Source: Pseudomonadota bacterium
Lineage (GTDB): Bacteria; Pseudomonadota; Gammaproteobacteria; Burkholderiales; Casimicrobiaceae
DNA: 64,000 bases
NCBI GenBank assembly: GCA_009786025.1
Contig: WQUA01000007.1
Span: 1 to 64,000, forward strand
Reading direction: 5' to 3'
In this document: piece after piece, positions 1 through 64,000 of the stretch
Layout of the letters: every line of letters begins with the position of its first letter
Position numbering within the stretch: position 1 is the stretch's first letter
Position numbers and translations under genes: made by a program
The notes under the pieces: generated by a model
What the model saw: the letters and a program-made list of their open reading frames with translations, nothing else
The model's database searches: none
Told to the model about the DNA's origin: nothing

Positions 1-459
1 GGCAACGTGCAAGCCAATTACTGTCTTGCCTGGCCCATATTCAACGCTGGCGCGAGAATCGGCCAAGGCGGGTATCTATGGGAACCAGGCAACGAGGTAG
101 GCTACAGCGATCCCATCAACTGGCGCTCGGTCACGGTCACGCAGACCACGGGCGGCACCATTGCCCCCTTCCCGGCGGCCAGCAGTGTCCCGGAGGGCGC
201 CAACCAAACCTTCCTCATCACGCCCGCGCCGGGCTACCGCATCGAATCGGTCACGGTCGATGGCGTGACCTACACCGGCGCGTTCACCGGCTGGACAATG
301 GCTGGCATCACCAGCAACACGCGCACCATCACGGCCAAATTCGTGCCCCTCGTCGCACCGATTGCCTCCGTACCAACGCTGAACCCGGCTGCGCTGGCGA
401 TGCTGACACTGGCGCTGCTGCTGGGCGGCGCAGCGCTGGCTTACCGACGCAGGGTGTGA
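1..459 (+). CDS. C-terminal part of a surface/secreted protein: InlB-like repeat domain plus IPTL/VPTL-CTERM sorting tail (5' truncated by window)
   Basis: Frame is open from base 1. Repeat-like GTIAP...FLITPAPGYRIESVTVDGVTY...TRTITAKF, then VPTLNPAALAMLTLALLLGGAALAYRRRV (motif + TM + RRR). Confidence 0.75.
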   Translation, partial: GNVQANYCLAWPIFNAGARIGQGGYLWEPGNEVGYSDPINWRSVTVTQTTGGTIAPFPAASSVPEGANQTFLITPAPGYRIESVTVDGVTYTGAFTGWTMAGITSNTRTITAKFVPLVAPIASVPTLNPAALAMLTLALLLGGAALAYRRRV

Positions 460-464
460 AGAGG

Positions 465-502
465 TTCCTCCCCCGTTTACGGGGGAGGGTTAGGGTGGGG
501 GG
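465..502. repeat. GC-rich palindromic intergenic repeat (REP-like), family A
   Basis: ttcctcccccgtttacgggggagggttagggtgggggg; its reverse complement matches 26335-26372 at 32/38 positions. Confidence 0.7.
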
Positions 503-842
503 CAGCGGCGCAGAATCCATGCAGCGGCGACGGGAAGCAGGTTGCTTCCCCTTGTACAAAACGCTTCTAGAGACGCAAGGGGCGGCAATCTGCCGCCCGG
601 CCTGACTTCTGACCTCTGCCGCCCCCATCCAGCCTTCCCCCGCAGGCGGGGGAAGGAACTTCAAAACCCCGCCCGCCTCCGGTGGGCATTCCCGCAAGCT
701 CCCGTCGGCTTCGCCGACACCCTCTTTGGCAAGGGGGCTTTCCTTCTTCGCGGCTTCGCGCTTTCGCGTGAGGCCAAAACGTCGCAGTTCGCGGCGCTCA
801 CCACGACCTACGCGCTGATTTCTGACCTCTGACACCCCCCAT

Positions 843-871
843 CCCGGCCTTCCCCTGCACGCGGGGGAAGG
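843..871. repeat. Palindromic repeat copy 1 (29 nt)
   Basis: cccggccttcccctgcacgcgggggaagg, identical to 903-931. Confidence 0.85.
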
Positions 872-902
872 GTCGCATGGACACAAAATCTCAGCCGAAA
901 AA

Positions 903-931
903 CCCGGCCTTCCCCTGCACGCGGGGGAAGG
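903..931. repeat. Palindromic repeat copy 2 (29 nt)
   Basis: Identical to 843-871; near-copies near 635-656, 43155-43185 and 43222-43246. Confidence 0.85.
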
Positions 932-940
932 AGCTTTTTT

Positions 941-1005
941 CTTCGCGCCTTCGCGTGAGAATTCTTTGTGCTCTTTGCGTTCTTTGCGGTGAAATCATGT
1001 TTTTG
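941..1005. repeat. Low-complexity intergenic repeat, family B (cttcgcgccttcgcgtgag...tttgtgctctttgcgttctttgcggt)
   Basis: Same word order recurs at about 20865-20910 and 46690-46745. Confidence 0.7.
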
Positions 1006-1148
1006 GTTTCCGGATGGCTGGCCTCTGACATCTGCCTTCTGACCCCGGAAGGCGCCTCATCAGCGCGAAATGGTTGCAATTTAAAGCGGAATGGTTTAAC
1101 CTAAACAACTGAGGTTTACATTTCCGATTAATATTTACGGGTAATCCC

Positions 1149-1196
1149 ATGAAGAATGCTTTTCCGTTCGTTGCGCACCATCACCATCCTGACTAG
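1149..1196 (+). CDS. hisL: his operon leader peptide MKNAFPFVAHHHHPD
   Basis: ATG AAG AAT GCT TTT CCG TTC GTT GCG CAC CAT CAC CAT CCT GAC TAG: four consecutive His codons and an HHPD ending as in enterobacterial HisL; followed by an attenuator and hisG. Confidence 0.9.
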   Translation: MKNAFPFVAHHHHPD

Positions 1197-1215
1197 TCTT
1201 TCAGGACGGTGTGTG

Positions 1216-1296
1216 CTGGAAGACATTTCGAATTCTTCCGGCGGCAACGAAACGATGAGATGATCGAAACCCCTGGAAGAATTTCCAGGGGTTTTT
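1216..1296 (+). promoter_or_regulatory. his attenuator: competing protector, antiterminator and terminator pairings
   Basis: CTGGAAGA(1216-1223)/TCTTCCGG(1234-1241); AATTCTTCC(1231-1239)/GGAAGAATT(1275-1283); terminator CCCCTGGAA(1270-1278)/TTCCAGGGG(1283-1291). Confidence 0.85.
1268..1296 (+). terminator. Intrinsic terminator of his attenuator
   Basis: aacccctggaagaatttccaggggttttt, 9 bp stem plus T tract. Confidence 0.9.
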
Positions 1297-1341
1297 GCTT
1301 TAAGGGTTTTTTGTGCGGTATTTTTGTTTCGAGGAGTTTGT

Positions 1342-2241
1342 ATGCTGGACAAAACACATTTGCGGATTGCGATTCAAAAATCGGGGCGACTGAGTCGCGA
1401 TTCGCAACAGTTGCTGGAGCGTTGCGGCGTCAAAATCAATTTCAGCGAGCAACGCTTGATCGCTTACGCTGAAAACATGCCTCTCGACTTGTTGCGAGTG
1501 CGCGACGACGATATTCCCGGGTTGGTGATGGACGGCGTCGTCGATCTCGGCATCGTTGGCGAAAATGTGCTCGAAGAAGCGCTGTTGATGCGCCGCGCCG
1601 AAGGCGGAGCGCCGTCGTACAAGTTGTTGCGTGGCCTCGACTTCGGCGGTTGCCGGCTGTCGCTGGCAGTGCCGGTCGACACACATTACGATGGTCCACA
1701 GAGTTTGCGTGATTGTCGGATCGCCACATCGTATCCGCATCTGTTGAAGCAGTATTTCGATCAGCGCGGGATCGGATACAAGCCTTGTCTGCTGACCGGT
1801 TCGGTCGAAGTGGCGCCGCGTGCCGGTTTGGCGGACGCGATTTGCGATCTGGTCTCAACCGGCGCGACGCTGGAAGCAAACGGGTTGCGCGAGGCGGAAG
1901 TGATTTATCGCTCGAAAGCGTGTCTGATTCAGCGCGACGGCGCGATGCCGGAAAGCAAACAGGCGCTGATCGACATGTTGATGGCGCGCATTCAGGGCGT
2001 GATTCAAGCGCGCGAATCGAAATACATTATGTTGCACGCGCCGGCAGACCGGCAGGAGGAGATCATCGCCATCTTGCCGGGGGCAGAGCGACCGACGGTG
2101 CTGCCGCTTGCCAACGAAAAAAACCGGGTGGCGATGCACATGGTGAGCAGCGAAACTTTGTTCTGGGAAACGATGGAAAAACTGAAGGCGCTTGGTGCCA
2201 GTTCGATTTTAGTGCTGCCGATTGAAAAGATGATGGAGTGA
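1342..2241 (+). CDS. hisG: ATP phosphoribosyltransferase
   Basis: [28 protein letters not shown]...[25 protein letters not shown]; start at internal ATG after gaggag. Confidence 0.97.
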
Positions 2242-2244
2242 TCG

Positions 2245-7839
<5,595 letters not shown>

Positions 7840-7846
<7 letters not shown>

Positions 7847-8475
7847 AGATCAAACTGGACGCGGAACAACGGGCAAAATTGGCTTGGGGGAAAGGGAGCG
7901 GAGGCGACGGCCTTCTCCCGGCGATTGTTCAACATGCAGTGTCCGGCGAAGTGCTGATGCTCGGTTTTATGAACGAAGAAGCATTGGCGGCGACCGAGGC
8001 GAGCGGACGGGTGACGTTTTATTCGCGCAGCAAAGGGAGGCTGTGGACCAAAGGCGAAACATCGAACCATTTTCTCGATGTCGTCGAAATCGCTGCCGAT
8101 TGCGATCATGATTCGTTGCTCATTCTGGCCTGGCCGGAAGGGCCGACCTGCCATCGCAACACATCGAGCTGTTTTTCGCCGACCGCCAGCCGGTTGTCGT
8201 TCTTGTATGAACTCGAACAGTTATTGGCGCAACGCAAACACGCCGACCCCGAGACGTCCTACACCGCGCGGCTTTACGCCAAAGGCACGAAGCGCATCGC
8301 ACAGAAGGTTGGTGAAGAAGGCGTTGAAACCGCGCTGGCCGCGATGGCGAACGACCGCGAAGAACTGACCAACGAAGCCGCCGATCTGGTGTATCACCTG
8401 CTGGTGCTGTTGCAGGATCAGGGATTGGATCTCGATGCCGTCGTGCGTTGTTTGAAGCAGCGGCACAAGATTTAA
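7840..8475 (+). CDS. hisI: Phosphoribosyl-AMP cyclohydrolase / phosphoribosyl-ATP pyrophosphatase fusion
   Basis: [37 protein letters not shown] (HisI) then [29 protein letters not shown] (HisE); GTG start. Confidence 0.96.
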
Positions 8476-8524
8476 CCGCAGAGAATGCGAAGAAACACTT
8501 TTAATCACGAATAGCGCTTTCGTA

Positions 8525-9001
8525 CTATTGTTTCGCCGCCGGCGGCAGCCCACGCACGGACATTCCCGCTTTGATGCCCTGTCTGGTGAACCACCCCTGG
8601 CTCACTTCGAGTGCGTAGAGCGCGTTGCCTTGTGAGCGGTGCAAGGTGGTGTCGTCGTTTGGCGCCATGTCGCGGATGTTGAGGATGATGCCGTGCGCGT
8701 CGATGAACGCGATCGACAACGGCGCCGGGGTGTTTTTCATCCAGAACGAGAGCGGTTGCGGTTGGTCAAAAACAAAAAGCATGCCGCCCCCGTTAGGCAA
8801 CGTAAAGCGATACATTAATCCGCGCTCGCGCTGTTCAGGAGTTTGCGCGACTTCGGCGGTGACAATATGCGCGCCGATGGTTAATTCGATCGTCGGCAGC
8901 GGCGGTTGCGCGGCGGTAATGTTTTGCGCTTGTGCGGTGGAGAAGAACAAGCTCCCTATAAAGAACACATAGAGTGCAAAGAAAAAATTTTGATGTCTCA
9001 C
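8525..9001 (-). CDS. DUF192 family exported protein
   Basis: Signal-like N-terminus; TVEVAQTPEQRERGLMYR-type motif, MLFVFDQPQPLSFWMKNTPAPLSIAFID. Confidence 0.88.
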   Translation of the reverse strand: MRHQNFFFALYVFFIGSLFFSTAQAQNITAAQPPLPTIELTIGAHIVTAEVAQTPEQRERGLMYRFTLPNGGGMLFVFDQPQPLSFWMKNTPAPLSIAFIDAHGIILNIRDMAPNDDTTLHRSQGNALYALEVSQGWFTRQGIKAGMSVRGLPPAAKQ

Positions 9002-9172
9002 GGTTATTTCTTGCTAAAAGTAAATTGACGGAAACGGGGCGACTCCGCCTCCACCCAACCCTTCCCTTAAAGGGGAGGGAGCGTTTCGTTTCTTCGCTCC
9101 TTCGCGTGAGTCACAGGGACGGGTTTGAAACCCATTCCTACATTTCCGCGTCTTCGCGTGAAAATTTAAAAA

Positions 9173-10405
9173 TTAAAAAGCGTCCGGATCAAGCGGCGCG
9201 CGGGTTTTTCGATAAACGATCCACACCGCACCGCCGGCAGCCGTAGAAGCAATCATACCAAAAGCCAGCGCCAGCAGCGATGTGTCGATCAGCGGCACCA
9301 GCAAGGCGCTGACCAGGGCGCCCAGCGAGAATTGCAGAAAACCCTGCAACGACGACGCCAGGCCGCGCATGGTCGGGAAAAGCGCCAACATGATGAGAAG
9401 CGCGTTGGGTGCTGCCAGGCTGGTACCTGCCGTGTAAAACATGATCGGCAACACGTTCCACATTACATTGGCGGGCAAAAAGAGGCATAGGCCGAGGTTG
9501 AGTATGCAGGCTGTGCCCATGCCGAGATAGCCGAGGGCGACAATCCGTTCAGGAGGGATGCGTCCGGCGAGTTTGCCGGCGAGTGTCGCGCCGCTGATGA
9601 TGCCGATAATCATCGGCACGAAGAGCCAGGCGAACCCCTGTTCGGAAACGCCCAGCAGCTTGACGAGAAACGATGGTGCGCCGGCGATGTAGATGAAGGA
9701 GCCGATGAAATTCAGTGCCGGCGTCAGCGCCAGCAGGAGGAATTCGGGGCGGAAAATTACAGTGCGGTAGTTGCGGTATAACGCGCCGAGGCGAAGCGAT
9801 TGTCGCGCTGCCGGCGGTAATGTTTCCGGCAGCGCCCGATGGCACCAGACGAGCAATGCGACGACGAGTATCAGCAATCCCCAAAAGACCGCGCGCCAAC
9901 TGCCAAGGCCAAGCAGCAGGCCGCCGGCAACCGGCGCAGCGACTGGCGCTAACGAAAAAACCTGGGTGATCCGCGTCATTATTTTTTGCGCGGTAGTGCC
10001 GTGGAACACATCACGCACGATGGTGCGGCCGATCACCAGGCCGACGCCAGCGGAGACGCCTTGCAAAGCCCGGAACAGCCACAATGATTCGATGTTGCCG
10101 GCGATGGCGCAGCCCAGCGTAGCGACGGCGTAAATCGCCAGCGACACCAGAATCATCGGCCGGCGCCCCCAGGCATCGGCCAACGCGCCGTGCCAGAGCA
10201 TCATGACGGCGTAGGCGATCAGGTAAATCGACAAGGTTTGCTGTAAAGCGGCAGGTGATACGCCGAGAGCGGCCTCGATGGACGGAAACGCCGGCAGGTA
10301 CATGTCGATCGAAAAAGGGCCGATCGTCATTAGCGCGGCCAGCAGCAGGATCAGCGGGCCGGGGCGATCTTGCAACGATTCCACCGTAGGCAATTTGCGC
10401 GACAT
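9173..10405 (-). CDS. Bcr/CflA-family MFS drug transporter
   Basis: SIDMYLPAFPSIEAALGVSPAALQQTLSIYLIAYAVMMLWHGALADAWGRRPMIL; internal ATG start at 10405. Confidence 0.9.
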   Translation of the reverse strand: MSRKLPTVESLQDRPGPLILLLAALMTIGPFSIDMYLPAFPSIEAALGVSPAALQQTLSIYLIAYAVMMLWHGALADAWGRRPMILVSLAIYAVATLGCAIAGNIESLWLFRALQGVSAGVGLVIGRTIVRDVFHGTTAQKIMTRITQVFSLAPVAAPVAGGLLLGLGSWRAVFWGLLILVVALLVWCHRALPETLPPAARQSLRLGALYRNYRTVIFRPEFLLLALTPALNFIGSFIYIAGAPSFLVKLLGVSEQGFAWLFVPMIIGIISGATLAGKLAGRIPPERIVALGYLGMGTACILNLGLCLFLPANVMWNVLPIMFYTAGTSLAAPNALLIMLALFPTMRGLASSLQGFLQFSLGALVSALLVPLIDTSLLALAFGMIASTAAGGAVWIVYRKTRAPLDPDAF

Positions 10406-10552
10406 GATACAAAAAGCGAAGCAGATAAAAGACAATAGACTACAGAAGTTTGGGGCGTTCGGCACTCTTTTGACGAAAATACGGTATGATTTACCTTTAC
10501 GGCAGGTTGTGCGGCCAGGCGGTACAGCAATACGGCACAGCAATGCGGTAGA

Positions 10553-11218
10553 ATGGCGCGGATGGATTCCATTCTTGTCACTATCATATTGTTCGGCGTA
10601 CCGGCCATTCTGGCGATCACGTTACACGAAGCGGCGCATGGTTATACGGCGCGCAAGTTCGGAGATCGTACAGCGGAAATGTTGGGGCGCATCACGCTGA
10701 ACCCGATCAAACACATTGATCCCGTTGGAACGATTCTGATTCCGTTGGCGCTGTTCCTGATGGCAAAGTTCACAGGCGGGCCGATGTTGTTGTTCGGATG
10801 GGCGAAGCCGGTGCCGATTCAGCCACGGAATTTCAGGGATCCGATCCGGAACATGCGCTGGGTTGCCGCGGCGGGGCCGTTGTCGAATCTGGCGATGGCG
10901 TTCGGTTGGGCGGCTATCGCCAAGCTGGTGATGCTGTTTCCCGGAATGCTGGGCAGCGGCCTGATAACGATGGCGCTGTTCGGCGTGCAATTCAATCTGG
11001 TTTTGATGGCGTTGAACCTGATTCCGATTTTGCCGTTGGATGGCGGACGAGTCCTGTATTCATTTTTGCCGTGGAAGCTGGCAATGAGCTATGCGCGAAC
11101 CGAGCCGTACGGATTGGTGATCGTGATGGTGCTGTTGGTGACGGGTGTTCTGTGGACGCTGATGGAGCCATTGATGACAGCCGGCGCCTGGTTGATCGGC
11201 GTATTCACCGGATTGTAG
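10553..11218 (+). CDS. Site-2-protease-like M50 family membrane metalloprotease
   Basis: ITLHEAAHGYTARKFGD (HExxH) and NLIPILPLDGGRVL. Confidence 0.9.
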   Translation: MARMDSILVTIILFGVPAILAITLHEAAHGYTARKFGDRTAEMLGRITLNPIKHIDPVGTILIPLALFLMAKFTGGPMLLFGWAKPVPIQPRNFRDPIRNMRWVAAAGPLSNLAMAFGWAAIAKLVMLFPGMLGSGLITMALFGVQFNLVLMALNLIPILPLDGGRVLYSFLPWKLAMSYARTEPYGLVIVMVLLVTGVLWTLMEPLMTAGAWLIGVFTGL

Positions 11219-11343
11219 AAAGAAAGATCGAATAACACGGGCAGGCGCTTCATATGGCGTTTCATATGCCTTTATGGGTTGACCTTGATTGGTTAATTTC
11301 GCAACAACTAACTTGCAATAACTAACTCGTAACAAGAAAATTC

Positions 11344-12558
11344 ATGTTTGCTGATCGTGTATTGTCGGGAATGCGTCCGACGGGCCGCATGCATCTCGGC
11401 CATTATCATGGCGCGCTCAAAAACTGGGTACGCTTGCAGGAACAATACGAATGTTTTTATTTCGTTGCCGACTGGCACGCGCTGACGACGCATTACGAAA
11501 CGCCGGAACTTATCGCTGACAGTGCCTTTGAAATGGTTGTTGACTGGCTGGCGGCGGGGATTGATCCTGTGCAGTCCACGGTGTTCGTGCAGTCACAAGT
11601 GCTGGAGCACGCCGAACTGACGCTGTTGCTCGGGATGACGACGCCGGTAGGCTGGCTGGAGCGGGTGCCGACGTACAAGGATCAGCAACAAAAACTCGCA
11701 GATCGTGACTTGTCAACATACGGATTTCTAGGCTATCCGGTAATGATGGGCGCCGACATTCTGATCTATCGCGCCAATATGGTGCCGGTCGGCGAAGATC
11801 AGGTATCACACCTCGAGTTGACGCGCGAAATGGCGCGGCGCTTCAATCATTTTTATGGACGCGAGCCGGAGTTTGAAGAAAAAGCGCAAGCGGCCATTAA
11901 AAAATTGGGCAGTAAAAAAGCGCGCCGTTACGAAGAGCTGCGTAAGGCTTTTCAGGAGCGTGGTGACACCGAAGCATTGGAGGCGGCGAAAGTGTTGCTT
12001 GAAGAAACGCAGAATCTGCCGCTTGGCGACCGCGAGCGTTTGTTCGGTTATCTTGAAGGTGCGCGGAGAGTGATTCTGGTCGAACCGAAGCCGCTGCTGA
12101 CTGAAACGCCGAAAGTACCGGGCACCGACGGGCAGAAGATGTCGAAATCGTACGGCAACGCGATTTTCATGCGTGAAGAACCGGCCGATTTGACGCGCAA
12201 GATACGTACGATGCAAACCGACCCGGCGCGGATGCGGCGCAGCGATCCGGGCAATCCCGAGCGTTGCCCGGTGTGGCCGTTGCATCAGATTTATTCGAAC
12301 AAGGATGTGCGCGATTGGGTGGCCAAAGGTTGTACAACGGCGGGGATTGGTTGCCTTGAGTGCAAACAGCCGGTGATCGACGGTATTCTGAAAGAGCAGG
12401 AACCAATACGCGAACGCGCGCAACCGTACCTCGACGCTCCGGCGCTGGTGCGCAACATTCTTGCCGACGGTTGCGTGCGGGCACGCAAGCAGGCGAACGA
12501 AATAATGCGCGATGTACGCGAGGTGATGGGCCTGTCGTACGACCGGAGTTTCGGGTGA
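11344..12558 (+). CDS. trpS: Tryptophanyl-tRNA synthetase (long form)
   Basis: LSGMRPTGRMHLGHYHGAL ... DGQKMSKSYGNAI. Confidence 0.96.
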   Translation: MFADRVLSGMRPTGRMHLGHYHGALKNWVRLQEQYECFYFVADWHALTTHYETPELIADSAFEMVVDWLAAGIDPVQSTVFVQSQVLEHAELTLLLGMTTPVGWLERVPTYKDQQQKLADRDLSTYGFLGYPVMMGADILIYRANMVPVGEDQVSHLELTREMARRFNHFYGREPEFEEKAQAAIKKLGSKKARRYEELRKAFQERGDTEALEAAKVLLEETQNLPLGDRERLFGYLEGARRVILVEPKPLLTETPKVPGTDGQKMSKSYGNAIFMREEPADLTRKIRTMQTDPARMRRSDPGNPERCPVWPLHQIYSNKDVRDWVAKGCTTAGIGCLECKQPVIDGILKEQEPIRERAQPYLDAPALVRNILADGCVRARKQANEIMRDVREVMGLSYDRSFG

Positions 12559-13448
12559 GTGAAGCGCAGATGGGCGAAGTCGGGATGAATGAAACGGCAA
12601 CGCTGCTGCCGGAAGCGCCGATGACGGCTGTCGGCGAGGTGAAGCCGGTTGCTCGGGTTTATGGCGAGATGCTGACGGAGCTGCCGAGCGATCTGTACAT
12701 TCCGCCCGAAGCGCTGGAGGTTTTTCTCGAAATGTTCGAGGGGCCGCTCGATCTGTTGCTGTATCTGATTCGCAAACAGAACATTAATGTGCTTGACATT
12801 CCGATGGCGGAATTGACGCGGCAGTATTTAGGTTACGTTGAAATGATGCGGCGCAGCCATCTGGAACTGGCCGCCGAATATTTGCTGATGGCGGCAGTGC
12901 TGATCGAAATCAAATCGCGTTTGTTGTTGCCGAAACCGCCGACACCGCCTGGCGAAGGAGTAGAAGATCCACGCGCCGAACTGGTGCGTCGTTTGCTCGA
13001 ATACGAACAAATGAAAGCTGCGGCACAAGCGCTTGATACGATGCCGCAGGAGGGGCGAGATTTTGCGACGGTGTGCGTTTGGTTCGACCGGATGGCGGCG
13101 ACGCGGCTGCCCGACGTGGCGCCGGAAGATTTACGACGCGCCTGGGCTTCACTGATCGGTCGCGCCAAAACGGCGAAGCATCATTTGATCACGCGCGAGC
13201 AGTTGTCGGTGCGCGAAGAGATGAGCCGGGTATTGAAGCTGTTGGAAAACGGCGATTATCGGGAGTTTACAACGCTATTTCACGAACACGCCGATGTGCC
13301 GCATTTGGTCGTGACGTTTCTGGCGTTGTTGGAACTGGCGCGTGAACAATTGATCGAGGTCGCGCAGGCCGCGCCTTACGCACCGATTTATGTGCAAAGC
13401 AAACGCGAAGCGCCGTTTGTGTTGAATGACGATGATGAAACTCTGTAA
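12555..13448 (+). CDS. scpA: Segregation and condensation protein A
   Basis: LEMFEGPLDLLLYLIRKQNINVLDIPMAELTRQYL; GTG start overlapping trpS stop (downstream ATGs also possible). Confidence 0.92.
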   Translation: MSEAQMGEVGMNETATLLPEAPMTAVGEVKPVARVYGEMLTELPSDLYIPPEALEVFLEMFEGPLDLLLYLIRKQNINVLDIPMAELTRQYLGYVEMMRRSHLELAAEYLLMAAVLIEIKSRLLLPKPPTPPGEGVEDPRAELVRRLLEYEQMKAAAQALDTMPQEGRDFATVCVWFDRMAATRLPDVAPEDLRRAWASLIGRAKTAKHHLITREQLSVREEMSRVLKLLENGDYREFTTLFHEHADVPHLVVTFLALLELAREQLIEVAQAAPYAPIYVQSKREAPFVLNDDDETL

Positions 13449-13505
13449 GACGAATTTTGTCGAACACGGTTTTAGCAACGGGGTGTTTTTCACTGGAAAG
13501 TAAAG

Positions 13506-14345
13506 ATGAGCGAGGAACAGGAAACCATGCTTGCCGAAAGCGAGGAAGCAGGAGCGAAAGCCGTAAATGCCGTCGCAGATATTGCCGATAATGGCGCGGC
13601 GACGGAAAGCGGCAGGGCTGATGGTGAAGTCGAAACGACGGATGCCGGTGACGTTTCGCACACCGAAGAAGAAATCGCTTACTACACAAAGATGCTGGAA
13701 GCTGTGCTTTTGGTGTCGGGTGAAGCAGTGCCCGTGCCGCAGTTGTGCAAACTGTTCGAGCCGCCGCTGTCGGCGAACTTTGTCCGTCTTTTGTTGACAG
13801 ACTTGAAGGAGGTCTGGAAGAGCCGGATGGTCGAACTGGTGATGGTCGCGGGCGGCTGGCGCTTTCAGGGCAAGCCCGAAGTGCAGCGCAGCCTGGAACG
13901 TCTGTCGTCGGAGAAACCACCGCGCTATTCGCGGGCGGTGATGGAAACACTGGCGATCATTGCTTACCGGCAACCGGTGACGCGCGGCGATATTGAAGCC
14001 ATCCGCGGTGTTGCGGTATCATCGGGGGTAATCAAAGCGCTCGAAGACCGACAGTGGGTGGAGGCTGTCGGTCATCGCGAAACGCCGGGGCGCCCAGCCC
14101 TTTATGCAACCACTAAAAATTTTTTAAACGATCTCGGTCTGTGCTCACTGGCAGAATTGCCGCCGCTGGCCGAACTGGATTCCTCACATTTACTGGAGAT
14201 GCCTGATGCCCCAGCCAAGGCCGCTGAAGCACCGCTCGCCCTCGCAAGCCCGATTCTCAGCCAACTCGTCGAAAACGCACCAACCGAACATGGTGATGCA
14301 GAAGTTCGCGGAATCGCTGCCGACCAAGATCAAGAAAACGACTGA
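13506..14345 (+). CDS. scpB: Segregation and condensation protein B
   Basis: YYTKMLEAVLLVSGEAVPV...RYSRAVMETLAIIAYRQPVTRGDIEAIRGV. Confidence 0.93.
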   Translation: MSEEQETMLAESEEAGAKAVNAVADIADNGAATESGRADGEVETTDAGDVSHTEEEIAYYTKMLEAVLLVSGEAVPVPQLCKLFEPPLSANFVRLLLTDLKEVWKSRMVELVMVAGGWRFQGKPEVQRSLERLSSEKPPRYSRAVMETLAIIAYRQPVTRGDIEAIRGVAVSSGVIKALEDRQWVEAVGHRETPGRPALYATTKNFLNDLGLCSLAELPPLAELDSSHLLEMPDAPAKAAEAPLALASPILSQLVENAPTEHGDAEVRGIAADQDQEND

Positions 14346-15426
14346 CGAAGTGTTTTCGGAGCCGCAACGCTTGCACAAAGTGTTGGCGTCGTGCGGCTTC
14401 GGCTCGCGCCGCGCGATGGAGGAATTGATTGTCGCCGGCCGCATCACGGTCAACCGGATGCCGGCGGAGATCGGGCAGAAAGTCGGGCCGGGCGACGAAG
14501 TGCGGATCAACGGCGAGCCGGTGAAAATTCGTTTTACCGAGCCGCAACCGCGCGTTTTGCTGTATCACAAACCGGCTGGCGAAATCGTTTCGCGCGACGA
14601 TCCGGAAGGGCGCGCTTCGGTGTTCGACCGCTTGCCACCGATTCAGGGTGCCAAGTGGATATCGATCGGCCGCCTCGATTTCAATACCGAAGGACTTTTG
14701 CTGTTCACCAATTCCGGTGAGCTTGCCAACCGGCTGATGCATCCGCGCTATGAAGTGGAGCGAGAATACGCTGTGCGAATCATTGGTGAATTGAGCGAAG
14801 ACCAGATTCAGGAAATGAAAAATGGCGTCGAACTGGAAGACGGGCCGGTGTGCTGTGAAAAGCTGATCGATGGCGGCGGCGAAGGCGTCAACCACTGGTA
14901 TCACATTACCATCCAGGAAGGGCGTAACCGCGAAGTGCGACGGCTGTTTGAGGCGCTGGGATTGACCGTGAGCCGATTGATCCGAACCCGTTACGGTGTC
15001 GTCAATATGCCAAGCGTCGCCAAGCGCGGCGATGTGATTGAATTGGAACAGGCAGATGTCGCAACGCTGATCAAATCCGTTGGATTAAAAATGTCGGGCG
15101 GAGCGGCTGAAAATGTACCGGAGATACGGTCACCGTTCGGCAAGAAGAAAACCAATGGAGCGATGCAGACTGAAGCGCCGAAAAAGAAAGGCGTGCGCTT
15201 CAAAGTGGACCGCCATTCGGCGCCGCGCAGCCCGAAGCCGGAGCAGTCCCTGCCCCGTGAAGCGCTGACAGAGGAAGGTAAAGCGGCGGCGTCTGAGGGC
15301 GCGGCGTCCCGGCAGCGATCTGGCAGGAGAGGCTTGTTTGGGCGCAAAAACCAGCGTTCGCCAAAGCAGGGGTCAGAGGTTGGGAATCAGGAATCAGGGC
15401 GTCAGGAGCCAGAGATCGGGGAATAG
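14206..15426 (+). CDS. rluB: 23S rRNA pseudouridine synthase RluB
   Basis: RLHKVLASCGFGSRRAMEELI (S4), SIGRLDFNTEGLLLFTNSGELANRLMHP; SD ggag 7 nt upstream of ATG 14206. Confidence 0.93.
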   Translation: MPQPRPLKHRSPSQARFSANSSKTHQPNMVMQKFAESLPTKIKKTTDEVFSEPQRLHKVLASCGFGSRRAMEELIVAGRITVNRMPAEIGQKVGPGDEVRINGEPVKIRFTEPQPRVLLYHKPAGEIVSRDDPEGRASVFDRLPPIQGAKWISIGRLDFNTEGLLLFTNSGELANRLMHPRYEVEREYAVRIIGELSEDQIQEMKNGVELEDGPVCCEKLIDGGGEGVNHWYHITIQEGRNREVRRLFEALGLTVSRLIRTRYGVVNMPSVAKRGDVIELEQADVATLIKSVGLKMSGGAAENVPEIRSPFGKKKTNGAMQTEAPKKKGVRFKVDRHSAPRSPKPEQSLPREALTEEGKAAASEGAASRQRSGRRGLFGRKNQRSPKQGSEVGNQESGRQEPEIGE

Positions 15427-15439
15427 GGATCAGAAAAAC

Positions 15440-15660
15440 GTGATTTGACCACAGGAAACGCAAAGGACATAAAGAAAGAGCCGCCATTCTGCGCGGCGCG
15501 AAGCGAAGGCGCAGAACCCAGAGAAACCCCATTACCATTCGCCTCCCTTGAAAGAGATGGCTTCAGAGCGTCCTTTTTCGCGGCTTCGCTCTTTTACGAG
15601 AGGTGTTTTTTCCGGGTTGTTTCGCTGCGTTCGCAATGACGTTGCCGTACCCTCAATTTC
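15440..15660. repeat. Intergenic repeat block (cgcaaagg/aaagaaag, gcggcttcgctcttttacgag, gcgttcgcaatgacg)
   Basis: Words shared with other intergenic blocks in this window. Confidence 0.6.
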
Positions 15661-15679
15661 TGATTCCCGATGTCCGGTT

Positions 15680-15709
15680 TTGACAAAAAGCCGGAAAACC
15701 CTTTATAAT
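15680..15709 (+). promoter_or_regulatory. Consensus sigma70 promoter for rplU-rpmA
   Basis: TTGACA 15680-15685, 18 bp spacer, TATAAT 15704-15709. Confidence 0.85.
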
Positions 15710-15753
15710 TATATATTTCCCCGCTGTGGGGAAATTTTTAAACGGAGTTATTC

Positions 15754-16065
15754 ATGTACGCGGTCATAAAAACCGGCGGCAAACAGTACAAAGTTGCGGC
15801 TGGCCAAAAATTGAGAGTAGAACAGATACCGGCGGATGTGAACGCAGAAGTGATCCTCGATCAGGTGTTGATGGTTGGGGAAGGCGACAGCGTACGTCTG
15901 GGGCAACCCACGCTGGCAGGCGCTGCGGTCAAAGCGACCGTACTTGAGCATGCCCGCGGGACCAAGGTCAAGATTTTCAAAATGCGGCGGCGCAAGCATT
16001 ACCAGAAGCATCAGGGGCACCGTCAAAACTACACGCTGTTGCGTATCGACAGCATCGTTGCCTGA
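15754..16065 (+). CDS. rplU: Ribosomal protein bL21
   Basis: [45 protein letters not shown]. Confidence 0.97.
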
Positions 16066-16078
16066 AAGGAGTTGAGCC

Positions 16079-16342
16079 ATGGCACATAAAAAAGCAGGCG
16101 GCAGTTCCCGCAACGGTCGCGATTCACAAGCCAAGCGGCTGGGTGTTAAGGCTTATGGCGGCGAAGTGGTTCGCGCCGGCAGCATCATCATCCGGCAACG
16201 CGGCACGCAAGTGCATCCGGGTGTAAACGTCGGTTGTGGCAAGGATTACACGTTGTTCGCGAAAGTTGATGGCACCGTGCAGTTCACTGTCAAAGGCCCG
16301 AAGAAAGACAAATTCGCCAATATCGTAGCGGCAACGGCGTAG
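16079..16342 (+). CDS. rpmA: Ribosomal protein bL27
   Basis: [48 protein letters not shown]. Confidence 0.98.
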
Positions 16343-16382
16343 TTTTTTGTCACGCCGCTCGCGCAGCGGTAAAAAACAAACG

Positions 16383-16411
16383 AAAACCCCGCTACTTTTG
16401 CGGGGTTTTTT
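16383..16411 (+). terminator. Intrinsic terminator after rpmA
   Basis: aaaaccccgctacttttgcggggtttttt. Confidence 0.9.
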
Positions 16412-16481
16412 GTTGCCGTCGAGGAAAGCGTTTTTTGCCGAGAAGCGGTATCATCTTCAAGATTCGCCGAGAAAAACCGAT

Positions 16482-17219
16482 ATGCCTTCCTCTCTACTTA
16501 TTGCCCTTGTTCCCGCTGCCGGTGGTGGGCAGCGTTTCGGCGGACCGCAGCCGAAACAATATATGGCGCTGTCTGGGCGAACAGTGCTTGAATGTACGCT
16601 GTGGCGTTTGCAACAGGGATTAAAGCCCGACCACATCGTTGTAGTGCTGGCGTCCGACGACAAAATATTTTCGACGCTTACCGATCTGCCGCCTGGAGTT
16701 GAGGCATTGTATTGCGGGGGCGTGACGCGCGCCGAGAGTGTGCGAAACGCACTTCTGGCGCTGGCAAAGCAATGCAGCGATCGAGACTGGATCGCTGTTC
16801 ATGACGCAGCGCGTCCCTGCGTGCCGGTAACGTGTTTGCAATCGTTGACCACAGTTGCGCGCGGCGCGATGGGAGGAGAAAGCGGTGCGCTTTTGGCGGT
16901 GCCGCTGGCCGATACTTTGAAAGAGGGCGCGACTGATGGTGCTGCGGCGCGGGCAGTCGCGACACTGGATCGGGCGCGTTTCTGGAGCGCGCAAACGCCG
17001 CAGATGTTTCGCTACGGTCTTTTGAGCAAAGCGTTATCGCAGGAAGGCGCGCTGTTATGCACTGATGAATCACAGGCGGTCGAGCGTTACTGCAAGCAAA
17101 CAGGTGGCGCTTTGCCGTTATTGTTGCGCGGCAGTGTCCAGAATCTCAAATTGACCTATGCTGAGGACTTGCCTCTCGCCGAAGCGATTCTGGCCTTTCA
17201 AAAGGAAAAAATTTCATGA
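16482..17219 (+). CDS. ispD: 2-C-methyl-D-erythritol 4-phosphate cytidylyltransferase
   Basis: [41 protein letters not shown]. Confidence 0.95.
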
Positions 17220-17692
17220 TTCGGATTGGCCACGGTTTTGATGTTCACGCGTTTGCCGAAAACCGCCGATTGCGGCTGGGAGGCATCGATATTCCTTTCG
17301 AGCGCGGCCTGGCCGGGCATTCCGACGCCGATGTGGTGTTGCACGCGATTGCCGATGCGTTGCTCGGCGCGCTGGCGCTCGGCGATATCGGCCATTTCTT
17401 TCCGGATTCGGACGCGCGTTATAAAGATGCCGATAGCCGGGCGCTATTGCGTCAGGTTGTCAACGAAATCAAAGCGCGTGGCTATCGGGTCGGCAATATC
17501 GACGTGACCGTGATTGCCGAGCGCCCGAAGTTGGCACCATACCGCGAAACGATGCGGCGAACGATTGCCGAAGATGTGCATTGCGCCGTTGATTGCGTTT
17601 CAGTGAAGGCAACGACGACGGAAAGGCTTGGGTTCACCGGACGCGAAGAAGGCATTGCAGCACAGGCGGTAGCGTTGCTCCTGAAGGGGTAA
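17216..17692 (+). CDS. ispF: 2-C-methyl-D-erythritol 2,4-cyclodiphosphate synthase
   Basis: [13 protein letters not shown]...[36 protein letters not shown]. Confidence 0.97.
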
Positions 17693-17894
17693 GTCAGGCA
17701 AATCTTGGGCGTTTGCTTTTTTTTGGCCGCAACGTTTTTTTGCTTAACCTTCAAAAATATCTTGGGCAACGGTGCGCAAAAGCGGGAATCTTGCCTTGCG
17801 TAAAGGGATTGGGGAAAGAGAAGCTACAAGGCTTTTCGACAAAACGTATCCGCTATAATTCTATACTTTGTACAAAAATCTTTCTAAAAGCATT

Positions 17895-20723
17895 ATGACG
17901 CTCGCTAAAAGTTTTGACCCGGCAGAGATTGAACACCGCTGGTATCCGCAATGGGAGGCTTCCGGCTATTTCAAAGCCGGCGCAGACGATACGAAACCTG
18001 CTGATGCATCGTTCTGCATTTTGTTGCCGCCGCCGAATGTCACCGGCACATTGCATATGGGACACGGCTTTCAGCAGACGATTATGGATGCACTGACCCG
18101 TTACCACCGGATGCTCGGCATCAACACGTTGTGGCAGCCGGGTACTGACCATGCCGGTATCGCTACGCAGATGGTCGTGGAGCGGCAACTTGCGATGCAA
18201 GGTTTGTCGCGGCATGGCCTCGGCCGCGAAGCGTTTGTTGGAAAAGTGTGGGAGTGGAAAGAAATTTCCGGCAATACCATCACGCAGCAGATGCGGCGCT
18301 TGGGTACGTCACCCGATTGGAGCCGCGAGCGTTTCACGATGGATACGGGGCTATCGAAGACGGTCACCGAAACATTCGTGCGTTTGTATAACGAAGGATT
18401 GATTTATCGCGGCAAGCGCCTGGTGAACTGGGATCCGGTGCTGGGGACGGCGGTATCCGATCTCGAAGTGGTGCAGGATGAAGAAGATGGCTTTCTGTGG
18501 CACATCACGTATCCGTTTACCGATGGTCCGATCAACGGCATGAGGGGATTGACGGTGGCGACGACGCGACCGGAAACGATGTTGGGTGACGTGGCGGTGA
18601 TGGTGCACCCCGACGATGAGCGTTATCAGGCGTTGATCGGCAAATCGGTGGAGTTGCCGCTGACCGGCCGTCGGGTTCCGATCATTGCCGATGATTACGT
18701 CGATCGTGAATTCGGCACCGGTTGCGTCAAGGTGACACCGGCGCACGATTTCAACGACTATGCCGTGGGGCAGCGCCATCATTTGCCGCAGATCAGCGTG
18801 TTGACGCTGGACGCCAAAATCAGCGAAGCGGCGCCGGAGCGGTATCGCGGGCTCGATCGTTTTGAAGCGCGCAAACAAGTCGTTGCCGATCTCGAAGCGC
18901 AAGGATTTCTGGACAAGGTTGAGCCGCACAAGTTGAAAGTGCCGCGTGGCGATCGTACGCACGCGGTGATCGAGCCGATGCTGACCGATCAGTGGTTCGT
19001 TGCGGTTAACAAGCCGGGCAAGAGCGGAAAAACCATCGCGCAGGAAGCGATCGACGTTGTCGAATCTGGCGAAATTCGTTTTGTGCCGGAAAGTTGGGTC
19101 AACACCTACTATGCCTGGATGCGCAATCTGCAAGACTGGTGCATCTCGCGACAACTGTGGTGGGGACATCAGATTCCCGCTTGGTATGGCGAGGATGGGC
19201 GGTGCTGGGTGGCGCACGATGAAGATGAAGCACGATCACTGGCGGCGAAGGAAAACTATCATGGCGCGTTGACGCGCGACCCTGATGTGCTCGATACCTG
19301 GTATTCGTCGGCACTGTGGCCGTTCTCAACACTCGATTGGACGCCGGAATGGCCGCAGCGATCCAATCCGGTGATCGATCGTTATCTGCCGTCGTCGGTA
19401 CTGATTACAGGTTTCGACATCATCTTCTTCTGGGTGGCAAGAATGGTGATGATGACACGACACATCACCGGCAAAATTCCGTTTCGGGATGTGTACGTGA
19501 CCGGATTGATCCGCGACGCCGAAGGTCAGAAGATGAGCAAGTCGAAAGGCAATGTGCTCGACCCGATTGATTTGATCGATGGCATCGACCTCGAAGCGCT
19601 GGTGGAAAAACGCACGACCGGACTGATGAACCCGAAAGACGCGGCGAAGATCGAAAAGCGGACGCGCAAGGAATTTCCTGACGGCATTCCTGCGTTCGGC
19701 ACCGATGCGTTGCGTTTCACGTTCGCCAGTCTGGCAAGCCCGGGGCGCGACATCAAATTCGACATGCAGCGTTGCGAGGGTTATCGCAATTTCTGCAACA
19801 AACTATGGAACGCCACCCGCTTCGTTCTGATGAACTGTGAGGGCAAGGATTGCGGTTTGCAAAACCCCTGCGAACATGGTGATGGCGCGAACGAATATTC
19901 GTTTGCCGACCGCTGGGTCAAAAGTCGCTTGCAGCGCACCGAAACAGAGATCGCGCAACACTTCGCCGCGTACCGTCCCGATCTGGTGGCGCGCACGATG
20001 TATGAGTTCGTGTGGGACGAGTATTGCGATTGGTACGTCGAACTGGCGAAAGTGCAATTGAGTCAAGGCAACGAGGCTCAGCAACGCGGCACACGCCGCA
20101 CGCTGGTGCGGGTGCTGGAAACGATGTTGCGATTGACGCATCCGCTGATTCCGTTCATCACCGAAGAACTGTGGCAAACCGTCGCGCCGATTGCGCATCG
20201 CAAGACGACCGATTTCATCGGCACGGCGCCGTATCCGGTGTGCGATCCGAAGCTTCTCGATGAAGCGAGCGAAGCGAAAATGGCGCATCTGAAAGAGATG
20301 ATCAACGCTTGCCGCAGCTTGCGTTCGGAAATGAATTTGTCGCCGGCGCAGAAAGTGCCGTTGCTGGTGGCGGGCGATCCGGCGGTGGTCGAGGCGTATG
20401 CACCGTATCTGGCGGCCTTGGCGAAACTTTCTGAAGTGAATGCAGTCGGGACGGAATTGCCGATGTCACCGGCGCCGGTGCAAGTGGTTGGTGATTTTCG
20501 GATGATGCTGAAAATCGAAATCGACCTGGCAGCGGAGCGCGAACGACTGCAAAAAGAAATCGCCCGTCTGGGAGGAGAAATCAGCAAAGCGCAGGGCAAG
20601 CTGGGCAATGAAAGCTTTGTCGCGCGCGCGCCGCAGGCGGTCGTCGAGCAAGAGAAAGAACGCCTCACGGCATTCATCGTCACGCTGGAAAAAGTGCGGC
20701 AACAGCTTGGGGCGTTGATGTAG
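17895..20723 (+). CDS. valS: Valyl-tRNA synthetase
   Basis: [51 protein letters not shown]. Confidence 0.97.
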
Positions 20724-20756
20724 CCTGGACAAGCGAAGCGCTGCCCGGGAATTACC

Positions 20757-20945
20757 TCACGCGAAGGCGCGAAGCCACGAAGGAAGGAAAGCCCCTTTGG
20801 GGCGCTCTCTCCCACGAGGGAAAAGGGATTCTGCGACTCTGCTTCGCTACGTGCAGAATGAAGGCTTTTTCTTTGCGCTCTATGCGTTCTTTGCGGTAAT
20901 TTTTTCTGGATTGCTTCGCTTCGCTCGCAATGGCACATTTCTGAT
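20757..20945. repeat. Intergenic repeat block (cttcgcgccttcgcgtgag / tttgcgctctatgcgttctttgcggt / attgcttcgcttcgctcgcaatg)
   Basis: Same words as at 941-1005, 46550-46750 and 47925-48040. Confidence 0.65.
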
Positions 20946-20972
20946 GTTTGGGTTCGCTGCGCTTACCCCAAC

Positions 20973-22709
20973 TTACACCATCCACCAATGCTCAACCACC
21001 AATTGCAATGATTGCGTTCCCCGGTATTCGTTGATGTCGAGCCGGTAGGCGGCGCGGATGCGCTCCGGCAACGGTTCGGCGCATTGAAACAAAATAGCGT
21101 TGAAGGTTTGATTTCGATTTCGCAGCACCAGTCGCGAATGTTTTTCGCCGACGATGGTTTGCTGCTCGACAGCAAATTCGCCGTCAAAACGCGGCGCCGG
21201 GAAACCTTGTCCCCACACGTGATCGCGCAGGGTTTGCGCCAGTGAGAAGGTGCAGGCATCGGCATCCAGTTCGCCATCGGTTTCGACGACACGATCAAGT
21301 TGCGCCGGGGTGAGCCATTCGCGCGCGACGCGCTCGAAGTGTTCGATGAATTCGGGCAACGCGCTTTCGTGCAGTGTCAGCCCTGCCGCCATCGCGTGCC
21401 CGCCGAATTTGTGGACAAGATGCGGCGCGCGCTTGGTGATGAGGTCGAGCGCATCGCGTAGATGAAATCCCGGAACGGAACGTCCGGAGCCGCGCAGTTC
21501 GCCGACGGCGGCATCATCGTTTGCGTTGCCTCCGGCGTTGCCGAACACGATGGCAGGGCGATGAAAACGATCTTTGAGGCGTGACGCCACGAGGCCGATC
21601 ACGCCCGGGTGCCAGTCGGGGCGGGCGAGGCAGATAGTGTAATGTTCGACATCAGCGGCGGCGGCAATATTTTGTTGCAGCACGTCGATCGCTTCCTTCT
21701 GAATATCGGCTTCGACTTCGCGCCGCGCCCGATTCAGCGCGTCGAGTTCCTGCGCGATGGGCAGCGCGGTGGCGGCATCGTCCGCCAGCAGGCAGCGGAT
21801 GCCAAGCGACATGTCAGCAAGACGGCCGGCGGCATTGAGACGCGGGCCGATCGCAAAGCCGAGATCGAATGTATGTGCAGCGATGTGTGAACGGCGCGCA
21901 ACATCGAACAAAGCTTGCACACCGGCTGATGCTTGCCCCGAGCGGATGCGACGCAACCCCTGATCGACGAGGATGCGGTTGACGTTATCGAGAGGAACAA
22001 CGTCGGCGACCGTTCCCAATGCGACGAGATCGAGCATGGCGGCAAGGTTGGGCAAAGCGTCGTCAGTGAGTGCGCCGCGTTCACGCAACAGCGAGCGCAA
22101 CGCAATCAGAACGTAAAACATCACACCGACACCGGCCAGATGTTTGGATGGGAAAAGACAATCCGGCTGATTTGGATTGACGATGATCGCTGGTTCGGGC
22201 AATTGCGCGGCAGGCAGATGATGGTCGGTGATGATGGTATCAACGCCGATATTCGCCGCCACTCGCACGCCGTCCACGCTGGCGATGCCGTTATCGACGG
22301 TGAGCAGAATGCGCGGATGCTTCGCTGCGGCGAGCGCCACGATGTCCGGCGTTAGGCCGTAACCGTGCTCAAAGCGGTTAGGCACCAGAAAATCGACGCA
22401 AGCGCCCATCGCGCGCAGGCCGCGCAATGCGATGGCGCAGGCGGTGGCGCCGTCGGCGTCGTAATCGGCAACGACGACGATGCGCTCCTGCTGGTCGATT
22501 GCCTGCGCCAGACGCGCTGCTGCCGCCATCGCGCCTTTCATCTGATTGACAGGCGGTAGCCTTTTCAAGGCCAAATCGAGTTCAACAGAATGGGTGATGC
22601 CACGGGCAGCGAAAATCCGGGCAAGCACGGGATCGACACCGGAGGCAACCAAGGTTTGCTGCGCGGTCGCGGGAATGGAGCGGTGCTTCAGGAGCGGGGA
22701 GTTATTCAT
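20973..22709 (-). CDS. recJ: Single-stranded-DNA-specific exonuclease RecJ
   Basis: IVVVADYDADGATACAIALRGL; LLTVDNGIAS; ITDHHLP; KFGGHAMAAGLTL. Confidence 0.95.
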   Translation of the reverse strand: MNNSPLLKHRSIPATAQQTLVASGVDPVLARIFAARGITHSVELDLALKRLPPVNQMKGAMAAAARLAQAIDQQERIVVVADYDADGATACAIALRGLRAMGACVDFLVPNRFEHGYGLTPDIVALAAAKHPRILLTVDNGIASVDGVRVAANIGVDTIITDHHLPAAQLPEPAIIVNPNQPDCLFPSKHLAGVGVMFYVLIALRSLLRERGALTDDALPNLAAMLDLVALGTVADVVPLDNVNRILVDQGLRRIRSGQASAGVQALFDVARRSHIAAHTFDLGFAIGPRLNAAGRLADMSLGIRCLLADDAATALPIAQELDALNRARREVEADIQKEAIDVLQQNIAAAADVEHYTICLARPDWHPGVIGLVASRLKDRFHRPAIVFGNAGGNANDDAAVGELRGSGRSVPGFHLRDALDLITKRAPHLVHKFGGHAMAAGLTLHESALPEFIEHFERVAREWLTPAQLDRVVETDGELDADACTFSLAQTLRDHVWGQGFPAPRFDGEFAVEQQTIVGEKHSRLVLRNRNQTFNAILFQCAEPLPERIRAAYRLDINEYRGTQSLQLVVEHWWMV

Positions 22710-22790
22710 ACGTGAATTTTATCCGGTAATGGTGGATTACAGGCATCCGAAGCATGAGATAATAGAAAACGGATTCTATCTGGAAATACC

Positions 22791-23087
22791 ATGATCAAAC
22801 ATCTCGTTATCTGGACATTGAAAACGCCGGAAGATAAAACGGTGCGATTGGCTTCGTTCAAACCGCGCGCGGAATCGCTGGTCGGGCAGATTCCAGGGTT
22901 GCGGCATCTCGAAGTGATCGACGGTTTACCGCTTGAGCCGACGTCGAGCGACATCGCGCTTTACGCCGAGTTTGATGATCTGGCGGCGCTGGCCGCTTAT
23001 CAGAAACATCCGCTGCATACGGCGCTTGGCGACGAAGAGGTCAAACCTTTTGTGTCGAGCCGTCGGGCGCTCGATTGGCAGGCATAA
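22791..23087 (+). CDS. Dabb (stress-responsive alpha/beta barrel) domain protein
   Basis: MIKHLVIWTLK...LVGQIPGLRHLEVIDGL...YAEFDDLAALAAYQKHPLH. Confidence 0.88.
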   Translation: MIKHLVIWTLKTPEDKTVRLASFKPRAESLVGQIPGLRHLEVIDGLPLEPTSSDIALYAEFDDLAALAAYQKHPLHTALGDEEVKPFVSSRRALDWQA

Positions 23088-23094
23088 CGCGTTC

Positions 23095-24348
23095 ATGGCG
23101 GGATTTCCCTACGAATTTTTGATCGGGTTGCGTTACACGCGCTCGCGTAAAGGCGAGGCGCGTGAGGCTTTTGTGTCGGTGATCTCGATGTTCTCGATGG
23201 CGGGCATCGCGCTTGGGGTGGCGGCGTTGATTGTCGTGCTGTCGGTGATGAACGGGTTTCAGAAAGAGTTGCGCACGCGCATCCTCTCGGTGGCGTCGCA
23301 CATCGAAATTCGTGCGTTTCCCGAGCTTGACGATTGGGCTTCTGCCGCAAAGATTGCCGGGCAAAGCCCGCATGTGATCGCCACGGCGCCCTATGTGTTG
23401 GGGCAGGCGATGCTGTCGTACGATGGGGCGAGCCGAGGCTCGCTGCTGCGCGGTGTCGATCCGGCGCGCGAGGAATTGGTGGCTGATGTCGGTAGTCACA
23501 TGAAAGCGGGGCACTTCGCCGCTTTGACGCCGGGAAGCTTCGGCATCGTGCTTGGGCTTGAGCAGGCGCGAATGTTGGGCATCGGGATGGGGGACGACGT
23601 GGTGGTGATCATTCCGCAGGGACTGGCGACGCCGGCGGGAACGATGCCACGATTGCGTTCGTTCAAAGTGGCCGGCGTTTTCGATATTGGCATGTATGAA
23701 TTCGACAGCGGCCTTGCGTTTATCAACATCGAAGATGCGCAACGTCTTTACCGGATGACCGGTGTTTCCGGCGTGCGACTTAAAGTGGACGATTTGTTGC
23801 AAGCGCCGACGATCGGCAAGGAGATCGCTGATGCGCTGCCTTTTTCGCTGGAGGTGCGCGACTGGACGCGCAGCCATGCGAATTTTTTCCGGGCGGTGCA
23901 GATCGAAAAACGAATGATGTTTCTGATTCTGATGTTGATTGTTTTTGTAGCGGCGTTCAACATCATTTCGGCGCAAGTGATGGTGGTGACCGAGAAACAG
24001 GCCGACATTGCAATCTTGCGCACGCTTGGCGCATCGCCTTCGTCGATTCTCGGCATTTTCATTTTTCAGGGCGCGCTGGTCGGTGTGATCGGCACGTTGA
24101 TCGGCGTCGTTGGCGGCATTGCGCTGGCGCTCAACGTCGATGTGGTGGTGCCGGCGATCGAGCGCTTGTTCCATGTTCAGTTTCTTGACAAATCGGTGTA
24201 TTACATCAGTGACCTGCCATCTGATCTGCAAAGTGGTGATGTGACGGTGGTAGCGGCGACGGCGCTGTTCTTTGCGCTGGCGGCGACGATTTACCCCGCC
24301 TGGAAAGCGGCGCGTGTAAATCCGGCAGCAGCTTTGCGCTACGAGTGA
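23095..24348 (+). CDS. Lipoprotein-releasing ABC transporter permease (LolC/E family)
   Basis: [59 protein letters not shown]. Confidence 0.94.
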
Positions 24349-25076
24349 ACGCTATGAATCACGATATTGCAGATACCTCTCAAGCGTTCACCCCCCCCGT
24401 CTTGTCGGCGCGCCACCTTGCCAAGACTTATGTGAGTGGGGCATTGCATGTGCCGGTGTTGGCCGACATCAATCTGGACATTACGCCCGGCGAATGCGTG
24501 GCAGTGGTTGGCAGCTCCGGTTCGGGGAAAAGCACGCTGCTGCATTTGCTTGGGGGGCTGGACACGTCGTCCGGCGGCCAGGTGCTTCTCGATGGCCGCG
24601 ATTTTTCAACGATGCCTGAAGCCGAACGTGGTCATGTGCGCAATCGGGCGTTGGGCTTTGTCTATCAATTTCATCATCTATTGCCCGAATTCACGGCGCT
24701 GGAAAATGTAGCGATGCCACTGATCATCCGGCGGCTCAACCGTCGCGAAGCGCAGGAAGCGGCGCGGGCAATGCTGACGCGCGTTGGCTTGTCGCATCGC
24801 GTTGCGCATTTGCCCGGCGAACTTTCCGGTGGTGAACGGCAGCGCGTCGCGTTGGCGCGCGCGCTGGTAACGCGACCGCGTTGTGTGCTTGCTGACGAGC
24901 CGACCGGCAATCTCGACCGCAGCACGGCGCATCAGGTGTTTGATCTGATGCTCGAACTTAACGCCGAAGCCGGTACGGCGCTGATCATCGTGACCCACGA
25001 CCCCGACCTCGCCGCGCGCGCTGCGCGGGTGCTGCGCCTGGTTGATGGGGAACTACACGGGGAACCGCGCGGATAA
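24345..25076 (+). CDS. lolD: Lipoprotein-releasing ABC transporter ATP-binding protein
   Basis: [45 protein letters not shown]. Confidence 0.94.
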
Positions 25077-25107
25077 CGGCGCTGGCCCATTCCTGAAGAG
25101 TAAAAGA

Positions 25108-25674
25108 ATGAGAGCCTTCGTTTTCGTGATGTTCTTGTTTCTGCAAGCGTCCCTGTGCTTTGCAAACGCTTCGCTGGTAGTGGAAGGATCACTGATGCAG
25201 GTGGGCAAAACCATACACTACGATCCGGCTTACGTCGCCTTGAAATATCCGGGCGGCGATGTGCCTATCGAGCGCGGCGTTTGCGCCGATGTTGTGGTGC
25301 GAGCGCTCAGGCACGCGGGGGTGGATCTTCAGCAAGCCATTCATGAAGACATGAAAGCGCATTTTGACGCTTATCCCAATCACTGGCGATTGAAAAAACC
25401 CGATCCGAACATCGACCACAGGCGCGTTCCCAATATCGTGACTTATTACACACGACAGAAAAAATCACTTTCGCTTCCCGTCAAAACCGGTAACGTGCGA
25501 GTGGGCGACCTTATCGCCTGGGAACTTCCCGATGGCCGTCCGCATATCGGTGTGGTGACATCCACCGAAGACCGCGACAATATCCTTCTCGTTCACAACA
25601 TCGGCGCTGGCGCCCGGCAGGAAGCCGTACTGAAAGACTGGAAAATAACCGCTCATTTGCGCCCGTTCAAGTGA
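25108..25674 (+). CDS. DUF1287-like secreted protein
   Basis: Signal peptide; YVALKYPGGDVPIERGVCADVVVRALRHAGVDLQ...GDLIAWELPDGRPHIGVV. Confidence 0.85.
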   Translation: MRAFVFVMFLFLQASLCFANASLVVEGSLMQVGKTIHYDPAYVALKYPGGDVPIERGVCADVVVRALRHAGVDLQQAIHEDMKAHFDAYPNHWRLKKPDPNIDHRRVPNIVTYYTRQKKSLSLPVKTGNVRVGDLIAWELPDGRPHIGVVTSTEDRDNILLVHNIGAGARQEAVLKDWKITAHLRPFK

Positions 25675-25795
25675 AAGAGTCGGAGCCGGGGAAGGTCGAG
25701 CGGCAACGGAAAAAACAACATGGAGCGAAAAAAGTTGCCGTTCTGAGATATTTCCTGTTGACAGGACGCATCGGAACCGCTAACCTTCTCCCATT

Positions 25796-25891
25796 ATGAA
25801 TAATCATTTGTCCACTTTCTCTGCTTCATTTGACGCCAACCGGGGTTGGTGGCGCTGCTCTTTTTCCGAGGGCGGGCGCCTGTACGCATAA
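25796..25891 (+). CDS. trpL: trp operon leader peptide MNNHLSTFSASFDANRGWWRCSFSEGGRLYA
   Basis: 32-codon ORF with tandem TGG TGG at 25847-25852, followed by an attenuator terminator and trpE. Confidence 0.88.
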   Translation: MNNHLSTFSASFDANRGWWRCSFSEGGRLYA

Positions 25892-25946
25892 TGAATTGTT
25901 GATTGAAGTGAACGAATGCTGAAAGCCCGCCGAGCGCGGGCTTTTT
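25851..25946 (+). promoter_or_regulatory. trp attenuator with alternative pairings
   Basis: 1:2 GGCGC(25851-25855)/GCGCC(25876-25880); antiterminator GGCGGGC(25871-25877)/GCCCGCC(25925-25931); terminator 25922-25946. Confidence 0.82.
25922..25946 (+). terminator. Intrinsic terminator of trp attenuator
   Basis: aaagcccgccgagcgcgggcttttt. Confidence 0.9.
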
Positions 25947-26018
25947 CGTGGTCTGTGCTCAAGGGGAAGAGAAAACTGAACTCCGAATGACAAGGATCAC
26001 GATGAGGACGATTGAACC

Positions 26019-27683
26019 ATGAAAACAATACAGCCCCCCAAGGCGTTGGAAAACGCGCGCGCTTCCCGGCGACCGCTGCGCAGTATCCCTGAACCGCTGG
26101 CGTTGTTCGCGTGGTTGACCGATGATGGTCGGCGACCACACACGATTCTGCTGGAATCGGCCGAACCCTCAAGTCGAAAAACGCAGAAAAGTTTGTTGGT
26201 GGTGTCGAGCGCGCTGTCGATCGAATGTCGTGGTGCTGAGGTGGTGCTGACGGCGTTGAACGCGCAGGGCGAAGTATTGTTGCCGGTGCTGGAAGAGCAT
26301 TTTGAACATTTTTCTCCGCGCTTTGAACCCTGTTCCCCCCACCTTAACCCTCCTTCGCAAGCGGGGGAGGGAACACTTAAAAACAAATTGCGCTTACACG
26401 TGCCGGTTCGCGAAACGGAAAACAAATCGGATCGGGAGCGTTTGCAGGCCGAGTCGTCGCTGACGGTGTTGCGCGAACTGACGGCGTTGTTGCGGGCGGC
26501 GTTGCCGTTGATGCCGGAAGCGGTGTTTCTCGCCGGTGTGTTCGCTTACGATCTGGTGGATCAGTTTGAGCCGTTACCGGCAACGGCGGCAGGGAGCGGG
26601 TTTCCCGATTATCTTTTTTATCTCGCCGACCAGATGGTGGTGTTTGACCATCTGACCAATTCCGGCTCTTTGTGGACATGTACTTTTACAGAATCCGATC
26701 ATGGCAAGGCGCATGAGGGCACCGAAATGGCGCTCGCCGAGATCGAAAAAAGGGTGGCTTTTTCTGCGGCGGCGCCACTGGTCAACAGTATTGCCGGGCA
26801 AGCGGCGCCGGGAGCGGTTGAAGCGGATAGAGATGACGCTGCTTTTGCGAAGCAGGTCGAGGCGTTGAAAGAACACATCGTTTGCGGCGATGTGTTTCAA
26901 ATCGTTTTGTCGCGGACGTTTTCGTTGCCGTGCAGCGATCCGTTCGCGGCGTATCGCGCACTGCGAGCATTGAATCCCAGCCCGTATTTGTTTTATATGC
27001 GCAGCAACGATTTCACATTGTTCGGCGCGTCGCCGGAGTCTGCGGTGAAAGTAGACGGAGCGACACGCGGTGTCGAAATTTCGCCGATTGCCGGAACAAG
27101 ACGGCGCGGGTTTCGTGACGACGGTAGCCTTGACGCCGATCTCGATGGTCGGATCGAAGCCGAATTGCGCCTTGATGAAAAAGAGAACGCCGAACACATG
27201 ATGCTGGTCGATCTGGCGCGAAACGACGTGGCGCGCGTGTCCAAATCCGGGACGCGCCATGTTGCCGAGTTGTTGCGTACTGTGCGCTATTCGCACGTGA
27301 TGCATCTGGTGTCACGCGTCTGCGGCGAATTGAAAGACGAACTTGATGCGCTGCATGCTTATCAGGCGAGTATGAACATGGGAACGCTGACCGGCGCGCC
27401 GAAGATCAAAGCGATGCAGTTGCTGCGTCGTTATGAAGGCGGGCGGCGCGGTCATTACGGTGGCGCGATCGGTTATCTTCGTGGCGATGGCAGTTTCGAT
27501 ACGGCGATTGTGATTCGAGCGGCGCTGGTGCAAAACGGTGTTGCGCACGTGCGCGCTGGCGCTGGCGTCGTGCACGATTCGGTGCCACTGCTGGAAGCGG
27601 ATGAAACGCGGCGCAAAGCTGAGGCGGTGTTGCGGGCCATTGCAATATCGGAAACTGAGTCAGAAGCGGGGAGAGCGTCATGA
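26019..27683 (+). CDS. trpE: Anthranilate synthase component I
   Basis: NPSPYLFYMRSNDFTLFGASPES; HLVSRVCGELKDELDALHAYQASMNMGTLTGAPKIKAMQL. Confidence 0.96.
   Translation: MKTIQPPKALENARASRRPLRSIPEPLALFAWLTDDGRRPHTILLESAEPSSRKTQKSLLVVSSALSIECRGAEVVLTALNAQGEVLLPVLEEHFEHFSPRFEPCSPHLNPPSQAGEGTLKNKLRLHVPVRETENKSDRERLQAESSLTVLRELTALLRAALPLMPEAVFLAGVFAYDLVDQFEPLPATAAGSGFPDYLFYLADQMVVFDHLTNSGSLWTCTFTESDHGKAHEGTEMALAEIEKRVAFSAAAPLVNSIAGQAAPGAVEADRDDAAFAKQVEALKEHIVCGDVFQIVLSRTFSLPCSDPFAAYRALRALNPSPYLFYMRSNDFTLFGASPESAVKVDGATRGVEISPIAGTRRRGFRDDGSLDADLDGRIEAELRLDEKENAEHMMLVDLARNDVARVSKSGTRHVAELLRTVRYSHVMHLVSRVCGELKDELDALHAYQASMNMGTLTGAPKIKAMQLLRRYEGGRRGHYGGAIGYLRGDGSFDTAIVIRAALVQNGVAHVRAGAGVVHDSVPLLEADETRRKAEAVLRAIAISETESEAGRAS
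26335..26372. repeat. Family A palindromic repeat embedded in trpE coding sequence
   Basis: ccccccaccttaaccctccttcgcaagcgggggaggga; 32/38 identity to the reverse complement of 465-502; encodes part of PHLNPPSQAGEGT. Confidence 0.8.
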
Positions 27684-28291
27684 GCAGGCCACACATTCTT
27701 TTCATCGACAATTTCGATTCGTTCACCTTCAATCTGGTCGATGCACTCTCAACGCTTGGCGCTGACATTGATGTTTATCGAAACGATATCGGCGCGGAGA
27801 CGGCGCTGAAGATTGCGCGTGAGAAATGTTCGGTGTTGATCGTATTGTCGCCGGGGCCGGGAACGCCGCATGAAGCTGGTTGCACGATCGAGCTGATCCA
27901 AAAAGCTGCAGGGCAGGCGCCGCTGCTCGGCGTGTGCCTGGGGCATCAGGCGATTGCCGAAGCGTTCGGCGGGAAAGTCGGCGCGGCAGGAACGATTGTT
28001 CACGGCAAAAAATCACGGCTGAGGCACAGCGGGCATCCGTTGTTTTCAGGGCTGCCGGAGACTTTCGATGTCGGGCGTTATCACTCGCTGGCGGTGCAAC
28101 ATTTGCCGGAAGCGTTCGACGCCATCGCGACCGGCGTTGACGACCTGATCATGGCGTTGGCGCATCGTTCGCTGCCGATTTACGGTGTGCAGTTTCATCC
28201 GGAATCGATTCTGACGACGTACGGACAAACCATCCTGAATAATGTTTTCAAATTGGCGCAGGCGTCGCAGAAAGAAGGGACTTTTTTATAA
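27680..28291 (+). CDS. trpG: Anthranilate synthase component II (glutaminase)
   Basis: LFIDNFDSFTFNLVDAL; LSPGPGTPHEAG; LLGVCLGHQAIAEAFGG. Confidence 0.95.
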   Translation: MSRPHILFIDNFDSFTFNLVDALSTLGADIDVYRNDIGAETALKIAREKCSVLIVLSPGPGTPHEAGCTIELIQKAAGQAPLLGVCLGHQAIAEAFGGKVGAAGTIVHGKKSRLRHSGHPLFSGLPETFDVGRYHSLAVQHLPEAFDAIATGVDDLIMALAHRSLPIYGVQFHPESILTTYGQTILNNVFKLAQASQKEGTFL

Positions 28292-28385
28292 ACCACGAGA
28301 AACACGAGGAAGCCTCTTTTGAAGGCGAATGGGGGTTGTAAAACTTTCGCTCTTTTCGCGGCTTAAAAAACTTTTTGAGGAGATC

Positions 28386-29438
28386 ATGATGGATCGTATT
28401 TTGAGCAAGTTGTTGACGGGCGGCCGCCTGGATCGCGAGGAAAGCCGTGCGCTGTTCGACGCGGTGATTCGCGGCGAGGTCGGCGATGTGGAGATCGCTG
28501 CGTTGTTGGTAGCGTTGAAATTACGCGGCGAAACCGCCGAAGAAATCGCCGGTGCGGCACAAGCCTTGCGTGAGGGCGCGCGCGAATTTCCGCGGCCTGA
28601 CTATCGCTTTGCCGATATTGTGGGCACCGGCGGCGATGGCGCCGGCACCATCAACATTTCAACTGCCGCCAGTTTTGTGGCGGCGGAGGCAGGGCTGCCG
28701 GTAGCCAAGCACGGCAACCGCGCGGCGTCGTCGCGTTGCGGCGCAGCCGATTTGCTTGAACGCTTCGGTGTCAAGCTCGACATGGAACCGGCAACGGCGC
28801 GGCGCTTGCTCGACGATATCGGCGTTACGTTTTTGTATGCGCCGCATTACCATAAAGGGATTCGACACGCGATGCCGGTTCGCAAAGCGCTGGCGACGCG
28901 AACGATGTTCAACCTGCTGGGGCCGTTGGTGAATCCCGCGCGCCCGCCGGTCATGTTGGTTGGCGTTTATGATTACACTTTGTGCACGCTGGTGGCGGAG
29001 ACGCTGAGGCTGCTGGGTTGTGATCGCGCATTGGTGGTGAATGGCTTGGGTCTCGACGAAATTGCGGTGCACGGCGAAACCAACGCTGCCGAGCTGCATG
29101 AGGACGGCGAGATTACGACACATCATTTCACGCCACTCGATTTCGGTGTGCGCAAATTTCCATTGTCGTCGATTGTCGGCGGTGCGCCGGAAGAGAATGA
29201 GCAGGCGATTCGCCTGGTGTTGGGCGGCGGCGGCGATGAGGCGCATGCAGCAGCGATCGCCGTCAACGCCGGGGCATTGCTGGCGTTGGGTGGGCAAGTC
29301 GATTCGTTCAAGCAGGGATTTGCGCTGGCGATGAGCATTCTGGAAAGCGGCAGGGCGCTTGCGCGGTTGGAGGCGATGGCGCGGTTATCACATCAGTTGG
29401 GCGAAGCGGGCGGGGACACTCATGTCAGTGCTCGCTGA
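28386..29438 (+). CDS. trpD: Anthranilate phosphoribosyltransferase
   Basis: DIVGTGGDGAGTINISTAASFVAA; KHGNRAASSRCGAADLLE. Confidence 0.96.
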   Translation: MMDRILSKLLTGGRLDREESRALFDAVIRGEVGDVEIAALLVALKLRGETAEEIAGAAQALREGAREFPRPDYRFADIVGTGGDGAGTINISTAASFVAAEAGLPVAKHGNRAASSRCGAADLLERFGVKLDMEPATARRLLDDIGVTFLYAPHYHKGIRHAMPVRKALATRTMFNLLGPLVNPARPPVMLVGVYDYTLCTLVAETLRLLGCDRALVVNGLGLDEIAVHGETNAAELHEDGEITTHHFTPLDFGVRKFPLSSIVGGAPEENEQAIRLVLGGGGDEAHAAAIAVNAGALLALGGQVDSFKQGFALAMSILESGRALARLEAMARLSHQLGEAGGDTHVSAR

Positions 29439-30813
29439 AATCGTTGCACGCAAGCGTCAGGACGTTGCGGGGCGTATGGCGAAAACGCCGCTGGTCGTTC
29501 TGGAAAAACAGGCGAAGCCGACAACGCGGCGACTGGCCGAATCGCTACGCCAGCCGGGATTGCGTTTTATTCTCGAATGCAAGAAAGCGTCACCCTCGGA
29601 AGGTTTGATCCGTTCTGATTTCGATGTAAAAAAAATCGCGGAAACCTATCGCGGATTTGCCGATGCGGTTTCGGTGTTGACCGATGCGCCATACTTTCAA
29701 GGCAGTTTTGCCGATCTTGAAAAAGTGCGTGCCACGTTACCGCAACCGATACTGTGCAAAGATTTCGTTGTCGAACCGTATCAGGTGTTTGAAGCGCGCA
29801 TTCATGGCGCCGATGCAGTGTTGCTGATGTTGTCGGTCCTCGATGATGCGATGTACCGGCGCTGTTCGGAAGCGGCGCGGATGTTGTCGATGGATGTGTT
29901 GACGGAAGTGCACGACGACGAGGAACTGAGCAGAGCGCTGGCGCTTGATGCACGCATTGTCGGCATCAACAATCGCGATTTGAAAACGATGAAGATCAAT
30001 CTGTCAACGACTCGAAATCTGGCGCCGAAAATTCCGGGCGATCGTGTGATCGTGAGCGAATCCGGAATCAAAGGTCGCGCCGATATTGATGATCTCAGCG
30101 ATTTTGTCGATGCTTTTCTCGTTGGCAGCCGCTTGATGAAAGAAGCGCGACTCGATTCTGCCGTACGCGCGCTTGTTTTCGGACGCGTTAAAATTTGCGG
30201 GATGACGACGCCTGACGCGGCGCGCATCGCTTATGAGGCAGGCGCTTCGTGGGGGGGGATGATTTTTGCGCCAGAATCGCCGCGCTGTGTGAATGAAACC
30301 GTGGCGCGTGAAATCGTTGCTGCATCACCGTTACCGCTGGTCGGCGTTTTCGTCAACGACGCTCCGGAGAAGATCACGCGGTTGGTACGAGAATTGCGAT
30401 TGGCGGCGATTCAGTTGCACGGCGAAGAAACATCAGCTTATATTCACAAGCTGCGGCACGAACTTCCTGCCGGGTGCGAAATCTGGAAAGCCGTGCGTAT
30501 TGGTGAATCGCTGCCGCAGGTAGAGACGTTGCTGGTGGAAATGGGAGCCGATCGTCTGTTGCTCGACACCTATGATTCGTCGGCGCGCGGCGGCACCGGT
30601 GGGCGCTTCAATTGGGCGTTGCTGGAGCGGTTGCCGGAATCGCTACTGTCTCGTATTATCATTGCCGGCGGCATCTCGCCGGAGAATGTGCGCACGGCGC
30701 ATGGCGTCGGAAGCTATGCGATGGATGTCAATTCCGGCGTCGAGTCGGCGCCGGGGAAGAAAGACCCGGCGGCGGTGCAACGGTTGTTTTCTCGTTTGAG
30801 AGGATGTTTATGA
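29422..30813 (+). CDS. trpC: Indole-3-glycerol-phosphate synthase / phosphoribosylanthranilate isomerase fusion
   Basis: Trp[35 protein letters not shown]; Trp[28 protein letters not shown]; one continuous ORF. Confidence 0.95.
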
Positions 30814-32027
30814 GTGCGGTTTTTCCCACATCGACACTGTTGGGTGTTGAACAGGGCGCTTTCGGTCCGTTCGGTGGCATGTTTGTGCCGGAGATTCTGG
30901 TACCGACGTTGCAAGAGTTGGCGCGCGCTTTTGAAGAAGCTCAAAATGACCCGGCGTTTCAGCGGGAGTTTGACGATCTGCTCAAGGAGTACGCCGGCCG
31001 TGAAACACCTCTGTACCGCTGCCGCAATCTGACGGCGGGAACGAAAACGACGCTTTATCTGAAACGCGAAGATTTGTTGCACGGCGGCGCGCACAAGACC
31101 AATCAGGTGTTGGGGCAGGCGTTGTTGGCGCGGCGGATGGGCAAGACGCGTCTGATTGCCGAAACCGGCGCCGGGCAGCACGGTGTGGCGACAGCGCTGG
31201 TTGGCGCGTTGTTCAAAATGCAGACACGCATTTATATGGGCGACAAAGACATGAAGCGGCAGGCGCTCAATGTGTTTCGGATGCGTTTAATGGGTGCTGA
31301 AGTGGTGCCGGTCGCCACCGGCAGCGGCACGCTAAAGGATGCGGTCAATCAAGCCTTGCGTGATTGGTCGGAAAGTTACCCGAGCACACATTACCTCCTG
31401 GGGACGGCAGCAGGGCCGCATCCGTTTCCGACAATTGTGCGCGAATTTCAGCGCGTGATTGGCCGTGAAGCGAGAGCGCAAATCCTGGAACGGGAAGGGC
31501 GGCTTCCCGATGCGGCCATTGCTTGTGTCGGCGGCGGCTCCAATGCGATCGGTTTGTTTGCCGATTTTATTGATGATCGCGACGTGCGCCTGATCGGCGT
31601 TGAACCGGCGGGGCATGGGCTACATACGGGCAAACACGGCGCGACTTTGCAGAAGGGACGCCCAGGCATTCTGCACGGCAGTTACAGCTATGTGTTGCAG
31701 GACGAGCACGGTCAGGTGAGCGAATCGCATTCGATTTCTGCTGGCCTCGATTATCCCGGCGTCGGCGCGCAACACGCGCATTTATACACCAGCGGTCGCG
31801 CCGAGTATGTCGGCATCACTGACGATGAAGCGCTCGAAGCATTTCAGTTGTTGTCGCGGGAAGAAGGCATCATCCCGGCGCTGGAATCGGCACATGCGAT
31901 CGCTTATGCGCTGAAGCTGACGAAAGCCGAAACGCAACTGCGCTCGCAACCGCAACTGTTGTTGGTCAATTTGTCCGGACGCGGCGACAAGGACATTGAA
32001 CACGTAATGCAGTACATCCGGTTCTGA
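30810..32027 (+). CDS. trpB: Tryptophan synthase beta chain
   Basis: [43 protein letters not shown]. Confidence 0.97.
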
Positions 32028-32051
32028 AGAGAGACGCGATGAGGAAGAGCG

Positions 32052-32891
32052 ATGAAAGAAGAGAAGATGAAAACCACCCGCTATGAAAAGATGTTTGCCC
32101 GTTTGCAGATAAAAAAAGAGGGGGCGTTTATTCCTTTCGTAATGCTGGGCGATCCCGATATTGAAACGAGTGCGGCGATTATCGACACGCTGATTGCCAG
32201 TGGCGCTGATGCGTTGGAATTGGGGATTCCGTTTTCGGATGCGGTTGCCGATGGCCCGGTGATTCAGCGGGCAAGCTATCGTGCGTTGGCAACAGGGGTG
32301 ACGCCGGTGGATTGTCTGCGGTTGTTGAAGCGCATTCGCATCAAACATCCAACGGTTCCGATCGGGTTGCTGGTTTACGCCAATCTCGTCGTGCATCACA
32401 ATCCAAAAACATTTTACAAGGAAGCTGCCGAGGTCGGCGTTGATTCCGTGCTGGTGGCGGATGTGCCGGTAGGCGCAGCGGCGCCGTTCATCAAAGCGGC
32501 GAACGCGGTGGGGGTTGCGCCTGTTTTCGTTGTGCCGCCCAACGCCGATGAAGCCACTGTCCGCGAGATTGCGCAACGGGGACGCGGCTACACTTACTTT
32601 CTTGGCCGCGCTGGCGTCACTGGTGTCGATCAGGAAATGCAGACGCCGCTGCCGTCGCGATTCAAAGCATTGCAGGCGGCGGGCGCTGCTCCCGCTGTTG
32701 TCGGTTTCGGCATCTCGACCCCGGAACACATTCGCACCGCGCTTGGTGCTGGCGCTGCCGGCGCGATTGCGGGCTCAGCGACGGTGGCAATTATCGAACA
32801 GCATCTGGAAGATAAAGTTACCATGCACGAAGCGCTGGCAGTTTTTGTGCAGAAGATGAAAGCGGCGACGTTTTCAGGAATCAGGGATTAG
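32052..32891 (+). CDS. trpA: Tryptophan synthase alpha chain
   Basis: GAFIPFVMLGDPDIETSAAIIDTLIASGADALELGIPFSDAVADGPVIQ. Confidence 0.96.
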   Translation: MKEEKMKTTRYEKMFARLQIKKEGAFIPFVMLGDPDIETSAAIIDTLIASGADALELGIPFSDAVADGPVIQRASYRALATGVTPVDCLRLLKRIRIKHPTVPIGLLVYANLVVHHNPKTFYKEAAEVGVDSVLVADVPVGAAAPFIKAANAVGVAPVFVVPPNADEATVREIAQRGRGYTYFLGRAGVTGVDQEMQTPLPSRFKALQAAGAAPAVVGFGISTPEHIRTALGAGAAGAIAGSATVAIIEQHLEDKVTMHEALAVFVQKMKAATFSGIRD

Positions 32892-32924
32892 GAATTAGAA
32901 ATCGGAAAACTCATTCTCACCCTA

Positions 32925-33115
32925 ATCCTCCTCTCGAAAGGGAGGGAAATTGACCTCCTTCATGAGAGGCATTTTTTGGGGTTCTGTGTTCTGCGACTTC
33001 GCACAAAATGACACGCCTTCGCGTAAATAAAAAGAGAGGGTTTGAGACCTGCGCCTACGTATGAAATGCGGGCGAGGCGCCGTGCGCCGTTCTAATCCCT
33101 GACCTCTGGTCCCTG
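32925..33115. repeat. Intergenic repeat block between trpA and oxyR
   Basis: ctcaccctaatcctcctctcgaaagggaggg, cgccttcgcgtaaa, ctgacctctggtccctg words shared with other blocks. Confidence 0.55.
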
Positions 33116-33994
33116 CTTCCGGCACGCCTTGGCCGCATCACGAATCACAGAGATCGCTTTTTCGCGCGGGAAACTCTTACGGTAAGCAAGCGCGATGCGG
33201 CGGAAGGGAACAGGATCGGCGAACGGGATCGGCACGACCAGATTACTGTGGTATTTGAGCGCGAGCGCATCGCGCGGCAATACGGAAATACCGAGACCGG
33301 AGGCGACCATGTTGCGGATGGTTTCTAGCGAGTTGGTGCGCGGCATGTGATTGTCGGCATTGAGTTCGGGGCAGGCTTCGAGCACTTGATCGCGGAAGCA
33401 ATGGCCGATGTTGAGCAGAATCGGTTTTTCTCCGGCGATTTCACGGGCTTCGATGTTTTTACGCTTAACCCATTTGTGGCCACGCGGCACGACAACCTGG
33501 AACGGCTCCTCATAGAGAAATTCGCTGACGATACCGGGCGGTGAGAACGGCAGCGCGATGATGGCGACGTCGATACGGCCAGCACGCAAGGCCTCTTCAA
33601 GGTTTTCGGTGAGGTTTTCCTCGATATCGAGCGGCATGTCGGGAGAGATATCAACCAGTGCTGGAATCAAATCGGGCAACAGATAAGGCGCGACGGTGAA
33701 GATAACCCCCAGTTTCAGTGGGCCTTGCAACTGGTTCTTGCCGGTCTCAGCGATTTCCTTGATGCGCGACGATTCTTCCAGCACTTTTTGCGCTTGCTCG
33801 ATGACGCGCTCGCCGACTGGTGTCAGCACAACTTCACTTTTACTGCGTTCGAACAAGACAATGCCTAACTCTTCTTCGAGTTTTTGAACGGCGACAGACA
33901 GCGCCGGTTGGCTGACAAAGCATTTGCCGGCGGCGCGTCCGAAACTTTTTTCGTGCGCGACGGCAACAATGTAGCGGAGTTCGTTCAAAGTCAT
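33092..33994 (-). CDS. oxyR: LysR-type peroxide sensor OxyR
   Basis: MTLNELRYIVAVAHEKSFGRAAGKCFVSQPALS; GHCFRDQVLEACPE redox cysteine pair. Confidence 0.88.
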   Translation of the reverse strand: MTLNELRYIVAVAHEKSFGRAAGKCFVSQPALSVAVQKLEEELGIVLFERSKSEVVLTPVGERVIEQAQKVLEESSRIKEIAETGKNQLQGPLKLGVIFTVAPYLLPDLIPALVDISPDMPLDIEENLTENLEEALRAGRIDVAIIALPFSPPGIVSEFLYEEPFQVVVPRGHKWVKRKNIEAREIAGEKPILLNIGHCFRDQVLEACPELNADNHMPRTNSLETIRNMVASGLGISVLPRDALALKYHSNLVVPIPFADPVPFRRIALAYRKSFPREKAISVIRDAAKACRKQGPEVRD

Positions 33995-34024
33995 GATGGT
34001 GACCTCCTTGATGAGCGAGCGCGG

Positions 34025-38200
<4,176 letters not shown>

Positions 38201-38449
38201 GACGACGAAACCTCTGCTTTCCGGGAAAGACAATAAACGGAAGTTATGATTCTACTTCTTTTTATGCGAAATGGACGAACAGGAAAAGGGATTTTATGGG
38301 GGGGCGGGTGGCGGAAACAGCCATTTCTAAAATGTGACCTCTCTTCCCGCCTTCGACCACCCACCTCCGCAGGGGGAGAGGAAAAGAAAAAGGGCACGGC
38401 CGGGGTGGTATAGTGCGAAGCGCGTGATTTCGCACAAAAACTTAAAAGA

Positions 38450-39331
38450 ATGAACCGGCAGATAGTCAAAGCAAACGTATTGTTGTCCCTCGCGGCGTTG
38501 ATCTGGGGATCGACTTTTGCCGCCCAGAAACTGGGCATGGAAAATCTGGGGCCGTTTTGGTACACCGCGCTGCGTTTTCTACTGGGAACTCTCATCGTCG
38601 CGCCGCTGCTATGGCGCGAGCGTGTCGTTTCAACGCTGAAGCCGCGCGATTGGGCGACCGGTGTCGGCATCGGTCTGCTGTTGTTTTCCGGCATCAACTT
38701 GCAACAAGTGGCGTTGCAATACACCTCGTTGGCTAACAGTGGCTTCATTACTGGTTTATACGTGGTGTTTGTGCCGGTTCTGGGGTTGTTTTTCGGTCAG
38801 CGTTACGGCTTCGGCGTATGGACAGGTGTGACGTTGGCGGTCATCGGTTTGTATTTGCTGAGTGTGAAAGGCGATCCGTACGGTTTGACGATGAATCGAG
38901 GCGATGTGTTGACGCTCATCAGCGCGATGATCTGGGCGATTCACCTGATCGCGCTTAGTGGCTTCGGCCATTGCTTACCGCCGGTGCGGTTGGCGGTAAC
39001 GCAGTTCGTCACCTGCGCTGTGTTGAGCTTGTTGGTGGCGGCGTGTATCGAGCCGATTTCATTACCGGCGATTCAGGCGGCGGCGATTCCCGTGTTGTAC
39101 GGCGGCGTTTTGTCGGTCGGCATTGGTTTTACAGTACAAGTGCTGGCGCAACGTCACGCTCGCGCGGCACACAGTGCGATCATTTTAAGCCTCGAAGCGG
39201 TGGTTGCAGCAGTGGTGGGTTGGCTGATTCTGGATGAAACGCTTGGGCTTCGCGCGATCATCGGCTGCACGCTGATGCTGGCAGGAGCACTGCTGGCGCA
39301 ACTGGCGCCACAGCGGAAACCATCGGCGTGA
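38450..39331 (+). CDS. EamA/DMT family transporter
   Basis: LLSLAALIWGSTFAAQKLGMENLGPFWYTALRFLLGTL; about 10 TM. Confidence 0.9.
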   Translation: MNRQIVKANVLLSLAALIWGSTFAAQKLGMENLGPFWYTALRFLLGTLIVAPLLWRERVVSTLKPRDWATGVGIGLLLFSGINLQQVALQYTSLANSGFITGLYVVFVPVLGLFFGQRYGFGVWTGVTLAVIGLYLLSVKGDPYGLTMNRGDVLTLISAMIWAIHLIALSGFGHCLPPVRLAVTQFVTCAVLSLLVAACIEPISLPAIQAAAIPVLYGGVLSVGIGFTVQVLAQRHARAAHSAIILSLEAVVAAVVGWLILDETLGLRAIIGCTLMLAGALLAQLAPQRKPSA

Positions 39332-39346
39332 CGCCAGGCGCGGGAA

Positions 39347-42300
39347 TCACGTCGCTGTGGCGAGGTCGATTGCTTCGGCAATGTCGACGGCAACGACGCG
39401 CGATACACCAGGCTCCGGCATGGTGATGCCGATCAGTTGCACTGCCATTTCCATCGCCAGCTTGTTGTGCGAGACAAACATGAACTGGGTTTGAGCGCTC
39501 ATTTCACGCACCAGATTACAGAAGCGGATGGTGTTTGAATCGTCAAGCGGCGCATCGACTTCGTCGAGCAAACAGAATGGGGCAGGGTTCAACTGGAAGA
39601 TTGCAAACACCAGCGCAGTTGCCGTTAGCGCTTTTTCGCCGCCGGACAGCAGGTGGATCGACGAATTACGTTTTCCCGGCGGTTGCGCGAATACTTGAAT
39701 GCCGGAATCGAGAATTTCCTCGCCTGTCAGCACCAGCTTGGCTTGGCCGCCGCCGAACAAGGTCGGGAATAGCCGCGCGAAATTGCTGTTAACGGTATCG
39801 AAAGTTTGCTGCAATAACTCGCGCGTTTCTTTGTCGATCTGGCGAATGGCGTTTTCCAGCGTCGTCATCGCTTCGGTGAGATCGGCAGCTTGTTTGTCGA
39901 GATAAGTTTTACGCTCTTCGGCTACGGTCAACTCTTCAAGCGCCGCCAGGTTCACAGCGCCGAGCGCGGCAATTGCTTTTTGCAAGCGGTCGATTTCGTT
40001 GTTGAGTGAACCACGACCCCAAGCTTTGAGCATCATCGGCAAGGCGTCAAGATCAGCGGCAGCTTCGGTCAGCTGTTCGGCAAATTGTTGCTCCTGCAAG
40101 ACGGCGGCTTGTTCTTTCAGGCGCATGTCTTCGATGCGGGCGCGCGCCGGTTCAAGCTGATGTTCGGCGGTCAGTCGTGCTTCTTCGGTCGCGCGCAAAT
40201 CGGCGGTCAGCGTTTCAAGCTGGTTGCGTGCTTCCGTTAACGCCTGTTCGGCGTCAGCGCGGGCAACCAACTGCTGTTGCAATGATGTTTCAACCGGCGA
40301 CCAGTCGATCGCTTGTTTCTCGTCCGACAGTTGACCGAGAAGGCTGTGCTGTTGCGTTTTCTGCGTCGCCAGCGATTGACGACGACGCGCCAATTCCTGC
40401 AAATGCTCGCGGGCGCTGCGTTCGGCAAAGCGTGCTTCCTGTGCAGCGTTTTCGGCGTTACGCACACGTTCGCGGCCGCGCGCCAGTGCCACATCGGCTT
40501 CGTTGCGCGTATGCCGCAAACTTTCGCGTCGCGTCATTTCATCGTGCAGTTGCATTTGTGCTTCACCGATTTCAGCAGCGATGGCTTCGCGCTGTTCGGC
40601 TTCCTGCACCTCCAATACTTTTATCTCGTCGCAATCATGTGTCAACTGTGCTTTGCGGCCAGCGAGCGCTTCAGCTTCTTTGCGCAACTGCGCCAATTCC
40701 AGTTCGAGGCTGTGGCAGCGTTTTTGTTGCGATGCCGACGCCGTCCGTTGATTCTGCTCATTCTTCTGCGCTTCGGTTAAGGCATTTTCAGCCTGATCGA
40801 GCGCCCGACGTGCTTCCTGCGCTTGCGCATCAGCTTGCGCGATGTGTTCATCGAGTTGCGCCAGTTCGCGCTGACGAACGATGACGCCGTGTAGCTCGCT
40901 GTCAGGCGCGAACAGTGTGATGCTTTGCGCGGTGACGATATGACCTTGCGGAATCACGAAACTGCCGCCGGGCGGCAAATCAGCACGATCGGCGAGCGCC
41001 TGCGCCAGCGAATCGCGGCAACGTACGCCGTACAACATATCGGCCAGCAACGGCGCGAAGCGGGAATCTTTGATGCGCAATTTGTGATACAGCGCATCGT
41101 TCGGCGGCGAGACATGCGCGGCGCCGGAACGCTGCGCCGAAAACACGGTGATCTTCGGCGCTGTATCGCCGTTGTTGAACCAGTGCGCTACATCGGCCAG
41201 CGAATCCAGTTCGAGCGCGTTCAGACGGTCGCGCAGCGCGGCCTCCAGCGCATCTTCCCAGCCGGTTTCAACGTCAAGTTTCTGCCACAAGCGGGCGGCT
41301 TCGTTCAAGCCTTTCTGCGTCAGCCAGGCATCGGCGTTGGGATGTCCGATTTTGGCTTGCAACGCTGCCAACGCCTGATGGCGCGCGGTGTGATCGGTGA
41401 GCGCCTTGTTTTGCGCCTGCCAATGCGCAAGCGCGTCGCGCTGTTGCCCTTGCAGGGTCTGCACGTTCTGCTGTAAATCAGCCAACGCCTGTTGCTGGTT
41501 CTGCCATTCGGCGGTTTCCTGCGCAAGCTGTTCTTCGACATCGGCAACCGCCACCACGCCCGGCCCGCTCATTGCAGCGAGTTCCGCTTCCAGCTTTTCG
41601 CGACGCTGTCGCAAACGATCGGTCGTGCGCTGGCTGTTGTCGCGGCGGGTTTCGGCGACACGCACGGTCTGTTCCAGTTGCGCCATCTGCTGCTGCAATT
41701 CGGAGAATTGTCGCGCGGCTTCCCGCACGGCGGTTTCCAGCGCTGGCAATGCCGTTTGCGCTTCGCGCTCTTCTTGCTGCGCGTGTTCATGCGTCGTTAA
41801 CGCTTCTTCAAGCGCGGTTTCGAGCGAAAGCTGTTCGTTGTCGAGTTGCGCTTCCTGCGTTGTCAACGCTTCGACTTGTTTGTGGATGTGTTCGACCTGT
41901 TGGGCGATTCGCGTTTCGTTTTCGCGGGCGAACGCCAGTTGTTGCTCCAGCCGGGTAACTTCCGAGTTGGTGGCATAGAACGCGCCCTGCTTGTCGTGTA
42001 GCGCGTCACTGGCAGCGTAGTGGGCGTCACGCAAATGTTCGAGTTTGGTTTCAATCGAGCGGATTTCGCTTTGAGCCGCTTCAAAAGCAACCGCCAACTG
42101 GCCGACTTCGGCCTGGCAGCGCTCGCGCGCTTTTGCAGCGTCCTGCTGTTTCGAATACCACAACATGTGCTGCGAATTCTTCAGTCGCGTTTCGTGCTCG
42201 CGGTATTCGGCGGCAACCTTGGCCTGCGCCGCAAGATGCGTCAACTGATTGCCGAGCTCGTGCCGGATGTCTTCGATGCGCGCCAGATTCTCGCGGGTGT

Positions 42301-42856
42301 CGGACAAGCGGCCTTCGGTTTCCTTGCGACGCTCTTTGTATTTGGAAACACCGGCGGCTTCTTCGAGGAAAACGCGCAATTCTTCCGGTTTCGCTTCGAT
42401 CACGCGCGAAATCATCCCCTGCTCGATAATCGCGTAAGCGCGCGGGCCGAGGCCGGTGCCGAGAAAAAGGTCATGAATGTCGCGGCGGCGCACCGGAATG
42501 TTGTTGATGTAATAGGTACTGTCGCCGTCGCGGGTCAGCACCCGTTTGATCGACAACTCGGTGTATTGTCCCCACTGACCGCCGATGCGACCGGCGCTGT
42601 TGTCGAAATGCAGCTCGACCGAAGCGCGCGAAACTGGCTTGCGCTCACCGGCGCCGTTGAAGATCACGTCCTGCATTGATTCGCCGCGTAGCGCCGAGGC
42701 TTTCGATTCGCCGAGCACCCAACGCACCGCGTCGATCACGTTGGATTTACCGCAACCGTTCGGCCCGACAATCCCGACCAACTGGCCGGGAGTAGCGATG
42801 GTGGTTGGATCGACGAACGACTTGAAGCCGGAAAGTTTGATATGGGTCAGACGCAA
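39347..42856 (-). CDS. smc: Chromosome segregation protein SMC
   Basis: MRLTHIKLSGFKSFVDPTTI...GPNGCGKSNVIDAVRWVLGESKAS; LLSGGEKALTATALVFAIFQLNPAPFCLLDEVDAPLDD. Confidence 0.96.
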   Translation of the reverse strand: MRLTHIKLSGFKSFVDPTTIATPGQLVGIVGPNGCGKSNVIDAVRWVLGESKASALRGESMQDVIFNGAGERKPVSRASVELHFDNSAGRIGGQWGQYTELSIKRVLTRDGDSTYYINNIPVRRRDIHDLFLGTGLGPRAYAIIEQGMISRVIEAKPEELRVFLEEAAGVSKYKERRKETEGRLSDTRENLARIEDIRHELGNQLTHLAAQAKVAAEYREHETRLKNSQHMLWYSKQQDAAKARERCQAEVGQLAVAFEAAQSEIRSIETKLEHLRDAHYAASDALHDKQGAFYATNSEVTRLEQQLAFARENETRIAQQVEHIHKQVEALTTQEAQLDNEQLSLETALEEALTTHEHAQQEEREAQTALPALETAVREAARQFSELQQQMAQLEQTVRVAETRRDNSQRTTDRLRQRREKLEAELAAMSGPGVVAVADVEEQLAQETAEWQNQQQALADLQQNVQTLQGQQRDALAHWQAQNKALTDHTARHQALAALQAKIGHPNADAWLTQKGLNEAARLWQKLDVETGWEDALEAALRDRLNALELDSLADVAHWFNNGDTAPKITVFSAQRSGAAHVSPPNDALYHKLRIKDSRFAPLLADMLYGVRCRDSLAQALADRADLPPGGSFVIPQGHIVTAQSITLFAPDSELHGVIVRQRELAQLDEHIAQADAQAQEARRALDQAENALTEAQKNEQNQRTASASQQKRCHSLELELAQLRKEAEALAGRKAQLTHDCDEIKVLEVQEAEQREAIAAEIGEAQMQLHDEMTRRESLRHTRNEADVALARGRERVRNAENAAQEARFAERSAREHLQELARRRQSLATQKTQQHSLLGQLSDEKQAIDWSPVETSLQQQLVARADAEQALTEARNQLETLTADLRATEEARLTAEHQLEPARARIEDMRLKEQAAVLQEQQFAEQLTEAAADLDALPMMLKAWGRGSLNNEIDRLQKAIAALGAVNLAALEELTVAEERKTYLDKQAADLTEAMTTLENAIRQIDKETRELLQQTFDTVNSNFARLFPTLFGGGQAKLVLTGEEILDSGIQVFAQPPGKRNSSIHLLSGGEKALTATALVFAIFQLNPAPFCLLDEVDAPLDDSNTIRFCNLVREMSAQTQFMFVSHNKLAMEMAVQLIGITMPEPGVSRVVAVDIAEAIDLATAT

Positions 42857-42954
42857 AGCAAGCCTCTTGGCAAAACACGGGCAAATGAAAACCGGACGGG
42901 CAGAAAACGGCGGGCGCTCTGCCGCGAAACCGGCGGAAGCGGGGATTATAACGG

Positions 42955-43320
42955 ATCAGGGGTCAGAGGTCAGGGATCAGAAGTCAGCCATTCTGTGCGA
43001 AGTGAAGTGGAATAGTAGAATCCATGCGGCGTGACGGGAAGCTGATTGCTTTTCCTACGGGTAAAACGTACCGATAGAGACGCAGGGGCAGCAATCTGCC
43101 GCTTGATCTGATCCTTGATTTTTGACTTCTGATGCCTGGTCTCTGACGCTCCCATCCGGCCTTTCCCTGCACGCGGGGGAAGGAGTTCATCGACGTGCCG
43201 GTGGGCTTGCTCGCGGTCGGGCATTCCCCCGCACACGGGGGAAGGAGCTTTTTTCGCACTCTTCGCGACTTCGCGTGAGGCCGACAGGGCTGGCGAGACG
43301 CCCGCGTTCTTAGTTTATGA
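42955..43320. repeat. Intergenic repeat block (ggtcagaggtcagggatcag words, palindromes, cttcgcgacttcgcgtgagg)
   Basis: cctttccctgcacgcgggggaagg and cccccgcacacgggggaaggagcttttttcg, near copies of 843-931. Confidence 0.7.
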
Positions 43321-43328
43321 ATAAAACC

Positions 43329-43337
43329 TGTGGATAA
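43329..43337 (-). promoter_or_regulatory. DnaA box (TTATCCACA on - strand)
   Basis: tgtggataa, perfect consensus upstream of nrdA. Confidence 0.6.
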
Positions 43338-43481
43338 CTCCAAATAAGGCTGTTGATAGGATGTGAAGAGAAAGTGTTTGAATATGAACAGATGCGCGTA
43401 TCTGATTGTTTGGGCAGGGTTTTCGGCGTGCCTCAGGCATAATGCCTTTGTAATTCTTCCATGAAAACATTTTGTTTATCA

Positions 43482-43527
43482 CTACCATATATAGATAACT
43501 ATAGAAAAATTCCGCTAAATATAGTAG
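43482..43527 (+). promoter_or_regulatory. Tandem NrdR boxes upstream of nrdA
   Basis: ctaCCATATATAGata (43482-43497) and ccgCTAAATATAGtag (43512-43527), matched to CWATATATWG core; 30 bp apart. Confidence 0.7.
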
Positions 43528-43644
43528 CATCGCCTTCCATTTCCTAGGCGCTCCCGCACCGGTGGCGGTGCGCGAATGCCCCGGAAAAACCATGCCCGGC
43601 GTTTCGCGGTGAGCGATTTATTCCAACTCGATTTTGAGGTTTTC

Positions 43645-46533
43645 ATGTCTGTATCTGTAGTAACCCCGTCAATAGCATCTGCCACATCCGCGTCTGCCGC
43701 TTCCTTGCTCGCTGACCCGCGCTATGCTTGGTACCAGGTGATCCGCCGCAACGGGTCGGTGGTTGGCTTTGAACCCGGCAAGATTGCGGTGGCGATGACC
43801 AAGGCATTCCTGGCGGTGCGTGGTGAGCAGGCCGCCACCAGCGCTGCGATGCGTGATCAGGTTGCCAAACTGACGGAGACCGTCATTCAGGCGCTGATGC
43901 GGCGCAAGCCGGAGGGCGGCTCGATCCACATCGAAGAAATCCAGGATCAGGTAGAACTGGCGCTGATGCGTGGCGGCGAGCATGAAGTCGCGCGCGCCTA
44001 CGTGCTGTACCGTGAGCGACGGGCACAGGAACGTGCTGCCGCCGCGCAGACGGTTGTGGAAAGAGCGGCGGCGCCGGAGTTGCATGTCGTTGAAGACGGT
44101 GTGTCGAAGCCGCTCAACATCGCGCGACTTGAGCATCTGATCCGCTCTTCGTGCGAAGGACTGGCGGCGGCAGAGCCAGAGCGCATTCTGAAAGCGACGC
44201 GCAAGGATTTGTACGATGGCGTGCCGATGGCCGAAGTGCGCAAGGCGGTGGTGCTGGCCGGTCGCACGCTGATTGAAAAAGACCCGGTGTATTCCTACGT
44301 GACGGCGCGCTTGCTGCTTGACTCGCTGCGTTTCGAGGCGCTCGGCGTCGCAGCGACGCAAACCGATATGGCACAGCAGTATCCGGCGTACTTTCCGAAA
44401 TTCATCGCACACGGCATCAAAATCGGTTTGCTGAACAAAGAACTGGCGACTTTCGATCTCGTCAAACTCGGTGCGGCGCTGAAACCGGAGCGCGATCTGC
44501 AATTTGGTTATCTCGGTTTGCAAACACTGTACGACCGTTATTTTATGAACGATCCCTACGATCGCAGCTTCAGTCACGGCAACAGCGAAGGCCGCCGCTT
44601 TGAATTACCACAATGTTTTTTCATGCGGGTGGCGATGGGATTGGCGTTGAAAGAAAAAGACCGCACTGCCCGTGCCATTGAGTTCTACAATCTGTTGTCG
44701 TCGTTCGATTTCATGAGCTCGACGCCAACGCTGTTCAATTCGGGCGCGCAGCGTTCACAACTGTCGTCGTGTTATCTGACGACCGTCGCTGATGATCTCG
44801 ACGGTATTTTTGAAGCGATCAAAGAGAATGCGCTGTTGTCGAAATTTGCCGGCGGGCTGGGCAACGACTGGTCGAACGTGCGGGCGATGGGTTCGCACAT
44901 CAAGGGCACCAACGGACGTTCGCAGGGCGTGGTGCCGTTCTTGAAGGTCGTCAACGACACGGCGGTGGCGGTGAATCAAGGCGGCAAGCGCAAAGGCGCG
45001 GTGTGCTGTTATCTTGAAAGCTGGCACCTTGACATCGAAGAATTCCTCGATCTGCGCAAGAATACCGGCGATGATCGCCGCCGCACGCACGACATGAACA
45101 CTGCCAACTGGATTCCCGATCTGTTCATGAAGCGGGTGATGGAAAATGGCGAATGGACGCTGTTCTCGCCGGCCGACGCGCCCGATTTGCACGACCTGTG
45201 GGGCAAGGCATTTGAAGAAGCCTATGTCGCCTATGAAGCGAAGGCCGAACGCGGCGAGATTCGGCTTTTCAAGAAGCTGCCCGCCGTGCAGTTGTGGCGC
45301 AAGATGTTGTCGATGTTGTTTGAGACCGGCCATCCCTGGATTACGTTCAAAGACCCCTGCAATGCGCGTTCGCCGCAGCAACACGTCGGCGTTGTTCACA
45401 GCTCCAACCTGTGCACCGAAATTACCTTGAACACAGGCCCCGACGAAATCGCCGTCTGCAACCTCGGCTCGATCAACCTCGTTGCCCACATGAAAAAAGA
45501 GGGAGATCGTTGGCAACTCGACCTCGACAAACTGAAACAAACGGTGAGTACTGCGATGCGCATGCTCGACAACGTGATTGACATCAACTACTACGCCGTT
45601 GACAAAGCGAAGAACGCCAATCTGAAACACCGCCCGGTTGGCCTCGGCTTGATGGGTTTTCAGGATTGTCTGCACTTGATGCGCGTGCCGTATGCGTCGG
45701 ACGCTGCTGTGCGTTTTGCCGATGCTTCGATGGAAGCAATCTGTTATTACGCTTACTGGGCGTCGAGCGAACTGGCGCAGGAGCGCGGCGTTTATTCAAG
45801 CTACAAAGGCAGTTTGTGGGATCGCGGCATTCTGCCGTACGATTCCATCGCATTGCTGAAAGAAGCGCGCGGCGGCTATGTCGATGTTGATGCGTCCTCA
45901 ACGCTCGACTGGGAAGCGCTGCGCAAGCAGATCAAAGCGCGCGGAATGCGCAACTCGAACTGTATTGCCATCGCGCCGACCGCAACCATTTCAAACATCA
46001 TCGGCGTGTCGCAATCCATCGAGCCGGATTACCAGAACCTTTACGTCAAATCGAACCTTTCCGGCGAATTCACCATCGTCAACGAACAACTGGTGAATGA
46101 TCTGAAAGAACTGGATTTGTGGGATGACGTGATGATCGCTGACCTCAAATACTTCGACGGTTCACTGGCGAAGATCGAGCGCGTGCCGTCGCCTCTGCGC
46201 GAACTGTACGCGACGGCGTTTGAAATTGAGCCGCACTGGATCGTCGAAGCGGCGTCGCGCCGACAAAAATGGATCGACCAGGCGCAAAGCCTCAATATCT
46301 ACATGGCGGGCGCGTCTGGTAAAAAACTCGACGACACCTACAAACTCGCCTGGACGAAAGGGCTGAAAACGACGTATTACCTGCGGGCGCTGGCCGTCAG
46401 CTCCGCCGAAAAATCGACCGGTCGTGGCGGTGAATTGAATGCCGTGTCAGCCTATGCGCCGACGGCTTCGACGGAAGACGCCGCGCCGAAATTCTGCGCG
46501 ATCGACGATCCGACGTGTGAGGCATGCCAATGA
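43645..46533 (+). CDS. nrdA: Class Ia ribonucleotide reductase alpha subunit with two N-terminal ATP-cone-like domains
   Basis: VIRRNGSVVGFEPGKIAVAMTKAFLAV and HVVEDGVSKPLNIARLEHLIRSSCEGL cones; catalytic SSCYLTTVADDLDGIF, NLCTEITLNTGPDEIAVCNLGSINL. Confidence 0.95.
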   Translation: MSVSVVTPSIASATSASAASLLADPRYAWYQVIRRNGSVVGFEPGKIAVAMTKAFLAVRGEQAATSAAMRDQVAKLTETVIQALMRRKPEGGSIHIEEIQDQVELALMRGGEHEVARAYVLYRERRAQERAAAAQTVVERAAAPELHVVEDGVSKPLNIARLEHLIRSSCEGLAAAEPERILKATRKDLYDGVPMAEVRKAVVLAGRTLIEKDPVYSYVTARLLLDSLRFEALGVAATQTDMAQQYPAYFPKFIAHGIKIGLLNKELATFDLVKLGAALKPERDLQFGYLGLQTLYDRYFMNDPYDRSFSHGNSEGRRFELPQCFFMRVAMGLALKEKDRTARAIEFYNLLSSFDFMSSTPTLFNSGAQRSQLSSCYLTTVADDLDGIFEAIKENALLSKFAGGLGNDWSNVRAMGSHIKGTNGRSQGVVPFLKVVNDTAVAVNQGGKRKGAVCCYLESWHLDIEEFLDLRKNTGDDRRRTHDMNTANWIPDLFMKRVMENGEWTLFSPADAPDLHDLWGKAFEEAYVAYEAKAERGEIRLFKKLPAVQLWRKMLSMLFETGHPWITFKDPCNARSPQQHVGVVHSSNLCTEITLNTGPDEIAVCNLGSINLVAHMKKEGDRWQLDLDKLKQTVSTAMRMLDNVIDINYYAVDKAKNANLKHRPVGLGLMGFQDCLHLMRVPYASDAAVRFADASMEAICYYAYWASSELAQERGVYSSYKGSLWDRGILPYDSIALLKEARGGYVDVDASSTLDWEALRKQIKARGMRNSNCIAIAPTATISNIIGVSQSIEPDYQNLYVKSNLSGEFTIVNEQLVNDLKELDLWDDVMIADLKYFDGSLAKIERVPSPLRELYATAFEIEPHWIVEAASRRQKWIDQAQSLNIYMAGASGKKLDDTYKLAWTKGLKTTYYLRALAVSSAEKSTGRGGELNAVSAYAPTASTEDAAPKFCAIDDPTCEACQ

Positions 46534-46534
46534 C

Positions 46535-46755
46535 AGGTACCAGAGGCCAGAGATCAGGAATCAAAAAATCATTTCACGCGAAGGCGCGAAGATGGGCTCC
46601 CTCTCCCGCTTGTGGGAGAGGGAGCTGGAAAAAGCAAAAAAGGGTTTCCGGACGGCGCTTCGCTTGTCCAGACTACGCATACTTCCCCGATATCCCTTTG
46701 CGCCTTCGCGTGAGAGATTCTTTGCGCTCTTTGCGGTTAAAATTTTTTTAGTTAT
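46535..46755. repeat. Intergenic repeat block between nrdA and nrdB
   Basis: ccagagatcaggaatc; tttcacgcgaaggcgcgaag; ctccctctcccgcttgtgggagaggga; gcgccttcgcgtgagagattctttgcgctctttgcggtt. Confidence 0.7.
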
Positions 46756-46783
46756 TTAGTCAGAGATAAAAACGGAGAACCCC

Positions 46784-47881
46784 ATGCTAACCTTTGAAGA
46801 AGTCGCCGCGCCCAGCGCGACCGACCGCGCGCTGGCCGAAGCCGCCGCAAAACACATCGCAACCCGTCGCGTGCGCGTCGAAGACAAGCTCATCATCAAC
46901 GGCAAGGCCGACGTCAACCAGCTCGTACCGTTCAAATACAACTGGGCATGGGACAAATATCTTGCTGGTTGCGCGAATCACTGGATGCCGCAGGAAGTCA
47001 ACATGCAACGCGACATCGAACTGTGGAAAAACCCGAACGGATTGACCGATGACGAGAGACTCATCGTTATTCGCAACCTCGGTTTTTTCACTACCGCTGA
47101 TTCGTTGGCCGCGAACAACATCGTGCTCGGCACCTACCGCCACATTACTGCGCCGGAGTGCCGTCAATACCTGTTGCGGCAGGCGTTCGAGGAAGCGATT
47201 CACACGCACGCTTACCAATACATCGTTGAAAGTCTCGGTCTCGACGAAGGCGAAATTTTCAACGCTTACCACGAAATCAAGTCGATTGCGGAAAAAGACG
47301 CGTTCCTGATGCCGTTTATCGACACGTTGACCAATCCGGCTTTCAAGACCGGAACCGTCGAGAACGATCAGAAATTGCTGAAGTCGCTGATTGTTTTCGC
47401 CTGCATCATGGAAGGCTTGTTTTTTTACGTCGGTTTCGTGCAAATCTTGGCGCTTGGACGCCAGAACAAACTGGTCGGCGCCTCCGAACAGTATCAGTAC
47501 ATTCTGCGCGATGAATCGATGCACTGCAACTTCGGCATCGACATGATCAACACCATCAAACTGGAGAACCCGCATTTGTGGACGCCCGAATTCAGACAGG
47601 AAATCAGCGATCTCATCAAAAAAGCGGTCGATCTCGAATACGCTTACGCGGAAGACACCATGCCGCGCGGCGTGTTGGGGCTTAACGCGCCGATGTTCAA
47701 AGAGTACCTGCGCTTCATCGCTAACCGGCGTTGCCAGCAAATTGGCCTCGATTTGCTTTTCCCCGGCGCCGACAATCCGTTCCCGTGGATGTCGGAAGTC
47801 ATCGACCTGAAGAAGGAAAAGAACTTTTTCGAGACGCGAGTGACGGAGTATCAGACAGGCGGAACGCTGAGTTGGGATTAA
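46784..47881 (+). CDS. nrdB: Ribonucleotide reductase beta subunit
   Basis: [50 protein letters not shown]. Confidence 0.96.
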
Positions 47882-47924
47882 GAAACGCTCTCCCTTCCTG
47901 CGTACTGGTATTTGCATAGGCAAG

Positions 47925-48040
47925 ACGCATTGCGAGCGGCTTTCAGTCGCGAGCGAAGCGTGGCGGGAAGCAATCCAGAAACTTGGCGCATTGAAACAAC
48001 ACGGGATTGCTTCGTCACTTCGCTTCTCGCAATGACGGCG
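47925..48040. repeat. MITE-like element with inverted ends (cattgcgag ... ctcgcaatgac)
   Basis: gcattgcgagcgg...gcgaagcgtggcgggaagcaatccag...attgcttcgtcacttcgcttctcgcaatgac. Confidence 0.55.
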
Positions 48041-48291
48041 CTTGTATTTCACACGGAGGAACGAAGCTACGAAAAAGAAAAGCTCCTTCCCTCGCTTGCG
48101 GGGGGGATGGTGGGCGGGGCAACAAACCCCGCCTGCCTTCGGCAGCCGCTCCTTTAAAAGAGATTATGAGAACAGCTGTAGGAACGACGGTACGGGGTGC
48201 GCTGACCCAACGCTGTTCAATAGCTCGGTGGCAGGTGTAAGATAAATCCTGTTCTGTTGTAAAACACCTGTTTCTCCGAAGGAGCGTTGCA

Positions 48292-48972
48292 ATGTTTACC
48301 TTTACCCGAAACACGTTCCAATTTCTCACCGAACTGGAAGCCAACAACAACCGCCCCTGGTTCACGGAGAATAAACCCCGCTATGAAGCGTTGGTGCGCG
48401 AACCGGCGCTGGATTTTATCGACGCCATGGCGACGCGGCTGAAGAAGTTTGCACCGCACTTCCGCGCCGACGCCCGCAAGGTCGGTGGCTCGTTGATGCG
48501 GGTTTATCGCGATACGCGCTATGCGAACGATAAAACGCCCTACAAAACCAACATTGGGATTCAATTTCGGCATGAGCTTGGCAAGGATGTTCATGCGCCG
48601 GGTTTCTACGTACATATTGCGAACAACGAATGTTTCTTCGCGGCGGGTTGCTGGCATCCGGAAGCAGACGTGCTCTGGAAGATACGCAACGCCGTCGCGC
48701 TGGACCCGGAGCAATGGTTCGAGGCGCGCGATGATAAAAAATTCAATAAGTGCTGGGCGCTGGACGGCGATACATTGATCCGGCCGCCGCGCGGTTTTGC
48801 CGCCGATCATGTGGCGATCGACGACCTCAAGCGCAAGGATTTCATCGCTGTGGCGCCGCTGTCGAAAGAGGAAACGATTTCGGCGGATTTCGTCAAGCTG
48901 ACGGCGCGGCGTTTTTCGGAAACGGCGCCGCTGATGAGGTTTTTGTGTAAGGCGCTGGAAGTTCAATTCTGA
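48292..48972 (+). CDS. DUF2461 / TIGR02453 family protein
   Basis: FLTELEANNNRPWFTENKPRYEALVREP...GSLMRVYRDTRYANDKTPYKTNIGIQFRHE. Confidence 0.9.
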   Translation: MFTFTRNTFQFLTELEANNNRPWFTENKPRYEALVREPALDFIDAMATRLKKFAPHFRADARKVGGSLMRVYRDTRYANDKTPYKTNIGIQFRHELGKDVHAPGFYVHIANNECFFAAGCWHPEADVLWKIRNAVALDPEQWFEARDDKKFNKCWALDGDTLIRPPRGFAADHVAIDDLKRKDFIAVAPLSKEETISADFVKLTARRFSETAPLMRFLCKALEVQF

Positions 48973-49124
48973 ACAAAAGGGCAGGGCGGAACTTTTGGGG
49001 CGCGGTGGTTCAAGGCAGGAAGCGTTTTTCGTCATGAGCGTGGCGGCGAAGGTTAGGCTCAACTGTTGCCGTTGTGAACTTTTCGGAACCATGCGATAAT
49101 TATCCACTCGCGATTTCTCCCCTG

Positions 49125-49198
49125 GGCGGGGTGGCAGAGTGGTCATGCAGCGGCCTGCAAAGCCGTCTACGCCGGTTCGATTCCGACCTCCGCCTCCA
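49125..49198 (+). tRNA. tRNA-Cys (anticodon GCA), CCA encoded
   Basis: ggcggggtggcagagtggtcatgcagcggcctgcaaagccgtctacgccggttcgattccgacctccgcctcca; 7 bp acceptor stem with one G-T, ctGCAaa anticodon loop, TTCGATT T-loop. Confidence 0.93.
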
Positions 49199-49244
49199 GT
49201 TGATTGAAGTTCGGATGCGCGCTGTCTGTGCGCCGACGCATATC

Positions 49245-50591
49245 ATGGCAAGCCACTCGCAGCGAGCATTGCTTCTTATCATTGCCATCGGGTTTTTTAT
49301 GCAGTCGCTCGATGCAACGATTCTCAACACGGCGCTGCCGTCCATTGCCGTTGACCTCCACACCAGCCCGCTGAAAATGCAGATGGTGGTCATTTCGTAC
49401 ATCCTGACCGTTGCGCTGCTGATTCCTACGTCGGGCTGGCTCGCCGATCGCTTCGGTACACAACGAATTTTTCTCGCCGCTATTGTTTTGTTTTGTATTG
49501 GCTCACTGTTGTGCGCGTTATCGACGACGCTGTGGCAACTGGTCGGCGCTCGCGTCATTCAAGGGATAGGCGGTGCGTTCCTGATGCCGGTCGGGCGTTT
49601 GGTGGTGTTGCTGGCGTTTTCAAAGCAGGATTTTGTGGGGGCAATGAGCTTCGTCACCATCCCCGGATTGGTCGGCCCACTGATCGGGCCGGCGCTGGGT
49701 GGGTGGCTGGCGCAATACGCCGGCTGGCATTGGATTTTTCTGATCAATTTGCCGGTTGGCGCGATTGGTTTATGGGGCGTTTCGAAGAAGATGGCCAATT
49801 TCCGGCAATCGACTGCCGTTTTCGATTGGTCGGGTTTTGCTTTCTTCGGCGGCGGACTGTTGATGCTTTCGCTGGCGTTGCAGGGGTTCAGCGAGCGGGC
49901 GCTATCGACGGCGCTGTCGTTGTGTCTGTTGCTATCCGGCGGCGCGTTACAGACCGCTTACTGGCTGCGCGCTTTCAAGGTCGAGCAACCTCTGTTCAGC
50001 CCCTCGCTGTTCCGAATACCGACGTATGCGATCGGGACGTTCGGCAATATTTTTGCCCGCCTTGGTAGCGGCAGCATGCCGTTTCTGATGCCCCTTTTTC
50101 TGCAACTTGTGTTGGGCTTTCCGCCGGCGAAAGCCGGGTTGCTGATGATCGTCACCGCCGCCAGCGCCATTTCCGCCAAAACGGTGGTGACGTTTCTGCT
50201 GTCGCGTTGGGGATACCGGCTGATTTTGTCGATCAATACGTTACTGCTGGGGTTGATGATCGTCGGCTTCATGTTGGTCACGCCGGAAACATCGCTGTTG
50301 CTGTTACTCGTGCAACTCGGGGCTTTCGGCTTCATTAATTCCATCCAGTTCACGGCGATGAATACGCTGACGTTGCTCGACCTCGGCGCCGAAAAAGCAA
50401 GCAGCGGCAACAGTCTTTTTTCGGTGGTGATGCAGTTGTCGATGAGCCTCGGCGTCGCCGTGTCTTCGGTGTTCCTCAACCTGTTCAGTTTCGCTGGCGT
50501 CGAGCGCGCGTTTCACCTGACGTATCTTTTGGTTGGTGTATTGACGCAGTGCGCGTCGCTGATTTTCCTGCAATTGAAACGAGGGTCGTGA
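49245..50591 (+). CDS. DHA2-type MFS multidrug transporter, MdtD-like
   Basis: IIAIGFFMQSLDATILNTALPSIAVDL...ILTVALLIPTSGWLADRFGTQRIF; the supplied ORF extends 5' through the tRNA, so ATG 49245 (or 49215) is preferred. Confidence 0.87.
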   Translation: MASHSQRALLLIIAIGFFMQSLDATILNTALPSIAVDLHTSPLKMQMVVISYILTVALLIPTSGWLADRFGTQRIFLAAIVLFCIGSLLCALSTTLWQLVGARVIQGIGGAFLMPVGRLVVLLAFSKQDFVGAMSFVTIPGLVGPLIGPALGGWLAQYAGWHWIFLINLPVGAIGLWGVSKKMANFRQSTAVFDWSGFAFFGGGLLMLSLALQGFSERALSTALSLCLLLSGGALQTAYWLRAFKVEQPLFSPSLFRIPTYAIGTFGNIFARLGSGSMPFLMPLFLQLVLGFPPAKAGLLMIVTAASAISAKTVVTFLLSRWGYRLILSINTLLLGLMIVGFMLVTPETSLLLLLVQLGAFGFINSIQFTAMNTLTLLDLGAEKASSGNSLFSVVMQLSMSLGVAVSSVFLNLFSFAGVERAFHLTYLLVGVLTQCASLIFLQLKRGS

Positions 50592-50611
50592 AAAGCCGCA
50601 CAACTTGTTTT

Positions 50612-51490
50612 TTATTGCGATGCCAACGCCCGCACGAAATTCGGCAACGCCAGCGCCGCGCCGTGCATCGCGCCGTTGTAATACTGAAGGTCACGGATGC
50701 CGCGTTCCTGTAACCGCATCTCGACAGCCTCAGCAGTCAGTCGGTGCGGATCGGCGCGTTGTGAGCAAAACGCCATCAGCCACAGTCCTCCATACAGCGG
50801 CACCGAGGTGAGGTAGGGGACGACATGGTTAAAGGCTTCGCACAAACGCAGCAGCGTTTCGCGGATCTGCGCCGGGTTGGCGAGCGGGCTGGCGATGTGC
50901 AGAGTCATGATGCCGTTGTCGCCCAGGCGGGCGGCGCAGGCATGGTAAAACTCTGGCGTGTAGAGCAGCGTTGACGGGCCGCCCGGATCGGTCAGGTCGA
51001 GCACGATCAGATCGAATGTCTCGGTACTGGTTTTGACGTAGGCGAAACCATCCTCGATTTTCAGCGTGAGCCGCGGATCGTCAAGGCTGCCACGGTGTAC
51101 GCGCTGCAGATAGCGGCGGGAAATATCGACCACCGCCTGGTCGATTTCCACCAGCGTAATATGTTCGATGCCCGGGTGTTTGAACAACTCCTCGGCCGAA
51201 CCGCCGTCGCCGCCGCCGACGATGAGCGCGCGACGTGGGGCGTTGTGCGTGATGGCAGCCATATGAACGAGATTCTCATGATAGAAAAACTCATCCTTTT
51301 CTGAGGTCATGAAATGGCCATCGAGCCGAAACAGGGTGCCGAACGATTCGGAGTCGTGCACTTCGACTTCCTGTAGCCCTGAATGGAAGGCTTCATGTTG
51401 CTTTGACGAGCGGATGAAGAAGCCCCAATCGGGCGTCAGCGATTCTGTCAAAGCATCTCCGGGAATATTCGGAGATGCCGGCTTAACCAT
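50612..51490 (-). CDS. speE: Spermidine synthase
   Basis: RALIVGGGDGGSAEELFKHPGIEHITLVEIDQAVVDISRRYL; ATG at 51490. Confidence 0.93.
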   Translation of the reverse strand: MVKPASPNIPGDALTESLTPDWGFFIRSSKQHEAFHSGLQEVEVHDSESFGTLFRLDGHFMTSEKDEFFYHENLVHMAAITHNAPRRALIVGGGDGGSAEELFKHPGIEHITLVEIDQAVVDISRRYLQRVHRGSLDDPRLTLKIEDGFAYVKTSTETFDLIVLDLTDPGGPSTLLYTPEFYHACAARLGDNGIMTLHIASPLANPAQIRETLLRLCEAFNHVVPYLTSVPLYGGLWLMAFCSQRADPHRLTAEAVEMRLQERGIRDLQYYNGAMHGAALALPNFVRALASQ

Positions 51491-51848
51491 CCTTACCGCC
51501 TCGCAGAATCTTTTGGGAGTGCGCGCGCGCCGGTTTGAAAACGGCTTCGATGATGTCGTAGAGTTTTTGCGCCTTGGCGGTGTTGTCGGTGGTGTAATTG
51601 CAGACGTACACATCGACGGTCACGAAACCCGATTCCGGCCAAGTATGGATCGCCAGATGCGACTCAGCCAGAATCACGGCGCCGGTAACGCCGTGCGGTT
51701 CAAATTGATAAAAACGTTCTCCGACAGTGGTCAGCCCGGCAACCTCAACGGCTTTCAGACAAACTTCGCGCAATGCCTCGGCACGGTTAAATTCCGGCGT
51801 GTGGGCAGGGCAGCCATACCACTCTCCTAACAAATGGACACCGTCCAT
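51483..51848 (-). CDS. speD: S-adenosylmethionine decarboxylase proenzyme (short prokaryotic type)
   Basis: GAVILAESHLAIHTWPESGFVTVDVYVC (pyruvoyl Ser motif ESH). Confidence 0.94.
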   Translation of the reverse strand: MDGVHLLGEWYGCPAHTPEFNRAEALREVCLKAVEVAGLTTVGERFYQFEPHGVTGAVILAESHLAIHTWPESGFVTVDVYVCNYTTDNTAKAQKLYDIIEAVFKPARAHSQKILRGGKDG

Positions 51849-51897
51849 ACGTTTCTCCCCTCCTTAAAGGAAAAGCCCCACCCCCGTACACAGAGCA

Positions 51898-51921
51898 GAG
51901 CGCCGGAAAAAGACGGCGCTC
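51898..51921 (-). promoter_or_regulatory. Perfect 8-bp hairpin in speD 5' leader
   Basis: On - strand GAGCGCCGtctttttcCGGCGCTC, about 50 nt upstream of speD start. Confidence 0.45.
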
Positions 51922-52256
51922 GCGCGGACGAGCAGAAGGGCACCCACAAACCTCCGGCAAGCCGAAGGAACTTATCATTATCTTATAAAACAAAGAATTT
52001 TGCAGCTTTTTTTATGGAAAAGGCGAAAAAAACTACAAAAAATCGGGGTGGAACGGGAGCAGAAAAAAGGGCGCAGAGAAAAATACCGGGTGGGCGCCGT
52101 CGGTGGCGGCCTGCTGGAAAATGTTTCGGGATATGACGGCGCCACCGTGACGCGGTGGCGTCTTCTGCGTTAAGCTTCGGGTCACGTGAACATTGAGACG
52201 TCTTGCGGTTCGCTATGCTTATTTTCGCTTAATTCCGTTTCTTATCGGTTCTTAAC

Positions 52257-54284
52257 ATGCCAACATCAACCCCTGTTCCTGTTTCCGATCTGGCCAACGC
52301 GTTGCGCTTTCTCGCCATCGACGCTATTGAAACCGCCAAAAGCGGTCATCCCGGCATGCCGATGGGGATGGCCGAAATTGCGGTGGCGCTCTGGCAGCGG
52401 CACCTGAAGCACCATCCCGGTAATCCGCATTGGCACGACCGCGACCGTTTCATTCTTTCGAACGGCCACGGCTCCATGCTGCAATATGCGCTGCTGCATT
52501 TGACCGGCTACGATCTGCCAGTGGGGGAACTCAAAAATTTCCGGCAAATGCACTCGAAGACGCCGGGGCATCCCGAAGTGGACGCGACGCCTGGTGTCGA
52601 GACGACCACCGGCCCGCTTGGCCAGGGCATCGCCAACGCAGTTGGAATGGCGCTCACCGAAAAAATGCTGGCGGCGCAGTTCAACCGCTCCGGCCATACG
52701 ATTGTCGATCATCACACCTATGTGTTTCTCGGCGACGGTTGCCTGATGGAAGGCGTGTCGCACGAAGTTTGCTCATTGGCCGGCACCTGGAAGCTGGGCA
52801 AGTTGATTGCGATCTACGACGATAACGGTATTTCGATCGATGGCGATGTGCGCGGCTGGTTGACCGACGATACGCCGAAGCGTTTCGAGGCTTACGGCTG
52901 GCAAGTGATCCGCGGTGTCGATGGACACAACGTCGATGCTGTCGATGCAGCGATTCGCGCGGCGCGGCTCGAAAAGGAAAAGCCGACCTTGATTTGCTGC
53001 AAGACCGTAATCGGAAAAGGCGCGCCGACCAAAGGCGGCACGGCGGACACACACGGTGCGCCGCTCGGCGAAAAAGAAATTGCCGCGACCCGCGCGGCGC
53101 TGGGCTGGACATCTGCGCCGTTCGAAATTCCGCAGTCGGTATATCAGACGTGGGACGCGCGGGCGCGGGGCGCCGAAAGCGAAGCCGAGTGGAAGCGGCG
53201 CTTTGAGGCGTATCGCGCGGCGTATCCCAAGCTGGCTGCCGAATTCATCCGCCGGATGGAGAAGAAATTACCGGCGGACTTTGAACAAGTGACGGCAGCG
53301 TTCATTGCAACGCAGAACGGCAAAGCCGAAACCGTATCAACGCGCAAGGCGTCGCAGCAGGCGATCGAAGCGATTGCGCCGCATCTGCCGGAATTCCTCG
53401 GCGGTTCAGCGGATTTGACCGGCTCGGTATTTACCAACTGGTCAGGAAGCCGGGCGCTGACGCCGGACGGACAAGGCAACCACATTCATTACGGTGTGCG
53501 CGAATTCGCGATGCTGGCGATAGCGAACGGCGTGGCGCTGCACGGTGGTTTCATTCCGTATGGCGGGACTTTCCTGACGTTCTCCGATTACGCGCGCAAC
53601 GCGTTGCGGATGGCGGCGCTGATGAAGCAGCGCGTGATTTCCGTATTTACGCACGACTCGATCGGCCTTGGCGAGGACGGACCGACGCACCAATCCATTG
53701 AGCACGCGTCCAGCTTGCGACTGATCCCGAACATGGATGTCTGGCGGCCTTGCGACACCGTTGAAACGGCGGTGGCCTGGCAGCAGGCGCTGCTGCGCGA
53801 CGGCGGACCGAGCTGCCTGCTTTTCACGCGGCAGAATGTACCGTTCGTCGGACGTGACGACAAGGCGCTTGCCGCAATCTCTCGCGGCGGTTATGTGCTC
53901 GCTGATTTTCCGGGTGAAGGAAAGAAAGTCGTGATGATCGCGACCGGTTCGGAAGTGACGCTGGCGCTGCAAGCGCGCGAAGCGCTGGCGAAAGAAGGGA
54001 TCGCCGTGCGCGTGGTGTCGATGCCGTGCACGTCGCGTTTCGATCAACAGGGCGCGTCGTACCGCGCGCAGGTTTTGCCGCCTGGCGCTCCACGCCTGGC
54101 GATTGAAGCGGGGACGACGCATTTCTGGCATCGTTATGTCGGCGCTTTGGATAACACGCAAAGCGCGGTGATCGGCATCGACACGTTCGGCGAATCAGCG
54201 CCGGCGCCGGCGCTGTTCAAACATTTTGGTTTTACGGTGGAGAATGTGATGGCGACGGCTCGCCGCATTCTCGGTATTCGTTGA
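52257..54284 (+). CDS. tkt: Transketolase
   Basis: [62 protein letters not shown]. Confidence 0.96.
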
Positions 54285-54313
54285 AGTCAACTCAATTAAG
54301 CTAAGGAGCTATC

Positions 54314-55330
54314 ATGACAACCATCAAAGTCGCCATCAACGGTTATGGCCGCATCGGCCGCAATATTTTACGGGCGCTTTATGAGAGCGATCAAAAAGCG
54401 CCGATCGACATCGTCGCCATCAACGATTTGGGCAGCCCGGAAACCAACGCACATTTGACGCGCTACGACACGACGCACGGAAAATTCCCGGGTAAAATCG
54501 AAGTCGATGGCGACGCGATGATCATCAACGGCGACCGCATCAAAGTGTTTGCACAACGCGATCCGGCGCAGTTGCCCTGGGGCGAATTGGGCGTCGATGT
54601 GGTGCTGGAGTGTACGGGACTTTTCACCAGCAAAGAAAAAGCAAGCGCGCACCTTAAAGCCGGCGCCAAAAAAGTGATCATCTCGGCGCCGGGCGGCAAC
54701 GATGTCGATGCGACGATTGTTTACGGCGTCAACCATCAGGTTTTGAAAGCGTCGGATACGGTGATTTCCAATGCGTCGTGTACGACCAATTGCCTGGCGC
54801 CGATCGTGCAGCCATTGCACGCCAAAATCGGCGTCGTCAACGGGCTGATGACCACGATCCACGCCTACACCAACGACCAGGTGTTGACCGACGTTTACCA
54901 CAGCGATTTGCGGCGCGCCCGTTCGGCAACGATGAGCATGATCCCGACCAAAACCGGCGCGGCGGCGGCGGTGGGTCTGGTGATGCCGGAACTCAACGGC
55001 AAGCTGGACGGTTTTGCGATGCGTGTGCCGACGATCAATGTTTCCGTTGTCGATCTGACGTTTATCGCGGCGCGCGACACCACCGTTGATGAAGTGAACG
55101 CGATCCTCAAAACTGCCTCCGAACAAGGGCCGCTCGTCGGCATTCTCGGTTACAACAAAGCGCCGCTGGTGTCGATGGACTTCAACCACGACGCGCGTTC
55201 GTCGATCTTTGATGCGACATTGACCAAAGTCAGCGGTCGCCTGGTCAAAGTATCGAGCTGGTACGACAACGAATGGGGTTTCTCGAACCGGATGCTCGAT
55301 ACGACTGTGGCGCTGATGCGGGCGAAGTGA
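54314..55330 (+). CDS. gap: Glyceraldehyde-3-phosphate dehydrogenase
   Basis: [44 protein letters not shown]. Confidence 0.97.
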
Positions 55331-55334
55331 ATCT

Positions 55335-55390
55335 TTCCCCTCTCCCGTCCCTTTGGGGCACCCTCTCCCGCAAGCGGGAGAGGGGAGACA
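55335..55390. repeat. Palindromic repeat between gap and pgk
   Basis: cccctctcccgtccctttggggcaccctctcccgcaagcgggagaggggaga. Confidence 0.75.
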
Positions 55391-55428
55391 GCACAACGAT
55401 TCCTCGGCTGATTAAAGGAGATTGAACC

Positions 55429-56610
55429 ATGATGAAGTTCAAACGTCTTTCCGATATTGATGTTCGCAACAAGCGCGTTTTCATTCGCGCTGACATGAAC
55501 GTGCCGCAGGACGATCAGGGCGCGATTACCGACGACACGCGCATTCGCGCATCGCTTCCGGCGATTGAAGAGGCGCTGGCGCGCGGTGCGGTGGTGATGG
55601 TGACCTCGCATCTTGGCAGACCGACCGAAGGCGAGTGGCGCGCCGAAGATTCGTTGACGCCGGTGGCGCAACGGCTGTCGGAATTGCTGAAGAAGCCGGC
55701 GCCGTTGATCCGCGACTGGGTCAGCGATACGTCCTGGCAAAAAACGCTGAAGCCGGGCGACCTCGTGTTGCTCGAAAATTGCCGGATGAACAAAGGCGAG
55801 AAAAAGAACGATGAAAGTTTGTCTCGTTCAATGGCGGCGCTGTGCGATGTCTATGTAAACGATGCGTTCGGAACGGCGCACCGCGCCGAAGCGACCACGC
55901 ACGGTATCGGCTTTTATGCGCCGGTAGCGTGCGCCGGGCCGTTGATGGCGGCGGAACTGGATGCGTTAAGCCGGGCGTTGGCCGCGCCGAAGCGGCCGAT
56001 GGTGGCGATTGTCGCGGGATCGAAAGTATCGACCAAGCTCACCGTGTTGCGCGCGCTGGCGGAAAAAGTGGACACCTTGATTGTCGGCGGCGGTATTTCC
56101 AACACGTTTCTACTTGCACAGGGATTTCCGGTCGGTAAATCGCTGGCGGAACCTGATCTGGTGAACGAAGCCAAAGCGTTGTTGCACGATTTCCCCGGCA
56201 AGTTTCCGCTGCCGGTTGATGCGGTCTGCGCCCAATCGTTCTCTGCCGATGCGGCGGCGGAGACAAAAGGCATTGATCAGGTTGTTGACGACGATCTCAT
56301 TCTCGATGTTGGCCCGCGCACGATGGAAATGTTGACGCCGTTACTCATGTCGGCGGGCACCATCGTCTGGAACGGACCGCTCGGCGTTTTCGAGTTCGAC
56401 GCTTTCGCCGGAGGAACGCGCTCATTGGCGCAAACCATCGCGCGCTCGCCGGCTTTTTCGATTGCTGGCGGCGGCGATACACTGGCTGCGATCGCCAAAT
56501 TCGGCGTGGCGCAGAACATCAGCTATGTTTCGACCGGCGGTGGCGCGTTCCTTGAATTTCTTGAGGGAAAAGAGTTGCCAGCGGTGGCGATGCTGAACGC
56601 GCGGGCGTGA
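55429..56610 (+). CDS. pgk: Phosphoglycerate kinase
   Basis: [62 protein letters not shown]. Confidence 0.97.
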
Positions 56611-56795
56611 CATCGCACAGGAATCAGGTATCAGAAAAACGCCACGTTATGCGGAGATGCGGAGCAGTGAAGAGTAACGCGGGTCTCCCTCCTGAAAGGG
56701 GAGGTGGCGTTACGCTGGGATTGTGCCTTTTACGGTTAAAAAACGCTGTGGTTCGCTGTGCTCACCACAGCCTGTGACGGCTTTCTGCCTCCTGG

Positions 56796-57455
56796 TTACC
56801 ACAACAACCGCAGCCCCAGCCCAACAAAAATCACGCCGGCGAGGCGGTCGAGCCAGAGGCCAATTCGTGGATTGCGCGCCAGTTGTTGTCCAAGGCTGCC
56901 GGCGAGAAAGCCGATCACTGAAAAAATCAGTACCGCCTGTAGAGTGAACAACAGGCCCAGCAACGCCAGTTGCAAACCGACGCTGCCGTTCGCCGGTTTG
57001 ACGAATTGCGGCAGGAAAGCCAGAAAAAAAAGGATGACCTTCGGATTGATCGCGTTGGCGATCAGCCCGCGCGTGAACAGCGTCAGCGTACTTGCTTGTT
57101 GAAACGCCGGCGCCAATGGAGCCGAAGATGTTTCGGCAGAAACGGTGATAGGTTCGATCGGACGCCGCCAAGTGCTTCTCAGCGCGTTGGCGCCAAGCCA
57201 GATCAGGTAAGCGCCGCCGACGATTCGCAGCGCCATGAAAGCGTGGGGCGAGGCGGCGATGGCGGCGGAGACACCGAGGACTGCCAGCAACGTGTGGCTC
57301 AAGCAGCCAAGGCCGCAGCCCAGCCCGAAGGCGACGCCGGCGCGGCGGCCGCGCGCCATGCCGAGGCTGATGACCATCAGATTGTCAGGGCCGGGCGCAA
57401 GCGTCAACAGCACGGCGGCGGCAAGAAACAGCAGCGATTGGTCGAGGCCGAGCAT
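56796..57455 (-). CDS. LysE/RhtB family amino-acid exporter
   Basis: LLFLAAAVLLTLAPGPDNLMVISLGMARGRRAGVAFGLG. Confidence 0.92.
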   Translation of the reverse strand: MLGLDQSLLFLAAAVLLTLAPGPDNLMVISLGMARGRRAGVAFGLGCGLGCLSHTLLAVLGVSAAIAASPHAFMALRIVGGAYLIWLGANALRSTWRRPIEPITVSAETSSAPLAPAFQQASTLTLFTRGLIANAINPKVILFFLAFLPQFVKPANGSVGLQLALLGLLFTLQAVLIFSVIGFLAGSLGQQLARNPRIGLWLDRLAGVIFVGLGLRLLW

Positions 57456-57529
57456 GAGCGGATTGGCGGAAACGGGGTGTCATTATAGCGCCGGTTTATA
57501 TTGAAGATACTCATGATTTGTTTCAGGCT

Positions 57530-57800
57530 TACGCGAAGGCGCGAAAAATGTTCCCCTCTCCCGGCCTTCGGCCACCTTCTCCCGCACGGGAGAGGGGAAC
57601 GATAAGCCCAACCGCTCAAAGCTGACCGCGCACATAGAAATATTCTGGACAGCAGTGCGCTTTCGTGGGAATGGCGAAGTCGCTCTTCGCATCTTCGCAT
57701 GAAAATGGCCCGTTATCGCCTTAAGCAAGAAATAAGCGCGAGAAGCCAGCATTTTTCTCTACGCCCTATACGTTCTTTACGGTTAAAATGTTTCATGTTT
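57530..57800. repeat. Intergenic repeat block upstream of miaB
   Basis: cttacgcgaaggcgcgaaaaatgttcccctctcccggcc...ctcccgcacgggagagggga...ctatacgttctttacggttaaaatg. Confidence 0.6.
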
Positions 57801-57823
57801 TTGCTTTTGTATTTTTGTAAGTT

Positions 57824-59185
57824 ATGAAAAAATTGTACCTGCGTACCTTTGGGTGCCAGATGAATGAATACGATTCGGCGCGTATCGCCGATCTTCTCGC
57901 CGACGCTGAGGGGGTGACGTTGACCGAGCGCCCCGAAGAAGCGGACATTATTTTGTTCAACACCTGTTCTGTGCGTGAGAAGGCGCAGGAAAAAGTGTTT
58001 CACGATCTGGGGCGCGTGCGTTTGTTGAAAAAAGACAAACCGGAGTTGATCATCGGGGTTGGCGGTTGCGTGGCGTCGCAGGAAGGCGAGGCGATTGTGA
58101 AGCGGGCGCCGTTCGTCGATGTGGTGTTCGGCCCGCAGACCTTGCATCGTTTGCCGGAGTTGATTGCTGCCAAGCGAGCGAGTGGCCGGGCGCAGGTGGA
58201 CATTCGTTTTCCCGAGATCGAAAAATTCGACCGTTTGCCGCCGCCGCGCGTTGAGGGCGTGTCGGCATTCGTGTCGATTATGGAAGGCTGCAGCAAATAT
58301 TGTTCCTATTGCGTGGTGCCTTACACGCGCGGCGAAGAAATCTCGCGGCCGTTCGAGGACGTGCTGGTGGAGGTCGTCGATCTTTCCGATCAGGGCGTGC
58401 AGGAGATCACGCTGCTTGGACAGAACGTCAACGCCTATCGCGGTAAAAAAGGCGATACGGCGGAAACGGCCGATCTGGCGGAGTTGCTCGAATATCTGGC
58501 AGAGGTGCCGGGAATCGAGCGATTGCGCTATACGACTTCGCACCCGTGCGAGATGTCGGCGCGGTTGATTGAGGCCTACGGCAAAATACCAAAGCTGGTG
58601 TCGCAATTGCACTTGCCGGTGCAATCGGGCTCCGACCGTATTCTGGCGGCAATGAAGCGCGGCTACACTGCGCTCGAATACAAATCCATTGTGCGCAAGC
58701 TGCGCACGGTGCGGCCGCAGTTGTCGTTGACGTCCGATTTCATCGTCGGCTTCCCCGGTGAGACCGATACCGATTTCGAGGCGACGTTGAAACTGGTGCG
58801 CGATGTGAAGTTCGACGGCGCGTTCAATTTTATTTACAGCCCGCGACCGGGTACGCCGGCGGCGGAACTTGATGAGCAAGTGCCGCGCGCTGTTCAGCAA
58901 CAGCGCTTTGAAGCGTTGCAAACATTGCTTGATGCGCAATACCTGGCATACAGCGAAGCGATGGTGGGATCGACACAACGCGTGCTGGTGACTGGTCCGG
59001 CGGTGAAAGACCCGCAGGAATTGCAGGCACGCACCGATAACAACCGGGTGGTGAATTTTTCCGGTGATAAAGTGCTGATCGGCCGCTATGTCGAGGTAAC
59101 CATCACGGCGGCGTTGCCGCATTCGCTGCGCGGTGAGCTGGCGGCTATGCGAAAGATGGAAGAAAAAACGAAAGAGGGCAAATGA
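57824..59185 (+). CDS. miaB: tRNA-2-methylthio-N6-dimethylallyladenosine synthase
   Basis: [47 protein letters not shown] radical-SAM CxxxCxxC. Confidence 0.97.
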
Positions 59186-61980
59186 AAATACGTTGGGGTG
59201 TACTTGTAAGTGTTTTGTGGCTGACAGCGTGCGCGAGTACTCGCCCGCTGTCAGGCAATGAAACGGCAGGAAGCGAAACGGAGCGCGCGAAAGGGGGAGC
59301 GCCAGCGGAAGCTCAGAGCAGCAGCGAAGCCAAAGGCGCTGACGACGACAAAGAGGCAACCAAGAAACCCGAAGTCAAGCCTTCTGGCAAAGAACCACCG
59401 TTTGATAACGTGATCGAGGACGCGAAGAAGCTCGATGGTTTTTTAAAGATTTACCGGAAAGACGACAAGGTGTGGATCGAGTTGATGCCGAAAGATTTCG
59501 ATCGGCTGTTTTACCTCAAATCGAATCTCGATCGTGGTATTGGTGAAAACCGTTTTTTCGGCGGTATGATGACTTATCCGGCAGGCGTACAGGGTGTTGT
59601 GCAGTTTCGTAAAGTCGGGCGAACGGTGCAGATGCTCGAAAAAAATATGGCGTACACCGCAGCGCCGGGGACGCCGGAAGCATTGGCTGTTGCACGATCA
59701 TTTTCCGACAGCTTGCTGGCGAGTACGCCGTTTGCGTCGTTGCCTCATCCTGAGCGCGACTCGATACTGGTCGAGGCAAACGCGCTGTTTGTCAACGATA
59801 TGCCTGCTGCGGCGCAAGCGTTGGAACAGAGCTATCGACAGGGTTATGCGTTCGACGCACGCCATTCGTATCTCGCCGACGCGAAAGCTTCCGACGCGCT
59901 GTTGACTTTCGATGTCAATGCGCATTATGCGCTGTCGCGGGTTGCCATGCCGCCGATGGGGCATCACGGCGAAGAGCCAATGCCGTCGCCGGGCGCTCCG
60001 ACATTGCCATCGGTGTTGCCGGATGTACGCAGCCTCTTTCTCGGTTTTCATTATTCGCTGGCGCCGTTGCCGGAAACGCCGATGAAAACGCGGTTGGCGG
60101 ATGAACGCGTCGGTTTTTTTCAGACTGAAAAACTGGATTTCACCGATAACGATGCACGGTTGCCGATTGTCCGCTTGATCAATCGTTGGCGGCTTGAGAA
60201 AAAAGACCCCAGCGCGGCGCTTTCCGAGCCGGTGACGCCGATCATTTTTTGGTTGGATCGAACGATTCCGTTGCGTTACCGTCAGCCGATTCGTGAAGGA
60301 GCGCTGGAGTGGAACAAAGCGTTTGAGCGGATCGGTTTCAAAGATGTTATTCGCGTTGAAATCGAACCGGACGACGCAACGTTTTCGACCAGTGATTTGC
60401 GACGTCCGTCGATCCGTTGGTTGACGACGGCGAAAACGGCATTCGGCGGCATCGGCCCTTCTGTCGTCGATCCGCGCACCGGCGAAATTCTCGATGCCGA
60501 CATTGGGCTCGACGCCAGTCAGGTGCGGGCGGTGGCGTCGATTTTCAGCGAAGCGATTGGCGGCGGGCAAACGAGCGAAGCGGGAGCTGAACTTGCTTCG
60601 TGGAAAACAGGCAGGGCGCCATCGGAACAAGCGTGTATGGTCGGCGCGACGGCGATGCAGGAAGCGCAGTTCGGATTGTCGTTGCTGGCGTTGCGCGGTG
60701 ACGTTGTGCCGGAAGACGCCACAACACAGCGTTTTGTTTTCGATTATCTGAAAAGCGTGACAATGCACGAAGTCGGCCACACGCTCGGCTTGCGCCACAA
60801 TTTTCATGCGTCAACAGCGTACAACGAAGTGCAACTGGCCGACAAAACGTTTACGGAAACGCACGGACTCGGCGGCTCGATCATGGAATATCTGCCCTGG
60901 AATCTGGCGCTGTCCGGCAAGCCGCAGGGCGCTTATCAGATGACGACGCTTGGGCCTTATGACTACTGGGCGATTGAATACGGTTACAGCACATGGCCGG
61001 AGGACGAAGAAGCGGCGGCGTTGGCGCGGATTGCGCAACGCGGAATCGACGATCTGCAACTTGCCTACGCGACCGATGAAGATGCGATGCCGTCGGCGCT
61101 TGATCCTGAAGTCAACACCAACGATCTGGGAAACGATCCGCTGGCGTATGCGCAAAAACGGATGACGCTCTCCAAAGAATTGTGGGCGCGCAGCGAGGCG
61201 ATGACTTTGCCCGAAGGAACGCGCTATGCCTTGTTGCGGCGCAATTTCGCTCGCGGAATGAGAGGAGCGGAACAAGCGGTGACATTTGCGGCGCGTTATG
61301 TCGGCGGTGCGCGGCTGCGAACCGCGCGCGCCGGTGATGCGGTGGACCCGTTGACGCCGATTGCAGCGGCGCAGCAACGACAGGCGCTGCAATTCTTGGC
61401 GCATGAGGTGTTGTCGGCGGACAGCATCGCATTCTCGCCGGTTTTCCTGCGCCATCTGGCGGCGAGCGCGTTCGACAAACTGAACGCGGAGACTTTGGGA
61501 GCGCCGATGGTGACGACCGATGTGGCGGTCGATCAAATGGTGTTATCGTTACACAAAAAGGCACTTGATCCGCTGATGAGCGAACGGACGGCGCAGCGCT
61601 TGCTGAACAATCTGGCGAAGAGCGCGGCGGGCGACGATGTGTTGACGCTCGGTGAATTGTATTCGACCCTGCGACAGGCGATCTGGAGCGAGTTGAAAGG
61701 CAACGACGACATTTCGCTGACGCGCCGTAACCTGCAACGCGAGCACGCCCGCCGAATTGCCGCGCCGTTGTTGGCGGCGTCGCCGACCTATCCGGCGGAT
61801 GCTCGTGCGTTGTTTCGTCTGGAAGCAGGGCAACTCAAAGCGGAGATTGAAAAAAGGCAAGCTCAAATGCAAGCGCGGATGCCGAAAAAAGCAACGCCGG
61901 AAACCATCGCGCATCTAGAGGAGGTTCGGGTATTGTTGACGCAGGCGCTGCAAGCGTCGATGATACGGATAACGCCTTGA
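59182..61980 (+). CDS. Zinc-dependent metalloprotease lipoprotein (DUF5117/DUF4953-like)
   Basis: Lipobox [48 protein letters not shown]; overlaps miaB stop. Confidence 0.87.
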
Positions 61981-62040
61981 AGGGAGATGGACGGAATTGT
62001 TCATCAGGCATGCGGAATAGCGAGCGAAGAGGAGACGATC

Positions 62041-62853
62041 ATGCTTGGAGCCATCATTGGCGACATCGTGGGTTCGATTTACGAATGGCACAACATCAAG
62101 ACGAAAACGTTTCCGTTTTTCAACGAGCGTTGCCATTTCACTGACGACACGGTGATGACTATTGCTGTGGCAGAAGCCCTGACGAACGGAAGAGCCTCCG
62201 ATGACTTCATCGACGCCATGAAAAAGTATGGCAAGCTATACCCGCGTTGTGGCTATGGCCGCCATTTCCATCGCTGGGTAAAGCTTGACAACCGCGAGCC
62301 GTACAACAGTTGGGGCAATGGCTCCGCCATGCGAGTTGCGCCCTGTGCGTGGTACGCAAAATCTCTTGCTGACGCCGAAGACTTGGCCGAGCGTTCTGCT
62401 GCCGTGACCCATAATCACCCCGAAGGGATCAAAGGAGCGCAAGCAACCGCAGCGGCGATTTATCTCGCCCGAACAGGAACGGACAAGGCCGGCATCAAGG
62501 CGTATGTGGAAAATAAATACGGCTACGATCTGACCCGTACGCTCGATGAAATTCGCTCCACCTATCAGTTTGATGTGAGTTGCCAAGGAACCGTGCCGCC
62601 GGCGATCATCGCTTTTCTGGAGAGCAATGGGTTTGAGGACGCCATTCGCAACGCGATTTCGCTGGGCGGCGACAGCGATACGCTTGCTGCGATTACAGGG
62701 AGTATCGCCGAAGCCGCTTATGGAATACCGGAGCCTCTTTTGGCCGAAGCTTTACGTTTCCTCGATGACCGGTTGACCCTCGCTGTCAACGCATGGCGAA
62801 CCCAAAAACCCTATCTCGCATCAATGGGAATGCCTGAAACGCGCTTGAATTGA
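62041..62853 (+). CDS. ADP-ribosylglycohydrolase family protein
   Basis: [27 protein letters not shown]...[37 protein letters not shown] gaggag before ATG 62041. Confidence 0.92.
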
Positions 62854-62900
62854 AAGAGGGTATCTATGCACCAAACGGACACATCGCGCGAAAGGAAAGC

Positions 62901-63956
62901 ATGAGCGGAAAAGAGAAAGCATCAGCGTCGGAACTGAGCCTTGAATTTCCGGCAACGGGAAAACGGCTGCAATATTTGTGTGGGCCGATGGAGTCGCATC
63001 TGCGGGAAATCGAGACGGCGCTGCGGGTGACGCTTCAACACCGACATGGCGTTTTTCGCATTCATGGCGCGGCGGCGGACACCGGGCGGGCGGCAGCGGT
63101 TTTGCAGGCGTTGTATGCGCAAGCAAAAAAATCGTTGAGCCTGGAAGAAGTACAACTGATGTTGGCGGAAAGTGCGGCGAAAAAAAGGGTAGAGAAGGAT
63201 GCAACAAGCGACGCGAAAATATCGTCGCCAACGACGGTGACACATTTGCACACGCGCAAAGCGACGCTGAAAGCGCGCACCGCGAACCAGCAAACCTATC
63301 TCGACGCGATTGCAACGCACGATATTACTTTTGGCATCGGCCCTGCCGGCACCGGCAAAACCTACTTGGCGGTAGCGATGGCAGTTGATGCGCTGGAGCG
63401 CGACGCCGTGCAGCGAATTGTGCTGGTGCGGCCTGCTGTAGAAGCGGGCGAACGCCTGGGTTTTTTGCCGGGCGATCTGGCGCAGAAAGTTGATCCGTAT
63501 CTGCGGCCGTTGTACGACGCGCTCTACGATCTGCTCGGTTTCGACAAAACGCTGCGGTTGCTCGAACGACAGACGATAGAAATCGCGCCGCTGGCGTACA
63601 TGCGCGGACGTACCTTGAACGGCGCCTTCATCATTCTCGATGAAGCGCAGAACACCACACCGGAGCAGATGAAAATGTTTTTGACGCGCGTCGGCTTCGG
63701 CGCGAAAGTGGTGGTGACCGGCGATATTACGCAGATCGACCTACCGGGCGCTCAGCGTTCGGGGTTGATCGAGGCCGAAGCGATTCTGTACAAGGTTTCC
63801 GGCATTGCTTTTTCGTATTTCACCAGCGTTGACGTGGTGCGCCATCCGGTCGTGCAGCGCATTGTCGAAGCGTATGCAAAATATGAACAAGACCGTGAAC
63901 CAGGCGGCAGCGGCGCGCCACGCCGACGCTTATCAACGAAAGCGCCACGCTCATGA
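62901..63956 (+). CDS. phoH: PhoH-like ATPase (YbeZ)
   Basis: [63 protein letters not shown] 62901 after aaagga. Confidence 0.94.
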
Positions 63957-64000
63957 AACCATCACCCCAAACACCGACATTGACACTGTGTGTTCAACAA
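63953..64000 (+). CDS. Start of the next gene, probably rRNA maturation factor ybeY (truncated by window end)
   Basis: ATGA overlap with phoH stop; [16 protein letters not shown]...; inferred from the usual miaB-phoH-ybeY order. Confidence 0.5.

Follow-up and report, generated by a model that had tools for sequence, protein, structure and literature searches.

The window (the whole 64,000-nucleotide stretch of DNA analysed) carries, near its start, a histidine biosynthesis operon of eight genes on the forward strand: hisG (1342-2241, the long form with a C-terminal regulatory domain; TIGR00070, TIGR03455), hisD (2245-3582; TIGR00069), hisC (3579-4658; TIGR01141), hisNB, encoding a bifunctional phosphatase/dehydratase (4652-5719; NF003937, 603 bits for a cut-off of 443), hisH (5716-6342; TIGR01855), hisA (6339-7076; TIGR00007), hisF (7055-7846; TIGR00735) and the bifunctional hisIE (7840-8475; NF002747). 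A Shine-Dalgarno-like GAGGAG (1331-1336) lies ahead of the hisG start at 1342. The probable his promoter, of the sigma-70 type, was located on the same strand at 1074-1102 (TTGCAA at 1074-1079, a 17-nt spacer ending in GGTT, and TAACCT at 1097-1102). A generic sigma-70 promoter scan found nothing, and the promoter was recognised only by comparison with relatives: TTGCnn-16/17-TAnnnT recurred in eight members of the genus, 97-125 nt ahead of the stop codon of the leader, and the pattern of the Enterobacterales his promoters, which it matches, was TTGCnn-17/18-TAnnnT at a similar distance (TTGCTT-18-TAGGTT in E. coli).

Between promoter and hisG, the initial annotation had proposed a complete his attenuator, and all of its elements were found on re-reading the sequence at the positions given there. 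The leader open reading frame, hisL (1149-1196, forward strand; MKNAFPFVAHHHHPD, stop codon at 1194-1196), putatively encodes a previously uncalled 15-aa peptide with four consecutive His codons (CAC CAT CAC CAT, 1176-1187); its ribosome-binding site is weak (GGG just before 1142). Arm A (1182-1192), which overlaps the end of this frame at the last His and the Pro-Asp codons, pairs with arm B (1201-1211), forming the hairpin with one mismatch over the His codons. It is followed by the protector hairpin, formed by arms C (1214-1223) and D (1234-1243), and by the intrinsic terminator ahead of hisG, formed by arms E (1268-1278) and F (1283-1293) with a T tract at 1292-1296. All arms, placed by helix analysis, are on the forward strand; A and B are supported by the Rfam alignment and by helix pairing across leaders, C, D and E by helix pairing across leaders, and the F arm with its T tract (1283-1296) by both together with the sequence. 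Two alternative pairings make up the antiterminator: D with E (1231-1244/1271-1283), which contains the 9-bp helix noted initially (AATTCTTCC, 1231-1239, and GGAAGAATT, 1275-1283), and B with C (1197-1204/1216-1223), its second half, which had been absent from the initial annotation.

The two computational checks proposed with that annotation, a covariance search with the Rfam His_leader model and RNA folding, were both run. Against the 64-kb window, RF00514 was matched in full at 1172-1301 with 79.2 bits (cut-off 49 bits; E 6.7e-11), and the minimum free energy of the leader RNA was -65 kcal/mol (z -5.25), a value that none of 200 shuffled sequences reached. With arm A blocked and the transcript ending at 1283, the lowest-energy fold consisted of the two antiterminator pairings, B:C (1197-1204/1216-1223) and D:E (1231-1244/1271-1283), and the E. 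coli leader folded into the same pair of helices under the same treatment. The proposed likeness to the enterobacterial leader was thus supported both by the Rfam model and by the E. coli control.

Equilibrium folding was uninformative about the termination decision once arm F (the E:F stem has -18.2 kcal/mol) was present: the terminator then always formed, in the window and in the E. coli leader alike, which shares this limitation. For RNA ending before arm F, equilibrium still favoured D:E even with the ribosome placed at the stop codon. Since the terminator always wins at equilibrium with F, and D:E without it, the choice must be made kinetically, a well-established property of ribosome-mediated attenuators. 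During a shortage of charged His-tRNA, the ribosome would stall on the His codons (1176-1187) and cover arm A, so that B:C and D:E would pair, E:F would be blocked and RNA polymerase would enter hisG. With His-tRNA in good supply, the ribosome would reach the stop codon (1194-1196) and, with a presumed footprint to about 1206, cover A and much of B; C:D and E:F would then form and transcription would stop near 1296. By its sequence and predicted folding, the leader is a classical ribosome-mediated attenuator and a member of the known RF00514 family; promoter activity, leader translation, stalling, termination and the response to histidine are what we infer from these features.

The leader recurred throughout the genus. 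RF00514 was matched in ten of its eleven genomes (52-84 bits); the remaining one, G006, retains no more than the terminator portion, as its contig breaks off shortly before hisG. Every member with sequence in this region had three or four consecutive His codons directly before the peptide end. The peptides otherwise varied (MKNTLPFVAHHHHPD, MNILSFFAHHHHPE and MFFLTHHHHPFE, among others), while the His run, the stop codon and the spacing were kept and CAC/CAT changes were synonymous. Helix statistics were obtained from 21 leaders (ten from the genus and 11 from Enterobacterales), in which all five helices were about 91-99% paired: A:B 93.4%, C:D 99.0%, E:F 99.6% (four pairs changed on both sides), B:C 99.4% and D:E 90.9%. 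All three hairpins, and D:E as well, showed compensatory changes; B:C was nearly invariant, so that the alignment agrees with this pairing but does not prove it by covariation. Taken as a whole, the terminated structure had 97.5% of cells paired, with both-side changes in six pairs (shuffle mean 2.5) and a covariation score of 0.192 (0.133 in shuffles), and in the antiterminator structure pairing held in 94.7% of cells, column pair 66:115 being AU in some leaders and UA in others. The covariance match, the conservation, the compensatory changes and the folding together support the proposed HisL peptide and its attenuator.

These data also bear on whether the leader might be a decaying, non-functional relic, with hisG driven by a different promoter or reached through constitutive read-through. 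Its shorter His run (three or four codons, compared with mostly six or seven in Enterobacterales leaders) and its weak ribosome-binding site would fit such a relic, which would nevertheless have lost the compensatory pattern; and the promoter, His run, stop position, five helices and T tract were all kept among genus members whose HisD proteins differed by up to a third. We regard decay as quite unlikely and the leader as probably a working attenuator.

In one genus member (L131, from G003), a GTGCGGTTTTTT-like unit was repeated in tandem about ten times between the his terminator and hisG, an arrangement seen in this member only.

The host is a genus of Burkholderiales, an order placed by NCBI in the Betaproteobacteria, and not an enterobacterium; its assemblies are drafts, and metagenome bins where named. 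The distribution of the operon was examined in 60 genomes: 11 of the genus, 25 of other genera of the family and 24 of other families. RF00514 was found in none of the 25 and none of the 24, and among 399 genomes of the order its cut-off was passed by members of the genus only. Sub-threshold matches at three other loci of the order (L091, L092 and L094) had no adjacent hisG and were dropped. HisNB passed its cut-off in ten of the 11 genus genomes (in the remaining one, G007, the contig ends inside hisC) and in none of the 49 others. The opposite was seen for HisZ, the partner of the short form of HisG, for which 48 of those 49 genomes gave a full-strength match (237-303 bits); no genus genome did, and the weaker match found there (158 bits at most), common to nearly all genomes, is presumably HisS. 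Each genus genome had one HisD. The native his genes typical of the order have therefore been displaced in the genus. For comparison, a 2007 survey reported both HisNB and HisIE in 0% of 39 betaproteobacteria (PMC1963479).

The His proteins themselves were of enterobacterial type. Those of the window were more similar to Enterobacterales than to the other genera of the family and order in the case of HisG (78-82% vs. 32-37% identity), HisD (62-69% vs. 44-47%) and HisNB (mostly 67-73% vs. 44-50%). In a concatenated tree of the eight His proteins, ten genus members formed one clade (support 100) that joined 28 Enterobacterales (100), with other gammaproteobacteria outside, and the genus operon was sister to all the Enterobacterales sampled. 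The HisD tree agreed, and grouping with the betaproteobacteria was rejected (p-AU 0.009). The named relatives were metagenome bins, two of Burkholderiales (JAITMR010000035 and JAIRPA010000100) and one with the label Proteobacteria (WQTW01000076), and after them came Serratia, Rahnella, Yersinia and other Enterobacterales; no donor closer than the Enterobacterales was found among the loci examined. The codes of these bins look like those used in studies of termite guts. A termite-associated clade of Rhodocyclaceae has been described (PMC10281810).

Such similarity would also be expected if the attenuator were real and the contig a misbinned piece of an enterobacterium, with no transfer involved. 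The assembly of the window (G000) has an estimated contamination of 8.48%, and the whole operon sits in the initial 8.5 kb of its contig. It was also present, however, in the ten other genus genomes, whose estimated contamination is low (1-2%), and LigA, encoded on the same contig (34915-37032, reverse strand), fell among the sequences of the order and away from those of gammaproteobacteria (100/99). Genes for a DUF192 protein, an M50 protease, TrpS, ScpA and ScpB followed the operon in the window, G001 and G002, as did those from DUF192 to ScpA in G004, and the His proteins formed a clade of their own, separate from all the named enterobacteria in the sample. That the operon stems from contamination was rejected on its recurrence in the genus, the LigA tree and the shared neighbours, and misbinning is very unlikely.

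Independent origin of the leader within the genus, by convergence and not from an enterobacterial leader, would have a possible parallel in other phyla, where short leaders rich in His may have originated more than once (PMC2965389). Here, primary sequence identity with Enterobacterales around TAGTCTTTCAGG, CTGGAAGAC and the promoter, and a tree of the downstream genes that joins the genus with the same group, speak against it; the homology of both leader and genes refutes convergence in this case and makes it extremely improbable.

Given the HisG identity, the sister position of the operon, the loss of HisZ and the enterobacterial-like promoter, it is most likely that the eight genes came in together with their promoter and attenuator, as a single unit. 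A classical his attenuator was thus, very probably, acquired together with its promoter and the eight his genes by an ancestor of this Burkholderiales genus from an Enterobacterales-like donor.

Two features of the genus itself were recorded alongside these comparisons. In the LigA tree, unlike the His tree, the genus was split, inside the order, between two separate clades (the window, G002 and G004 in one, G005, G008 and G009 in the other). The context of the his operon also differed between two subclades of the genus (loci L123-L132), which nevertheless made up a single clade in the His tree: DUF192, M50 protease and TrpS genes lay downstream of the operon in the first, and gyrA, serC and a phosphatase gene, read by eye, lay upstream of it in the other. 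The differing neighbourhoods suggest that the operon was later moved or exchanged within the genus.

Compared with the enterobacterial his attenuator (hisL of E. coli and Salmonella; RF00514), the genus leader has the same HHPD/E peptide ending, promoter layout, arms A-F, antiterminator pairings and terminator, followed by the same hisGDCBHAFI gene order. It differs in its shorter run of His codons (three or four, not mostly six or seven), in the start of the peptide (MKNxxPFVA in the genus, MTRVQFK/N in Enterobacterales) and in the sequence of the terminator stem. Gamma-type hisNB operons have been transferred to Campylobacter and the CFB group (PMC1963479), complete and outside the gammaproteobacteria as here; unlike those cases, the genus retained the attenuator and promoter as well. 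Operons that moved together with a cis-acting RNA, as probably in the genus, have been described for a lysine riboswitch in Thermotogales (PMC3766115) and a his attenuator in Lutispora (PMC9413887), which represent another RNA class or another phylum. For attenuators of amino acid operons that arose in gammaproteobacteria, "very few" cases of transfer have been reported (PMC3766115), and our literature search found no paper describing the his operon of this genus.

The RNA element alone is a textbook attenuator already known; the novelty lies in the host that carries it and in the fact that a complete regulated unit was apparently transferred. The locus offers a clean case in which a promoter, an attenuator and an eight-gene operon would have crossed classes as one regulated unit and displaced the native pathway, with the sister genera as a natural control. 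Since an attenuator requires nothing of its host beyond the ribosome, RNA polymerase and charged tRNA, the case supports the portability of such operons.

A second possible instance lies in the same window. A trp attenuator candidate was seen at 25796-25949 (forward strand), upstream of trpE at 26019. The Rfam Trp_leader model matched 25841-25949 of the same strand with 38.8 bits, under its cut-off of 41 (E 1.1e-6 for a 331-base stretch), and a leader open reading frame (25796-25891; 31 aa, MNNHLSTFSASFDANRGWWRCSFSEGGRLYA) carried Trp-Trp. All 11 genus genomes had a Trp_leader match (34-43 bits, three above the cut-off), compared with weak matches in only one of 30 other genomes, which belonged to another family; no other genus of the window's family that was searched had the match. 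In ten genus genomes the leader peptides ahead of trpE had two or three Trp codons in a row, and no trpE was found on the stretch examined in the eleventh (G008). A search with Thr_leader (RF00506) gave no match above the cut-off in ten genus genomes, and there is thus no sign that the genus acquired every enterobacterial attenuator.

The window also encodes a fused trpCF (IGPS and PRAI; 29359-30813, forward strand), as in Enterobacterales, to whose proteins the product was 46-50% identical; TrpC and TrpF were separate in the other Burkholderiales searched. A second, distant and unfused TrpC/TrpF pair (33% and 30% identity) was encoded in G000 on contig C1 (44661-45949) and was not seen in four other genus genomes searched; it may stem from the 8.5% contamination or represent a second pathway. 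Xie et al. 2004, as cited in PMC1173090, deals with the lateral transfer of trp operons. We hold it an even chance that this betaproteobacterial genus of small genomes (about 2 Mb) replaced native, differently regulated amino acid pathways by complete gamma-type operons with self-sufficient ribosome-mediated attenuators, a replacement seen for his and probable for trp. If so, regulation without a trans-acting regulator would have made the displacement of whole operons easy.

One further locus of the order, from a genome of another family (L093 in G181; 519-1644, reverse strand), encoded a long gamma-type HisG (73% identical to that of E. coli and 32-35% to those of betaproteobacteria). Ahead of this gene lay a His_leader match below the cut-off and a peptide that ends in RRHHHHT, and the locus perhaps represents an independent transfer.

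Follow-up and report, generated by a model that had tools for sequence, protein, structure and literature searches.

An enteric-type trp attenuator with a predicted leaderless leader transcript, apparently acquired with its operon by a Burkholderiales lineage

We consider it highly likely that the trp operon of this Casimicrobiaceae genome is preceded by an E. coli-type ribosome-mediated trp attenuator, which was acquired together with the whole operon, and that the transcript from which its leader peptide is translated is leaderless or nearly so. As an attenuator the element is ordinary; what is unusual is its host, its transfer and its predicted leaderless start. The analysis covers a stretch of 64,000 nucleotides (contig WQUA01000007.1 of assembly GCA_009786025.1), hereafter the window, together with a comparison set of 14 leaders from the genus plus close kin. 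The named relatives are metagenome-assembled Burkholderiales or Betaproteobacteria, whose isolate codes we take to be those of termite-gut surveys.

The leader ORF and the 1:2, 2:3 and 3:4 pairings of a trp attenuator can all be read directly in the sequence (Table 1), as the preliminary description had proposed when it reported a 31-codon leader peptide with TGG TGG, a 7-bp antiterminator (GGCGGGC/GCCCGCC) and a terminator upstream of trpE. This terminator is formed by the arms AAAGCCCGC (25922-25930) and GCGGGCTTT (25936-25944) around the loop CGAGC, with its T-tract at 25942-25946, and the end of the tract lies 72 nt before the trpE ATG, close to the 75 bp or so given earlier. Other details needed adjusting. 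The 1:2 stem is present, but the five pairs originally assigned to it (GGCGC/GCGCC) are too few, since the sequence and the folds give about 12 bp; the peptide, described as unlike E. coli TrpL, does differ in its N-terminal part, but the GWWR core is common to both. The attenuator is indeed complete in having all its segments, while the preliminary description was silent on the missing Shine-Dalgarno sequence and on the start about 10 nt after the -10 box. It also omitted two informative points, the horizontal origin of the element and its near-absent 5' UTR.

Table 1. Features of the trp leader region and operon in the window
Feature	Position	Strand	Basis or remark
-35 box TTGACA of the trp promoter	25758..25763	+	identical in 14/14 related leaders
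-10 box TAACCT, 17-nt spacer	25781..25786	+	best promoter-like match in every locus
Predicted transcription start	25793..25796	+	0-3 nt before leader ATG; from the -10 position plus the usual 7-10 nt spacing
trpL leader ORF	25796..25891	+	31 codons, ATG 25796, TAA 25889-25891; translation MNNHLSTFSASFDANRGWWRCSFSEGGRLYA; without Shine-Dalgarno
Possible extra helix, 5' arm	25805..25818	+	start of leader ORF; pairs with 25905-25919
Tandem Trp control codons TGG TGG	25847..25852	+	invariant in 14/14 leaders; WWW in six relatives
1:2 hairpin	25851..25880	+	arms 25851-25862 (5') and 25868-25880 (3'); locus folds and consensus fold
Segment 2, GGCGGGC, 5' half of antiterminator	25871..25877	+	GGCGGG invariant in 14/14
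Possible extra helix, 3' arm	25905..25919	+	spacer between segments 2 and 3
3:4 intrinsic terminator with T-tract	25922..25946	+	consensus fold, two compensatory pairs; Rfam alignment
Segment 3, GCCCGCC, 3' half of antiterminator and 5' arm of terminator	25925..25931	+	CCCGCC invariant in 14/14
trpE, enteric-type anthranilate synthase component I	26019..27683	+	NCBIfam TIGR00565, 573 bits (cut-off 495); tree
trpG	27680..28291	+	profile scan
trpD	28386..29438	+	profile scan; separate from trpG
trpCF fusion, as in E. coli	29422..30813	+	NF006945, 591 bits (cut-off 380)
trpB	30804..32027	+	profile scan
trpA (presumed)	32052..32891	+	ORF sequence

By sequence and structure, the locus matches Trp_leader. 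The covariance search suggested in the preliminary description gave a hit just below threshold: the Rfam model RF00513 aligned over its full length to 25841-25949 with 38.8 bits (E 1.1e-6), which is 2.2 bits under the gathering score of 41. For this reason, a default Rfam scan of the window had shown only the his leader and a tRNA. Relatives scored between 34.1 and 42.9 bits, with three congeners above 41. Moreover, 198 of 200 dinucleotide shuffles fold less well than the attenuator region (z-score -2.4), and the features that define RF00513 are present, namely a short leader ORF with tandem Trp codons (14/14) and mutually exclusive 2:3 and 3:4 pairings that end in a U-tract terminator before trp genes.

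The comparison of the 14 leaders indicates which parts of the element are maintained. No variation occurs in the ATG, TGGTGG, GGCGGG of segment 2, CCCGCC of segment 3 or GCGGG of segment 4. The second Trp codon and segment 2 are 18 nt apart in all leaders except one, where they are 19 nt apart, regardless of whether there are two or three Trp codons. The distance from the ATG to the Trp codons ranges from 24 to 51 nt, always in multiples of 3 and always in frame, which fits a translated ORF. Every leader has the same six core G-C pairs in 2:3 and the 2:3 pairs are formed in 99% of cells, while the terminator shows two compensatory pairs in the consensus fold. The WW and WWW leaders are out of register in the alignment at the 1:2 stem, so this hairpin is covered by the consensus fold instead. 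Because the TrpE proteins of these loci are only 59-89% identical, the conservation of the leader is not mere recent ancestry. Thus, the attenuator reading of the preliminary description is supported by position, frame and pairing kept in 14 leaders and by the full trp operon downstream.

An additional helix may connect the beginning of the leader ORF with the spacer that separates segment 2 from segment 3. It beats most dinucleotide shuffles in the window's leader and several core relatives, and 78.7% of its cells are paired, compared with 30-39% in slid controls; its covariation stayed within that of shuffles and was not significant. The helix occurs in most core relatives and is absent in L039 and L040. 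We keep it as a possible element only, which could default a ribosome-free RNA to termination or protect the 5' end.

The switch was modelled by folding, assuming that the ribosome covers about 15 nt on each side of the P-site codon. When a ribosome is placed on the first or second Trp codon, the RNA as far as segment 3 adopts 2:3 in all 14 leaders, with 5-6 of the 6 core pairs, and with no ribosome 3:4 forms in all 14. In this footprint model, a ribosome that has reached the stop codon of the window's leader covers the entire segment 2; in L031, L035, L036, L037, L038 and L039 it covers just 0-3 of the 6 segment-2 bases. At full length, the equilibrium folds favour 3:4 despite the stalled ribosome in all but one case, and therefore the decision must be kinetic, with 2:3 forming first, as in E. 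coli.

In the mechanism that we propose, RNA polymerase would start at or next to the leader AUG and the ribosome would load directly on the 5' end of the RNA, with no Shine-Dalgarno sequence to guide it. When tRNA-Trp is charged, the ribosome would reach the stop codon and cover segment 2, so that 3:4 would form and transcription would end at about 25946. When Trp is scarce, a ribosome stalled on the tandem Trp codons would cover the 5' arm of 1:2 and leave segment 2 free for segment 3, and once 2:3 had formed, the polymerase would read into trpEGD(CF)BA. If no ribosome were loaded, 1:2 and 3:4 would form and transcription would terminate by default.

The attenuator lies upstream of a complete trpE-G-D-CF-B-A operon, in which the last ORF is presumed to be trpA. 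Both marks of an enteric-type trp operon are present: the TrpE scores above the TIGR00565 cut-off, and trpC is fused to trpF. In the order, a TrpE of this type was found in only 3 of 399 genomes, all of this genus, and 383 others gave weaker TIGR00565 matches only. In the TrpE tree, the genus clusters with E. coli, Vibrio and Pasteurellaceae (100/100) and lies far from the TrpE of the same family. By eye, a stretch of the window's TrpE at about 26300-26400 (FEPCSPHLNPPSQAGEGTLKN) resembles an in-frame inserted repeat element, which is unexpected in this protein.

Trp_leader matches were obtained in 11/11 genomes of the genus and in none of 53 other genomes of the family. Among these matches, that of G008 (on contig C6) is false, and the trpE of this genome sits at a contig edge; a second match in G009 was rejected on reading the DNA. 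Matches also appeared in 28 other genomes of the order; the DNA was read for 18 of these, the stronger ones, and all 18 were rejected, since they lack TGGTGG and represent terminators, tRNAs or the ends of genes. The repressor that a TrpR-regulated trp operon requires was absent (PF01371) from 41 genomes, including the 11 of the genus, with a positive E. coli control, although absence from metagenome-assembled genomes is weaker than absence from finished ones, since genes can be lost or missed. With no TrpR found, attenuation is probably the main control of the operon. The simplest reading of these data is that operon, promoter and attenuator were transferred together into a lineage without the repressor; very few horizontal transfers of gamma-type amino-acid attenuators have been described (PMC3766115).

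The window also contains a His operon leader (RF00514, 79.2 bits, positions 1172-1301, forward strand) ahead of the his operon, with hisL from about 1150 (MKNAFPFVAHHHHPD). This leader occurs in 10 of 11 genomes of the genus and in 0 of 53 others of the family, which makes it a second gamma-type attenuator peculiar to the genus. We considered hisL as a further leaderless case and rejected it, because its promoter (TTGCAA-17-TAACCT) leaves a 5' UTR of about 45-50 nt, apparently a normal one.

The promoter of the trp leader and its attenuator look homologous to those of E. coli and Vibrio (RF00513). Shared features are the GWWR-type control codons, the 1:2, 2:3 and 3:4 segments, the terminator before trpE, a TTGACA-17-(TTAACT-like) promoter at the same gene (TTGACA/T-17-TTAACT in E. 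coli and Vibrio) and the trpCF fusion in the operon; L037 even has TTAACT, the -10 box of E. coli trp. The differing part is the 5' UTR. In E. coli and the readable Vibrio leaders, the ATG lies 30-48 nt after the -10 box, whereas here the usual distance is 8-10 nt; in a few Vibrio, an extra in-frame upstream ATG occurs 9-16 nt after the -10 box. The search for Vibrio and Pasteurellaceae leaders missed many loci, and hence gives no frequency. Further differences are the betaproteobacterial host, the absence of a Shine-Dalgarno sequence, the lack of a detected TrpR and, in the window, a leader stop codon that falls beyond segment 2. Transcription usually begins 6-9 nt after the -10 box, which, for an ATG at 8-10 nt, predicts a 5' UTR of 0-4 nt. 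Judging from the promoter spacing in 14/14 leaders, we infer that the transcript starts at or within a few nucleotides of the leader ATG, and translation of the peptide appears to begin right at the 5' end, without a ribosome-binding site.

A more conventional explanation is that the trp attenuator is of the ordinary kind and has a 5' UTR of normal length, being transcribed from a real promoter further upstream, so that TTGACA/TAACCT is not the start used. The start is indeed a predicted one and the -10 box is weak: TAACCT matches the consensus at 3/6 positions, and the other leaders (TAACCT, TAATCT, TAGTCT, TTAACT, TATTCT and similar, with 17-18 nt spacers) at 3-4/6, or 2/6 in L036 and L038. 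A generic promoter scan did not call the trp promoter, which is explained by the 3/6 match of its -10 box, and the E. coli trp -10 box likewise matches at 3/6. However, TTGACA is not only invariant but also held at a near-constant distance from the ATG (32 nt in 11/14 leaders, 31 or 33 nt in the other 3), and conservation, which is 0.84 in the decade of the -35 box, falls upstream to the background level (0.41-0.56), with no shared alternative promoter. The same -35/-10 pair also serves as the trp promoter in E. coli and Vibrio. Nor does any of the 14 leaders have a Shine-Dalgarno sequence before its ATG, the bases there in the window being pyrimidine-rich (CTAACCTTCTCCCATT), whereas most his and trp structural genes of the window do have one. 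We thus regard an upstream promoter as unlikely.

It is similarly improbable, in our judgement, that cis attenuation is only part of the role and that the terminated leader RNA or the peptide additionally acts in trans, as do rnTrpL and peTrpL of Sinorhizobium. In S. meliloti, the trpL ATG forms the start of the leader RNA and no transcriptional repression acts on the operon, an arrangement matching the predicted one here, and trans roles have been reported there (PMC7298713). Likewise, the residues before WW (A-N-Q/R-G/A; 25832-25846) are rather conserved, whereas the Ala codon differs at its third base, which may hint at a constraint on the peptide, and the possible 5'-end helix could stabilise a short RNA. 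Against this, only a few residues are conserved, and their bases are also engaged in RNA pairing. The likeness to S. meliloti concerns the arrangement: its trpLE(G) has an alphaproteobacterial trpE(G) and a 14-aa peptide, and the segments and promoter of the window's leader resemble those of E. coli and Vibrio. Least credible of all is that the attenuator is a degenerate relic that came with the operon and no longer responds, with a terminator that merely lowers expression. The score just below the Rfam cut-off and a host distant from the donor fit this idea, but a relic would drift, and segments 2, 3 and 4, the Trp codons, the spacing and the frame have been kept across the divergence of TrpE.

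Leaderless trpL transcripts are known in other lineages. In addition to S. meliloti, trpL1 of Streptomyces lividans (MFAHSTRNWWWTAHPAAH), which precedes trpE and carries tandem Trp codons, is transcribed without a leader (PMC8079986); this is an actinobacterial case, likened here by its arrangement. A partial literature search found no report of a leaderless trpL in beta- or gammaproteobacteria, or as an enteric-type attenuator. Closer to the genus, the metagenomic loci L042 and L043, whose TrpE are its nearest outgroup in the tree, have the same layout (TTGACA-17/18-TA...T-8-ATG), a short WW peptide and a terminator, and differ in that a DAHP synthase gene comes first, followed by trpE. From these loci, and from L183 with less certainty, the leaderless form may predate this genus. 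L183 (contig 1 of G769, at about 1048100, from another family of the class) has a WW leader (MKTQHRQLQMQLNFWWPTAFGGLSCAWIKTK) and a terminator ahead of a DAHP synthase gene, and a trpE match follows after about 1.3 kb, in a frame with one TAG; GAAGAGG close before its ATG makes the leaderless likeness less certain.

Separately, L043 carries two Trp attenuators in tandem (1620-1960) before DAHP synthase-trpE-G-D, the first with the leader MNTMNRNNNWHWWHAKRVSGGLRA, apparently leaderless, and the second with the leader MQGIKTLNNWRWLWWRWRGSLRVAHA, which has five Trp codons and AGGA before its ATG. The pattern scans of the class fixed the ATG-TGG distance at 21 nt or allowed up to 45 nt, and since the window's own 48 nt is outside both, they give no measure of how frequent leaderless trpL is. 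Among the 7 matches of the 45-nt scan, L183 looks real; the rest have no in-frame WW ORF with a terminator.

Altogether, on balance we favour the view that an enteric-type attenuator lost its 5' UTR in a TrpR-less lineage, with start codon and promoter moving together, that loading on a bare 5' AUG is the timing step which couples translation to attenuation, and that termination is the default. Classical attenuation theory holds that the first ribosome must be on the leader by the time the polymerase pauses. A leaderless leader that retains the promoter and segments of E. coli would therefore be a natural experiment on the importance of the 5' UTR and the Shine-Dalgarno sequence.
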